IMG/VR virus record: IMGVR_UViG_3300044998_000209
Span: 1 to 42,792 of that record
Length of the DNA: 42,792 nt
Reading direction: 5' to 3' (one strand)
DNA from: a virus
In this document: positions 1 to 42,792 of the stretch, one piece after another
Layout of the letters: each line of letters opens with the position of its first letter
Position numbering within the stretch: position 1 is the first letter of the stretch
The notes under the pieces: generated by a model
Seen by the model: only the letters and a program-made list of their open reading frames with translations
Told to the model about the DNA's origin: nothing
Database searches by the model: none
Program-made: the position numbers and the translations under genes

Positions 1-558
1 GAAACAAAGCTAATTGGCCTGTTGCGTCTCTCCGAATCGAAAACGGAAGGAACGGAGCATGAAGCGGCGCTGGCGCTCGAAACGGCAATACGGCTTGCGG
101 CGAAGCATGGCATCAAGCTGTCGTCTCTAAACGAAAAGAGAAACGAGTTTAACAACACGAAGACATGGTTCCGGGGCGGGGCAACATCCAGCCCGGCGGG
201 TGACGAAGATTATGTTGCACCGGAATTCGTACAGGTGCTTCGGTGGTGCAAGTTCGCTGAAGAGAATGGGTGGACGCGATACCGGCGCACCTATGACGCC
301 AAGGAAGGGATGATCTATGCGTACCGGATTGAGGGCCGGACGCCGAAACTCGAACTCCGCATTTTTGACCGACCGTGGGGTGACGTTGAGTTCGAAGTTG
401 TGCGCAACCCGGACTCGATCATCGGACAGTTTCAATCGTGGATGGACAACATTTTCGATGTGATTCATCTTGGTGTAACCTTTGGTGATCTTCAGGAATG
501 GGTGCGGATGAATGCGCGGGCGTTACCGTCAACTTCGCCCCTAAATACAGGTGCATGA
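1..558 (+). CDS. DUF2786-like protein, 5'-truncated by window edge
   Basis: The reading frame is open from base 1, so the true start lies upstream; the in-frame TTG at 22 is only an internal candidate. The first ~40 visible residues read LIGLLRLSESKTEGTEHEAA and continue to a KHGI motif, the pattern of the DUF2786 helical domain (leucine-rich helix, an 'AesT..EheAa' stretch, then 'A..L..KHGI'). The remaining ~140 residues are mixed alpha/beta with many aromatic residues and are not recognised. DUF2786 proteins are common in phages and have no firm biochemical role. The stop codon overlaps the ATG of the terminase gene (ATGA), suggesting translational coupling. Confident that it is coding; the domain name is by eye. 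Confidence 0.7.
   Translation, partial: ETKLIGLLRLSESKTEGTEHEAALALETAIRLAAKHGIKLSSLNEKRNEFNNTKTWFRGGATSSPAGDEDYVAPEFVQVLRWCKFAEENGWTRYRRTYDAKEGMIYAYRIEGRTPKLELRIFDRPWGDVEFEVVRNPDSIIGQFQSWMDNIFDVIHLGVTFGDLQEWVRMNARALPSTSPLNTGA
541..548 (+). promoter_or_regulatory. T4-type late promoter element
   Basis: CTAAATAC lies inside the 3' end of the preceding gene, 6 nt before the terminase ATG at 555. The same octamer with the same spacing precedes many other genes here. It resembles the T4 late promoter TATAAATA. Confidence 0.65.
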
Positions 559-1043
559 AGCCACCTATCTCCGACCGGATCAACGACGCACTAGGGTTAT
601 CGTCGTTCGAAGAATCCGTCGAAGCCTTGACACCGACAGATGAAGCGGTTGTTCCGGCCCCGACCGATGAAATAGCCCCGGTGTGTATTGCGACGGGCGA
701 CCCGGAGCGGGATGCGGACGCGGATCTTCAGTATGCGCGGCAAAACCTTCGGGTGATGCAAGAAAAAGCGCAAGAAGCTGTGGACGCCTGTATGGACTTC
801 GCCCGGCAGTCGGACAACCCGAAAGCCTATGAAGCACTGGCACAGATCCTTCAAGCGGGCATCACAGCATCCACCGCATTGATGGGTGTGAACAAAACCC
901 GCACCGACATTCGACTGAAAAGCGGTAAGGATGGTTCGGTCGCTCCGAACGTAAATAATACAGCCGTCGTGATTACGACCACGGATCTTTTGAAAATGGT
1001 CCGGGAATCCAATGAAGTTATTGACGCGGAGATAGAGAGCTAA
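555..1043 (+). CDS. 16: terminase small subunit (T4 gp16-like)
   Basis: 162 residues, close to T4 gp16 (164). The middle resembles gp16: a helical stretch (Y..QNLRVMQEKAQEAVDACM, then S.NPKAYEALAQIL) matches the gp16 oligomerisation helices that contain D.PR..E..ATLM. The C-terminal part (NVNNTAVVITTTDLLKMV) corresponds to gp16's NIQNATVFMGSPTELMDEI. The role is recognition of concatemeric DNA and control of the large terminase motor during packaging. The open frame extends upstream to 498, but ATG 555 is preferred because it overlaps the upstream stop (ATGA) and sits 6 nt after a late promoter motif. The large terminase gene does not follow, unlike in T4. Confidence 0.8.
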   Translation: MKPPISDRINDALGLSSFEESVEALTPTDEAVVPAPTDEIAPVCIATGDPERDADADLQYARQNLRVMQEKAQEAVDACMDFARQSDNPKAYEALAQILQAGITASTALMGVNKTRTDIRLKSGKDGSVAPNVNNTAVVITTTDLLKMVRESNEVIDAEIES

Positions 1044-1044
1044 A

Positions 1045-2112
1045 GTGCCGAATCCAAACACAGCCAAATTCCCTTCGGAGTTGCCGACCGACAACGATTT
1101 GCAAGTCGCCTCACGGCGCGCCATTGGCAATCTTGACGAAGACATCACAACAAACAGCACCACGTTTCGTATCAAGGTCGGGCAGGGCTTGCGGTTTCAG
1201 ATTCCTTGTCTGATTCAAGTCGATCAGGAAATCATGCGGGTCAAAGCCAAGACCGGCGACATTCTCCAACAGATCGACCGTGGGTTCGCCGGATCGAACG
1301 CGACGCCGCACTCCACCAACACCGAAATTCGTGGCTACATTCTGGACTGGCACCACAATCAGATGGCGGCGGAAATCAAAGCCATTGCTCAGGCGCTTGG
1401 AATCAACCTAGCGAATGTGGTGCGTCACGTCGATGTCACGTCGAATGGTGACATCACAGGTGTATTCAACAACCTTGTATTGAAGCCGGTGGGAACGGCG
1501 GGCACGTATGGCGGGCCGGGCAAGTGGTTGCAGATCACGACCGACTCGAAAGGCCGGGTGGTGCTGGCGACGAATCAAGATGGATATCGGTACTTCCCAA
1601 TCTTCTACAAGGCGGCGATCCTACAAGGCACGAACGCGGTCCTTGGTTTCTCATTTGCGAACGTGGATGCACCGAACGCGGTTCCGGTGACCGGGACGAA
1701 CGGGACGATATTTGCTGTAGCATCTTTCACGCAGACGAATGAGTATTGGGTTCAGGATCACTTCACTCTTCCCGAAGATTGGGACGACGAAGAACCGATC
1801 ACAGTAGACATCATCTGGCGGATCAATGAAACGTCCGGCAACGTCAAATGGAAACTGTGGACGACATCCATGCGCAACGGGTCCAACTCCGATCCGGCGT
1901 TCCAATTGACACCGGACAGCGTGACCACTACCGTACCGACCCCGGCGTATACGGTCGTCCGGTCGATCATTCCGGCTATGAACGTCAATGGGTTCCAAGC
2001 CGGGGATGAAGTCTTCTTCAAGTTTGCGCGTGCTGCCGATGACACGGCGGCGGCATCTGCGGAATTGATTGCTCTGCGGTTCAACATCGCACGTAAGTTC
2101 ACATTGTTCTAA
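1045..2112 (+). CDS. tail fibre/adhesion protein with shared N-terminal module
   Basis: 355 residues, GTG start 1 nt after the terminase stop. Residues 1-~115 form a module that recurs in the protein at 11732: F..LPTD..L.VAS, DI, PCLI..D.EI, a GYI block and HHNQ.AAEI. Such a shared N-terminus usually attaches alternative fibres to the same virion site. The rest (~170-355) is beta-rich with GPGKWLQIT and a sandwich-like C-terminal domain (DPAFQLTPDSV...RFNIARKFTLF), consistent with a trimeric fibre head. No enzymatic motif is visible. It opens a 13-kb co-directional block of fibre-like genes. The exact role (receptor binding versus decoration) is inferred. Confidence 0.6.
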   Translation: MPNPNTAKFPSELPTDNDLQVASRRAIGNLDEDITTNSTTFRIKVGQGLRFQIPCLIQVDQEIMRVKAKTGDILQQIDRGFAGSNATPHSTNTEIRGYILDWHHNQMAAEIKAIAQALGINLANVVRHVDVTSNGDITGVFNNLVLKPVGTAGTYGGPGKWLQITTDSKGRVVLATNQDGYRYFPIFYKAAILQGTNAVLGFSFANVDAPNAVPVTGTNGTIFAVASFTQTNEYWVQDHFTLPEDWDDEEPITVDIIWRINETSGNVKWKLWTTSMRNGSNSDPAFQLTPDSVTTTVPTPAYTVVRSIIPAMNVNGFQAGDEVFFKFARAADDTAAASAELIALRFNIARKFTLF

Positions 2113-2121
2113 GAGGTACTG

Positions 2122-3135
2122 ATGGCACTACAATTCATGGAAGGATTTGACCACTACACCACCGGGCAAGCCGGACGGAAGTGGACAACTGTCGTCGGTA
2201 ATGGTGCGATTGTCGCGCCGGGCCGGTTCGGTGGACAGGCGTGGCAGTTTAACAATGTCGGCACCACCAGCTATTTGGAACAGAACCTTACCGCGCGGGA
2301 CACATTCATTCTTGGGGTGGCGCTTCAGATCGGATACGGTGACGCAACGACGCCGATCATTCGATTCATGGACGACAACAACGATCAGGTTGACATTCGT
2401 GTCACATCAACCGCCGGGTTTCAGTTCACCCGCAACGGCACGCCATTGGGCACGACAATTGACAACGTGATCGCGTTCGGGTACTACAACTACATCGAAG
2501 CGAAAGTGTTAGTCGATAACACTGTCGGCTACATTCAATTGCGGGTGAACGGTGCGGAAGTTTTGAACGTTCCGGCGCTGGACACCCAAGCGACAGCGAA
2601 TGCCCGGATCAACAAGATTCGATTCCAGCCGTTCTCCAACAGTGGTTCGTATGACATGCGGTTGGACGACATCTACATCTTGGACGACACAGGCACTTTC
2701 GATAACGCATTCCTTGGTGAGTGCCGCATCGAAACCAAGTTTCCGTCTGCCAACGGCGCGTTTGTCGAATTCTCTCCGGTGGGCGCGGGGACGAATTATC
2801 AGTGCGTGGACGAAACGACCAGCAATGAAGACACTGACTACACACAAGGAAACGTCGTAGGAAACCGAGATTTGTACACAGTTTCGACCTATAGCTTCGT
2901 GGGTCAAGTCTATGGAGTTCAGGTCACAGTCACACACCGGAAAGACGACGTAGGTAATCGTATTGTGGCACCGCTGGCGCGGGTCAACAGTACGTTGTAT
3001 GAGGGATCACAAGATACGTGTTTGAGCCAATACAAGATGGCGAAGAAGATTTGGGAGAAGAACCCGAACACGAACACACAATGGACCGTAGCTGACGTGA
3101 ACGCGGGACAGTACGGAATTATCGTCAAGGGATAA
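2122..3135 (+). CDS. LamG/concanavalin-like virion protein, copy 1
   Basis: 337 residues with Shine-Dalgarno GAGGT before ATG. It starts MALQFMEGFDHY, then FGGQAWQF and a beta-sandwich pattern ending in RLDDIYILDD near residues 180-190, typical of LamG/concanavalin A-like folds in phage adhesion proteins. The C-terminal third (FLGECRIET.FPS, THRKDDVGNR, IWE.NP.T...WT..DVNAGQYGI) is a conserved tail-protein segment. It is clearly paralogous to the next gene, which shares the GFDHY start and the HRKDDVG block. Probable role: carbohydrate binding at the cell surface. Confidence 0.65.
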   Translation: MALQFMEGFDHYTTGQAGRKWTTVVGNGAIVAPGRFGGQAWQFNNVGTTSYLEQNLTARDTFILGVALQIGYGDATTPIIRFMDDNNDQVDIRVTSTAGFQFTRNGTPLGTTIDNVIAFGYYNYIEAKVLVDNTVGYIQLRVNGAEVLNVPALDTQATANARINKIRFQPFSNSGSYDMRLDDIYILDDTGTFDNAFLGECRIETKFPSANGAFVEFSPVGAGTNYQCVDETTSNEDTDYTQGNVVGNRDLYTVSTYSFVGQVYGVQVTVTHRKDDVGNRIVAPLARVNSTLYEGSQDTCLSQYKMAKKIWEKNPNTNTQWTVADVNAGQYGIIVKG

Positions 3136-3141
3136 GCAACA

Positions 3142-4260
3142 ATGGCTCTACTCTTCATGGATGGTTTCGACCATTACAACTACAACGGCACAGCACAGAA
3201 GAAATGGGACAATCCGATTGCCTTCAGTGGATACACAACAGGTGCTTCGTCTGGTCGTTTCGGTACGGGTGGAGCCAGCCCGAATGGTTCAGGAAATCTC
3301 TTTTGCGCACAGTGGGCGGGGATGAACAAAACATTCGTTTGGACGCCCACACCACCGACCGAACTCATCATCGGTTTCGCTGCCAAGTTTAATTTCACTT
3401 CAGAGACGCACCCGTTCCTTCAGATCCTTGGCGACAACGGTAGACCCCAAGTTCAGTTTTGGTTAGATGCGGTTGGCGGCGACATCAAGTTGGTGCTGGC
3501 CGATCCAGCCGCGCTTGCCGTACCAGCCATTGATACTGCCTTCCCACCGGGGACGCTGATCGCCAACACAGGTTTCGTTCCGCCGATTGGACTGTGGTTC
3601 TATTTCGAAACGAAGATCCTCTTCAGCACCGGCTCAAGTGGCCGCATTGATATCCAGCTAGACTCCACTCCGTTTGTCAGCTACACCAGCATCAAGACCG
3701 CCAACGTCGGCACGACGTACTTCAAGGGATGGCGGCTCACGGGACTGGAACAGTTCAGTTCCGGTTTCACTATCGACGATCTCTACATTGCGGACAACCT
3801 TCCGGGGAACATCACAGACTTCGTGGGAGAAGTTCGCGTTCAGACCATGTACCCGGATGCTGAAGGATTCCAGAACGACTTCTATCCTTCTACCGGCACC
3901 AACAACGCGACGAACGTCAACTTGGCCCGGACGAATTGGGTGGAGACGACACCGACCGCCAAGTACAACTTTTCCGGTACGATCAACGCAATTGATCTGT
4001 ACAGCATCGGCAACTACACCATCGCCGGTACGATCTTCGGCGTTCAGGCAAATCTATCGCACCGCAAGGACGACGTAGGCGCGCGCCGTGTGGCACCGAT
4101 CCTTCGGACAGGTGGAAACATCTACGTCGGGAACAACGTGCCGCAATACTCCGACTATACGTGGGCCGGGCACATTTGGGAAGAGAATCCAGCGCTGGCG
4201 CTACCGTGGACGCTCACGGAATTGAATCAGGCAGAATTCGGCATCAAGATCGTCAGCTAG
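3142..4260 (+). CDS. LamG/concanavalin-like virion protein, copy 2
   Basis: 372 residues, starting 6 nt after the previous stop. It repeats the architecture of its neighbour: MALLFMDGFDHY, RFGTGGASPNG, a sandwich core ending TIDDLYIADN, then FVGEVRVQT.YPDAEG, SHRKDDVGARRVAP and WTLTELNQAEFGI. The similarity runs over the full length, so this is a tandem duplication with divergence in the central lectin-like half. It is the last gene before a strong terminator. Confidence 0.65.
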   Translation: MALLFMDGFDHYNYNGTAQKKWDNPIAFSGYTTGASSGRFGTGGASPNGSGNLFCAQWAGMNKTFVWTPTPPTELIIGFAAKFNFTSETHPFLQILGDNGRPQVQFWLDAVGGDIKLVLADPAALAVPAIDTAFPPGTLIANTGFVPPIGLWFYFETKILFSTGSSGRIDIQLDSTPFVSYTSIKTANVGTTYFKGWRLTGLEQFSSGFTIDDLYIADNLPGNITDFVGEVRVQTMYPDAEGFQNDFYPSTGTNNATNVNLARTNWVETTPTAKYNFSGTINAIDLYSIGNYTIAGTIFGVQANLSHRKDDVGARRVAPILRTGGNIYVGNNVPQYSDYTWAGHIWEENPALALPWTLTELNQAEFGIKIVS

Positions 4261-4269
4261 AAGACCGAC

Positions 4270-4479
4270 AAAACACAAGCGGCTTGCCATCATCATGATT
4301 GGTGGCAAGCCGCTTTTGCGTGCCCGAACCGAAGTCTCAGGAGCATTCCTTGACGAAATGCTGTCCGCTGTGTCCCGGACCTTCTTTGTATCCTAATAGA
4401 CCTTTGAGCTTGTGGCCCTACTATGGCCGGTTCAGTTTGAACAGATGATCGCGACCCGGAATCGTCTTCAACTGCTCAC
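4270..4479 (-). ncRNA. putative orphan non-coding RNA
   Basis: The 276-nt gap between two fibre genes has no credible ORF, but on the minus strand it carries a consensus promoter (TTGACA, 17 nt, TATAAT) and a strong terminator about 200 nt downstream. The only starts near the predicted +1 give ATG-TGA or GTG followed by two codons and a stop. The RNA would contain several hairpins: GTTCA-AAC-TGAAC, GGCC-7nt-GGCC, GCATT-9nt-AATGC, then the terminator. I do not recognise a known family. Ends are estimated from the promoter and the terminator. Confidence 0.6.
4277..4317. terminator. strong, probably bidirectional rho-independent terminator
   Basis: A perfect 12-bp stem (AGCGGCTTGCCA at 4278-4289 with TGGCAAGCCGCT at 4303-4314) is followed by TTT on the plus strand. 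On the minus strand the stem is followed by TGTGTTTTG. It ends both the plus-strand LamG pair and the minus-strand RNA. Confidence 0.85.
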
Positions 4480-4485
4480 ATTTTC

Positions 4486-4514
4486 ATTATAGGGGAACGA
4501 TCACCCTCTGTCAA
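4486..4514 (-). promoter_or_regulatory. consensus sigma70-type promoter (minus strand)
   Basis: Read on the minus strand: TTGACA (4514-4509), 17-nt spacer, TATAAT (4491-4486), predicted start near 4479. Both hexamers match consensus exactly, the best promoter in the window, yet no ORF follows. Confidence 0.8.
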
Positions 4515-4520
4515 TCCCTT

Positions 4521-4528
4521 CTAAATAC
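4521..4528 (+). promoter_or_regulatory. T4-type late promoter element
   Basis: CTAAATAC ends 8 nt before ATG 4537. It restarts late transcription after the terminator at 4277-4317. Confidence 0.65.
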
Positions 4529-4536
4529 TTTCCGAA

Positions 4537-5421
4537 ATGAGCCTTCAATACGCAACTGGAACCAACGTCCATGCTACGGTCGCGGCGGACAACAAAACCA
4601 CTCTGATCGGGAATATCCAAACCCAACTCACGACCGCCGGATGGTCGGTGGTTTCGGGTGGCGGCACCAACGACGTAAAAATGGCGTGCGCGGCGACTCC
4701 ACAAGGAAATCAGATCCGCGTGCGTATTTGGGACGCGGGCGGCAACTGTGTTCGCATCCGGGTGATGAACGTCGCGGAAACCATTGTGATGACGGACAGC
4801 GGGTATCTTCTTCCCGCTACCAGCAAGACTTTCATCATCAACGCCACGCGGCACCAGTTCGCTATTTGGTGCGCCGGTTCGGACAGCACACGCGACTTCG
4901 TGATGGTGTCAGCAATGTACATTCCCACTCACCTGACCGGAATCACCACGCTGGCCTTCTTGATGAGCCAGTCGGTATCGGACACTGACACAGTAGATCG
5001 CGGGAGCTTCCGGGTTAGCACTTCATTGCGTCATCCGGGCAACGGTTTCAACGGGAACTTTTTCGGGTTGGTGAACAGCACCGTGATGGAGCATGTAGGC
5101 GACGGAACCACGACGGCACGTCAAGGTGTGCCGGGACTGCTCTTGCCGCGCCCGGCGGACAGCACCACGACGCCACAGCAAGCGATGTGGCACGACTCAT
5201 CTTCCTTCATTCTCGAACCGCTGATGGGTTGGGGCCTTTCGGACATCAATGACCCGTGGCGGGTGTATGGGCAACTCTGGAACGCGGCGGTGAACACGGA
5301 AGCCTTCACGATGGATTTGGTCCCGACTGCTTTCAATGGAAAGAACTGGATCAATTTGACCAGCAACAACGTCGGCAACAACTATTCGGCGCGCGGAAGC
5401 CTGTTCCTGACCACTCCGTAA
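4537..5421 (+). CDS. virion protein, fibre family A (short form)
   Basis: 294 residues. It is a member of a four-gene paralogous family in this block (others start at 6235, 7457 and 8720). Shared landmarks in order: I...E/QTQL..AGW..(I/V)SG.GT, M..A.TPQG...R.RI.D.GN.C....I.N, W/F..I.A...Q.., then a QLW(N/D)A block and a C-terminal ARGSL. This copy lacks the ~110-residue N-terminal domain of the other three, so it represents the core module. No enzyme motif is seen. Probable role: surface-exposed fibre or decoration protein. Confidence 0.6.
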   Translation: MSLQYATGTNVHATVAADNKTTLIGNIQTQLTTAGWSVVSGGGTNDVKMACAATPQGNQIRVRIWDAGGNCVRIRVMNVAETIVMTDSGYLLPATSKTFIINATRHQFAIWCAGSDSTRDFVMVSAMYIPTHLTGITTLAFLMSQSVSDTDTVDRGSFRVSTSLRHPGNGFNGNFFGLVNSTVMEHVGDGTTTARQGVPGLLLPRPADSTTTPQQAMWHDSSSFILEPLMGWGLSDINDPWRVYGQLWNAAVNTEAFTMDLVPTAFNGKNWINLTSNNVGNNYSARGSLFLTTP

Positions 5422-5434
5422 TTGGAGAGATTGA

Positions 5435-5821
5435 ATGTCGCAACTATCAGACTACGCAGAAAATGCACTCTTCAACGCTCTATTGCGCAACGTGGCCTTC
5501 ACGTCGCCAACGACGGTGTATGTCGCTTTGTTCACAACCAACCCGACCGACGCCGGAACCGGCGCGGAAGTCGCGGTCGGCAACTATGTTCGCCAGCCGG
5601 TGACCTTCGGGGCACCGTCGAACGGAGTGGGATCAAATAGCGGACAGGTGACATGGGACCCGGCATCAGTTGCCTTCGGAACCATCACACACGTTGGTCT
5701 GTATGATGCGGCGACCAGTGGCAATCTTCTCATGCATGCGGCATTATCGGCATCAAAGGTGATCGGCGCGGGTGACATCTTCCGTATCTCTGTCGGATCA
5801 CTGGTAGTAACGTTTGCTTAA
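5435..5821 (+). CDS. small phage fibre protein, copy 1
   Basis: 128 residues with Shine-Dalgarno GGAGA. The pattern YVALFTTNPTDAGTG.E, YVRQ.VTFGAP, TWDPAS..FGTITHVGLYDA...GNLL, IGAGDIFRISVGSL is the signature of a widespread small phage tail/fibre protein family of unknown fold. Paralogue of the next gene. Probably virion-associated, perhaps a fibre-tip or chaperone-like component. Confidence 0.65.
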   Translation: MSQLSDYAENALFNALLRNVAFTSPTTVYVALFTTNPTDAGTGAEVAVGNYVRQPVTFGAPSNGVGSNSGQVTWDPASVAFGTITHVGLYDAATSGNLLMHAALSASKVIGAGDIFRISVGSLVVTFA

Positions 5822-5833
5822 GAGGTAGCTATC

Positions 5834-6235
5834 ATGCCAATGAGTTTCTACCTTCAGAACCGGGTCCTACAAGCTACGCTGCAAGGCGATACCTTCACGT
5901 GGCCCACTTCCATGTTCATCGGCCTTCACACAGCCGATCCCACAGCCTCAACTGCGACGGCCTTGACAACGGAAGTGACCGGCAATGGATACCTTCGGCA
6001 AGCCGCAACGTTCACAGAGCCGGACGGAAGCTATTTGACTTTCAACACGGTTGATATTACGTTTGGCCCGGCAAATCCGAATGCATGGGGAGCGATCACG
6101 TTCATAAGTATTTGGGACGCGGTATCAAGCGGAAATCTTTTGTATTACGGAGCACTCAGTTCAACTGTCACAATCAACGCCCTAGATTCATTCTTGTTGG
6201 CGGCGGGCGGTTTGAGTGTACAGTTCACAATCTAA
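5834..6235 (+). CDS. small phage fibre protein, copy 2
   Basis: 133 residues, same family as the preceding gene: MFIGLHTADPTAS, TEVTGNGYLRQAATF, TFGPANP.AWG.ITFISIWDA.SSGNLLYYG, LDSFLLAAGGLSVQF. GAGGTAG upstream serves as Shine-Dalgarno; an ATG two codons later is an alternative start. The stop overlaps the next ATG by one base (TAATG), so the two genes are coupled. Confidence 0.65.
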   Translation: MPMSFYLQNRVLQATLQGDTFTWPTSMFIGLHTADPTASTATALTTEVTGNGYLRQAATFTEPDGSYLTFNTVDITFGPANPNAWGAITFISIWDAVSSGNLLYYGALSSTVTINALDSFLLAAGGLSVQFTI

Positions 6236-7452
6236 TGGCAATTCAGTATGTTGATCGAAATGGCGACGCGGTAGGGACTGTCTCTGGACCCTATACCATC
6301 AGTGCGTCCAATAATCAACTGACATTCACCATTGACGGCGGGTCGGCACAGAATTTCAGCTTGACCACCGGCACCCGGACAGCGGCGCAAATCGTCGCGG
6401 ATCTGGCGGCATTGACCGGTGCGACGGCTAGCGTTGTGTCCTATCCGGGCGGCGCGGAGTTTGTTCGCATTCGAACGACCAGCGCGCTAGGCACAGGATC
6501 TACCATTCTTGTCGGCACCCCGGCGAACAATGCGAACGCCACACTTGGTTTCTTGGCAACCACCTACAATGGCGGCGCGAACGTCAGTGCGTCTTTTGTT
6601 ACCAGCACCAAGGCGAACATCCGCGACAACATCGAAACCCAATTGCTTGCCGCTGGATGGTTGACGATTTCCGGGTCGGGCACCACGAACCTTTTGATGC
6701 AATCGGCAATGACGCCACAGGGTCTTCGCATGCGTCTTCGCATCCGTGACAACGGCAACACATGCTTGGTTCTGTCAATCGAAAATGCCACAGGATCAAG
6801 AGCGCACGCAAGTAGCACAAACAGCGGCGCGCAACTGAATCCGGGGTCAAGCCGCAACTGGCGCATCATCGCCAACAAGTACCAAGCCTTTCTTTTCGAA
6901 CCGGGCGGCAACGTCGCACGCGGGTATGCCGGGTGGGGAGTTCTTTGGATTCCACCGTGGCTTGAAGGGCAGATTTATGAATGCATTTGGTTGAGTAGCA
7001 ACGCGGCCAGCGATTCAGACACTACCGTGCGTGGTAGTTTCCGGGGAGAGTTCGGCACTAGAAACTCTTCCAATCAAACCGGAAATCAACAAATCATCGG
7101 CAACGGCAATATGTGGGAAGTTGCAAACAATACAGGAAACGACAATTTGCAGCTTATCAACATGTTGGTTTTGTGGCAAGGATGCAACATGGCGCGCGGT
7201 GTTATTTCTTGGTACCGGTGGCATGACGATGCCGCTTTGATTTTGGAGCCATACATGGCTTTCACTTTGACGGCAAATCCGTCCGACGAAGCCAAGGTAC
7301 GCGGACAATTGTGGGACGCTTTCATTTCGATGGAGCAATACGCAGTAGACACGACAACAACAATGGATGGACACAATTGGTGGAACATCATGAACAACAA
7401 CGGCGGGTCTACAGATACCGCTCACGGTTCTCTGTTCATCGCCACAACATAA
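6235..7452 (+). CDS. virion protein, fibre family A with N-terminal domain, copy 1
   Basis: 405 residues from the ATG overlapping the previous stop; the open frame extends upstream to 6085 but that part lies inside the preceding gene. Residues 1-~110 carry the extra domain (MAIQYVDRN, SNNQLTFTIDGG, F.LTTGTRTAAQIVADL, LTGATASVV, ANNANATLGF), a beta-rich module repeated in the two following genes. The rest is the family core: NIETQLLAAGWLTISGSGT, TPQGLRMRLRIRDNGN, WIPPWLEGQIYE.IW, SWYRWHDDAALILEP, GQLWDAF, HNWWNI, HGSLFIA. Confidence 0.6.
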   Translation: MAIQYVDRNGDAVGTVSGPYTISASNNQLTFTIDGGSAQNFSLTTGTRTAAQIVADLAALTGATASVVSYPGGAEFVRIRTTSALGTGSTILVGTPANNANATLGFLATTYNGGANVSASFVTSTKANIRDNIETQLLAAGWLTISGSGTTNLLMQSAMTPQGLRMRLRIRDNGNTCLVLSIENATGSRAHASSTNSGAQLNPGSSRNWRIIANKYQAFLFEPGGNVARGYAGWGVLWIPPWLEGQIYECIWLSSNAASDSDTTVRGSFRGEFGTRNSSNQTGNQQIIGNGNMWEVANNTGNDNLQLINMLVLWQGCNMARGVISWYRWHDDAALILEPYMAFTLTANPSDEAKVRGQLWDAFISMEQYAVDTTTTMDGHNWWNIMNNNGGSTDTAHGSLFIATT

Positions 7453-7456
7453 TCCT

Positions 7457-8698
7457 ATGTCAATTCAATATGTTCCAGCCCACGCCCGCGTCGTAACCAA
7501 CGTCGCCGCCCCGTATAACTTGACGGGATCAAACAATGTTTTGCAGATCAAAGTGGATGGTGGTTCAACACAGACCGTCACACTGACCACCGGTGCGGCA
7601 CAAACAGCGGCCAACATCGTCACCGATTGTGGTGTATTGACAGGAGTGACCCCGGCGGTCGTCACGGTGAATGGACAGGATTTTGTGTCTTTCACAACGA
7701 CAACCACCAACGGCGCGGCGTCTACGATTGAAGTTTTGGCACCGGCCAATAATGTCAACGCGACTTTCGGCTTGACAGCGACTACCGTCAATGGTGGACA
7801 ACGAATCACTACGGTTCTGGAAATGGCCGCGACCAAACAACAGATCATCAATGCGACCGAATCGGCTTTGGTGCAAGTCGGTTGGTATACGATCAGCGGT
7901 TCCGGCACGACGAATCTCTTGATGCAATCATCGATGACTCCCCAAGGTCTTCGGTATCGTCTTCGGGTTCGGGATAACGGTTCAAACAATACCAGCTTCA
8001 GTATCGAAAACGTGGCGGGAACAAGACAAGGAACAAACAACACAAACGGGACAGGTCTACTTTGGCCGAACAATCGAACATATCGAATCGTCGCCAGCAA
8101 GTATCAGTTCTTCATCTTCGAAGACAATGCTACAAGCGTCAATAGCAATTCGGCTAGTTTTCGAAGCACTGTATTTTGTGGTGTTCCTTGGATTCCATCC
8201 AACTTGGTAGGAACCATTTACGAATCCATTTGGATGATTACGAATGCTTCTTCTGATGGTAGCAGCTCACAGCGGGGAAGTCTTCGAGAAGTTCTTGGTG
8301 CCCGCAACAGTAACGTCGGTGGCAACGGAAACTTGACAGTCATCTGCAACAACAACATTTGGGAAAGTCAAGGAAATTCCGGCATGAACGGAATCGGTAT
8401 GCCGTCTTTGATTACTTTGTGGCAAGGCACCCGCATTCAGCGACAACTCTATACGTGGTATCGCTGGCACGACGATACGGAGTTCATGGTTGACCCCTTG
8501 ATTGCATGGGGACTCACCGCACAGACCGATGAAGCGAAGATACGCGGCCAATTGTGGGAATCCTATATCGCGGTCGGTGGACCATATGAGCCGAATCACA
8601 CGTTCACCCTTGACGGTAGGACATTTTTGCCTATGACCATCAACAACTACGGGACCAACGAAAACGCGCGCGGCGCACTGATGACCGCAATCAGCTAA
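7457..8698 (+). CDS. virion protein, fibre family A with N-terminal domain, copy 2
   Basis: 413 residues, starting 4 nt after the previous stop. Same layout: an N-terminal domain (MSIQYVPAHA, SNNVLQIKVDGGSTQTV, TTGAAQTAANIV, PANNVNATFGL) and a core (WYTISGSGTTNLLMQSSMTPQ, LRVRDNGSNN, PWIPSNLVGTIYESIWM, WYRWHDD.EFMVDPLIAWG, GQLWESY, ARGAL). Divergence from copies 1 and 3 is concentrated in the middle of the core, as expected for receptor-facing surfaces under selection. Confidence 0.6.
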   Translation: MSIQYVPAHARVVTNVAAPYNLTGSNNVLQIKVDGGSTQTVTLTTGAAQTAANIVTDCGVLTGVTPAVVTVNGQDFVSFTTTTTNGAASTIEVLAPANNVNATFGLTATTVNGGQRITTVLEMAATKQQIINATESALVQVGWYTISGSGTTNLLMQSSMTPQGLRYRLRVRDNGSNNTSFSIENVAGTRQGTNNTNGTGLLWPNNRTYRIVASKYQFFIFEDNATSVNSNSASFRSTVFCGVPWIPSNLVGTIYESIWMITNASSDGSSSQRGSLREVLGARNSNVGGNGNLTVICNNNIWESQGNSGMNGIGMPSLITLWQGTRIQRQLYTWYRWHDDTEFMVDPLIAWGLTAQTDEAKIRGQLWESYIAVGGPYEPNHTFTLDGRTFLPMTINNYGTNENARGALMTAIS

Positions 8699-8719
8699 AC
8701 AGGGAGAAGAAACAAAAAC

Positions 8720-9949
8720 ATGGCAATTCAATATGTTGATAAGAATGCGGATCTCTGCTGCAACGTCGCGGGACCGTATGTTGTGACGGGATCGAACAAT
8801 CAGCTATCCATCAATGTCAACGGAACCGGCAACCAAGTCTTTTCATTGACCACCGGTACCCGCACGGCGGCGGACATCGTAGCCGACTTGAGTGCTCTGA
8901 CCGGCGCGGTAGCTAGCGTAGTGACAGTGAATTCTGCTACCTACGTTCGAATTCGGACAACCAATGCCCTTGGAGCAAGCTCCACCATCGTGGTCAACTC
9001 CCCGGCCAACAACTGTAATACGTTGCTTGGTCTGGTGGCAACCACATATCACGGCGGCGCAAATGTCGCCTACAACTTTGTGGGTTCAACCAAACAACAG
9101 ATCATCAACGGCATTGAAACAGCGTTGTTGGCGGCGGGATGGATTACGATTTCTGGTTCAAACACAACGAACCTTTTGATGCAGTCGTCGCTATCGCCCG
9201 ATCCACAGAATCTTCGAATTCGAGCACGCATCCGTGACAATGGCAACAACTGTGCGGTTGTCTCCATTGAAAACGTGCCGGGAAGCAAAGCTGGTGCTAA
9301 CGGAACAGGAAACGGCATCCAATTACTACCGCTTACCGCCCGTGGATGGCGGGTGATTGCCAACAAATATCAAGTCTTCATCATGTCGCCGGGCACGCTC
9401 GAAAACCGAACGTTCGGTGCTTTTGGTGTGCCATATCTTCCTTCTTTCCTCTGCGGGAAGATTTGGGAAGCCGCGTGGTTACAAGCGAATGCTTCCAGTG
9501 ACACCGACACGACCAGTGCGGGCAACTACGGATGTCGTTTGTGTTTCCGTGTGATTTTGGGTGTGGACTACGGATACATGTTCAACGGACCGACACAAAC
9601 CCAAAATCTATGTAACGGCTATTTTTGGGAGAACCAAGTCGTTACGACATCCGCCAATCAATACTTGGTGACAATGCTTTCCACCTACAATGGACAAACC
9701 GCATCAGTTCATCGTTACTGGCATGATGGAAGTGCTATTCTGGCCGATCCTTTGATTGGATGGGGGACTACCAACACAACCGAAGGCACACTCAAAGGTC
9801 AATTGTGGGACGCATTTGTCTCATCTGATGCCTACGTCATGGACACGATTCTGTCTAACATTGACTCCCGCAACTGGCAAATTATCACACACAACAACGT
9901 CGGCATCGCACAACCTATTCGCGGATCTCTAGCAATTGTGGTGCCGTAA
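8720..9949 (+). CDS. virion protein, fibre family A with N-terminal domain, copy 3
   Basis: 409 residues with a clear AGGGAG ribosome site. The N-terminal domain (MAIQYVDKNADL, SNNQLSINVNG, FSLTTGTRTAADIVADLSAL) is nearly the same as in the gene at 6235. The core is the most divergent, with a cysteine-containing insert near LCFRVILGVDYGYMFNGPTQ. It ends IRGSLAIVVP. Tandem duplication of this family accounts for about 4 kb. Confidence 0.6.
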   Translation: MAIQYVDKNADLCCNVAGPYVVTGSNNQLSINVNGTGNQVFSLTTGTRTAADIVADLSALTGAVASVVTVNSATYVRIRTTNALGASSTIVVNSPANNCNTLLGLVATTYHGGANVAYNFVGSTKQQIINGIETALLAAGWITISGSNTTNLLMQSSLSPDPQNLRIRARIRDNGNNCAVVSIENVPGSKAGANGTGNGIQLLPLTARGWRVIANKYQVFIMSPGTLENRTFGAFGVPYLPSFLCGKIWEAAWLQANASSDTDTTSAGNYGCRLCFRVILGVDYGYMFNGPTQTQNLCNGYFWENQVVTTSANQYLVTMLSTYNGQTASVHRYWHDGSAILADPLIGWGTTNTTEGTLKGQLWDAFVSSDAYVMDTILSNIDSRNWQIITHNNVGIAQPIRGSLAIVVP

Positions 9950-9961
9950 GGAAACGACGGC

Positions 9962-11719
9962 GTGCCCGGAAGACAGACATTCACGCTTCAGCTAATTTCG
10001 AATAGCTGGACAGCGAACACGACAGCAATCAAGGCCCTCACGTATAACCTACGTGGGGCCAATGTTGCTATTCCGTCTTCCCTTTCTTTCACAGCTTCAG
10101 CCAAACTGTCGCGGGGCGGTGGCGGTGTCATTGACTTTGTAGAGACACAACATGGCTTGCGACCGGAAAGCAATGCTATTGGCACGTACAAAATTTGGTC
10201 TGGTTCGGATGATACGGATATTCCACAATTCATTCCGGTTATCCCAACCACAACCAATTTTTTCACAACAGCGGCACTTTTCGAGGGTGATAGTGTTTGG
10301 ACAGCGGCGCATGTGCCGATCCCGTCTTCCCTTTCCTTCACAGCTTCATCCAAGCTATCGCGGGGCGGCGGCGGGGTTATCACCTTTGTCAATTCCACGC
10401 ATGGCGTCACCAATGCCTCTTCTGCATACGCAAGCTATTTCTATGACACGGGTATCTTGCGCACAGCGGGCGGTGGCGACATTATCAATGGCACCGCTGC
10501 GATCACCGTGTCTCTACAAGTCGGAGCGGGTGTATTGGTCAACGGGGCGGCTACCATGTCCGCCACGGGAAGTCTCACTGCAATTCTGACCAAGGAAGAA
10601 ACCGGCACACCGGCATCTATGCATGTGGCCGGTACGCTCACTTGTAACGCCAATGCGTCCGTAACCATTGAAACGGGTATGTACGGTGGCGTCGTCACGA
10701 ACAACCGATCCGTCGAAGCTCAAGAAACCATTTCCGGTTCGATGGTGCTCAGCGGCGTCACGGCGCGGTTCAGCGATCTGTATGCCGGGTACTATGATCG
10801 ACGGTTGGCATGGGGATACACCAACTACCCCGCCGCCAACTTCAAACAGCCCCGGTCAGTCCTGAACACCGGATATGATTGGTTGCCGGTCAATCTGAAT
10901 GTGTACAGCGTAATGGAACAGGATGTCACCCCGGAGTCCAGCACTCTGAGCGGAACGACATCTTGGACGACCGACTTCTATTCGGGATATACGGCCAATT
11001 GGGTCGGCACATTGGACAACCTGACGTATGCCCGGAACACACAAGTCACCACCGAAGTTCTGGCACAGGTCAGTTCCAATGCTCGTTTAACACAGGTCGC
11101 CCATGAAGTTTTGATCTCTCCGGGAAGCCGGGCGCGGCACACACAGACAGCCGTGGAAGTCCTTCGGCAACTCAATGTCGGGTGGATTCAGCAAGAAGCT
11201 GTTGAAGCAATCGGCAATCAAATCAGTGCGTTGCGTTATGCTTTGATTCAACAGTGCGCCTTGGAAGTGATGTACTCCATCAAGGCCAAGGTTAACCTGA
11301 CCCAAGTCGCTCACGAACTCCTGAAGGGAGCCAACCCGGACCCGCCGGTCAACCTCACTTCAGTGGCGACGGAAGTCCTTCGCCAGAAAACAGAAATCGA
11401 CACCACCCCGTCATTTGTTCAGCAAGTGGCGCTGGAATCGTTGCGGAATGCTCCGAATCCGCCAGCGGTTATCAATCACATCGCGTTGGAATATGTCGTC
11501 CAGCCGTTCCCGCCAGCGGTCATCAATCATGTGGCGCTTGAATGGTTCCGCAATTCGTTCAGTATCCCGGCAGTCGTCAATCACATGGCATTGGAAAGGG
11601 TTCGCGACGCGGCGATCACACCGACTTTTGTCCAGCATATCGCTGTCGAAATTTTGGTCCGGCCCGAATTCGACCCAACGGTGTCCAGTCTTATCAACAA
11701 CCCGAAGTTTTACTTCTAA
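9962..11719 (+). CDS. repeat-containing tail protein
   Basis: 585 residues, GTG start after an AAGGAAA ribosome site. Two kinds of internal repeat are visible. Near residues 35-60 and 118-145 the block IPSSLSFTAS.KLSRGGGGVI is duplicated with its trailing HG. From about residue 360 to 570 a 20-25-residue motif recurs at least nine times in the form Q(V/I)A.E.L (QVAHEVL, QTAVEVLRQL, QVAHELLKG, SVATEVLRQ, QQVALESLRNA, NHIALEYV, NHVALEWFRN, NHMALERVRDA, QHIAVEILV), probably a helical solenoid or shaft. Virion location is inferred from context. Confidence 0.6.
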   Translation: MPGRQTFTLQLISNSWTANTTAIKALTYNLRGANVAIPSSLSFTASAKLSRGGGGVIDFVETQHGLRPESNAIGTYKIWSGSDDTDIPQFIPVIPTTTNFFTTAALFEGDSVWTAAHVPIPSSLSFTASSKLSRGGGGVITFVNSTHGVTNASSAYASYFYDTGILRTAGGGDIINGTAAITVSLQVGAGVLVNGAATMSATGSLTAILTKEETGTPASMHVAGTLTCNANASVTIETGMYGGVVTNNRSVEAQETISGSMVLSGVTARFSDLYAGYYDRRLAWGYTNYPAANFKQPRSVLNTGYDWLPVNLNVYSVMEQDVTPESSTLSGTTSWTTDFYSGYTANWVGTLDNLTYARNTQVTTEVLAQVSSNARLTQVAHEVLISPGSRARHTQTAVEVLRQLNVGWIQQEAVEAIGNQISALRYALIQQCALEVMYSIKAKVNLTQVAHELLKGANPDPPVNLTSVATEVLRQKTEIDTTPSFVQQVALESLRNAPNPPAVINHIALEYVVQPFPPAVINHVALEWFRNSFSIPAVVNHMALERVRDAAITPTFVQHIAVEILVRPEFDPTVSSLINNPKFYF

Positions 11720-11723
11720 ATAC
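11716..11723 (+). promoter_or_regulatory. T4-type late promoter element
   Basis: CTAAATAC overlaps the stop codon of the repeat protein gene and ends 8 nt before ATG 11732. Confidence 0.65.
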
Positions 11724-11731
11724 CAGTCAGC

Positions 11732-12709
11732 ATGGCGAACCCAAATACTTCAACATTCCCGTATGCGATCCCTACGGATTCCATCCTTATGGTCGCTTCG
11801 GACAATGCGCAATCTCCACTCACGGCGGATATCGACGACACCCAAACTTCGATTCCTGTCAGCGATGGTTCGGTGTTTGAAACGCCGTGTCTCATCGGGA
11901 TTGACGACGAAATCATCTCCGTGGCCGGGCGAAGTGGCAACAACTTGACTCCGTGCATTCGTGGTGTCAGCGGCACCACTGCTGTCGCACATACTGACAA
12001 CACCCCTGTATTGGGATACATCTTCGCCTACCATCACAACCAAGTCGCAGCGGAGATTCAATCACTCAGCGGATTCACTTTCCAAAATGCCATGCGCGGA
12101 TTGGATCGTCTGGAAAATCTGCTCACCTACAGCGAAGCCTTTGAAAATGTCGCGTGGAACAAGTACACCGGCACGACGGTACCGGCCACCAACATCGCGG
12201 CACCGAACGGCACAAATACGGGGCGGCGTCTTTTGGAAGGAAGCGGATCGGGGCGGCACGGCGTCGGGGCAACTTACAGTACTCTGGCAGACGGAACGGC
12301 TATTGTCATTAGCGTTTACGCCAAAAAACAGTCGCTCGATTGGATTTGCATCGGACAAAACATCAACGGTGAAACTGGTCGCCGGGCATGGTTCAACATC
12401 AACACCGGAACAGTAGGCACGGTCGGAGCCAGCGCAAAGGCCACGATTGTGAATGTCGGCAATGGATGGTATCGGTGCTTGGTAGAAACCACACAGACAA
12501 CCAACGTCACCAAGACGTTTGATATCGTCATGACCACAAGCGACGGCACAGTGACCTATAACGGATCGGCGACCAACGCGAACTATTTTTGGGGAGCACA
12601 AGTCCGGCAAGGCACCATGAACGAGAAACAACAATACGTGGTCACCAGCGGCACCACGGTATCAGTACAACAGGGCGGCATCGTCCTAGATGAAGGGGAT
12701 CTGAGCTAA
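11732..12709 (+). CDS. tail fibre protein: shared N-terminal module plus lectin-like domain
   Basis: 325 residues. Residues 1-~115 match the N-terminal module of the protein at 1045 (NPNT..FP..IPTD, VAS, PCLIGIDDEI, GYIFAYHHNQVAAEIQSL). The second half starts NLLTYSEAFENVAWNK and continues APNGTNTGRRLLEGSG, VISVYAKKQ, GNGWYRC, NANYFWGAQVRQG, a common carbohydrate-binding-like domain in phage tail fibres. One virion attachment module thus carries two different distal domains in this genome. The stop overlaps the next ATG by one base. Confidence 0.65.
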   Translation: MANPNTSTFPYAIPTDSILMVASDNAQSPLTADIDDTQTSIPVSDGSVFETPCLIGIDDEIISVAGRSGNNLTPCIRGVSGTTAVAHTDNTPVLGYIFAYHHNQVAAEIQSLSGFTFQNAMRGLDRLENLLTYSEAFENVAWNKYTGTTVPATNIAAPNGTNTGRRLLEGSGSGRHGVGATYSTLADGTAIVISVYAKKQSLDWICIGQNINGETGRRAWFNINTGTVGTVGASAKATIVNVGNGWYRCLVETTQTTNVTKTFDIVMTTSDGTVTYNGSATNANYFWGAQVRQGTMNEKQQYVVTSGTTVSVQQGGIVLDEGDLS

Positions 12710-14355
12710 TGGGCGTACCAATTCAACGGCGCGGTGGCACCACCGCCGAACATTCGAGCTTCACGGGCAAACAACGTGAAGTGACCATTGACACGACGAA
12801 ATGGACAGTCGTAGTTCATGATGGTTCGACGCTTGGTGGATATCCATTGGCGAAGGAAAACCACGTTCACGGCAATGCCTCACCCGTTGTGGCGGGGTTC
12901 ATGTCAGCTTCGGACAAATCGAAACTGGACGATCTACCGGCCAGCGTGGTGTATCAACAAGTCCAAACGAACAGCACGCCGGGACCGGCGCGGGCCGCTC
13001 TGAATTTTGCGCCAGCCTTCGCGGTAACGGACGACAATGCCGGTAACAAAACAACCGTTGATCTCAGCGATCTTGGAATTTCCCCGGCTCAATACACGAA
13101 GGTCACTGTCAATGCTCAAGGCCGGGTGACCGCCGCAACAGTTCTATCGGCGGCGGACATCCCAAGCCTGACATCGGCTAAGATCACTGATTTCAATGCG
13201 ACGGTTCAGACCAACCGGATTGACCAATTGACGGCACCCACGGGATCTGTCAATCTGAACACACAGAAGATCATCAACCTGTTGGACCCGACGAATCCAC
13301 AAGACGCGGCAACGAAGGCGTATGTGGATTCCGCGCGCGTTGGTTTGGAGTTCAAAGAATCAGTTCGGGCCGCATCTACAGCGAACATCAACCTGACCTT
13401 GCCGGGCACCACAATTGACGGCGTTACGCTTGTCAACGGTGATCGGATCTTGCTCAAGGATCAGACCACCACGTCACAGAACGGCATCTATGTGTTTGCT
13501 GGACCGTCCACACCACTCAGCCGGGCGGCGGACTCTAACACCAGCGATGAAATGCTGCCGGGCACGTTCGTCTTGGTCACGGAAGGATCTGTCAATGGCG
13601 ACACTGCATGGGTCCTTGCTACTGATGCGCCGATCACCTTGGACACCACCGGACTCGATTGGGTCCAGTTCTCCGGGGCGAACAATGTGGCGGCGGGCGA
13701 TGGTCTTTCGAAAGTCGGCAACACCCTCAGCGTTCGCACGGCCAATGCCAGCCGCATCGTCGTCGGTGGGAGTGGCGTCGATCTGGCGACAACGGGCGTC
13801 GGAGCGGGCACGTACAACACCCTGACGGTAGATGTCTACGGACGCATCACCACCGCGTCCAATACGGCATATCAGGCTCAGAACACGCTACTGACCAACT
13901 TCGTGGGATTGGGGTCGTCTATCGGCATCGTGGCGAAGACGGCTACCAGCACCGTAGCGACGCGCACATTGACGGCGGGCACAGGTATCAGCATCACCAA
14001 CGGCGATGGCGTCAGCGGCGATCCTACCATCGCACAGACGGCGGATACGGTCGTCCAGCGTTTGCGGCTGTCCAAGGGCGGAACACTGGTCGGCACCCGG
14101 CGCGAACTGAACTTCATTGACGGCACCGGCATCAGCATTGATGTGGTGGACGACACCCCGACGAATCGCACGAACGTGACAATCAATCAGACCGGCGGCG
14201 TTTCCTCAAGCGCACAGTTCGTCTGTCTGGCGAACGATGGAACACTTTCCAATGAACGTGTGTTGACCGCCGGTACCGGGATCAGCATCACTGACGGCGG
14301 CGCGGGCAATAACGTCACGGTCGCAATCGTTCAGGACCTTGGCGCGGTACCATAA
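12709..14355 (+). CDS. long tail fibre-like protein
   Basis: 548 residues. The N-terminus (VPIQRRGGTTAEHSSF, then DTTKWTVVVHDGST) is the common fibre start seen in Mtd-like and many T4-like fibres. GFMSASDKSKLDDL follows near residue 65. Middle region: RVTAATVLSAADIP, LDPTNPQDAATKAYVDSA, then VRAASTANINL, IDGVTLVNGDRILLKDQT, QNGIYVFAG, ATDAPITLDTTGLDWVQFSG, a domain frequent in cyanophage and other T4-like fibres. The C-terminus has short beta repeats (LTAGTGISIT.GDG), typical of trimeric fibre shafts. Probable distal host-recognition fibre. Confidence 0.75.
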   Translation: MGVPIQRRGGTTAEHSSFTGKQREVTIDTTKWTVVVHDGSTLGGYPLAKENHVHGNASPVVAGFMSASDKSKLDDLPASVVYQQVQTNSTPGPARAALNFAPAFAVTDDNAGNKTTVDLSDLGISPAQYTKVTVNAQGRVTAATVLSAADIPSLTSAKITDFNATVQTNRIDQLTAPTGSVNLNTQKIINLLDPTNPQDAATKAYVDSARVGLEFKESVRAASTANINLTLPGTTIDGVTLVNGDRILLKDQTTTSQNGIYVFAGPSTPLSRAADSNTSDEMLPGTFVLVTEGSVNGDTAWVLATDAPITLDTTGLDWVQFSGANNVAAGDGLSKVGNTLSVRTANASRIVVGGSGVDLATTGVGAGTYNTLTVDVYGRITTASNTAYQAQNTLLTNFVGLGSSIGIVAKTATSTVATRTLTAGTGISITNGDGVSGDPTIAQTADTVVQRLRLSKGGTLVGTRRELNFIDGTGISIDVVDDTPTNRTNVTINQTGGVSSSAQFVCLANDGTLSNERVLTAGTGISITDGGAGNNVTVAIVQDLGAVP

Positions 14356-14379
14356 ACCGCTACTGTCCTAAATGTCTAC

Positions 14380-14856
14380 GTGCAACTAGGACAGCAATTC
14401 GTTCTGCTCTACAAAGAGTCAAAAGGACCTTCACGGGCTTTCGCATGTGAAATCATTCACATGGAAGAGAAAGACGTGAAGGTCGCTGTGTTTCATCCGG
14501 GGGAAGACTTCCGCATTATCAGCGCGACGGCGGAAGGACGGTTCCTCATTGGCGGGCGGGACACCATGATGGAACTCAAAGATCCGAACGACAAAGAGAA
14601 AGTGACCATCGCGCGATTCCGGGACACCGTGTTAGCCCGGCTCACAGACGCAGAACGCCGGGCCTATGAAAACCCGGCGGGGGACAAAAAGAAGAAACCG
14701 AAGTCTACGGCGGTTCTTCCCGAAACGGAACCTGTTCCCGATCCGCCCAAACCACCCAAGGCGACTAAGAAAAAAGAAGCCGCTCCCACGAAGAAATCTC
14801 CGGCGAAGAAGGCCGTAAAGAAAGCGGCCAAGAAAAGTCCACGAAAAAAAGCCTAG
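14380..14856 (+). CDS. basic-tailed hypothetical protein
   Basis: 158 residues, GTG start 4 nt after a late-promoter-like CTAAATGT (14368-14375). Residues 1-~100 are a compact mixed domain (FVLLYKESKGPSRAFACEII, VAVFHPGEDFRI, RFLIGGRDTM). Residues ~105-158 are low-complexity, rich in Lys, Pro and Ala (KKKPKS, then repeated AKKA/KKS), like histone H1 tails, suggesting nucleic-acid or membrane-surface contact. No function assigned. Its stop overlaps the convergent minus-strand gene by 4 nt. Confidence 0.6.
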   Translation: MQLGQQFVLLYKESKGPSRAFACEIIHMEEKDVKVAVFHPGEDFRIISATAEGRFLIGGRDTMMELKDPNDKEKVTIARFRDTVLARLTDAERRAYENPAGDKKKKPKSTAVLPETEPVPDPPKPPKATKKKEAAPTKKSPAKKAVKKAAKKSPRKKA

Positions 14857-15035
14857 TCGTCTTCTGTCTTGTCGTGGTCGTACCCACATCGCGGACACTT
14901 CGACGGATAGGCAGGAATGCCACGCAAACGGGCCACCAGATTCACCATCCCGTTCACGAAGAGGATCAAGATAATGAAGCATCCGATGAACACCCAAAAA
15001 CCACTGGTGACGTATTTCAGAATGTCGAAAAGCAT
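14853..15035 (-). CDS. small membrane protein with zinc ribbon
   Basis: 60 residues. One hydrophobic segment at ~12-30 (FWVFIGCFIILILFVNGMV) is followed by a short basic stretch and CPRCGYDHD, a half zinc ribbon or zinc-knuckle-like C..C..H motif near the C-terminus. A TATAAAGA element (15048-15041) lies 5 nt before the ATG, a variant of the late motif. Function unknown; the inner membrane is the likely site. Confidence 0.6.
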   Translation of the reverse strand: MLFDILKYVTSGFWVFIGCFIILILFVNGMVNLVARLRGIPAYPSKCPRCGYDHDKTEDD

Positions 15036-15036
15036 A

Positions 15037-15378
15037 CTAGTCTTTATACCACTTCTCTTCGTCTAGCTTGATCCCCTTTTCCAGACAGGCGTCGTGGAAC
15101 TTCTGATAGAACTCTTGCGCATAGGCCGGTGAGTCCATATTCATCGGCCAGTGCCACGGCGCACCTAACAGGTCTTCGACGATGGCGTCGATCAGGATGT
15201 CCCGGTCAATCGTATCGCACACATCGTCACGGGAATCTCTTTTGGTGATCGGGTGAAGATCGGAGTACTTCTTGATCTGCTCATCGGTCAGGATGATTGC
15301 GAATTTTCGTTGCATCGTCGTGCGAACGTTCGCATATTCCACCGGCGGCGCGGCTTTCTTGGTTGCGGCTCTTGCCAT
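15037..15378 (-). CDS. hypothetical protein
   Basis: 113 residues, not recognised. A basic Ala/Lys N-terminus (ARAATKKAAPP) precedes a helical acidic body (IILTDEQIKKYSDLHP, DRDILIDAIVEDLLG, YAQEFYQKFHDACLEKG). It starts 6 nt after a -10-like TACGCT that is 17 nt from a consensus TTGACA, suggesting a leaderless, possibly early mRNA. It is the first gene of a two-gene minus-strand unit with the zinc-ribbon membrane protein. Confidence 0.6.
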   Translation of the reverse strand: MARAATKKAAPPVEYANVRTTMQRKFAIILTDEQIKKYSDLHPITKRDSRDDVCDTIDRDILIDAIVEDLLGAPWHWPMNMDSPAYAQEFYQKFHDACLEKGIKLDEEKWYKD

Positions 15379-15384
15379 AGAAAT

Positions 15385-15427
15385 AGCGTATCATGCATTG
15401 ACTTGTATGTCAAATGCGTGTTATACT
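15385..15427. promoter_or_regulatory. overlapping divergent sigma70-type promoters
   Basis: Plus strand: TTGACT 15398-15403, 18-nt spacer, TATACT 15422-15427, then 6 nt to ATG 15434. Minus strand: TTGACA 15413-15408, 17-nt spacer, TACGCT 15390-15385, then 6 nt to the ATG at 15378. The two -35 boxes lie between the two -10 boxes with only 4 nt separating them, so two polymerases could not bind together. Confidence 0.65.
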
Positions 15428-15433
15428 CTTGGC

Positions 15434-15949
15434 ATGAATGAAGAACGACTTCTCCGATTGCCCGTTCCCTTGGCCGCAAAGATGCTGGAATACGGGTGGA
15501 TCGTGACGGGTGTGCCGTCGCTTGGTATTTGCTACACGGTCGGTTTGATGGAGAAGTTCAACCATCCCGAAATCGTGATCCACGGTTTGCCGGTCCAAAC
15601 GGCCTACGTCTTCCTGCAAAACATTGTGAAGATGATCGGGGACGGCCAGCGGTTTGAGCCGGGCAAGAACTACGACGAACTTGCCAACTTCCCCACACAG
15701 TTCGTCGTGGTGGATCGGAAGAACGCAGATTGGGTCGGCATGGCGTACAACTACAACGGCCCGGAGTTCGACGCTCTCCAGATGGTCTGGACCGACACGA
15801 AAGGGAAGTTCCCGTGGGAACCCAAATTCGAAAAGAGGTTCATCGGCAAACAACACGTCCTGAACGCCCCGGTGACCTACCCGGAATCCGGCGATAGCTG
15901 TTGCGATGACAAGTGCGCGTGCAATCCCAAAAACAATACGGTGAACTGA
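15434..15949 (+). CDS. DUF4262 family protein
   Basis: 171 residues from ATG 15434; the frame is open further upstream, but the promoter fixes this start. Family pattern: YGWIVTGVPS...ICYTVGL, HPEIVIHGLP...A...L, a middle PTQFVVVDRKNADWVGMAYNY, FDALQMVWTD.KG.FPWEPKFEKRFIGKQHVL. DUF4262 proteins occur in bacteria and phages; no activity is established. The C-terminal tail is Cys-rich (SCCDDKCAC), beyond the usual domain, and may bind a metal. Predicted transcription starts at or within a base of the ATG. A terminator follows. Confidence 0.75.
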   Translation: MNEERLLRLPVPLAAKMLEYGWIVTGVPSLGICYTVGLMEKFNHPEIVIHGLPVQTAYVFLQNIVKMIGDGQRFEPGKNYDELANFPTQFVVVDRKNADWVGMAYNYNGPEFDALQMVWTDTKGKFPWEPKFEKRFIGKQHVLNAPVTYPESGDSCCDDKCACNPKNNTVN

Positions 15950-16005
15950 CGTATAATGATGGGTAAGCGTGCGCTGTGAGAGGTTCGCGCTTTTTCTCTT
16001 GCTAC

Positions 16006-16037
16006 GGCGGGCCAGTGTATCGGCCCGCCATTTTTTT
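16006..16037 (+). terminator. rho-independent terminator
   Basis: GGCGGGCC (16006-16013) pairs with GGCCCGCC (16022-16029), followed by seven T from 16031. It ends the DUF4262 transcript. Confidence 0.85.
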
Positions 16038-16794
16038 ATTTGGTCAGCGTCACGGATGGCGTCAAGGCCCGGTTGATATTGAACCAGATCAGCGTACCGT
16101 TCGCCGCGTAACCAATCGCCCGGTCATACCACTTCGGTTTGGTCAACCGATCAATGTTGGCCGTGATGTTGCTGGTGTTCTGGACGATGATCGGGAACTG
16201 TGTTGCGAAGGCGTCCGTGCTCTTCTTGACATCAGAAGCGATCATCGGGATGGTCGTCGAAATCCCCTGCATCGTGGCCGATGTGTCGCGGCTGGCGGCG
16301 CGGAAAGACACCATAGAATCGGTCACAAGGTTCTGCCAACAGAAGTCGTTCTCTTCACAGTTCGTGAATGGCTTGAGCGAAGTGTTCATCCGCTCCGGGA
16401 GTGCCGCATAGGTTTTCGTCAGATCGTTCACCCCACCCGCTACATTGGTCAGGTTCCGGTCAGCGGATGCCACCAACTGATCGACCCGTTTCAGGGTTTC
16501 GCCTTCCAGTGCTACCAGATGCCGATCCATGGTCTTCTCCAAACTGCTGATGCGCCGGTCGGTGGTGGTGCGGATCTCCGTCAACTGCTGATCGGTGGTA
16601 GCGCGCCAATCGGTCAATTGGCGATCCGTGGTCTTCTCCAGTGATGACACGCGGGTGTCAATCAAGGCACGTGTCGCGGCCATTTCAGTTTTGATGAGGT
16701 CGGGAACGACCCACAGAAGGCGGGCCAGAAAAAGCAAACAGACGACAGACGCGAAATAGAAAGCAGTCTTCGCAACAGACAACATCTTATCCAT
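16036..16794 (-). CDS. membrane-anchored coiled-coil protein
   Basis: 252 residues. An N-terminal transmembrane segment at ~10-32 (AFYFASVVCLLFLARLLWVV) is followed by a long helical region with heptad-like repeats of T(T/M)DR (KTTDRQLTDW, TTDQQLTEI, TTDRRISSL, TMDRHLV) to ~residue 110, then more helix. The C-terminus YAANGTLIWFNINRAL is mildly hydrophobic. The form suggests a protein anchored in the inner membrane and projecting into periplasm or cytoplasm. A lysis role (spanin-like) is possible but not supported by sequence. A weak late-like CTAAGTAG (16807-16800) lies 5 nt before the ATG. Confidence 0.55.
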   Translation of the reverse strand: MDKMLSVAKTAFYFASVVCLLFLARLLWVVPDLIKTEMAATRALIDTRVSSLEKTTDRQLTDWRATTDQQLTEIRTTTDRRISSLEKTMDRHLVALEGETLKRVDQLVASADRNLTNVAGGVNDLTKTYAALPERMNTSLKPFTNCEENDFCWQNLVTDSMVSFRAASRDTSATMQGISTTIPMIASDVKKSTDAFATQFPIIVQNTSNITANIDRLTKPKWYDRAIGYAANGTLIWFNINRALTPSVTLTK

Positions 16795-16831
16795 AATGGC
16801 TACTTAGCGGGCCAAATGGACTACTAATTGG

Positions 16832-17119
16832 CTATTCGGCGACGATCACTTCGCTCAATACATCCCCGGCGGCGATCAGATTTCCAGTCGCGTCAATCTT
16901 CAACAGATGCGGAACTTTGCGAATGGAGAATCGGCGGACCAGATCCGATGAAGCATTGACATCCACCAAGAGCACGGTGATCTTCGTCGGGTCCAATTCC
17001 CCAACTCGTTTCACCATGCGGGCGCTGAGCACGCTACCCGGCATGAAGAACACTAGCAGTACGGGAAGTTTCGATGCTTTGATCGCGGCGTCGATGGTGT
17101 TGGCGTCAACAGTAGTCAC
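16832..17119 (-). CDS. thioredoxin-fold protein lacking the CXXC pair
   Basis: 95 residues, about thioredoxin length. KLPVLLVFFMPGSVLSARMVKRV aligns with the thioredoxin active-site strand and helix, but PGSVLS replaces the expected W-C-G-P-C. ITVLLVDVNASSDLVRRFSIRKVPHLLKID fits strand 3, helix and the cis-proline loop (KVP). With no cysteine in the protein it cannot be a redox enzyme; some phage thioredoxin-like proteins act as binding or processivity factors. GTG start, 4 nt after late motif CTAAATAG (17131-17124). Confidence 0.65.
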   Translation of the reverse strand: MTTVDANTIDAAIKASKLPVLLVFFMPGSVLSARMVKRVGELDPTKITVLLVDVNASSDLVRRFSIRKVPHLLKIDATGNLIAAGDVLSEVIVAE

Positions 17120-17123
17120 ACGC

Positions 17124-17131
17124 CTATTTAG
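17124..17131 (-). promoter_or_regulatory. T4-type late promoter element
   Basis: CTAAATAG on the minus strand, between the stop of the upstream gene and the GTG of the thioredoxin-like gene (4-nt gap). Confidence 0.6.
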
Positions 17132-17134
17132 AGA

Positions 17135-17548
17135 CTAGAGCCGCCAAAACAGACCGTGATCCCCGGCGCGGAACGACACGCGATATTCCGGCACGTCGGG
17201 GGTCTTGTATTCCTTGACAAAGAGACACGACGCTTCTTCATACTCCGGGATACGCCCGATCCGGGATTCAATACGGGTCGCGCCGCGCGTGACAGTCCAT
17301 TCGGTACAGGTTGAAACAAATTCCCGCAACAACTCAATCGGATCGGTGCCGTGACATTCGCGTACCGCTTCGATGTACTCTTCCGTCATCTTCAGACCGT
17401 AGGTCTTTCCGTCCAGATCGAACACAGCGACCTTTTGACGGGTCAGCGTTAGATCATGGACATAGATGATCGTTTCGACAGTCGAAGCGGCCAGCATTCC
17501 CACGAAAGGAAGACCACTCAGGGCATGGATGAAATTGCGGCGTTTCAT
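17135..17548 (-). CDS. exported hypothetical protein
   Basis: 137 residues. The N-terminus MKRRNFIHALSGLPFVGML is signal-peptide-like with a twin-arginine-like pair and a hydrophobic core to ~25. The mature part (VAVFDLDGKTYGLKMTEEYIEAV, ECHGTDPIELLREF, EWTVTRGATRIESRIGRIP) is mixed and unrecognised. A TATAAACA element (17561-17554) precedes the ATG by 5 nt. Two other window proteins begin with a similar M-x-R-(R/Q)-x-F leader (33988-34278 and 35383-35634). Confidence 0.55.
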   Translation of the reverse strand: MKRRNFIHALSGLPFVGMLAASTVETIIYVHDLTLTRQKVAVFDLDGKTYGLKMTEEYIEAVRECHGTDPIELLREFVSTCTEWTVTRGATRIESRIGRIPEYEEASCLFVKEYKTPDVPEYRVSFRAGDHGLFWRL

Positions 17549-17556
17549 AGTCTTGT

Positions 17557-17835
17557 TTATACCAGCGCGTCTGCCTGTTCAATGGTGGGATTTTCGTAGC
17601 AAGACTTGCCGGTTTTCTCTTCCTGTTTCTCCCGGAAGAGGGACGTAATCGCCCACGGCACGATACCTTCCTTTCGACAGTTCCAGCCGTGATCCCACGC
17701 CTCTTTGTAGTACCCGCTCATGTGGGGATTTTCTGTGATCGGAAGATTATCCCGGTGGGCGGCGAATCCTTTTTTCGCTGCCCATTCTTCTCCACTTCGA
17801 ATGTAAGCGGCTTCAGCGGCGTATGCTTGGCACAT
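17557..17835 (-). CDS. hypothetical protein, weakly RMF-like
   Basis: 92 residues. The middle ENPHMSGYYKEAWDHGWNCRKEG has the spacing of small ribosome-modulation-factor-like proteins (a 'P...... W..GW......' box), and the first half (AYIRSGEEWAAKKGF) resembles the 'A...G..A...G' half of such proteins. This resemblance is weak. Upstream TACCAT lies 6 nt from the ATG and may be a -10 element. Confidence 0.45.
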   Translation of the reverse strand: MCQAYAAEAAYIRSGEEWAAKKGFAAHRDNLPITENPHMSGYYKEAWDHGWNCRKEGIVPWAITSLFREKQEEKTGKSCYENPTIEQADALV

Positions 17836-17839
17836 GCCG

Positions 17840-18295
17840 TTATGGTATCACGATGATGGGTTCGGGCTTTTCCGACAACCGCAAGCCGGTCGCACAATAG
17901 GATTTGCCGGAACGATAGATCGCGCCCGCCGGATCAATCTTTGGACGGCGGGTGGCAATGTAGCTGAGCGCGGCGTCGTAATTGGCGAAGTGTCCGGCCT
18001 TGACCAAATAGCAAGCGGTAATCATCGGCGACCGGCTGATCCCGGCGGCACAGTGAATCAACACACGCTGTCCGGCATGAATGCCATCATGAATCAGCGA
18101 CACCGCCCGATGGATGACTTTGTTGTCAACTGACTGTCCGTCGAAAAAGCCGACTTGCCAGCTATCCGCACACTGATGTTTGATTTCGTATTCGTTACAC
18201 ACAGCGACCGCACGGTCGATGCTCTCTCCTAATTTCGGGTCAAGCGCATCGGCAAGATCACCTAGAAATAGCTTGCCGGGAATGATGGAATCCAT
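17840..18295 (-). CDS. dual-specificity/tyrosine protein phosphatase
   Basis: 151 residues. The signature HCAAGISRS (81-89) is the canonical H-C-x5-R-(S/T) P-loop, with Cys82 nucleophile and Arg88. Upstream structure fits small DSPs: I.PGKLFLGD at the N-terminus and a VDNKVIHRAVSLIHDGI helix. The expected general-acid Asp should lie in the SWQVGFFDGQSVDNK region (~45-60). ATG overlaps the hub gene's stop by one base. Phage phosphatases of this class could dephosphorylate host or virion proteins; the substrate is unknown. The catalytic residues are intact. Confidence 0.8.
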   Translation of the reverse strand: MDSIIPGKLFLGDLADALDPKLGESIDRAVAVCNEYEIKHQCADSWQVGFFDGQSVDNKVIHRAVSLIHDGIHAGQRVLIHCAAGISRSPMITACYLVKAGHFANYDAALSYIATRRPKIDPAGAIYRSGKSYCATGLRLSEKPEPIIVIP

Positions 18296-19527
18296 TATGG
18301 GTACGCCTCAAATACGGAGTCCTTGACCAGTTCGAGCACCGTCACATATTGCTTTTGGTCAACCTTGTGACGAATGCCTGAAATCAAAAACTTGCCGCGA
18401 TAGTGTTTATCAACCATCTGCTGATTGTTTTGCGGCGGTTCCGGCGAAGGCATTTCAAACTTGACGACATCGCCAACTTTCAAGTTGCTGTTGCCGGGGA
18501 CACTCACGCTCAGCTTGATGTTCTGTAGCTGTTGTAATTGTGACACACGATCCAGCAACCATCGGTCCACTTGGTTCAAGAACGGCGCGACGCCGGTACT
18601 GTACATCTTGAATTTGTTGGCCTTGTTGTGCAAGTCTTGCCGGGAATTCGAGTACAACTTGTTGCCCGGATACAGATGCTTGTGTTTGTCGAAATTCCCC
18701 ACGTAGTCCCACGTGAAGCGTTCCCACTTCTTCCGCACGTGACTGTGTGTGATGAGTTCGGAAGCGTACATACCTTGCTCTTGGTTCTCCCGAACGTCGC
18801 TGTAGAAGTCCACCGTGTAGGCTTGAATCGCTTCCAAATCTTGATTGATGGTGCGCGCATGGTGGGTGCCGGATTGCCGGACGTTGGCCGGTTGATAGAT
18901 GATGTCTTGCACCGGCCCCTTTTCCAGACATTTTTCGATGGGAATCCAATAGAACTTGTCGAAGGTCTGGTAGTAGAGATAGTTCGCGCCGTTGTAGCTG
19001 GACGGATTGGCACGGGTGGACAACCATTGAATCCCTTGGATCGGGTGAAGGTTCGGGATGATGATGTGGTGGATATACTTCGACGGCTCAATCTCAATAG
19101 TGCCGCCGCCCAACCAAGTGTTATGCAAGTCCGCCACGATCTCATGGATCTGTTTGCTCTTGTATGACTTGCTGACGCGGACCTTGTAATTTTTCCATGC
19201 TTCATCGGCACAGAAGTTGAGGATGTAGGCAAGGTTCCGGTCTTTGCCAAGGTGCCGGTCGGTTGCGCTGTAAACGCGGAAGGTTTTGGACAGGAGTCCT
19301 TTGCCGGGCGTTTCCAGCCCGATAGTCAGAGTTTCAAAACCGAAGATCGGAAAGTTTGCCAGCCGGTTCTGTGTGTCTGAAATGAGCACGGACCCACTCA
19401 TCGTCGGGGACCAGATGTCTTCGAAGATGTTCAGTTCATGGTAGATGTAGCGAATGTCCCAAATCTCACCCGTGCAAAGCGTCAGGGTCAATTCTTTGAG
19501 ATTATAATCCTTCGGGAAATCGGCCAT
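18295..19527 (-). CDS. 27: baseplate hub protein (T4 gp27-like)
   Basis: 410 residues (T4 gp27 is 391). N-terminal LTLCTGEIWDIRYIYHELNI followed by SPTMSGSVLISDTQN and LTIGLETPG resembles the first hub barrel of T4-like and cyanophage hub proteins. The C-terminal VGDVVKFEMP followed by HYRGKFLISGIRHKVD is the usual hub ending. The hub forms the trimeric centre of the baseplate through which the tail spike and DNA pass. It lies directly downstream of gp53 (1-nt gap), consistent with a baseplate operon. Assignment is by pattern and context, so gp27-like is probable rather than proven. Confidence 0.65.
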   Translation of the reverse strand: MADFPKDYNLKELTLTLCTGEIWDIRYIYHELNIFEDIWSPTMSGSVLISDTQNRLANFPIFGFETLTIGLETPGKGLLSKTFRVYSATDRHLGKDRNLAYILNFCADEAWKNYKVRVSKSYKSKQIHEIVADLHNTWLGGGTIEIEPSKYIHHIIIPNLHPIQGIQWLSTRANPSSYNGANYLYYQTFDKFYWIPIEKCLEKGPVQDIIYQPANVRQSGTHHARTINQDLEAIQAYTVDFYSDVRENQEQGMYASELITHSHVRKKWERFTWDYVGNFDKHKHLYPGNKLYSNSRQDLHNKANKFKMYSTGVAPFLNQVDRWLLDRVSQLQQLQNIKLSVSVPGNSNLKVGDVVKFEMPSPEPPQNNQQMVDKHYRGKFLISGIRHKVDQKQYVTVLELVKDSVFEAYP

Positions 19528-19528
19528 C

Positions 19529-20083
19529 TTACACCAACTTGTTTTCCTTCATGAGCCGGACCAACTGATCTTCGAGCATCGATGTGTGCTTCTTGTCAAT
19601 CAGACGGATGTTCCGCTTTGCGTCGTTCTCTGCTACCAAGAAATCATATAGCGTCACCCGTTTCCGTTCATTCGCCGGTGTGCGTACATAGGTGTCGTAA
19701 TCGATCTGAACTCCGTGGATGTCTTCGTAATGATGAAGTGTCTGATATGCGTAGATCAAACCATCTAGCTCCGGTGTCGTATATTGCGCCTTGATGTAGG
19801 CGATGAAGTCTTCGTAGGACAGCGGCCAGTCGGTGTATGGGTTGATGATGTCGTTTGCCAGCAACACGATCCAGTGGTACCCCGTCCAACCGTAATAGCG
19901 ATGGGCGATGTCTTCGATACGCTCACCGTCTTTGACGGAGTACTCATACATTTCCAGCATTTCAGTCTTGATGACATCACGGATTTTGACCCGCTGAAGG
20001 ATGTTCACCGCCGCCTGAAGGTTGTTGTCGTCCAGCATGTCGTACTGGATGAACGGAATCGTTGAAAAGAATGGAGTCGGCAT
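19529..20083 (-). CDS. 53: baseplate wedge protein gp53
   Basis: 184 residues (T4 gp53 is 196). The LysM-like core is clear: YEYSVKDGERIEDIAHRYYG at ~46-65, then WIVLLANDIINPYTDWPLSYEDF (a strongly conserved gp53 block) and YIKAQYTT. gp53 clamps adjacent baseplate wedges. In T4, genes 53, 4 and 2 are neighbours; here gp53 is divergent from gp4. The start lies 8 nt after GTAAATAC on the minus strand. Confidence 0.9.
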   Translation of the reverse strand: MPTPFFSTIPFIQYDMLDDNNLQAAVNILQRVKIRDVIKTEMLEMYEYSVKDGERIEDIAHRYYGWTGYHWIVLLANDIINPYTDWPLSYEDFIAYIKAQYTTPELDGLIYAYQTLHHYEDIHGVQIDYDTYVRTPANERKRVTLYDFLVAENDAKRNIRLIDKKHTSMLEDQLVRLMKENKLV

Positions 20084-20091
20084 CGCTTCTG

Positions 20092-20127
20092 GTATTTACC
20101 CACCACCCCGGAACCGCCCATAAATAA
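20092..20127. promoter_or_regulatory. divergent T4-type late promoters
   Basis: Minus strand GTAAATAC (20099-20092) for gp53, 8 nt before its ATG. Plus strand ATAAATAA (20120-20127) for gp4, 5 nt before the GTG at 20133. Confidence 0.65.
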
Positions 20128-20132
20128 CCTAT

Positions 20133-20573
20133 GTGCCGTGGCAAGGACAGTTTCGACCCAAGAATCCGGGCAAATACGTTGGCGACGTAAACGCCATCTA
20201 CTACCGCTCATCGCTGGAATACCGGCTGATGAAACATCTGGATGCTCACCCGGATGTGTTGCATTGGAACTCTGAAGAAGTGGTCGTGCCGTATGTCAAG
20301 CCGACCGACAACAGGGTCCATCGGTATTTCGTAGACATGGTGGCACAGGTGAAGCGACAGGATGGGCAAATCAAAACCTATCTGATCGAAGTCAAACCCT
20401 ACGACCAGTGCTTCCCGCCGAAGCAACCAAAGACACGCAAACAGAGTGCCCGGTACTTGAGCGAAATGGCGACCTACGCTGTCAATCAAGCGAAATGGAA
20501 CGCCGCCAAAGAGTTTTGTAAGAAACAGGGTTGGGAATTCACAGTGATGACCGACCGGGAGTTGCGATACTAG
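20133..20573 (+). CDS. 4: head completion protein gp4
   Basis: 146 residues (T4 gp4 is 150). The N-terminus MPWQGQFRPKNPGKYVGD, then I.YRSSLEYRLMKHLD and WNSEEVVVPYVKPTD, matches gp4 of T4 and cyanophages. YFVDMVAQVK and IEVKPYDQC supply the D...E-x-K nuclease-like pattern of this PD-(D/E)XK-type fold. gp4 acts in head completion before tail joining. GTG start; an in-frame ATG is absent. Followed after 1 nt by gp2, the T4 neighbour. Confidence 0.9.
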   Translation: MPWQGQFRPKNPGKYVGDVNAIYYRSSLEYRLMKHLDAHPDVLHWNSEEVVVPYVKPTDNRVHRYFVDMVAQVKRQDGQIKTYLIEVKPYDQCFPPKQPKTRKQSARYLSEMATYAVNQAKWNAAKEFCKKQGWEFTVMTDRELRY

Positions 20574-20574
20574 G

Positions 20575-21738
20575 ATGCCGCGTAAACCGAGTAGCGACAT
20601 CACACAGATTGTCAAAGCCAAGGCGAAGAAGTCTACGCCGAAGGCGAACGTGTCTGTGAAGCCCGAACCCGCGCCTAAGATCCGTCTTCCGAAGGGTACG
20701 CCGGATGACGTGCGCGCAATTGTCAAGAAGTATCTTGAACCGGCACCGAAGAAGGTTTCCCGCGCCGATGTCCTGAAGGACATTCAGAAGATCGTCAAGT
20801 CTTTCGCCAAGAAGACACCGGGACAGGAAAAGGCGAAGGTTCCACCGGCACCGAAAGCGACCACACGGCCCAAGGCGACCCCGCCGCCGCCACCGCCACC
20901 GGAGCCGCCCAAGACAACCCCACCGACACCGAAAGACGACGTTCGTGCCATTGTCAAATCCAAGGCGAAGAAGGCGGCGACCATGCATGTCGCGCCGCCG
21001 AAGACGAAGCCTAAGCCGAAGCCAGTCGCGCCAGTCCCGGCGAAGCCAAGTCCGGCGGCGGATATCGCCAAGGCAAAGACCAAGAAGACCAGTGTACCGG
21101 ATCTTCACCCGCGCATCTATCCGACCGAAGATCGTCCGCTGACGTTCTTCGACAAGGTGAAAAACCGCATGCGCCGGGAAGGTATCCCGTTGCTGACAAA
21201 GAAGGCCCGCGCGTGGATGAAACAAACGCTGACCAACATGCGGACACCAAGCCGCAAAGGGTTGGTGAACAACGGAGAGACATTGGCCGATGTGTTGATC
21301 GGCAACATGTTTTTCTTCTTCTACGACGCCAAGCACAAGAAGACGCTTCCGTATTGGGATCGTTTTCCGCTCATCTTCCCGCTGGAACTCTACGACGATG
21401 GATTCCTTGGGATCAACCTACACTACTTGGACCGGACGCTTCGTTTGAGACTGTTCGACAAGTTGATGCAGTTCAAGAATAACGACCGGTATGACGACTC
21501 CACCAAGTTGAAGTTGAGCTATGCTCTGCTGGCGTCCGTTGCCAAATTCCCCGAAGTGCGACCATGCGTGAAGCGGTATCTATCCAGCCACGTCCGTTCG
21601 CAGTTCTTGCGCGTCCATCCATCGGAGTGGGAAATCGCTCTGTTCTTGCCGGTGGAAATGTTCCAGAAACAGAGTGCGGATTATGTGTGGGCGGAATCCC
21701 GTCGCAAGATCCGCACATTCACCAAGAAGAGGAAATAG
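20575..21738 (+). CDS. 2: DNA end protector-like protein (gp2)
   Basis: 387 residues. Residues ~180-380 match the cyanophage/T4-like gp2 pattern: FFFFYDAKHKKTLPYWDRFP, LIFPLELYDDGFLGINLHYL, STKLKLSYALL, PCVKRYLSSHVRSQFLRV, EWEIALFLPVEMF. The first ~180 residues are low-complexity Lys/Pro/Ala with three copies of a DVRAIVK/DI.KIVK motif (near 44, 66 and 121), an unusual N-terminal extension likely to bind DNA. gp2 protects packaged DNA ends from host RecBCD-type nuclease. Position after gp4 agrees with T4 order. Confidence 0.75.
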   Translation: MPRKPSSDITQIVKAKAKKSTPKANVSVKPEPAPKIRLPKGTPDDVRAIVKKYLEPAPKKVSRADVLKDIQKIVKSFAKKTPGQEKAKVPPAPKATTRPKATPPPPPPPEPPKTTPPTPKDDVRAIVKSKAKKAATMHVAPPKTKPKPKPVAPVPAKPSPAADIAKAKTKKTSVPDLHPRIYPTEDRPLTFFDKVKNRMRREGIPLLTKKARAWMKQTLTNMRTPSRKGLVNNGETLADVLIGNMFFFFYDAKHKKTLPYWDRFPLIFPLELYDDGFLGINLHYLDRTLRLRLFDKLMQFKNNDRYDDSTKLKLSYALLASVAKFPEVRPCVKRYLSSHVRSQFLRVHPSEWEIALFLPVEMFQKQSADYVWAESRRKIRTFTKKRK

Positions 21739-21741
21739 AAT

Positions 21742-22617
21742 ATGTCTTTTACACTACCGCGCGTCGGGGACATTCCACGTCTCAATCTCCCGCCGTTGCC
21801 GCCGTTTCAACCGATTGCGATCAGTTCGATTCCTCAACGGGTGTCGAATTTTGAAGCGTTCGTCAACAATGCGCCGCGACTGGTTCTGGATCATCCGAAC
21901 TACGCAAACATCACCAACTTCACCGCGACAATGTTTGCCAGCAATGTCTTCGCCCGGCCCAATCGGTTCCGGGTGGAAATTGCCACGCTCAATCTGTTTC
22001 AAAATCTGGACCAGACCATCGGCCCGCCGGGATACGACCAGAATTGGGCACAGTGGTTCGGCGCGAAAGATGCTATCGAAACCGGTTCCCGGTTGATGTT
22101 CTATTGCTTCAATGCAGAAATCCCCGGTGTGTCATATCAGACCGACGACAACCGCATCTACGGTTCGCAGTTCAAAGTCCCGTACATGCCGCAATACAAC
22201 GATATCGATCTGGAGTTCTACGTCGGAGACGACATGTTTGAACGGTGGTTCTTCGAAGGATGGATGCATTCCATCATGGACCCACAGACACAGGATTTCA
22301 ACTACATCGGCGAATTCTCCACCAGCATCACGATCACTCAGATGGATCTGAACGATCAGGACACCTACACCTGTACGCTATTGGAAGCCTTCCCCATTTC
22401 AATCAATCAGATGGATCTGAATTGGGACACCCAAAACGAAATCCACCGCGTATCAGTCACCTTCACCTACAAGCGCGTGCTCACCGTTGATCTGGACGAA
22501 CGCACTCTCAGTGTCAACAATGATACTGGACGCGGCAACCGGGAACGGTTCCGCGACACAGTGATTACGCCAGCACAACGCCGCGCGGCACAACAACAAC
22601 AACAGCAACCGCGATAA
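21742..22617 (+). CDS. 54: baseplate tail-tube initiator-like protein (gp54/gp19 fold)
   Basis: 291 residues. After a Pro-rich N-terminus, F.ATMFASNVFARPNRFRVEI, then FNAEIPGVSYQTDDNRIYG, YNDIDLEFYVGDD, WMHSIMDP, LLEAFPISINQMDLNWDTQN and VSVTFTYKR follow the tail-tube-like fold shared by gp54, gp48 and gp19. Length and the DP/EAFPIS/LDW..NE pattern favour gp54 (T4: 320 residues). It would start tail-tube polymerisation on the baseplate. The C-terminus ends in a Gln-rich run (AAQQQQQQPR). Confidence 0.65.
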   Translation: MSFTLPRVGDIPRLNLPPLPPFQPIAISSIPQRVSNFEAFVNNAPRLVLDHPNYANITNFTATMFASNVFARPNRFRVEIATLNLFQNLDQTIGPPGYDQNWAQWFGAKDAIETGSRLMFYCFNAEIPGVSYQTDDNRIYGSQFKVPYMPQYNDIDLEFYVGDDMFERWFFEGWMHSIMDPQTQDFNYIGEFSTSITITQMDLNDQDTYTCTLLEAFPISINQMDLNWDTQNEIHRVSVTFTYKRVLTVDLDERTLSVNNDTGRGNRERFRDTVITPAQRRAAQQQQQQPR

Positions 22618-22634
22618 TCTTCCCGATTTGCCTA

Positions 22635-22642
22635 CTAAATAA
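22635..22642 (+). promoter_or_regulatory. T4-type late promoter element
   Basis: CTAAATAA, 6 nt before ATG 22649; supports the ATG over the TTG codons just upstream in the same frame. Confidence 0.65.
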
Positions 22643-22648
22643 TTGTTG

Positions 22649-23419
22649 ATGAGCAACCTTCCATTACTGAAAACGCCGGAATACGAATTGACCATTCCGT
22701 CTTCCGGCCAGCGGGCGGCATTCCGTCCATTCCTAGTCCGGGAAGAAAAGATCCTCTTGATGGCGATGCAAAGCGAAGATGAAAAACAAGTCATCCGCGC
22801 GGTTGAAGACATCATCAAGTCGTGTCTGATCGGCACTGTTGATCTCAGCAAGCTGTCTATGTTCGACATCGAATACATCTTCCTGAAGATCCGTTCGAAG
22901 TCCATCGGCGAAATCGTCGAAATGCGGTACCAGTGTCAGCGGGAGATTCCCAAGACCATTCGCGACGAACACACCGGCGAAACACAAGTCGTCAATCGTC
23001 CGTGCGGCACCAACGTCCCGATCAAAGTGCATCTGGACGAAGTGAAAGTGGATAAGGACCCGAATCACACCACTCAGGTCAAACTGACGGATGAAGTCGG
23101 ATTGACCATGCGGTATCCCAATCTGACATTGGCCCGCAAATTGCAAGCCGAAGGCCGGAACACGGAAGATGTTGGTCAGGCACTCGATTTGATCGCGGCA
23201 TGTATCGAATCTGTCTTCGACGCGGATCAAGTCATCACGGAGTTCAACCAAGCCGAAATGGTGAAGTGGTTGGAAACGTTGACGCAGCAACAGTTTGCGG
23301 AGATTCAGAAGTTCTTCGACACGATCCCGCGTCTTCGCCACACCGTCCATTTCGAGTGTCCGGCATGTGGTCATCAGCAAGACATCGTGATCGAAGGCAT
23401 CCAGAATTTTTTCGGATAG
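22649..23419 (+). CDS. 26: baseplate hub assembly protein gp26
   Basis: 256 residues. LPLLKTPEYELTIPSSGQ, then FRPFLVREEKILLMAMQSED and IIKSCLIG, SMFDIEYIFLKIRSKSIGE is the strongly conserved gp26 N-terminus. Two cysteine pairs stand out: CQ...(about 30 residues)...CG in the middle and CPACGHQ near the C-terminus, so a zinc site is likely. gp26 acts in baseplate hub assembly. Immediately followed by gp51, as in T4 where 51, 26 and 25 cluster. Confidence 0.85.
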   Translation: MSNLPLLKTPEYELTIPSSGQRAAFRPFLVREEKILLMAMQSEDEKQVIRAVEDIIKSCLIGTVDLSKLSMFDIEYIFLKIRSKSIGEIVEMRYQCQREIPKTIRDEHTGETQVVNRPCGTNVPIKVHLDEVKVDKDPNHTTQVKLTDEVGLTMRYPNLTLARKLQAEGRNTEDVGQALDLIAACIESVFDADQVITEFNQAEMVKWLETLTQQQFAEIQKFFDTIPRLRHTVHFECPACGHQQDIVIEGIQNFFG

Positions 23420-23424
23420 TCCTG

Positions 23425-23616
23425 TTGCACAATTCCCTAGCGAACTACTACGAAGTACAGTTCGCCTTGGCTCAGCACCATAAATACTCGATTACGGAAG
23501 TCGAATCCTTGATGCCTTGGGAACGGGACATTTACGTGACCATGTTGAACAATTGGGTCAAGGAAGAGCAAGAACGGATGCGTTCCGAACAGGCGCGACA
23601 AAAAACGGGTAGGTAA
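23425..23616 (+). CDS. 51: baseplate hub assembly catalyst gp51-like
   Basis: 63 residues from TTG 23425 (CTG at 23422 is an alternative; no ATG is near). NSLANYYEVQFALAQHHKYS followed by ITEVESLMPWERDIYVTMLNNWV is the short gp51-type protein that follows gp26 in T4-like phages. It probably helps hub assembly and is not part of the final particle in T4. An ATAAATAC at 23480-23487 lies inside the gene and has no start after it. Confidence 0.75.
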   Translation: MHNSLANYYEVQFALAQHHKYSITEVESLMPWERDIYVTMLNNWVKEEQERMRSEQARQKTGR

Positions 23617-23622
23617 AGAGCT

Positions 23623-23844
23623 ATGAAATGGTGGGTTGATTTTGTACATGGATTCAACAGTCCGGCGGGCAATCTGGTTGCCTGTCTGGTGCTGGTTCTT
23701 TTCTTGACCCCATTCTTGTTTCAAAACAACCCGAAAGCATGGGAAGCGTTGACATTCATCTTGGGAGTGATCGGTGGTTTGGTGCGCGGAGCAACCCTAC
23801 AAAACGAACCACCGACCACCCCGAAGCAACAGGATAAAGAGTAA
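23623..23844 (+). CDS. small membrane protein (holin candidate)
   Basis: 73 residues with two hydrophobic segments (~17-34 LVACLVLVLFLTPFLF, ~41-56 ALTFILGVIGGLV) and a charged C-terminus (TPKQQDKE). Two-segment topology and size fit class II holins, and the tape-measure gene with wall hydrolases follows, but the endolysin gene is 4.6 kb away. A structural role near the tape measure is equally possible. Confidence 0.5.
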   Translation: MKWWVDFVHGFNSPAGNLVACLVLVLFLTPFLFQNNPKAWEALTFILGVIGGLVRGATLQNEPPTTPKQQDKE

Positions 23845-23846
23845 GA

Positions 23847-26800
23847 ATGTCCAAGTTTCAAGACTTTGTGATTGGTATGAACGAAGCCGCCGGGATCACC
23901 CCGGCGGGCGCGATCATTTTGTCACAGTTCGGTGCCGATGAGAAAAACAAAGCGCTGAATTCCATCAAGTCCCAAGTGCGCGGTGCCTTCCAAGGCATTC
24001 GTTCCGTTGTCGGAAAACGAGAATCCGCTAGTGATGATGGCGCACAGGCTGTTGCCTATGCGCGCCGGGCCGCGCGTGTGCGCGGGACTGCCGAAAACTT
24101 CCTGATGATGCAGACTGGCCTTCTTCGGTCAGTGTCCAAGAACATCAGTACGATGAATGACTGGATGGCGACGCCTTCCGCCCCGGCCACTCCAACAAAG
24201 GCTACTCCGACAACTGCCCGCCGGACGCCTATGCGCGATCCGATCACCGGACGGTTTGTTGCCCGTGAACTCACCGCATGGGAGAGAATCGCCAAGTCAT
24301 TTGAATCTTTCCGCGCCAATATGAAGCCGGTAGCGAATGCTACCCCGGCACCACTTCAGCGCGACCCAAAAACCGGACGCTTTCTTCCCCGTGAGACAGC
24401 CCCGGCCAGAAACACATGGATGAACATCGCGGATGTTCTCATGAAGCCTCTAAAGGGCATCCGTGAGTCTCTTCAGGAAATCCAAAAGAAACAGATTCAA
24501 CCCTTGCTGGACAAGGGTATTCGTTTGCGTGATAAGGGCAAAGACTTTGCCGAATCCATGCGCAAATTGATGTCGCCTTCGGAATGGTCCAAGCGTCTGC
24601 AATCGGTTCTCACAAAACCGTTTCAGCCGTTCCTCACCATGTTCCGCCGCACTGGTGCGCCCACGGAAGTCAAACCCGAAGGAACGACCACAGCGGCACC
24701 GGATACACCATCTACCGAAGAGACGAAGAAGACCAGCGGCCTGTTGAGCCGCATGACCAATTTCATGGAGAGTGTCCGCGACACTTTCAATGATCTCCCC
24801 GGCGTCGGTGCTGTCACGTCCCTGATGGTCATGAAGGTGACCAAAGCACAGACGGAAGAACTGGTCAAGATCCGCGAAATCCTTGAACGCACTTTCAAGC
24901 TGGAACAATCAGCCGAAGCCCGCGCGGAGCGGGCCGAAGACGCCAAGGAAGAAGAGTCTTTCGAAAAGCGCGCCGGACAAGCCCGCGTCATGCCGACCTT
25001 CGACAAACTGAAGAAGGAAAAGGGCGGCGGCGGTTGGTTCGGTGGTTTGATGCAAACCATTTTGGGCGAACTGGTCGAAGGCGCGATGCTTCGCTATGGA
25101 CTGGGTAAGATCGGCAACCTGTTCAAAAAGATCCCCGGCGTCGGCAAGATTCTCTCTTTGCTTGGCCGCATCGGTGAGTTCTTCGAAAAGATCCCCGGCA
25201 TCGGCAAGCTGTTCCGTCTCTTCAAGGGCGGCGGCGCGGCGGCTGGCGGCGTCGGCATTCTGGCGAAGTTGGGCGGCATCGGCGAATGGCTCAGCGGCCT
25301 GACCAAAGTATTCTCGAAGATCCCCGGACTTGGCAAACTGCTAGGACTTGGGAAAGGTGTGCTTGGTAAGCTGGCATGGCCGCTTACGGTCATCATGGGC
25401 ATCTTCGACTTCTTCAGCGGGTGGAAGGATGCGGGAACGATCCTTGGCAAAGCAGAAGATCAATTGACTATGATGGACCGCCTTGGCGCGGGTGTCGGAA
25501 GTGTGCTTGGCGGACTAGTTGGCATTCTCGATAGTGTGCTTGGTTTGTTCGGCATCAAGACGGATCTTGGCGGATTTGTCAAGAAGTGGTACGCGAAAAT
25601 CTATTCGACCGTTGCCAATTTCCTTGTTGATTCGATCATGAAACCGTTCACCGCGCTTGGTGAACAGATCGCCAAAATCTTCGGTTTCCGTTCGCTTCAA
25701 AGCGCGATGGACTTCGCCAAGTTCAAGTTGGAGAAGGGAACGAAGTTCATCAAAGAAGCCTTCACCAAGATGGCGGCAACCGTCAGCGAATACATTGACG
25801 GATTGAAGAAGCGTGCCATCGAAGGCATCAAGAGCATCGGCGCGGCTATCGGCGACTTCTTCACGAAGACGATCAATTGGGCAACTGAAGGCGTCAAAAA
25901 TTTGGCTAGCGCCATCGGTGAAAAGTTCGTCGGCATCGGCGACAGTGTTGCGCAATACCTTGGCTTCGACAGCATGAAGTCTGCCTACCAAGCGTTGCGG
26001 GACAAAATCACAGGTGTGTTCTCAGGCATCGGCGCTGGTGTGGCGAAGCTATTGGGATTCGAAAACTTCGATGCGTTGGTGGATCGGGTCATCGCATTGA
26101 AGGATATGATCCTCAAGCCGTTCACCTACATCCAAGAGAAGATCGGCGGGTTCGTCAAGGGTCTTGGCAAGATCGCCGGATACTTGGGATACAACGATAA
26201 AGAGTTTGCCGACTATGAGAAGAAGGTAAACGAAGATCGCGCCAATACCGCACGCGCCCGGCAACAGAAGGAACAAGAGGCACGGGAAGCCGCTCAGCGG
26301 GCGTCACAATCCCCGAATACACCCATTCAGGTACCGACCGCCCCGGCGTCCACTCCGACCGCCCCACCGGTCGCAGGACAGCAATACGATCCTACTCTGG
26401 ATACCAGCCGTCAGGCGGATATCCCTGCCCCGGTGCGCATGCCCGCCGCCGGTGCGCCGCCCATTTCTTCACAAGCTCCGACCACAGAAGGACAAGGTGC
26501 GGAATGGGTGCGCCCGTTGATGAGCGGTGTTACGTCTGATTTCGGTATGCGTAAGCACCCGGTCACCGGCCAAGACGCCAAGATGCACGAAGGTACCGAC
26601 TACGCCGGTAAGATGGGTGATCCCGTCAAGGCGGCGGGCGACGGTGTTGTACAGTTGGCATCTTCGCTCAGAGGGTATGGCAACGTTGTCTACCTGAACC
26701 ACAAGAACGGCTACCAGACCCGGTACGCCCACTTGTCGTCATTCGCTCCGCTCAGCATCGGTCAGGAAGTCAAAGCTGGTCAGGTGATCGGCGCGGTTGG

Positions 26801-27965
26801 CAACACCGGCATCGGCACCGGCCCGCACTTGCACTTCGAAGTGCGTAAGGGTTGGTCGCTGGCGAATTCTCAGACCAAACCGGAGAACCCGGAAATCTTC
26901 TTCCGGTCCCAACAGGAGACACAAGAAGAGGATCGCTCACAGCGGCCTCAAGCGGTCCCTGTACAGCGTCCGCCGCGTGATCCTGATGTAATGACCGGGT
27001 GGAAGCGTCCGAACCCTGTAGCGTCCGCTATCAGCACTGGCATCGGTCGTATGGCGGATACTGTTCTGTCTAAGATTCCGGGCGGCTCTACCCGCCCCGT
27101 CGTACCGCCCCGCGATCCTTCCATGCGAACACCGGGACCCGGCGCGCCCGGCGGCGGCATCAACTATCGCCCCGGACAGGTTCCACCAGAAATCGCAGAA
27201 ATGGCCGTCAAGATGGAAAAGGAAACCGGCATTCCGGCGGCTGTCACCATTGCACAGTGGGCGACCGAAAGTGGATGGGGACAGAAAAGCATCGGCAACA
27301 ACGTCTTCGGCATCACGAAGGCACGGCGACACACAAAGAGCCAGACCAAGAGCACAACAGAAGACATCACCTACGATCAGTTGATGAAGTTCAACCCGGA
27401 GGAACGAGCATCTGTGCGCACACTGGATGGACAGCCAATCACGGGACCGTGGCAAGGCAAAATGAAAGTCAAGATGGACCGGCAGTTCGCGGATTTCGAC
27501 ACGCTCGAAGACGCTTTCCGCGACCACGCCCGATTGCTCTCTGCAAACACGGGTCCATACAAAACAGCATTCGACCGGTACAAGATGACCGGCGACGTAC
27601 AAGGATTCATCCGGGACATCTCCCCGACATACGCAACCGACCGCAACTACAGCAATGTGATTGGACGAATCGCCGGACAACGAAATGTCATCGATGCGAT
27701 TGGCTCTTCGCGTCAAGCCTTGGGTGTTGCCCCGCCGCCGGTCACCGTGGCACAAGCCCCGACGATGGGACGGGACATCATGCGGACCACCGCCGAAAAC
27801 GCTCAGATGGCCCGTGCGCTGACACAACCGTCGCAGGGTAGCACCCTGAACGTCGCGCCTGTGAACGTCAATCAACAGACCACCAGCATCGTAGCGGATC
27901 TGAAGGCGCGCAACACGGAGAACACCCACAAGCGCATCATGGACCGGGAATACTACCGGACCTAA
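23847..27965 (+). CDS. tape-measure/hub protein with M23 and glucosaminidase domains
   Basis: 1372 residues, the largest gene. N-terminal half: helical, Ala/Lys-rich with a duplicated DPITGRF(V/L)(A/P)RE block (near 130 and 172). Residues ~390-620 are Gly/Leu-rich hydrophobic helices (repeats of FKKIPG(V/I)GK), typical of tape measures. Residues ~885-1005 are a peptidase M23 domain with H914...D918 and HLH at 994-996 as zinc ligands. Residues ~1110-1325 are a GH73/FlgJ-like glucosaminidase: AQWATESGWGQ with Glu1141 as likely catalyst. It probably sets tail length and opens the cell wall during entry; its position after gp26/gp51 suggests it replaces gp29. Confidence 0.8.
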   Translation: MSKFQDFVIGMNEAAGITPAGAIILSQFGADEKNKALNSIKSQVRGAFQGIRSVVGKRESASDDGAQAVAYARRAARVRGTAENFLMMQTGLLRSVSKNISTMNDWMATPSAPATPTKATPTTARRTPMRDPITGRFVARELTAWERIAKSFESFRANMKPVANATPAPLQRDPKTGRFLPRETAPARNTWMNIADVLMKPLKGIRESLQEIQKKQIQPLLDKGIRLRDKGKDFAESMRKLMSPSEWSKRLQSVLTKPFQPFLTMFRRTGAPTEVKPEGTTTAAPDTPSTEETKKTSGLLSRMTNFMESVRDTFNDLPGVGAVTSLMVMKVTKAQTEELVKIREILERTFKLEQSAEARAERAEDAKEEESFEKRAGQARVMPTFDKLKKEKGGGGWFGGLMQTILGELVEGAMLRYGLGKIGNLFKKIPGVGKILSLLGRIGEFFEKIPGIGKLFRLFKGGGAAAGGVGILAKLGGIGEWLSGLTKVFSKIPGLGKLLGLGKGVLGKLAWPLTVIMGIFDFFSGWKDAGTILGKAEDQLTMMDRLGAGVGSVLGGLVGILDSVLGLFGIKTDLGGFVKKWYAKIYSTVANFLVDSIMKPFTALGEQIAKIFGFRSLQSAMDFAKFKLEKGTKFIKEAFTKMAATVSEYIDGLKKRAIEGIKSIGAAIGDFFTKTINWATEGVKNLASAIGEKFVGIGDSVAQYLGFDSMKSAYQALRDKITGVFSGIGAGVAKLLGFENFDALVDRVIALKDMILKPFTYIQEKIGGFVKGLGKIAGYLGYNDKEFADYEKKVNEDRANTARARQQKEQEAREAAQRASQSPNTPIQVPTAPASTPTAPPVAGQQYDPTLDTSRQADIPAPVRMPAAGAPPISSQAPTTEGQGAEWVRPLMSGVTSDFGMRKHPVTGQDAKMHEGTDYAGKMGDPVKAAGDGVVQLASSLRGYGNVVYLNHKNGYQTRYAHLSSFAPLSIGQEVKAGQVIGAVGNTGIGTGPHLHFEVRKGWSLANSQTKPENPEIFFRSQQETQEEDRSQRPQAVPVQRPPRDPDVMTGWKRPNPVASAISTGIGRMADTVLSKIPGGSTRPVVPPRDPSMRTPGPGAPGGGINYRPGQVPPEIAEMAVKMEKETGIPAAVTIAQWATESGWGQKSIGNNVFGITKARRHTKSQTKSTTEDITYDQLMKFNPEERASVRTLDGQPITGPWQGKMKVKMDRQFADFDTLEDAFRDHARLLSANTGPYKTAFDRYKMTGDVQGFIRDISPTYATDRNYSNVIGRIAGQRNVIDAIGSSRQALGVAPPPVTVAQAPTMGRDIMRTTAENAQMARALTQPSQGSTLNVAPVNVNQQTTSIVADLKARNTENTHKRIMDREYYRT

Positions 27966-28438
27966 GCCGTCATCGTATCTTCCATCTGAGCAATGATTGC
28001 TTCGACTTCTTCATTGCTCAGATGGATCTCATCTTCCGGCACATATGGATCATCGATAGCTTCCATCACATCATCCGGGATCTGAACTGATCCCACGTAA
28101 AGATTTGTGAGTCCCTTGAAAGAGGCAATTTCTTCACGGGTTAGACCAAGCCGAACAAAGTATTCGTCGCCATCCGGCCCGCTATACTTCCAAGCCATTC
28201 GACCGGCCCACGGGTGACCTTCCGGGTAAACAGACGGTTCGGATACCTTGATTTTGTTCTGAATCTCAAGAGCCAGTGTACTATTCTTCATCAGATCGAA
28301 GTGTTTCTGAATATCTCCGTATCTTGATGGACGACTGGCTTCAATTTCTTGGCGCGTGATGTTGTTGTAGGTATAGCAGTAATGCTTGTCGATGCATGCG
28401 GCTTTCACCAAGTCTCTCAAACGGTCTTCAAGGATCAT
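27962..28438 (-). CDS. hypothetical protein
   Basis: 158 residues, not recognised. The N-terminus is helical (ILEDRLRDLVKAACIDKH), the middle contains YPEGHPWAGRMAWKYSG and the C-terminus is acidic (NEEVEAIIAQMED). It converges with the tape measure (4-nt overlap at stops). Upstream CTAAAGAT (28451-28444) is a one-mismatch late motif at 5 nt from the ATG. Confidence 0.55.
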   Translation of the reverse strand: MILEDRLRDLVKAACIDKHYCYTYNNITRQEIEASRPSRYGDIQKHFDLMKNSTLALEIQNKIKVSEPSVYPEGHPWAGRMAWKYSGPDGDEYFVRLGLTREEIASFKGLTNLYVGSVQIPDDVMEAIDDPYVPEDEIHLSNEEVEAIIAQMEDTMTA

Positions 28439-28458
28439 GCCATATCTTTAGACTGAAC

Positions 28459-28466
28459 CTAAATAC
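28459..28466 (+). promoter_or_regulatory. T4-type late promoter element
   Basis: CTAAATAC, 6 nt before the endolysin ATG at 28473. Confidence 0.7.
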
Positions 28467-28472
28467 GGTTCG

Positions 28473-29153
28473 ATGTTGAACATTGATACGTCCCGTTTGC
28501 ATCAGCCGTCGATGTACTTTCAGACCAAGTTTCCGAAAGACGGCATTGTTTTGCACTTCACAGCGGGGACGACTGCCACCGGCGCGATTGCGACGTTTGA
28601 AGCGTCTCCACGAATCAACAAGTACCCGATGTCCGTGCCCTACGTGATCGGGAACGACCCGGCGGCGACTGTTTTCAAGCTGTTCGACGATGAGTATTGG
28701 GCATACAATCTGGCGATCACCGGCCAGTGGGCACAGAGCCACAAGCACGACAAGCGCACCGTGGCCTTCGAGATTGTGAACCCCGGCCCGCTCCGCAAGG
28801 TTGGCGACAAGATGTGTTTCTGGCCGAAGAACTGGTCTGCACCGTACTGCACCGTGAGTGAGACGGACAAGTACATCGAAGTTCCGGCATACCGTGGAGA
28901 GAAGTTCTTTGCCACATTCACGCCGCAACAGATCGCCAACACGGTCGCGCTGTGTGATCTGATGTGCGACAAATACGGCATCCCGAAGGTGATCCCACCG
29001 GCGGCGAAACGTATGGCATTCGACATGCCGTACTTCGACAAATTCAAAGGTGTGTTCAATCACGTCAACGTCCGGCCCGACAAGTGGGATTTGGGTCCGG
29101 CGGGCGAAGTCATCTGGCAAGCTCTTCTGAATGCGGGATACCGGGAAGCCTAG
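28473..29153 (+). CDS. endolysin, N-acetylmuramoyl-L-alanine amidase (Amidase_2)
   Basis: 226 residues. The Amidase_2 pattern is clear: GIVLHFTAGTTATGA with zinc ligand His28, PYVIGNDP, WAYNL, TVAFEIVNPG (Glu100) and, near the end, FNHVNVRPDKWDLGPA with His197 and Asp206 as the remaining ligand candidates. It cleaves the amide bond between muramic acid and the stem peptide for host lysis. No signal peptide is visible, so it needs a holin or another export route. Late-type promoter fits lysis timing. Confidence 0.85.
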   Translation: MLNIDTSRLHQPSMYFQTKFPKDGIVLHFTAGTTATGAIATFEASPRINKYPMSVPYVIGNDPAATVFKLFDDEYWAYNLAITGQWAQSHKHDKRTVAFEIVNPGPLRKVGDKMCFWPKNWSAPYCTVSETDKYIEVPAYRGEKFFATFTPQQIANTVALCDLMCDKYGIPKVIPPAAKRMAFDMPYFDKFKGVFNHVNVRPDKWDLGPAGEVIWQALLNAGYREA

Positions 29154-29159
29154 AGTCCC

Positions 29160-29167
29160 CTAAATAT
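29160..29167 (+). promoter_or_regulatory. T4-type late promoter element
   Basis: CTAAATAT, 6 nt before ATG 29174. Confidence 0.65.
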
Positions 29168-29173
29168 CCTCAC

Positions 29174-29500
29174 ATGGAAATGCTGACACCACAGGAACAA
29201 GAGAAACTTCAGATGGCAACCATCTGCGGGGAATGCCGTTGGGGAATCTTCCACCGCGAAGAGCACGACGGCCTGATCGTTCGGATGGAAACGCCGCTAT
29301 GCGGCCACCAAAGTTCGCTGATCGGTCGCAACTTTGTCACCGGTGAGTTCCTATTCAAACGGTGCGAAATTGTCAATCAGATCGGGAACTGTCCGATTTT
29401 CGAACCGAAGGTCCATCCAAATCAAGAGAACGTCATCGCTCATGATGGTGTATCCTTCGATGAGTCGGAAGATGAAGGCCCGGACGAAGACGACGACTAA
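29174..29500 (+). CDS. zinc-binding hypothetical protein with acidic tail
   Basis: 108 residues from ATG 29174, fixed by the late motif; the frame is open far upstream. Cysteines ICGECRW, PLCGHQ, KRCEI and GNCPIFEP suggest a zinc site of the C..C...C...C type. The last ~20 residues are strongly acidic (DESEDEGPDEDDD). Function unknown. Its stop overlaps the convergent small gene by 4 nt. Confidence 0.6.
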   Translation: MEMLTPQEQEKLQMATICGECRWGIFHREEHDGLIVRMETPLCGHQSSLIGRNFVTGEFLFKRCEIVNQIGNCPIFEPKVHPNQENVIAHDGVSFDESEDEGPDEDDD

Positions 29501-29667
29501 TCTGTACGTCCGGTTTGGTCGATCAACGATTCAACATCAGATTGTGAATGTCTAAGAATTGTGGACAGGTCTGATAGAATTTCGCGCTCTGGAAAAGCAA
29601 CTCGGTCGCGGTATGCTTCGAGTGCTTCTTCATATCGGTAAAGGACAGGATCAAAATAGGCTGGCAT
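29497..29667 (-). CDS. small hypothetical protein
   Basis: 56 residues from the ATG at 29667 (MPAYFDPVLYRY); an upstream in-frame ATG at 29688 sits inside the terminator palindrome and is unlikely. Helical and acidic (EEALEAYRDRV, ILSDLSTILRHS). No clear ribosome site or promoter, so this is a tentative gene. Confidence 0.35.
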   Translation of the reverse strand: MPAYFDPVLYRYEEALEAYRDRVAFPEREILSDLSTILRHSQSDVESLIDQTGRTD

Positions 29668-29675
29668 AGATAAGG

Positions 29676-29705
29676 AAAGGCCCGGCATCGATGCCGGGCC
29701 TTTTC
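29676..29705. terminator. bidirectional terminator
   Basis: A perfect palindrome GGCCCGGCAT/ATGCCGGGCC with a CG centre (29679-29700), flanked by AAA on one side and TTTT on the other. It lies between the plus-strand genes ending at 29500 and the minus-strand gp32 operon ending at 29722. Confidence 0.85.
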
Positions 29706-29721
29706 ATTTTCAGGCGGACTG

Positions 29722-30675
29722 TTAGTCCTTCTCCACCAGTGCGGCGAAAGCATCTTCCTCTTCCTGTTGCCGGGAAGTAGAAGCACCGCCACCCTTGCTA
29801 CCCTTCGAGGTAGTCACGTCGAACGGAGGATCGTCGTCATCTTGCGGCAACACCGTGCGGGTCGTCGCCTTCGCAGCGGACGCCTTGGCGGTTGCCGGTG
29901 CCGAAGCGGGAGCCGAACCAGCACCGCCGCCGGTCAAGCCCATGACTTCTTCGAAGCGCTTCTTCAACTCTTCGTAGCTCTTGAACCGGTTCGGGTCCAA
30001 GAATTCCTTCAAGCTGTACTCCGAATCCCAAACCTTCTGGATCTTCTTCTCATCGCCACCAAACAGCGGAGCGGGAGAATCGAACACCGAAGAATCGTAG
30101 TTGGGATATCCTTCCACGTTCTTCACCTTCAGGCGGAAATTCGCACCGCCGAAGAAACAGAACGGGTCCACAGACGGATCATCCTTGAACGGCGGTTCGA
30201 TCATGTCCTTGATCTTGGTCATGACCTTCTTGCCGTACTTCCACAAGAACACCTTGCCTTCGTTCTCCGGGTGAGCCGGATCGCTGATGACCAGAATGTT
30301 GCTGATGTAGTGGGTGCGACGGGCACGCTTACGGGCCAAGGCAATGTTGGCTTCTTCGCCAGTTTGCCACAGCTTGCTGTTCTCTTCAGCCACCGGGTCG
30401 GTCTTTCCGATGGTCTGAAGACTCTCTTCCACGTACCACTTGCCAGTGGGACCTTGGAAGCCGTAATCGTAGGTGGTAATGTACGGGGTGTCTTCGTCAG
30501 CGCGGGCCGGAAGAAACCGGATGATTGCGCTACCCGTACCGCTCTTGTCACGCTCCAAATTCCAGAAGCGCGTGTCTTTGGCGCGTCCTGCACCGGAATT
30601 CGTTTCTTCCATCTTCCGGCGAAGCGCGTCCTTGTTGGCCTGCATGTTGGCCTTGAGTTCTGCAAGACTTTTCAC
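29722..30675 (-). CDS. 32: single-stranded DNA-binding protein gp32
   Basis: 317 residues (T4 gp32 is 301). RFWNLERDKSGTGSAIIRFLP followed by PYITTYDYGFQGPTGKWYVE, KTDPVAEENSKLW, ARKRARRTHYISNILVI, DPAHPENEGKVFLWKYGKKV and DPFCFFGGANFRLK is the gp32 core. The basic N-terminus (LKANMQANKDALRRKM) fits the cooperative-binding domain and the acidic C-terminus (EEEDAFAALVEKD) the protein-interaction tail, joined by an Ala/Ser/Gly linker. The cysteines of T4's zinc finger are missing. GTG start with AGGAG ribosome site. It coats ssDNA in replication and recombination. Confidence 0.92.
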   Translation of the reverse strand: MKSLAELKANMQANKDALRRKMEETNSGAGRAKDTRFWNLERDKSGTGSAIIRFLPARADEDTPYITTYDYGFQGPTGKWYVEESLQTIGKTDPVAEENSKLWQTGEEANIALARKRARRTHYISNILVISDPAHPENEGKVFLWKYGKKVMTKIKDMIEPPFKDDPSVDPFCFFGGANFRLKVKNVEGYPNYDSSVFDSPAPLFGGDEKKIQKVWDSEYSLKEFLDPNRFKSYEELKKRFEEVMGLTGGGAGSAPASAPATAKASAAKATTRTVLPQDDDDPPFDVTTSKGSKGGGASTSRQQEEEDAFAALVEKD

Positions 30676-30808
30676 TGTGTTGTTCTCCTATAAGTCTGTC
30701 CAATCCTTTCTGCCGAAGCGTGCTTGAATTTGGCTTTCGCCCGCCGCCCGACGTACTTTGGCTTAACTTCTGACTTTGATCGTAACGCGGGATCTACCCG
30801 CGCAAAAA
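30676..30808 (-). promoter_or_regulatory. gp32 mRNA leader with 5' hairpin
   Basis: A late-type CTAAATAG (30816-30809, overlapping the upstream stop) would start transcription near 30803. The RNA then begins with a perfect hairpin CGCGGG-TAGAT-CCCGCG (30802-30786) and runs ~125 nt to the GTG. T4 gp32 mRNA carries a 5' pseudoknot used for autoregulation; an analogous role is inference. Confidence 0.5.
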
Positions 30809-31051
30809 CTATTTAGACACCGGCTTTTGATCGCCAGAATCTTTTTTCTCACCGGATTCGACTTCGATTCCGGCTTCCTGCAATCGATGCCGAAGCATCG
30901 AATTCTCTTTGAACAGAGACTTCAATTGATCTTGAGCCTTGGAAAGCTCTTCGAGCATAAAGAGATTCTCTTGGTGCGACGCGCACAGTTGATCCATCAA
31001 CGTCTGGATATACAAATCCTTGCGTTCCGGGCTTACCTTCGTGACAATCAT
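30809..31051 (-). CDS. small coiled-coil protein between gp59 and gp32
   Basis: 80 residues, starting directly after the gp59 stop. Residues ~15-62 are a strong coiled coil (LMDQLCASHQENLFMLEEL, LKSLFKENSMLRHRLQEAG) with a charged tail (EKKDSGDQKP). Not recognised. Its place inside the 33-59-32 group suggests a replication or recombination accessory factor. Confidence 0.6.
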   Translation of the reverse strand: MIVTKVSPERKDLYIQTLMDQLCASHQENLFMLEELSKAQDQLKSLFKENSMLRHRLQEAGIEVESGEKKDSGDQKPVSK

Positions 31052-31678
31052 CTATGCAATGTACCCCTTGAGAATGGTTTTCAGGCGTTCCTGATTGATA
31101 TTTAGCCGGGTCAAGAAGGCCGCGTACTTCATAGCAATCATTCGCTTTTCCTTCCACGCCAGATCCAATGAATCGAAATACGCATCCATCACCGTGATGA
31201 TCTTCGGTTGAAAGTGAACCAGCCATGCAAACGTCTCCATTGATATCTGGCCGGACATAAGCAAGGTGTACAGCATCGGCTGTGCGTCGCCATCGCCCCG
31301 GATGGATTTCTTCAAAGACCCCGCCCGTCGCCGAATGATGGTCAAATCATCCTCAAACTGAACGTGCATGGAATGCAATCGACCGACCCATTTCTGATAG
31401 CACTCCAGATCGTAGAGATTGGCGTATTCTTTGGGTGACCGAGTAACCATCACCGAAAGGAAATGGTCGCGCATGTCATCAATCTTCTTGAACCGGCGGG
31501 TCAAGGCAATCCAGAACGTTTGCTTGCTTGGATGCTCCTGCCACTTCTTCCAGAAATGCCGCCGGATGACGGGATTGGACACTTGGTTGAAGAAGTCGAA
31601 TTTTGGCTCTGTCAGGTGCTTGTAGAGCAAGCCCCGTGTGTAGTAGGTTTCGAACGGTTCAAAGAGCATGTCGCTCAT
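31052..31678 (-). CDS. 59: helicase loader gp59
   Basis: 208 residues (T4 gp59 is 217), all-helical. YYTRGLLYKHLTEPKFDFF at the N-terminus, LTRRFKKIDDMRDHFLSVMV in the middle, YQKWVGRLHSMHVQFEDDL, then LLMSGQISMETFAWLVHFQP and FLTRLNINQERLKTIL at the C-terminus follow gp59 (YREYIGRLKQIKFKFEEDI, LLQSNIISFETF, ILNIDSQKAK). gp59 loads the gp41 helicase on gp32-coated DNA. ATG overlaps the gp33 stop (ATGA). Order 33-59-x-32 reproduces T4 with one extra gene. Confidence 0.85.
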   Translation of the reverse strand: MSDMLFEPFETYYTRGLLYKHLTEPKFDFFNQVSNPVIRRHFWKKWQEHPSKQTFWIALTRRFKKIDDMRDHFLSVMVTRSPKEYANLYDLECYQKWVGRLHSMHVQFEDDLTIIRRRAGSLKKSIRGDGDAQPMLYTLLMSGQISMETFAWLVHFQPKIITVMDAYFDSLDLAWKEKRMIAMKYAAFLTRLNINQERLKTILKGYIA

Positions 31679-31920
31679 GTGAAACGAAGGCGTGCCGACT
31701 TTTTCACCATATGATGCTTTTCGGCATCGTCCTGAAGTTTGTCGCGTAGGGTCGGGGTTAACAACGTCGCCGCAAATTGGGGTTCCATGTTTTCCTTTCC
31801 GGCCACCGCCAAAATTGCGTCAATGATGCGCATCCCACGCCCGGATCTTGCGATTCGCTCTACTTCTTCAGAGAAGCGCAAGATGCTGTTCTCATGGTCC
31901 ATCGGGTCATAGATTGCCAT
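31675..31920 (-). CDS. 33: late promoter transcription coactivator gp33-like
   Basis: 81 residues (T4 gp33 is 112; cyanophage versions are shorter). FSEEVERIARSGRGMRIIDAI followed by ME.QFAATLLTPTLRDKL, DDAEKHHMVKKSARLRF matches the pattern of gp33 in cyanophages. gp33 links RNA polymerase to the sliding clamp and works with the gp55 sigma at TATAAATA promoters. Position upstream of gp59 is as in T4. A CTAAACTA (31936-31929) lies 8 nt before its ATG. gp55 is not in the window. Confidence 0.8.
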   Translation of the reverse strand: MAIYDPMDHENSILRFSEEVERIARSGRGMRIIDAILAVAGKENMEPQFAATLLTPTLRDKLQDDAEKHHMVKKSARLRFT

Positions 31921-31951
31921 ACATTGATTAGTTTAGCGTCGAACTTCGAAT

Positions 31952-31959
31952 CTAAATGA
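31952..31959 (+). promoter_or_regulatory. late-like promoter element
   Basis: CTAAATGA, 4 nt before ATG 31964; a one- to two-base variant of the common motif. Confidence 0.5.
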
Positions 31960-31963
31960 CGGT

Positions 31964-32353
31964 ATGAAGCAAAAACCAGCGCATATCGATTCCGTGAGCG
32001 TTCGCCGCGCCACCGACTTCGCGCGCACCACTGGTGACGCTACTGTCGCCAAAGCAATCAAATTTCTGGACGACCCCGAACGTCTACAGCGGATCAAGGA
32101 TTCACAGTGCAAGACTTGCTACTACATCCTTCGGTCGCGCCTTGGCGGTCCTACCGCCACGGAACGGCCATGCGGCATTTGTGGCAAAAACGAACTGTAC
32201 GACACCACCACAACCGATCCAATCTGTTTCGATTGTGCCGTCAAGAACGAACTGTGCAAACGGTGCGGCGGCGACATCCACATGCGGCCCCGCCGGTCAT
32301 ACCGGCCCGATGATGAACGAGAACAGCCGAAGCCGCTCACCCGTCCTGCCTAG
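31964..32353 (+). CDS. zinc-ribbon protein
   Basis: 129 residues. Four cysteine pairs: CKTCYY (~46-49), CGICGK (~67-70), ICFDC (~87-90) and CKRCGGD (~97-100), which can form two treble-clef or ribbon sites. The N-terminal third is helical (IDSVSVRRATDFA) and the C-terminus is basic and proline-rich. Possibly a nucleic-acid or polymerase-binding small zinc protein; no family assigned. Confidence 0.6.
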   Translation: MKQKPAHIDSVSVRRATDFARTTGDATVAKAIKFLDDPERLQRIKDSQCKTCYYILRSRLGGPTATERPCGICGKNELYDTTTTDPICFDCAVKNELCKRCGGDIHMRPRRSYRPDDEREQPKPLTRPA

Positions 32354-32380
32354 TATATAAGGCAAATCCTCCACAACTGT

Positions 32381-32418
32381 CCCGGATGTCTAGTATGTCA
32401 GGCATCCGGGACTATAAT
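32381..32418 (+). promoter_or_regulatory. promoter with inverted repeat in place of -35
   Basis: TATAAT at 32413-32418 lies 6 nt before the NADAR ATG. The -35 region has no consensus match but holds a perfect inverted repeat CCCGGATG (32381-32388) / CATCCGGG (32403-32410). It may be an operator, or a terminator for the upstream gene without a T-run. Confidence 0.5.
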
Positions 32419-32424
32419 AGATAC

Positions 32425-32910
32425 ATGATAAAGTTCTGGAGAGTGTTGGACAAGTGGGGAGAGTTTTCAAACTTCTACCGCCGCGACGTTGTGGTCGATG
32501 GACGTAAGTGGAAGTCCACCGAACACTACTACCAAGCGATGAAGTTCTACCCCGATGCCACGATCACCCTTGGCACAGAACCGCCGTCGCTCGAACCCTA
32601 CACCATCACTCTTCACGACTACATCGCCGGGTTGAACCGGCCCCGCGAAGCCGCTGATGAAGGACGGCGGCGTGACTTCCCGATGCGCCCGGATTGGGAT
32701 GAAGTCAAAGACGACTTCATGCGCCGGGCGCTCCGTGCCAAGTTCAGCGAACCCGACCTTCGCGACCTTCTGCTCAGCACCGGCGACGAAATCATCATCG
32801 AAGACAGCCCGTTCGACTACTATTGGGGTTGCGGTCGGGACGGAAGCGGCAAGAACATGCTTGGCGTGCTCTTGATGGAACTTCGGGAACAATTGCGCAC
32901 GATTTCCTAA
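32425..32910 (+). CDS. NADAR (YbiA/DUF1768) family glycosidase-like protein
   Basis: 161 residues; start at 32425 is fixed by TATAAT 6 nt upstream, although the frame is open to 32386. NADAR signature: WGEFSNFYRRDVVVDGRKW, STEHYYQAMKF, a GR block (EGRRRDFPMRPDWDEVKDDFM), LRAKFSEPDLRDLLLSTGD, IIEDSPFDYYWGCG..GSGKNMLGVLLMELR. Family members cleave N-glycosidic bonds; some remove ADP-ribose from guanine in DNA, as antidote to DarT-type toxins. A phage copy could thus counter host defence by DNA ADP-ribosylation, which is inference. Confidence 0.85.
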   Translation: MIKFWRVLDKWGEFSNFYRRDVVVDGRKWKSTEHYYQAMKFYPDATITLGTEPPSLEPYTITLHDYIAGLNRPREAADEGRRRDFPMRPDWDEVKDDFMRRALRAKFSEPDLRDLLLSTGDEIIIEDSPFDYYWGCGRDGSGKNMLGVLLMELREQLRTIS

Positions 32911-32956
32911 GATCAGTACCAAAGTACCATTGTCATTCTCGGTCAAACGAGTCATC

Positions 32957-33046
32957 ATGAAGGTGGAGAGAATGACGATGAAACTGACCTTGAACAAATC
33001 CTACTTCGTGCTCGAAGCGACCTACAGCGAATTCCACTCGAAATGA
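32957..33046 (+). CDS. small coupled leader-type ORF
   Basis: 29 codons from ATG 32957; ATG 32978 gives a 22-residue product and is better placed behind GGAG (9 nt). The product is roughly MKLTLNKSYFVLEATYSEF. Its TGA overlaps the next ATG (ATGA), the usual sign of translational coupling. Tentative. Confidence 0.45.
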   Translation: MKVERMTMKLTLNKSYFVLEATYSEFHSK

Positions 33047-33294
33047 CGCCCGAAGCCGCGACCTACTACGCCGCCGAAGTCGAACGGGTCAAGTCCCTTC
33101 CCAAGTGCGGTCGGTGCGCCGGAACCGGCATGTTTGTCACGATGGTCGTGAATGGCCGTCCGACTGGCCCCGGCGGGATCTGCTACCGCTGCAACGGCAA
33201 GGGCGTCCAGAATGCCCGCGACGAAGAGCGGAACGACAACTACGACCAGTTCGCTTTCATGCAAGCCGCCCGTGCCATGTGCGCCGGGCAGTAG
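33043..33294 (+). CDS. DnaJ-type zinc-finger protein
   Basis: 83 residues. CGRCAGTGMF (22-31) and CYRCNGKGVQ (~47-56) are two CxxCxGxG repeats, the DnaJ cysteine-rich zinc module, without a J domain. Such mini proteins are frequent in phages; partners are unknown. A terminator follows. Confidence 0.7.
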   Translation: MTPEAATYYAAEVERVKSLPKCGRCAGTGMFVTMVVNGRPTGPGGICYRCNGKGVQNARDEERNDNYDQFAFMQAARAMCAGQ

Positions 33295-33310
33295 TCACCA
33301 TCAAAACCAA

Positions 33311-33348
33311 AACGGGCCGGAACGTTCATGAGGCGTTCCGGCCCGTTT
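33311..33348 (+). terminator. rho-independent terminator
   Basis: AACGGGCCGGAACG (33311-33324) pairs with CGTTCCGGCCCGTT (33334-33347), then T and a weak tail. Because the stem begins AAAAC on one side and ends GTTT on the other it may work in both directions. Confidence 0.8.
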
Positions 33349-33405
33349 CGAATTGGTATCAGCTTGCGGCGTTGTTTCTCCGCTTTCCGGCGCTTCGTGT
33401 CGCCA

Positions 33406-33481
33406 GACTGGTGGCCCCATCACTGACCGCCGGTTTACGCACACCCCGGCGCGGTGCTCATAACGCCATTGCTTACCAGTC
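33406..33481. ncRNA. possible structured RNA next to tRNA-Met
   Basis: A perfect 7-bp inverted repeat GACTGGT (33406-33412) / ACCAGTC (33475-33481) encloses a perfect 6-bp hairpin CGCCGG (33428-33433) / CCGGCG (33446-33451). No ORF lies in 33349-33518. No tRNA T-loop is present. Strand and function unknown; weak evidence. Confidence 0.3.
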
Positions 33482-33518
33482 AGGCACGAACCAGACCGAT
33501 AGACCGGCGACCGTGATT

Positions 33519-33597
33519 TGGTAGCGGGAGTGGGAGTTGAACCCACCTAATACCAGCTTATGAGACTGGTGTGTGCATCCGGCTCAGCTTTCCCGCA
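33519..33597 (-). tRNA. tRNA-Met (CAU anticodon)
   Basis: Minus strand. Acceptor GCGGGA pairs with TCCCGC, encoded CCA at 33521-33519, T arm GTGGG-TTCAACT-CCCAC, anticodon arm CCAGT-CTCATAA-GCTGG. Position 1-72 is a T-T mismatch, as in initiators, but the anticodon stem lacks the three G-C pairs of initiator tRNA. The D stem is weak. A modified Ile-tRNA (lysidine type) is an alternative. Confidence 0.8.
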
Positions 33598-33614
33598 TCA
33601 GTTCTTATATAGTA

Positions 33615-33782
33615 TCACAGCTTCTTGATCTCATCGATCAGCGCTTGACCGTGGCGCACATCGTCGGCACAGGATGAGCATCCGAAGTAGTGCTCTTCAA
33701 ACTCACCCGCCAGCGGCTCTGGCAATTCCCTTAACAGGTACCGTTCGACAAGTCCGCCGGACACTACGTCTTCGTGTGACAT
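33615..33782 (-). CDS. anti-sigma-factor-like zinc finger protein
   Basis: 55 residues from ATG 33782 (MSHEDVV), which sits 7 nt after a -10 TACAAT; longer in-frame starts exist. LVERYLLRELPEPLAGEFEE then HYFGCSSCADDVR has the H-x3-C-x2-C motif and helical context of zinc-binding anti-sigma (zf-HC2/ZAS) domains. Such domains bind and inactivate ECF-type sigma factors. A phage copy could redirect host RNA polymerase. The 3' end of the gene at 33703-33966 overlaps it. Confidence 0.6.
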   Translation of the reverse strand: MSHEDVVSGGLVERYLLRELPEPLAGEFEEHYFGCSSCADDVRHGQALIDEIKKL

Positions 33783-33966
33783 GTTCATCATTGTACACGA
33801 ATAGGGGAACCCCGGCAATCAAAATGATCGCCGCCATCAGGCCGATCAGCCACGATTGGTACATGGTCACGACAACCATGAGTGCCACCCATACCCCATA
33901 AATGGCCTTCTGGTGCGTCGGACGGGTCCGGGCGATATGAGCGTAGGCGGCGTGAATCGAGTTCAT
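33703..33966 (-). CDS. small membrane protein
   Basis: 87 residues. Two hydrophobic segments (~24-38 GVWVALMVVVTMY, ~40-57 LIGLMAAIILIAGVPLFV), then an Arg-rich C-terminus that overlaps the anti-sigma-like gene by 80 nt in another frame. AGAGG lies 7-8 nt before ATG. The overlap means the last third may be shaped by the other gene. Function unknown. Confidence 0.5.
   Translation of the reverse strand: MNSIHAAYAHIARTRPTHQKAIYGVWVALMVVVTMYQSWLIGLMAAIILIAGVPLFVYNDEHVTRRRSVRRTCRTVPVKGIARAAGG
33790..33818 (-). promoter_or_regulatory. sigma70-like promoter for the zinc-finger gene
   Basis: Minus strand TTGCCG (33818-33813), 17-nt spacer, TACAAT (33795-33790), 7 nt to ATG. Confidence 0.6.
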
Positions 33967-33987
33967 CTGACAACCTCTATGGGTTGT

Positions 33988-34278
33988 TTATACGCGCGGA
34001 AGCCAGATGTCTTCCATGATCGACAAATACCGGGTCCGTTCTTCTTCCGTCAACGGTGGTCGATTTGGATCAACCATCTTGGCGCGATGATCGGCGATGA
34101 TCTTTTTCAAGTACTCTTGCGCGTTGCCTGTGAATGGCCGATGACCGGTTATCAAAATGCCCGGCGGAAACGGTTTGACTTCCGGGTGCGCGGCCAGAAA
34201 CCTCTTCGTATAGCTTTCACAGCCAACCGAAGAGAATACCCCGGCAATCACAGCGAAGAAGGATCGACGATTCATCAT
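33988..34278 (-). CDS. exported hypothetical protein
   Basis: 96 residues (a second ATG follows directly). MNRRSFFAVIAGVFSSVGC is a short signal-like N-terminus with Arg pair and a possible but poor lipobox ending at Cys. The mature part (ILITGHRPFTGNAQEYLKKIIADHRAKM, LTEEERTRYLSIMEDIW) is helical and unrecognised. CTAAACTA, overlapping the upstream stop, lies 5 nt before the ATG. Confidence 0.55.
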   Translation of the reverse strand: MMNRRSFFAVIAGVFSSVGCESYTKRFLAAHPEVKPFPPGILITGHRPFTGNAQEYLKKIIADHRAKMVDPNRPPLTEEERTRYLSIMEDIWLPRV

Positions 34279-34282
34279 GACA

Positions 34283-34705
34283 CTAGTTTAGCGGCACTCG
34301 AACGAACTTCGTTTCCGTGGCGATGTTCGGTGTCGCCGGAACCAGCGTGTACACCTTCGTCGAACCGTCAGCGTAGCGGAACCGCATCATTTCCAGCCCG
34401 GCGCAACTGATGTTCGGCGTTGGATTCGGAACCGGATCTTTGCACACACCCCATTCCACCACCTGTGGAATCTTCGGCGACCGTTGATCGGTGCCGATCT
34501 GTGTTTGCGCCCACGCATACCCGGCGATGAGGAAAGCTGCCACAACCGGAATCACAGACTTCCGGTGCAATTCAGCCATACATTGCATCCATTGACGTTC
34601 GATCCGGCGGCGGGCCAGCACTTCCCCGGCGTATGCCAATGCCAACGTCAACGCAATCAAACTGACGATTACGAAACCCGAATGCCATACCCATAAAGGA
34701 ATCAT
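34283..34705 (-). CDS. membrane/exported hypothetical protein
   Basis: 140 residues from ATG 34705, chosen because TATTAT lies 7 nt upstream and TTGAAG 17 nt further; upstream in-frame starts exist at 34741. Hydrophobic segments at ~8-28 (GFVIVSLIALTLALAYAG) and ~52-68 (VIPVVAAFLIAGYAWA) are followed by a soluble domain with two cysteines (GVCKDP, ISCAGLEMMRFRY), probably periplasmic. Function unknown. Confidence 0.55.
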   Translation of the reverse strand: MIPLWVWHSGFVIVSLIALTLALAYAGEVLARRRIERQWMQCMAELHRKSVIPVVAAFLIAGYAWAQTQIGTDQRSPKIPQVVEWGVCKDPVPNPTPNISCAGLEMMRFRYADGSTKVYTLVPATPNIATETKFVRVPLN

Positions 34706-34712
34706 ACCCCGC

Positions 34713-34741
34713 ATAATAACAGATCCCGACCAGCCCTTCAA
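34713..34741 (-). promoter_or_regulatory. sigma70-like promoter
   Basis: Minus strand TTGAAG (34741-34736), 17-nt spacer, TATTAT (34718-34713), 7 nt to ATG 34705. Confidence 0.6.
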
Positions 34742-34751
34742 CCTTAGAGAG

Positions 34752-34781
34752 TTTTTGGTACCAATCCGTGCGGTCTACAAT
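34752..34781 (+). promoter_or_regulatory. possible clpP promoter
   Basis: TACAAT at 34776-34781, 8 nt before ATG 34790. The -35 is poor (TTTTTG at 34752, 18-nt spacer). The site is divergent from the promoter at 34713-34741. Confidence 0.4.
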
Positions 34782-34789
34782 ACCAGTAC

Positions 34790-35383
34790 ATGCACAACAC
34801 ACTCATCCCGATGGTCGTGGAACAGTCCCCGCGCGGCGAACGTTCCTACGACATCTACTCCCGTCTTCTCAAAGAACACATCATCTTCCTTGGCACTGCG
34901 ATTGATGACGACGTTGCCAATCTGGTCGTCGCACAGCTTCTCTTCCTTGCGGCGGAAGACCCGGACAAGGACATCAGCATGTACATCAATTCGCCGGGCG
35001 GATCGATCACGGCGGGCCTTGCCATTCTCGATACGATGAATCTGGTCAAGCCCGACATCGTGACCTATTGCGTCGGTCAGGCCGCTTCAATGGGCGCTGT
35101 GTTACTGGCGAACGGTGCCAAGGGTAAGCGCTTCGCTTTGCCGCACGCACGCATCCTGATCCACCAGCCGTTGATGCGCGGACTCAGCGGACAGGCCAGC
35201 GACATCGACATCCACGCCAAGGAAATCTTGCGCATGCGCGAAATCCTCAACGGCATCTTGGCAACCAAGACCGGCCAGCCGCTCGAAAAGATCAGCGCGG
35301 ACGTGGACCGCGACTACATCTTGGAAGCGGACGCGGCGGTCAAGTACGGCCTTGTCGATAAGGTGATTGAGAAACAGCCGTGA
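34790..35383 (+). CDS. clpP: ATP-dependent Clp protease proteolytic subunit
   Basis: 197 residues, full ClpP length. [20 protein letters not shown] start, [30 protein letters not shown] with nucleophile Ser100, RILIHQPL with His125 and the DVDRD block with Asp175 give a complete catalytic triad; [15 protein letters not shown] is the usual ending. It would form a barrel with a Clp/Hsp100 unfoldase, which must come from the host or elsewhere in the phage. Possible uses: degradation of host regulators or of tmRNA-tagged peptides. Stop overlaps the next ATG by one base. Confidence 0.95.
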
Positions 35384-35634
35384 TGACAAGACAGGCTTTT
35401 TTCATCACCCTTCTGACACCTTTTGTTGCGGCGGCATGCCGGACATTGGGTTTGACTTTGCCCGCTTGGGCGCGTCCCAAACCACACCCGGATGCGGTTC
35501 TCATTTCGTTGATCCGCCGGGCGATGCCGAAATTGGTTGCAGCGAACATTTGTGGCGTGCAACCGATGACTGGTCCGACCGGGTTGATCTTCGCAATGAA
35601 AGCCCACTACGAAAAACAAAAAGCCCCGGCATGA
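35383..35634 (+). CDS. small secreted-type protein carrying a major-capsid 'Gol' segment
   Basis: 83 residues from ATG 35383, which overlaps the clpP stop (TGATG); GTG 35380 is an alternative. Residues 1-~28 are signal-like (TRQAFFITLLTPFVAAACR). Residues ~38-78 match the T4 gp23 capsid segment: IRRAMPKLVA, NICGVQPMTGPTG and LIFAMKAHYEK against gp23 VRRAIPNLIA, DICGVQPMNSPTG and QVFALRAVYGK (gp23 from memory; 21 of 34 residues identical from the Arg pair on). In T4 this segment is the Gol peptide (about residues 93-122) that triggers the Lit protease. Nothing else of a capsid protein is present. Confidence 0.7.
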   Translation: MTRQAFFITLLTPFVAAACRTLGLTLPAWARPKPHPDAVLISLIRRAMPKLVAANICGVQPMTGPTGLIFAMKAHYEKQKAPA

Positions 35635-35646
35635 CCGGGGCTTTCG
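35619..35646 (+). terminator. terminator enclosing the stop codon
   Basis: AAAGCCCCGG (35620-35629) pairs with CCGGGGCTTT (35635-35644); the TGA of the Gol-like gene is in the loop. It may also serve the convergent minus-strand gene. Confidence 0.85.
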
Positions 35647-35647
35647 T

Positions 35648-36118
35648 TTATTCAACCATCGGAAGGGGAGCCGGTGGTACGAAGTCGGTATCGACTTGCA
35701 ATCCGTAGTCGCCCGGCGCGACATCGTGAATCGAACCGGTGATCGTTGTGGGATTCGCCATCACGATCTGGCCGGTTTCTCCGTTGATCTCATACGTGAA
35801 ATCAAGAGCCGCTGTGCCCGACCCGGACACATAGGACAGATCCACGGTGTCTACCCCAATATCAATGGAAATCGTCGGCACACCAACCACAAGCACCGGT
35901 TCGCTGAACTGAACACGGAGACGGATGGTATCTCCGTCTTGGTAGGTTCCCTTGTTGTTGACGATATGAGCGCTTCGAATGACCGCCGCGCCGGTACGAC
36001 GATCCAGCGATCCGATGGTCACCAGAACTTCACCGGTGTCAGGATTCACCCATCCCTTTGGGGTCGCAATCGCGTTGGGTGCCCACGATGGCGGATTCGA
36101 TAGATTCCACAATGCCAT
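35648..36118 (-). CDS. Ig-like virion protein
   Basis: 156 residues. MALWNLSNPPSWAPNAIATPKGWV then NPDTGEVLVTI is a conserved N-terminal tag in T4-like structural proteins. GTYQDGDTIRLRVQFSEPVLV with ISIDIGVDTVDLSYVSGSGT is a bacterial Ig-like beta sandwich, as in phage decoration proteins. The strong late motif CTAAATAC 4 nt upstream of the ATG supports a virion role. Function likely surface binding. Confidence 0.65.
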   Translation of the reverse strand: MALWNLSNPPSWAPNAIATPKGWVNPDTGEVLVTIGSLDRRTGAAVIRSAHIVNNKGTYQDGDTIRLRVQFSEPVLVVGVPTISIDIGVDTVDLSYVSGSGTAALDFTYEINGETGQIVMANPTTITGSIHDVAPGDYGLQVDTDFVPPAPLPMVE

Positions 36119-36122
36119 GTGG

Positions 36123-36130
36123 GTATTTAG
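36123..36130 (-). promoter_or_regulatory. T4-type late promoter element
   Basis: Minus strand CTAAATAC, 4 nt before ATG 36118. Confidence 0.7.
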
Positions 36131-36145
36131 GCCCGAACGCGAAGC

Positions 36146-36153
36146 CTAAATCT
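36146..36153 (+). promoter_or_regulatory. late-like promoter element
   Basis: CTAAATCT, 4 nt before GTG 36158. Confidence 0.45.
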
Positions 36154-36157
36154 TGGC

Positions 36158-36901
36158 GTGACCAGATCCCAAGCGGGGCGGCTAGGTGCCGCCATCACAG
36201 CACATCGTTTTCGTCAACAAGCAATCACATCATACAATGAGTCACCCAACCGTTGCCTTCATTGTGATGAAGTGATTCATGTACCAGAAGGCGGTCGCGT
36301 TGCGGAAACCAGAAAAAAGAAGTTCTGCAATCAATCGTGCGCGGCCAGATACAATAACGTGCGACGGGCAGACAAAACACCCACGTGCATTGTGTGCGGC
36401 AAAGATGTCAAAAAGGGAACGAATGAATTCTGTTCTGGTCGCTGCCACAAAAATCATCTGTACAATGAATTCATTCAACGGTGGAAGAATGGATTGGAAG
36501 ATGGTATCAAAGGCGGCGGTATGTCGATCAGTCAAACTATCCGCCGATACCTGTTCGAGAAGAAAGGCCTGGCGTGTTGGAAGTGCGGATGGTGTCAAAT
36601 CAATCCTGTCACACAACGGGTACCGTTACAAGTCAATCATATTGACGGCGACCCGCTGAACAACAAGGAAGAGAACCTTGAACTCATCTGCCCGAACTGT
36701 CATAGTGTCACTCCGACATTTGGAGCGCTCAATAAAGGAAAAGGTCGCGCAATTCGTCGTCAACGATATCATCAAAAGAATGGAGCACCCGATGGGACTC
36801 GAACCCATATTTCGCGAATACCAATCGCGGTTCCTGACCAGTTAGAAGACAGGTGCATGGCGGGACTGGCGGGGATCGAACCCGCGCCTTCTTCAACCTG
36901 A
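36158..36901 (+). CDS. HNH endonuclease, 3' end antisense to tRNA genes
   Basis: 247 codons from GTG 36158. Three cysteine pairs precede the nuclease: CLHCDEV, FCNQSC and CIVCGKDV/FCSGRC. The HNH core is QVNHIDGDPLNNKEENLELI followed by CPNCHS, with ACWKCGWC as a further zinc pair. This type is a free-standing homing endonuclease or intron-like element. The frame has no stop before 36901, so the last ~40 residues run antisense through tRNA-Thr(GGU) and into the next tRNA. Functional sequence probably ends around residue 205. Confidence 0.75.
   Translation: MTRSQAGRLGAAITAHRFRQQAITSYNESPNRCLHCDEVIHVPEGGRVAETRKKKFCNQSCAARYNNVRRADKTPTCIVCGKDVKKGTNEFCSGRCHKNHLYNEFIQRWKNGLEDGIKGGGMSISQTIRRYLFEKKGLACWKCGWCQINPVTQRVPLQVNHIDGDPLNNKEENLELICPNCHSVTPTFGALNKGKGRAIRRQRYHQKNGAPDGTRTHISRIPIAVPDQLEDRCMAGLAGIEPAPSST
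36781..36856 (-). tRNA. tRNA-Thr (GGU anticodon)
   Basis: Minus strand, 76 nt with encoded CCA. Acceptor GCACCTG/CGGGTGC, anticodon arm CGCGA-TTGGTAT-TCGCG, T arm ATGGG-TTCGAGT-CCCAT. Confidence 0.9.
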
Positions 36902-36948
36902 AGTGCTCTGACCGTCCGGGCGTCCCCGGCACTCTAAGCTACAGGCCC
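36858..36948 (-). tRNA. tRNA-like gene with hairpin inserted in the D loop
   Basis: Minus strand, 91 nt. Acceptor GGGCCTG/CAGTCCC (one C-T mismatch), T arm GCGGG-TTCGATC-CCCGC, CCA encoded. The D arm reads GCTTAGA...GGTCAGAGC with 19 extra nt (36932-36914) that form CCGGG-4nt-CCCGG. The anticodon arm CTTC-AGGTTGAA-GAAG has a non-standard 8-nt loop and I cannot assign an anticodon. Either an altered functional tRNA or a pseudogene. Confidence 0.6.
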
Positions 36949-36950
36949 GT

Positions 36951-37025
36951 TGGAGCCGAATGAGGGAGTTGAACCCTCTTCTCTGATTTACAAGACCAGC
37001 GCATCGCCATCAATGCTTATTCGGC
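36951..37025 (-). tRNA. tRNA-Thr (UGU anticodon)
   Basis: Minus strand, 75 nt. Acceptor GCCGAAT/ATTCGGC, anticodon arm CTGGT-CTTGTAA-ATCAG, T arm GAGGG-TTCAACT-CCCTC, CCA encoded. Confidence 0.9.
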
Positions 37026-37035
37026 GTGTTGTGTT

Positions 37036-37112
37036 TGGAGCCGGTGACGACAGATTGAAGTCGTGACTGTGGAGTACGAAACCACTATTTTTGCCACTTA
37101 AACTACACCGGC
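37036..37112 (-). tRNA. tRNA-Thr (CGU anticodon)
   Basis: Minus strand, 77 nt. Acceptor GCCGGTG/CACCGGC, anticodon arm GTGGT-TTCGTAC-TCCAC (T-T mismatch at the top pair), T stem ACGAC/GTCGT with an 8-nt loop, CCA encoded. The longer T loop is unusual. Confidence 0.75.
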
Positions 37113-37116
37113 ATGT

Positions 37117-37218
37117 TGGAGGGGAGAATTGGATTCGAACCAATGATAACCATCACAAAACGGCTGTTGCCAGCAAAAGGCATGCAACGGTGCCTTAACC
37201 AAGCTAGGCTATCTCCCC
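37117..37218 (-). tRNA. tRNA (Gln-like) with ~26-nt insertion in the anticodon arm
   Basis: Minus strand, 102 nt. Acceptor GGGGAGA/TCTCCCC, D arm GCC...GGTTAAGGC, T arm ATTGG-TTCGAAT-CCAAT, CCA encoded. The anticodon region reads CCGTT, then about 26 extra nt (37185-37160), then TTTTGT and GATGG. The extra segment repeats CCGTT at its end and holds a second hairpin TGCC-TTTTGCT-GGCA. Removing it leaves a Gln(UUG)-like arm; the anticodon is therefore uncertain. Confidence 0.6.
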
Positions 37219-37254
37219 AACGGGTCTGACATCCACAAACGTGAACGTCAAACT

Positions 37255-37332
37255 TGGCGGTCCTGACGGGATTCGAACCCGTGATCTTCACCGTGACAGG
37301 GTGACGGGGACGGCCAACTCCCCTACAAGACC
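37255..37332 (-). tRNA. tRNA-Asp (GUC anticodon)
   Basis: Minus strand, 78 nt. Acceptor GGTCTTG/CAGGACC, D stem GGGG/CCCC, anticodon arm TCACC-CTGTCAC-GGTGA, T arm ACGGG-TTCGAAT-CCCGT, CCA encoded. Confidence 0.9.
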
Positions 37333-37333
37333 G

Positions 37334-37407
37334 TGGCGGGGCATACGGGAATCGAACCCGTGGTACACCATAGACAGTGGTGCCGTTTGCCACTAACGAA
37401 ATGCCCC
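37334..37407 (-). tRNA. second tRNA with GUC anticodon (Asp-like)
   Basis: Minus strand, 74 nt. Acceptor GGGGCAT/ATGCCCC, D stem CGTT/AACG, anticodon arm CACCA-CTGTCTA-TGGTG, T arm ACGGG-TTCGATT-CCCGT, CCA encoded. Position 37 is T rather than a purine, so decoding identity is uncertain. Confidence 0.75.
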
Positions 37408-37427
37408 GAACTTGCGGAAGGAATGCA

Positions 37428-37547
37428 CGCTGGCCGATGTCGCTCCGACTGACCGTGGGAAACATCGACGTTAACCGTTCGCCCCACGACTACCGACTTT
37501 GGAGGAAGGTGCTCTTTCTTAAGCTAGAAAGTCGGCACCGGCCAGCG
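37428..37547 (-). ncRNA. structured RNA candidate 1 in tRNA cluster
   Basis: About 120 nt closed by a perfect 9-bp stem C-GCTGGCCG (minus 5' end, 37547-37539) with CGGCCAGCG (37436-37428). Inside, on the minus strand, GGTGC...GCACC encloses CTTTC-TAGCTTAA-GAAAG, and CGTGGG pairs with CCCACG. There is no tRNA T loop and no credible ORF. T4's tRNA cluster also carries two stable RNAs of unknown function; equivalence is speculative. Confidence 0.5.
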
Positions 37548-37579
37548 AAAATTATGGACAAGCAAGAGAGTACAGATCG

Positions 37580-37653
37580 ACTAAGAATTGGACTCGAACC
37601 AACTTCTCCGGGCTTTGCGGCCCGGCGCTTTAACCATGTTAAGCTACATCTCC
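37580..37653 (-). tRNA. degenerate tRNA-Cys-like gene
   Basis: Minus strand. D arm GCTT...AAAGC, stem CCGGGC/GCCCGG around CGCAAA (GCA anticodon context), T arm GTTGG-TTCGAGT-CCAAT. The 5' acceptor GGAGATG has no matching 3' strand and no CCA; position 33 is C not T. Probably a pseudo-tRNA. Confidence 0.45.
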
Positions 37654-37775
37654 GAAAGGTGGGGACAGATAACCAATCTGAGGCGGCTTGTCCTGAATTC
37701 AGTATGACACGAAGAAAGAGCCGTTCAAAGCAAGAATCCAACTCATCAGAAGCATCAAAGTGCCTGTCAAATGTC

Positions 37776-37886
37776 ACCGTACAGGTCTGACGGTCGCCCG
37801 GTTGCCCGGTAACGAAGCATTCCCCATAACACGGGGAAGACCGAACTTAGTAAGCCCGGCCATCTGTTGTAACCAGATAATCTTCC
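37776..37886 (-). ncRNA. structured RNA candidate 2 in tRNA cluster
   Basis: On the minus strand a chain of hairpins: ATCTG-GTTACAA-CAGAT, CCGGGC-TTACTAA-GTTCGG, TTCCCC-7nt-GGGGAA, CCGG-GCAA-CCGG (a GNRA loop only on this strand) and ACCGT-9nt-ACGGT. GGAAGA and TCTTCC can enclose the first two. Two G-U pairs in the second hairpin would be A-C on the plus strand, so the minus strand is favoured. Not a recognised family. Confidence 0.45.
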
Positions 37887-37949
37887 GACTTCGGCTTTGA
37901 ACGGCCCTGTCAAGAAGTACTTATACTTCGGCTTCGTGTCATGGAATCT

Positions 37950-38030
37950 TGGTGGAACACGTGGGAATCGAACCCACCTGAATATCCTCATTGCGAATGA
38001 GGCGACCACCCCCATGCAGTCCCGTGCCCC
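37950..38030 (-). tRNA. tRNA-Ala (CGC anticodon)
   Basis: Minus strand, 81 nt. Acceptor GGGGCAC/GTGTTCC, anticodon arm CCTCA-TTCGCAA-TGAGG, T arm GTGGG-TTCGATT-CCCAC, CCA encoded. Nearly identical outside the anticodon arm to the GGC tRNA at 38143-38222, so one arose by duplication. Confidence 0.85.
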
Positions 38031-38142
38031 GTTTTAGTGAACCGAGATTCCTTCCGCAAAAACTATTCGATTTTCAAAGAACAAAGACAGAGAAAACTTG
38101 CAATCGCACGACACAAGAAACTTGTAATCGCCCGTCTCTGTT

Positions 38143-38222
38143 TGGTGGAACACGTGGGAATCGAACCCACCTGAATATCTTCGATGCCATCGAAGCGGCC
38201 ACCCCATGCAGCCCCGTGCCCC
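38143..38222 (-). tRNA. tRNA-Ala (GGC anticodon)
   Basis: Minus strand, 80 nt. Same acceptor, T arm and 8-nt variable loop as the previous tRNA-Ala; anticodon arm CTTCG-ATGGCAT-CGAAG. Confidence 0.85.
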
Positions 38223-38229
38223 ATTTGTT

Positions 38230-38306
38230 TGGTGGACCGTGCCGGGATCGAACCGGCTACCTTCCGCTTGCAAGGCGGATGCTCTCCCAAAATGAGCTAA
38301 CGGCCC
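38230..38306 (-). tRNA. tRNA-Ala (UGC anticodon)
   Basis: Minus strand, 77 nt. Acceptor GGGCCGT/ACGGTCC, D arm GCTC...GAGC, anticodon arm TCCGC-CTTGCAA-GCGGA, T arm GCCGG-TTCGATC-CCGGC, CCA encoded. First tRNA of the cluster. Confidence 0.92.
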
Positions 38307-38319
38307 AAATGGACAAAAC

Positions 38320-38829
38320 CTAATATGACTTGGAGGGGAAAGTCTGTGGGCGGCTTAAGCCGCTGCTGCCGTCGCAGCGATGGTATCGATCACAATATCG
38401 ACGCCACCGGCAAACGCAGTCGCGCGCACAGACATCGTAGTGGCTGTGTGCGTTCGAGTTGTGAAGATTGCCTTCATGGTGCGTTGCCTCATCTCTATTT
38501 ATACATGCCGCCGGACAAAAGTCAACATTTTTCAAAAGGAAAGTTCTAATCCCCACTGTTGGAGTATTCAACATCATCGCTTCCAGATTGATGATGAACG
38601 TAACCTTCGCGTCTTCCCGCGCCCGTTCGATGTCCAATCCCTGTGCGACGTACATATCGCGCATCTTGACTAGCCAGAAATCGAGCGTGCGTTGAATGAT
38701 CCCGATAGCTTCTTCCCGGCTGGAACAGGAAGACTCATCTTCTTGTTCCCACGACAGATGTTCGCCGGTTACCGCGTCAACGTGAAACCATTTCTGCGAT
38801 GCAACAACTTCGGCGGCGTCTCGATACAT
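38320..38829 (-). CDS. hypothetical protein with doubtful C-terminus
   Basis: 169 codons. Residues 1-~105 look like a real helical protein (REEAIGIIQRTLDFWLVKM, DIERAREDAKVTFIINLEAMM). From ~112 on the composition changes to Cys/His/Arg-rich, and this part overlaps the small gene at 38355-38492 in another frame, so it may be read-through of a lost stop or a frameshift. ATG is 6 nt after -10-like TAGAAT (38841-38836). Confidence 0.5.
   Translation of the reverse strand: MYRDAAEVVASQKWFHVDAVTGEHLSWEQEDESSCSSREEAIGIIQRTLDFWLVKMRDMYVAQGLDIERAREDAKVTFIINLEAMMLNTPTVGIRTFLLKNVDFCPAACINRDEATHHEGNLHNSNAHSHYDVCARDCVCRWRRYCDRYHRCDGSSGLSRPQTFPSKSY
38355..38492 (-). CDS. small late protein missed by size
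   Basis: 45 residues from ATG 38492, only 3 nt after TATAAATA; a second in-frame ATG at 38477 has GAGG 8 nt upstream. The product contains MKAIFTTRTHTATTMSV then FAGGVDIVIDTIAATAAAA, a plausible small beta-strand plus hydrophobic tail. The stop lies in a GCGGC-TTAA-GCCGC palindrome. The perfect late promoter is the best support. Confidence 0.5.
   Translation of the reverse strand: MRQRTMKAIFTTRTHTATTMSVRATAFAGGVDIVIDTIAATAAAA
38496..38503 (-). promoter_or_regulatory. perfect T4 late promoter TATAAATA
   Basis: Exact match to the T4 late consensus on the minus strand. TTGACT 16 nt upstream of TATAAA could also make it a sigma70-type promoter. It may feed the small gene and the tRNA cluster downstream. 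Confidence 0.7.
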
Positions 38830-38841
38830 GACCCAATTCTA

Positions 38842-39747
38842 TCACGGGGCGATGACTTTGGAATTCCACTTGCCGAAGTCCCTACCACCGATATCCGGGG
38901 CGGGTTTGTTGGGATTGAAGAAGTCGTCCTTGGCCTTCTGATCGGCGTCACGTTCAATGGAAGTATTCATCGTCCACAACTGGACCGCACTCTTCTTATC
39001 GGTCAATAGCATGTCTTTGGTCCGATCAGAGACTCCGTAGCGCGCCGCTGGAAGCGTCCGGCTGACTGTCATCCGGGTCGCCAGCTTCGACGCCGGGATG
39101 AAGAATGCGGTGATCTCCATGTCGTATCTGATCCACAATTTCCGCAAGGTTGCTTTGAGTTCCCCGGCCTTGGCTTTCCACGTCGGCATCAACAGGGAGT
39201 ACTGCATATCCTTTCGGTCATGATCGATGAAAGTCACCAACACACACGGCTTGCCGGTCACGTGCTCCATTTCTTCCGGGCTAATCGTGTCCGACACCGG
39301 AACCGGACGACCGAAATCTTTGGACACCATATGAACCTTGGTCAAGAAACGCGATCCGTGATTCTCGAACCAGTAGCCTTGCGTGATGAGGTACGCATGA
39401 ACCATTTCATGAAGAAGGATACCGTCCCACTTCCACTCCGGGCGGATCGGCACTTCCGTGCTCATGGTGATCTTCAGGTCGTAGACTTCACCATTCATCT
39501 TCGTCATCGCGGCCAGCGCGCCGGATGGCTTTCGTTCGCCCGGTGCCAGTTTGAATTTGCCGGTCGTCACTCCCGATACCCGCTTGCCGGTCTTGCCCCA
39601 CACCACTGGAGTGTTGTTCGGGATCACATTGTCGAAGAACAGCTTGTTGAACAGATGGAACTTCGACACCAGCGGATAGTCTTTGAACGACAAGACTTCA
39701 TCACTAGTATGTCCTTCCCGGATGAAATGGCTATAGGTCTTCGGCAC
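38842..39747 (-). CDS. SprT-like zinc metalloprotease
   Basis: 301 residues, GTG start. HEMVHAYL (113-120) is the HExxH zinc site, Glu114 catalytic, and FENHGSRFL supplies His130 as third ligand; LFNKLFFDNVIPNNTPVVW and GKFKLAPGERKPSGA upstream are typical of SprT-like domains. The C-terminal ~130 residues are unrecognised. SprT/Spartan-type enzymes cut DNA-bound proteins; phage copies are common in T4-like genomes. ATAAATAC (39759-39752) lies 4 nt before the start. Confidence 0.8.
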   Translation of the reverse strand: MPKTYSHFIREGHTSDEVLSFKDYPLVSKFHLFNKLFFDNVIPNNTPVVWGKTGKRVSGVTTGKFKLAPGERKPSGALAAMTKMNGEVYDLKITMSTEVPIRPEWKWDGILLHEMVHAYLITQGYWFENHGSRFLTKVHMVSKDFGRPVPVSDTISPEEMEHVTGKPCVLVTFIDHDRKDMQYSLLMPTWKAKAGELKATLRKLWIRYDMEITAFFIPASKLATRMTVSRTLPAARYGVSDRTKDMLLTDKKSAVQLWTMNTSIERDADQKAKDDFFNPNKPAPDIGGRDFGKWNSKVIAP

Positions 39748-39751
39748 TCAG

Positions 39752-39793
39752 GTATTTATCGGCAGTGTACCGCCAAATCGTCTTTCTAAATAT
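39752..39793. promoter_or_regulatory. divergent T4-type late promoters
   Basis: Minus strand ATAAATAC (39759-39752) for the SprT-like gene and plus strand CTAAATAT (39786-39793), 8 nt before ATG 39802. Confidence 0.65.
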
Positions 39794-39801
39794 CCGACAG
39801 C

Positions 39802-40796
39802 ATGGCACAAACGTACACAATTGCCGCGATTGGTGTGACCTTCGCGTTGAACAAAACGATGCTTGGCGTCTTCTAGGGAGTGCCGTCACCGCTCTTGTCT
39901 TCACGACATCTGGTTCGTCAAGCACCAGCGCGGTCTATCAGAAAATCTACCGGCGCACGGTCACTACCAACGGCCTTAGCGAAATCTTGTTGGATCTCAT
40001 TGATGGGATCTCAACCAACATTGAAACAAATGGCACGTCGGAAGCGGATGTTCATAACATCCTACTTGTGTTTCATCGTACCGGTGAAACCGCCGGGTTG
40101 TCCGATGCTCAAGTCAATGATCTGGTCCATTCCATAAGCGACCAACAGGCGGCGGGGAACTCTGACACATCAGTCACCTACACCCTGTTCCAGAACAATC
40201 CGTTCACCATCAACAGCATCAGCGTGGCATCAGCTAACGCGGTGTTGTTGCGATTTGCCGCGCCCACTGTCAATTCGATCAGCGAAGCCACGGCAACCGG
40301 GACCAAGTATCAATTCACGACCGGACAATTGGATGGCTTGTCGGAAACGATTGCTCAATTGTATCGAGTGCGATTTGCCGCGTCGCTGGAAACATCGGCA
40401 CTGTCAGAAACAAACGCAGTCCTATATCGGATATGCTTCAGCGCCGGTGCGTCAGATTCAACATCTTCGACGTTCACGACAACCACCAAGATACGGTGGA
40501 GCGACACCATCTTTGCTTCAGGAACATCAGACGTTTCCGCTACGCCGGTGCCGGTTCAGCTTGTCACTATCGGAACGATTGGATCTTCTGACATCACCAC
40601 ATCGTTTCAGAAGTACCGTGTTGTATCCGCGTCAACTGCTGGCGCGTCCGGGTCGGATGTGGCGATCACGTATGTTCGACGAATCACGCTGTTCTCTTTC
40701 GGAACCAGCCGGACGTTCTTTTCGCCGGGCGGCATAGAACCGAATGAAAACACGATGCCGCAACAGATTTCGTTGTCTTTCGAAATCAGGGTCTAG
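39802..40796 (+). CDS. repeat-containing structural protein with apparent frameshift
   Basis: The late promoter points to ATG 39802, which gives a 24-residue peptide (MAQTYTIAAIGVTFALNKTM then LGVF) ending at TAG 39874. The long frame to 40796 is offset by -1; it is open from 39765 but has no plausible start behind the promoter. The long part (~300 residues) holds 22-28-residue repeats with cores such as GLSETIAQLYRVRFAAS, ALSETNAVLYRICFSAG and GTSEADV, a fibre or decoration shaft. Either a programmed -1 shift (no classic slippery heptamer seen), a sequencing error, or a real mutation. Confidence 0.55.
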
Positions 40797-41062
40797 TACA
40801 AAGCGGTGATCTGTGTCGCAGTGGTGCCGTTGGCCCAAATGCGGCGAATACAGAACGGATACACCGTCGAAGCGGCCAGTTTCAAAACGACCGCCGCGCC
40901 TTCAATATCGCGGGCAAATTCAACCTTCACGTCGCCGGGGTTATTCACCATCAGCGCACGGGTTGTGATCGGAAGGTCTACCGAATCGTTTGGCGAAACG
41001 AGGTACGCATTGCGTGCCGGGCTTTCGAGGTTAGTTTCGTGGGTGCGGAAATTGTCAGCCAT
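40793..41062 (-). CDS. small virion spike-base-like protein
   Basis: 89 residues. NLESPARNAYLVSPNDSVDLPITTRALMV, then NNPGDVKVEF, IEGAAVVLKLAAST.YPF.IRRIWANGTTATQITALY follows a small phage protein family found near tail spikes and on virions (spike base type). Late motif CTAAATAT 5 nt before ATG. Its stop overlaps the convergent repeat protein by 4 nt. Confidence 0.7.
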   Translation of the reverse strand: MADNFRTHETNLESPARNAYLVSPNDSVDLPITTRALMVNNPGDVKVEFARDIEGAAVVLKLAASTVYPFCIRRIWANGTTATQITALY

Positions 41063-41067
41063 ATTGG

Positions 41068-41075
41068 ATATTTAG
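41068..41075 (-). promoter_or_regulatory. T4-type late promoter element
   Basis: Minus strand CTAAATAT, 5 nt before ATG 41062. Confidence 0.65.
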
Positions 41076-41093
41076 CTGACGACCCGCACCACC

Positions 41094-41213
41094 TTACCAT
41101 TCGCCCTTGACCCGGCGGATGATGGCGGCAATGCGACGACGGTTATAGACCTTCTGAGCGGTGAGCAACATCACCACACCGAAGAGGAACAGGAAGAAAT
41201 AATTGGTACTCAT
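41094..41213 (-). CDS. 39-residue membrane protein
   Basis: MSTNYFFLFLFGVVMLLTAQ is one transmembrane segment, followed by a basic tail (KVYNRRRIAAIIRRVKGEW). A near-consensus promoter (TTGACA, 17 nt, TATACT) ends 6 nt before the ATG, so the mRNA would be leaderless. Small single-span proteins of this type can be inhibitors or lysis helpers; function unknown. Confidence 0.6.
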   Translation of the reverse strand: MSTNYFFLFLFGVVMLLTAQKVYNRRRIAAIIRRVKGEW

Positions 41214-41219
41214 GATCCA

Positions 41220-41248
41220 AGTATAGAAGTTCTGGACCTATATGTCAA
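41220..41248 (-). promoter_or_regulatory. sigma70-type promoter
   Basis: Minus strand TTGACA (41248-41243), 17-nt spacer, TATACT (41225-41220), predicted +1 at the A of ATG 41213. Confidence 0.75.
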
Positions 41249-41277
41249 GAGCTACCTGTGGAAAAGTTCGGTGGGAA

Positions 41278-41306
41278 ACAAAAACGCCGGACCCGAAAGT
41301 CCGGCG
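41278..41306 (-). terminator. terminator of the tmRNA gene
   Basis: Minus strand CGCCGGACT-TTCG-GGTCCGGCG (41306-41285) followed by TTTTTGTTT. Confidence 0.85.
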
Positions 41307-41601
41307 ATCTTGCGAAGGTCTTTCTTTAACAGGGCACCTTCAATTCCCCGGATGGGTGCAATTAAGCAGCCATCGCCAGAACATTGCTGTTGGCAGTTAT
41401 TGTTTTACGCTGTTGGTCCGAATCCGCTCATAAAACTTCATCGGCTTCGGTAGTCGTCTACCGGCCCGCTCCCTTTAGCTTTCCGCCGCCCGTCGAAACC
41501 TGACACCCCCGTATGGTGCCCCCTTGCGGGAGCGTGTTTTGGTGGAGGTGGCCGGAATTGAACCGGCGTCCGAACGTGGTCTACACCAGATCAACGCGAA
41601 C
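41285..41601 (-). ncRNA. ssrA: circularly permuted two-piece tmRNA
   Basis: Minus strand order is acceptor piece, spacer, coding piece, the reverse of standard tmRNA. Acceptor piece (~41601-41540): T arm GCCGG-TTCAATT-CCGGC preceded by TCGGAC, then CACCTCC, A, CCA. Spacer 41539-41511: hairpin GCTCCC-GCAA-GGGGGC. Coding piece from 41510: GGGGGTG-TCAGG-TTTCGACGGG, the tmRNA 5' signature; GGGGGTG pairs with CACCTCC to make the Ala acceptor stem. The tag frame follows at 41394-41362 and a terminator ends the gene. tmRNA frees stalled ribosomes and tags the peptide for Clp-type proteases. Late-like CTAAATTA (41614-41607) may be the promoter. Confidence 0.9.
41362..41394 (-). other. tmRNA tag reading frame
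   Basis: Resume codon GCC at 41394-41392 preceded by AATAACT (compare AATAGTC in E. coli tmRNA). Encodes ANSNVLAMAA then TAA. With the Ala from the charged tmRNA the tag is AANSNVLAMAA. It has the usual ending in Ala-Ala after a hydrophobic residue. Confidence 0.85.
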
Positions 41602-41610
41602 AACTCTAAT

Positions 41611-41955
41611 TTAGCACACCACAGAGTTTGACGCAAGCTGTTCTTCGTCATTCATCGCATCAAACTGCTGTGGAGTCGGGCCACCGAACGGCGGCGTCAT
41701 CATGGCCTTCGCCAAGGCTTCCCGCACATTCCTTCCCCGGAACATGTTGTTCGCGCCTTGCCCCGGTTCCAGCCGGGCGACGGTTGTGCCGGTCGCATCG
41801 GTTTCGATGGACGGCCAATCACCATCAATCCAATCCAGCATGTCATCAGCGGTGATGTTTCGTTCCGCGTGCTTGACGTGTTTTTCTGGATCGAACTGCC
41901 CGGCTGGAATCCAGACCTTATGGTCGGGGCGTTCGATCAGACTGACTTCGTACAT
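41611..41955 (-). CDS. hypothetical protein
   Basis: 114 residues from ATG 41955, which overlaps the previous stop (TGATG); GTG 41970 is an alternative. MYEVSLIERPDHKVWIPAGQ, ITADDMLDWIDGDWPSIET and the C-terminal MMTPPFGGPTPQQFDAMNDE are not recognised. Last gene of a three-gene run; its stop overlaps the putative tmRNA promoter. Confidence 0.55.
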   Translation of the reverse strand: MYEVSLIERPDHKVWIPAGQFDPEKHVKHAERNITADDMLDWIDGDWPSIETDATGTTVARLEPGQGANNMFRGRNVREALAKAMMTPPFGGPTPQQFDAMNDEEQLASNSVVC

Positions 41956-42320
41956 CAATCGACTTGCCACCCCGCTTCGACCATTTCCAATGTGCTGTCG
42001 TATTTCAGGCGTTCAACCGGAAGAGGAAAATCCGGCACGTCCCGATTGCTTTGCATGACGAATACCGCCACCCCGGAGTCTTCCTTCTGCTCCAACTTCG
42101 CGTCGAAGTGCTCGAAGATGCTGCCCAAGTAGACAGTCGGTTCCATCAGGCCATTCTGTCCAACCACAAACCCACATTCGGGAAAACCGCCCGGCTTTCG
42201 ATTCGTCCGCCGAACGACAGGACAATACGACTTGCCATTCTTCGATTTGTAGTGATACGACTTCACGTCGATCAATAGCCGAATCTCTTCATGAAGATCG
42301 ATGCCGGGCGGTGCTGTCAT
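41955..42320 (-). CDS. hypothetical protein
   Basis: 121 residues, 4 nt after the preceding gene. IDLHEEIRLLIDVKSYHYKS, YCPVVRRTNRKPGGFPECGF, EPTVYLGSIFEHFDAKLEQKED. Mixed alpha/beta; not recognised. Downstream gene overlaps it by one base. Confidence 0.55.
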   Translation of the reverse strand: MTAPPGIDLHEEIRLLIDVKSYHYKSKNGKSYCPVVRRTNRKPGGFPECGFVVGQNGLMEPTVYLGSIFEHFDAKLEQKEDSGVAVFVMQSNRDVPDFPLPVERLKYDSTLEMVEAGWQVD

Positions 42321-42324
42321 TTTC

Positions 42325-42750
42325 CTATTCCTCTTCTTCCACTGAAGCGGCGCGGATTGCGTCCACTACCGCTGCCTTACCATTTGATTGTACCTTCACA
42401 TGCGGCTGATGAAGCGGAGTCAAATCCGGGAACTTCAGCTTCGGGAAGGAATCCTTCGCGGGCCTTCCACGCTTGTACACCGCGACGTACCCTTCATTCA
42501 AAAAGACGTAGGTGTAAGGCGTTTCAGCCGATGACTTGCGACCGAACGGATAGCCTTGTTCGGGCCGCGTGAAGTCGCTGATCCTTTCCGACAAGGACAC
42601 GACCGCTTGCATGTACTCCGTGCGCGTGGTCGTCGCCACTACGGGTTCAATCTCCGAAGAATATGGGTACCCGTCGAACTCCATACTCCCCAACCAATTC
42701 ACAGATCCGTCAGGTTCCTGAACATAAAAATCGGCGGATGTTCCTGCCAT
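42325..42750 (-). CDS. hypothetical protein
   Basis: 141 residues with GGGAG ribosome site 9 nt before ATG. ADFYVQEPDGSVNWLGSMEF, GYPYSSEIEPVVATTTRTEY, YVFLNEGYVAVYKRGRP; acidic C-terminus (ASVEEEE). Many T4-like phages have a short protein starting with a 'YVQEPDGSV.WLGS' block; function unknown. First gene visible in this operon; the promoter is likely beyond the window end. Confidence 0.6.
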   Translation of the reverse strand: MAGTSADFYVQEPDGSVNWLGSMEFDGYPYSSEIEPVVATTTRTEYMQAVVSLSERISDFTRPEQGYPFGRKSSAETPYTYVFLNEGYVAVYKRGRPAKDSFPKLKFPDLTPLHQPHVKVQSNGKAAVVDAIRAASVEEEE

Positions 42751-42792
42751 GTGTTGTTCTCCCTTTTGGGCCGGTTACCGGTGGCATGTCCA

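What the first reader, a model, noticed from the sequence alone, without database searches (positions are those of the whole stretch)
4270..4514. Consensus promoter driving an ORF-less RNA inside the fibre block
Seen: minus-strand TTGACA-17-TATAAT, no ORF, and a 12-bp terminator hairpin ~200 nt downstream. This is the only promoter in the window with both hexamers perfect, suggesting strong transcription by host polymerase soon after entry. The orientation opposes all flanking genes. A structured RNA that titrates a host factor or regulates an mRNA is possible.
Basis: partly seen in the sequence, partly recalled or inferred. Interest (0 to 1): 0.78.

Follow-up and report, generated by a model that had tools for sequence, protein, structure and literature searches.

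The report
Conserved phage noncoding RNA gene
A large T4-like phage carries, among its tail-fibre genes, a small gene for a structured RNA of about 210 bases that makes no protein, has a perfect bacterial promoter and is preserved in a related phage; it looks like a real regulatory RNA of an unlisted family, but its job is not yet known.

Summary
TTGACA-17-TATAAT (4514-4486, minus) is the only perfect sigma-70-type promoter in the window; none arose in 100 shuffles. A 13-bp terminator-like hairpin lies about 200 nt downstream, with no usable ORF between. This 276-bp gap is the only one over 24 bp among the genes of the first 14.9 kb. One related T4-like phage (three IMG/VR contigs) has the locus in the same place at 81% identity. 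There the promoter hexamers differ at 1 of 12 bases while the spacer differs at 10 of 17 (P = 0.008). Substitutions in the predicted stems mostly keep pairing on the minus strand and not significantly so on the plus strand outside the terminator. The frame is broken by indels, and no start codon is shared. No Rfam family fits, and nothing related was found elsewhere. I conclude that it is a genuine noncoding RNA gene. Early expression is inferred; the promoter lacks the TTGACATATANGTC box of the phage's own early promoters. Function is open. My best bet is a base-pairing regulator; the most plausible but unproven target is the start of the adjacent virion gene 3142-4260. Interest is moderate: a new RNA family within a known kind, phage sRNAs.

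The parts
4486..4514 (-). Sigma-70-type promoter TTGACA-17-TATAAT
   Evidence: TTGACA-17-TACAAT at the same place in L003/L004/L005; hexamers 1/12 changed, spacer 10/17 changed, Fisher P = 0.008
4270..4480 (-). Predicted noncoding RNA, about 210 nt; start inferred at about 4479-4481, end at about 4270
   Evidence: Promoter and hairpin positions; fold z = -4.4; conserved in L005; pair-preserving changes
4438..4478 (-). 5' hairpin; contains a 26-nt stretch identical in both phages (GUUGAAGACGAUUCCGGGUCGCGAUC)
4414..4428 (-). GGCC-[AUAGUAG]-GGCC hairpin; loop plus 3' arm is the candidate pairing seed
4403..4413 (-). Largely unpaired conserved stretch ACAAGCUCAAA
4324..4435 (-). Main branched domain closed by CUGAACC/GGUUCGG
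4277..4315 (.). 13-bp terminator-like hairpin, U-rich on both sides, probably bidirectional; two compensatory pairs in the relative
   Evidence: Sequence
3142..4260 (+). Convergent neighbour, phrog_2448 family protein; its start codon region is the candidate pairing target
   Evidence: duplex test P = 0.03 and 0.02, uncorrected
4520..4527 (+). TCTAAATA, T4-late-promoter-like motif just upstream of gene 4537; kept in the relative
4537..5421 (+). Divergent neighbour, 294-aa protein without PHROG match, 95% identical in the relative

Best explanation
This is a real noncoding RNA gene of a large T4-like myovirus. Shown by sequence and comparison: host-type promoter, structured ORF-less transcript on the minus strand, terminator hairpin, and conservation of promoter and pairing in one related phage. 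Inferred: host RNA polymerase makes about 210 nt of RNA from soon after entry, independently of whatever reads the TTGACATATANGTC box of the phage's other early promoters. Inferred, and my commitment on mechanism: it is a base-pairing regulatory RNA. The AUAGUAGGGCC hairpin loop and flank would pair with the first codons of the adjacent structural gene 3142-4260 (AUGGCUCUACUCUUCAUGG) and hold down its translation until late transcription takes over. Confidence is about 0.85 that it is a genuine RNA gene, about 0.5 that it acts by base pairing, and about 0.2 that gene 3142 is the target.
For: Unique perfect promoter. Only sizeable gap (276 bp, others at most 24 bp) in the first 14.9 kb. Same locus in the related phage. 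Hexamers kept while the spacer diverged, P = 0.008. Using each sequence's own fold, fewer pairs are broken than with permuted substitutions: minus core 2 against 6.3 expected (P = 0.007) and 2 against 6.1 (P = 0.011); plus core 4 against 5.9 (P = 0.18) and 4 against 5.2 (P = 0.32). Consensus fold: 62 pairs, 12 varying, none broken, 6 with changes on both sides; the 6 one-sided changes are G-U pairs on the minus strand and would be A-C mismatches on the plus strand. Gene 3142 is the only one of 11 neighbouring starts with P < 0.05 in both phages (0.03 and 0.02).
Against: Only two distinct sequences exist, so covariation is thin; six of the 12 varying pairs lie in the terminator, a short outer stem or a single isolated pair. 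The target test is uncorrected for 11 genes, the two phages are not independent, an unbiased scan gave P = 0.30 for this segment, and with accessibility gene 3142 ranks 12th of 61 in the window and 10th of 346 in the relative. The start of gene 3142 is no more conserved than other gene starts. No expression data.
Confidence: 0.6

Rival explanations
1. The RNA acts on a host factor: it titrates a host RNA-binding protein or mimics or sponges a host RNA, as AgvB does for GcvB.
For: Host-type promoter; long identical stretches in partly exposed regions.
Against: The host is unknown; no Rfam family matched either version; four GTDB pattern hits are about what chance gives for 18 specified bases, and the covariance model scores them no higher than 15 bits. 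GGA motifs are not obviously enriched (hand count 3-4, about 2.5 expected).
Confidence: 0.25
2. The transcript has no function of its own: promoter and terminator act in cis, for example by transcriptional interference at the divergent promoter of gene 4537 or by opposing the convergent gene 3142.
For: The divergent promoter lies 5 bp from a late-promoter-like TCTAAATA; the hairpin is probably a shared bidirectional terminator.
Against: Does not explain conserved blocks and pair-preserving substitutions in the interior of the RNA.
Confidence: 0.15
3. A small protein is encoded: the relative has a 62-codon minus-strand ORF beginning a few bases after the likely transcription start.
For: Open frame in L005 6150-6338.
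Against: In the window the ATG is GCA with a stop just upstream and no other start; three indels (-1, +5, -1) shift the frame in the middle; no Pfam match.
Confidence: 0.05
4. Chance promoter in a leftover spacer, not a gene.
For: Only two distinct sequences; no wider conservation found.
Against: Promoter and structure kept at 82% background identity; only large gap in a compact block.
Confidence: 0.08

Closest known systems
T4 RNAC and RNAD
   Same: Small noncoding RNAs of T4-type phages with unknown function (PMC9697503)
   Different: Classed as late RNAs in that paper; whether they resemble this RNA in sequence was not tested. This one has a host-type promoter and lies among fibre genes
Kayvirus vB_SauM-515A1 lncRNA2
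   Same: Noncoding RNA of a large lytic phage driven by an early promoter, function unknown (PMC7698491)
   Different: 525 bp and next to tRNA genes; this one is about 210 nt and far from the tRNA cluster
Phage antisense-type regulators c4 (P1/P7), sar (P22), OOP (lambda)
   Same: Short phage RNAs that block expression of a phage mRNA by pairing with it, c4 and sar at or near the start of translation (PMC12197685)
   Different: Target proven there, only a weak lead here; those are temperate phages controlling lysogeny
PAK_P4 antisense RNAs
   Same: RNAs of a lytic phage, one proposed to repress a late gene (PMC12197685)
   Different: Encoded opposite a gene; this one lies in a gap and would act at another site

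Membership tests
Phage-encoded noncoding small RNA gene (general kind) | Own promoter | tested here: met
   kept in the relative
Phage-encoded noncoding small RNA gene (general kind) | Terminator hairpin | tested here: met
   13-bp stem with U-rich 3' side, compensatory pairs; outside the tool's loop limit
Phage-encoded noncoding small RNA gene (general kind) | No conserved ORF | tested here: met
Phage-encoded noncoding small RNA gene (general kind) | Transcript detected in infected cells | not testable with these tools
   No expression data
Any Rfam family (including 6S, CsrB/RsmY-type and others) | Score above the family's gathering score | tested here: not met
Antisense-type phage regulator (c4/sar-like) | Complementarity to a phage mRNA start, conserved between phages | tested here: inconclusive
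   Gene 3142: P = 0.03 and 0.02 uncorrected; not significant in the unbiased scan
T4 RNAC/RNAD | Sequence or structure similarity | not tested
   Their sequences were not compared
CsrA/RsmA-sponge RNA | Many GGA motifs in loops | tested here: not met
   Hand count: 4 in the window core, 3 in L005, about 2.5 expected

The most novel reading that the evidence does not exclude
A lytic T4-type phage makes an RNA from a host promoter at the start of infection to hold down translation of a virion gene next to it, an RNA-level delay of late structural protein synthesis.
Probability: 0.12. Interest if true: 0.6.

Novelty: new member of a known kind. Interest (0 to 1): 0.42.

Why it matters
Few noncoding RNAs of lytic T4-type phages have been described, and those of T4 itself have no known function (PMC9697503). 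This one comes with clear boundaries, a host-type promoter and a natural comparison sequence, so it can be tested directly. If it controls a late structural gene or a host factor, it would add an RNA layer to the timing of lytic infection.

Tried and rejected
Rfam match: none at gathering score, and weak hits differ between the two versions. Coding reading: rejected on lost start codon and frame-shifting indels. Plus-strand RNA or 5' leader of gene 4537: rejected as the main reading, because the plus core shows no significant pair preservation; the terminator hairpin alone makes the full plus-strand fold look preserved. Wider family: DNA patterns in viral contigs and in GTDB genomes, covariance model on 42 held sources and on 32 whole records gave only the window and the one relative. 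L046-L048 are chance matches in unrelated sequence. Relatives by head protein, a scaffold-like protein and large terminase gave no third version at this locus. Special conservation of the start of gene 3142 as support for pairing: not there, other starts are equally conserved. A PHROGs scan of the 62-aa frame failed because I gave a frame with stops in the same call and was not repeated.

Full report
What is in the sequence. On the minus strand a perfect TTGACA-17-TATAAT lies at 4514-4486. It is the only one in the window and no shuffle produced one. About 200 nt downstream lies a 13-bp hairpin (4277-4289 with 4303-4315) followed by GUGUUUUGU on the minus strand and by a short U run on the plus strand. 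Between them there is no credible ORF. The gap between genes 3142-4260 and 4537-5421 is 276 bp; every other gap among the genes up to 14.9 kb is 24 bp or less. The predicted RNA folds at -83 kcal/mol, z -4.4; without the terminator hairpin z is -2.9.

Where it lies. The window is a 42.8-kb virus record. Its genes include a small terminase subunit, tail tube, baseplate hub, a T4-type DNA end protector and fibre-like proteins. A tail protein is 27% identical to its best match, in Synechococcus phage BUCT-ZZ01, with Pelagibacter phages and Caulobacter phage Cr30 next. It is thus a divergent T4-like myovirus. Two relatives are long contigs of 224 and 184 kb that are 99.997% identical over 158 kb, so they are one phage.

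Conservation. Three IMG/VR contigs carry the neighbour gene at 94% protein identity and the RNA locus at 81% DNA identity. They are identical to each other over the locus, so there are two distinct versions. The relative has TTGACA-17-TACAAT. The hexamers changed at 1 of 12 positions, the spacer at 10 of 17, P = 0.008. The conserved core includes a 26-nt identical stretch in the 5' hairpin and the stretch around GGCC-NNAGUAG-GGCC-ACAAGCUCAAA. Runs of this length also occur in coding regions, so they are not by themselves remarkable.

Structure. With the fold of one sequence alone, and the substitutions permuted among like bases as a null, the minus-strand core has 2 broken pairs against about 6 expected in either direction (P = 0.007 and 0.011). 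The plus-strand core has 4 against 5-6 (P = 0.18 and 0.32). The full plus-strand fold does look preserved, because it contains the terminator hairpin. In the consensus fold 12 of 62 pairs vary, none is broken and 6 change on both sides. That fold was derived from the same two sequences, so this count leans towards it. The six one-sided changes are G-U pairs on the minus strand and would be A-C on the plus strand. This favours an RNA made from the minus strand, as the promoter says.

Not a protein. The relative has a 62-codon frame near the 5' end. The window has GCA in place of its ATG and no other start, and indels of -1, +5 and -1 shift the frame in the middle. No Pfam family matched.

How widely found. 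Nothing else was found with three DNA patterns in viral contigs, one pattern in GTDB genomes, a covariance model on held loci and on 32 whole virus records, or blastn against phage records. The model rests on two close sequences, so distant relatives could be missed, and most records searched are fragments.

Promoter class. The relative's genome has 16 exact copies of TTGACATATANGTC against none in a shuffled genome, mostly followed by a -10-like element and then by GGAGAGACGACATG-type gene starts. This looks like the phage's own early promoter class; its core is close to the palindrome TGACATATATGTCA, so it may also be an operator (inference). The RNA promoter lacks this box in both phages. 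It should therefore be read by host polymerase but not be subject to whatever acts on the box (inference).

Function. Duplex energies of the RNA with the starts of 11 neighbouring genes gave P < 0.05 in both phages only for the adjacent gene 3142-4260 (0.03 and 0.02). The core of the pairing is AGUAGGGCC of the hairpin with GGCUCUACU of codons 1-4; it is 9 bp in the window and 11 bp in the relative, counting G-U. This is uncorrected for 11 genes. An unbiased scan of the segment gave P = 0.30, and with accessibility the gene ranks 12th of 61 and 10th of 346. A second lead, ACAAGCUCA with UGAGCUAAUGG at the start of gene 12709, had P = 0.03 uncorrected but 0.38 and 0.08. I keep gene 3142 as the leading but unproven target.

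Comparison. Phage RNAs that repress an mRNA by pairing are known (c4, sar, OOP, PAK_P4 antisense RNAs; PMC12197685). T4 has RNAC and RNAD, late and of unknown function (PMC9697503). A Kayvirus has an early-promoter noncoding RNA of unknown function (PMC7698491). This RNA belongs to the same broad kind and to no listed family.

Verdict. A genuine noncoding RNA gene is likely (about 0.85). Early timing is plausible and untested. Mechanism is open, with base pairing favoured.

Noticed in passing
window 41362-41601, minus: Permuted (two-piece) tmRNA gene in a phage, Rfam RF04321 at 108.6 bits; ARAGORN tag ANSNVLAMAA.
   Followed up: no
window 33519-38306, minus: Ten tRNA genes by ARAGORN, including three Thr, three Ala and two Asp, and one with a four-base anticodon call (gcaa) at 37579-37654.
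   Followed up: no
L057-L068 (224-kb relative); window 41248 minus, 15398 plus, 15413 minus: Early-promoter-like class with extended box TTGACATATANGTC, near-palindromic, 16 exact copies against 0 in a shuffled genome; possible operator.
   Followed up: partly
window 4520, 11715, 39785 plus: TCTAAATA ending 9 bp upstream of an ATG, resembling a T4-type late promoter; the portal-like gene of the relative has one too.
   Followed up: partly
window 12709-14355 plus: Protein with the N-terminal domain of the major tropism determinant (Pfam Mtd_N, E 1.9e-14); no reverse transcriptase (PF00078) found in the window or the relative.
   Followed up: partly
window 2122-3135 and 3142-4260 plus: Tandem paralogues of phrog_2448, function unknown.
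   Followed up: no
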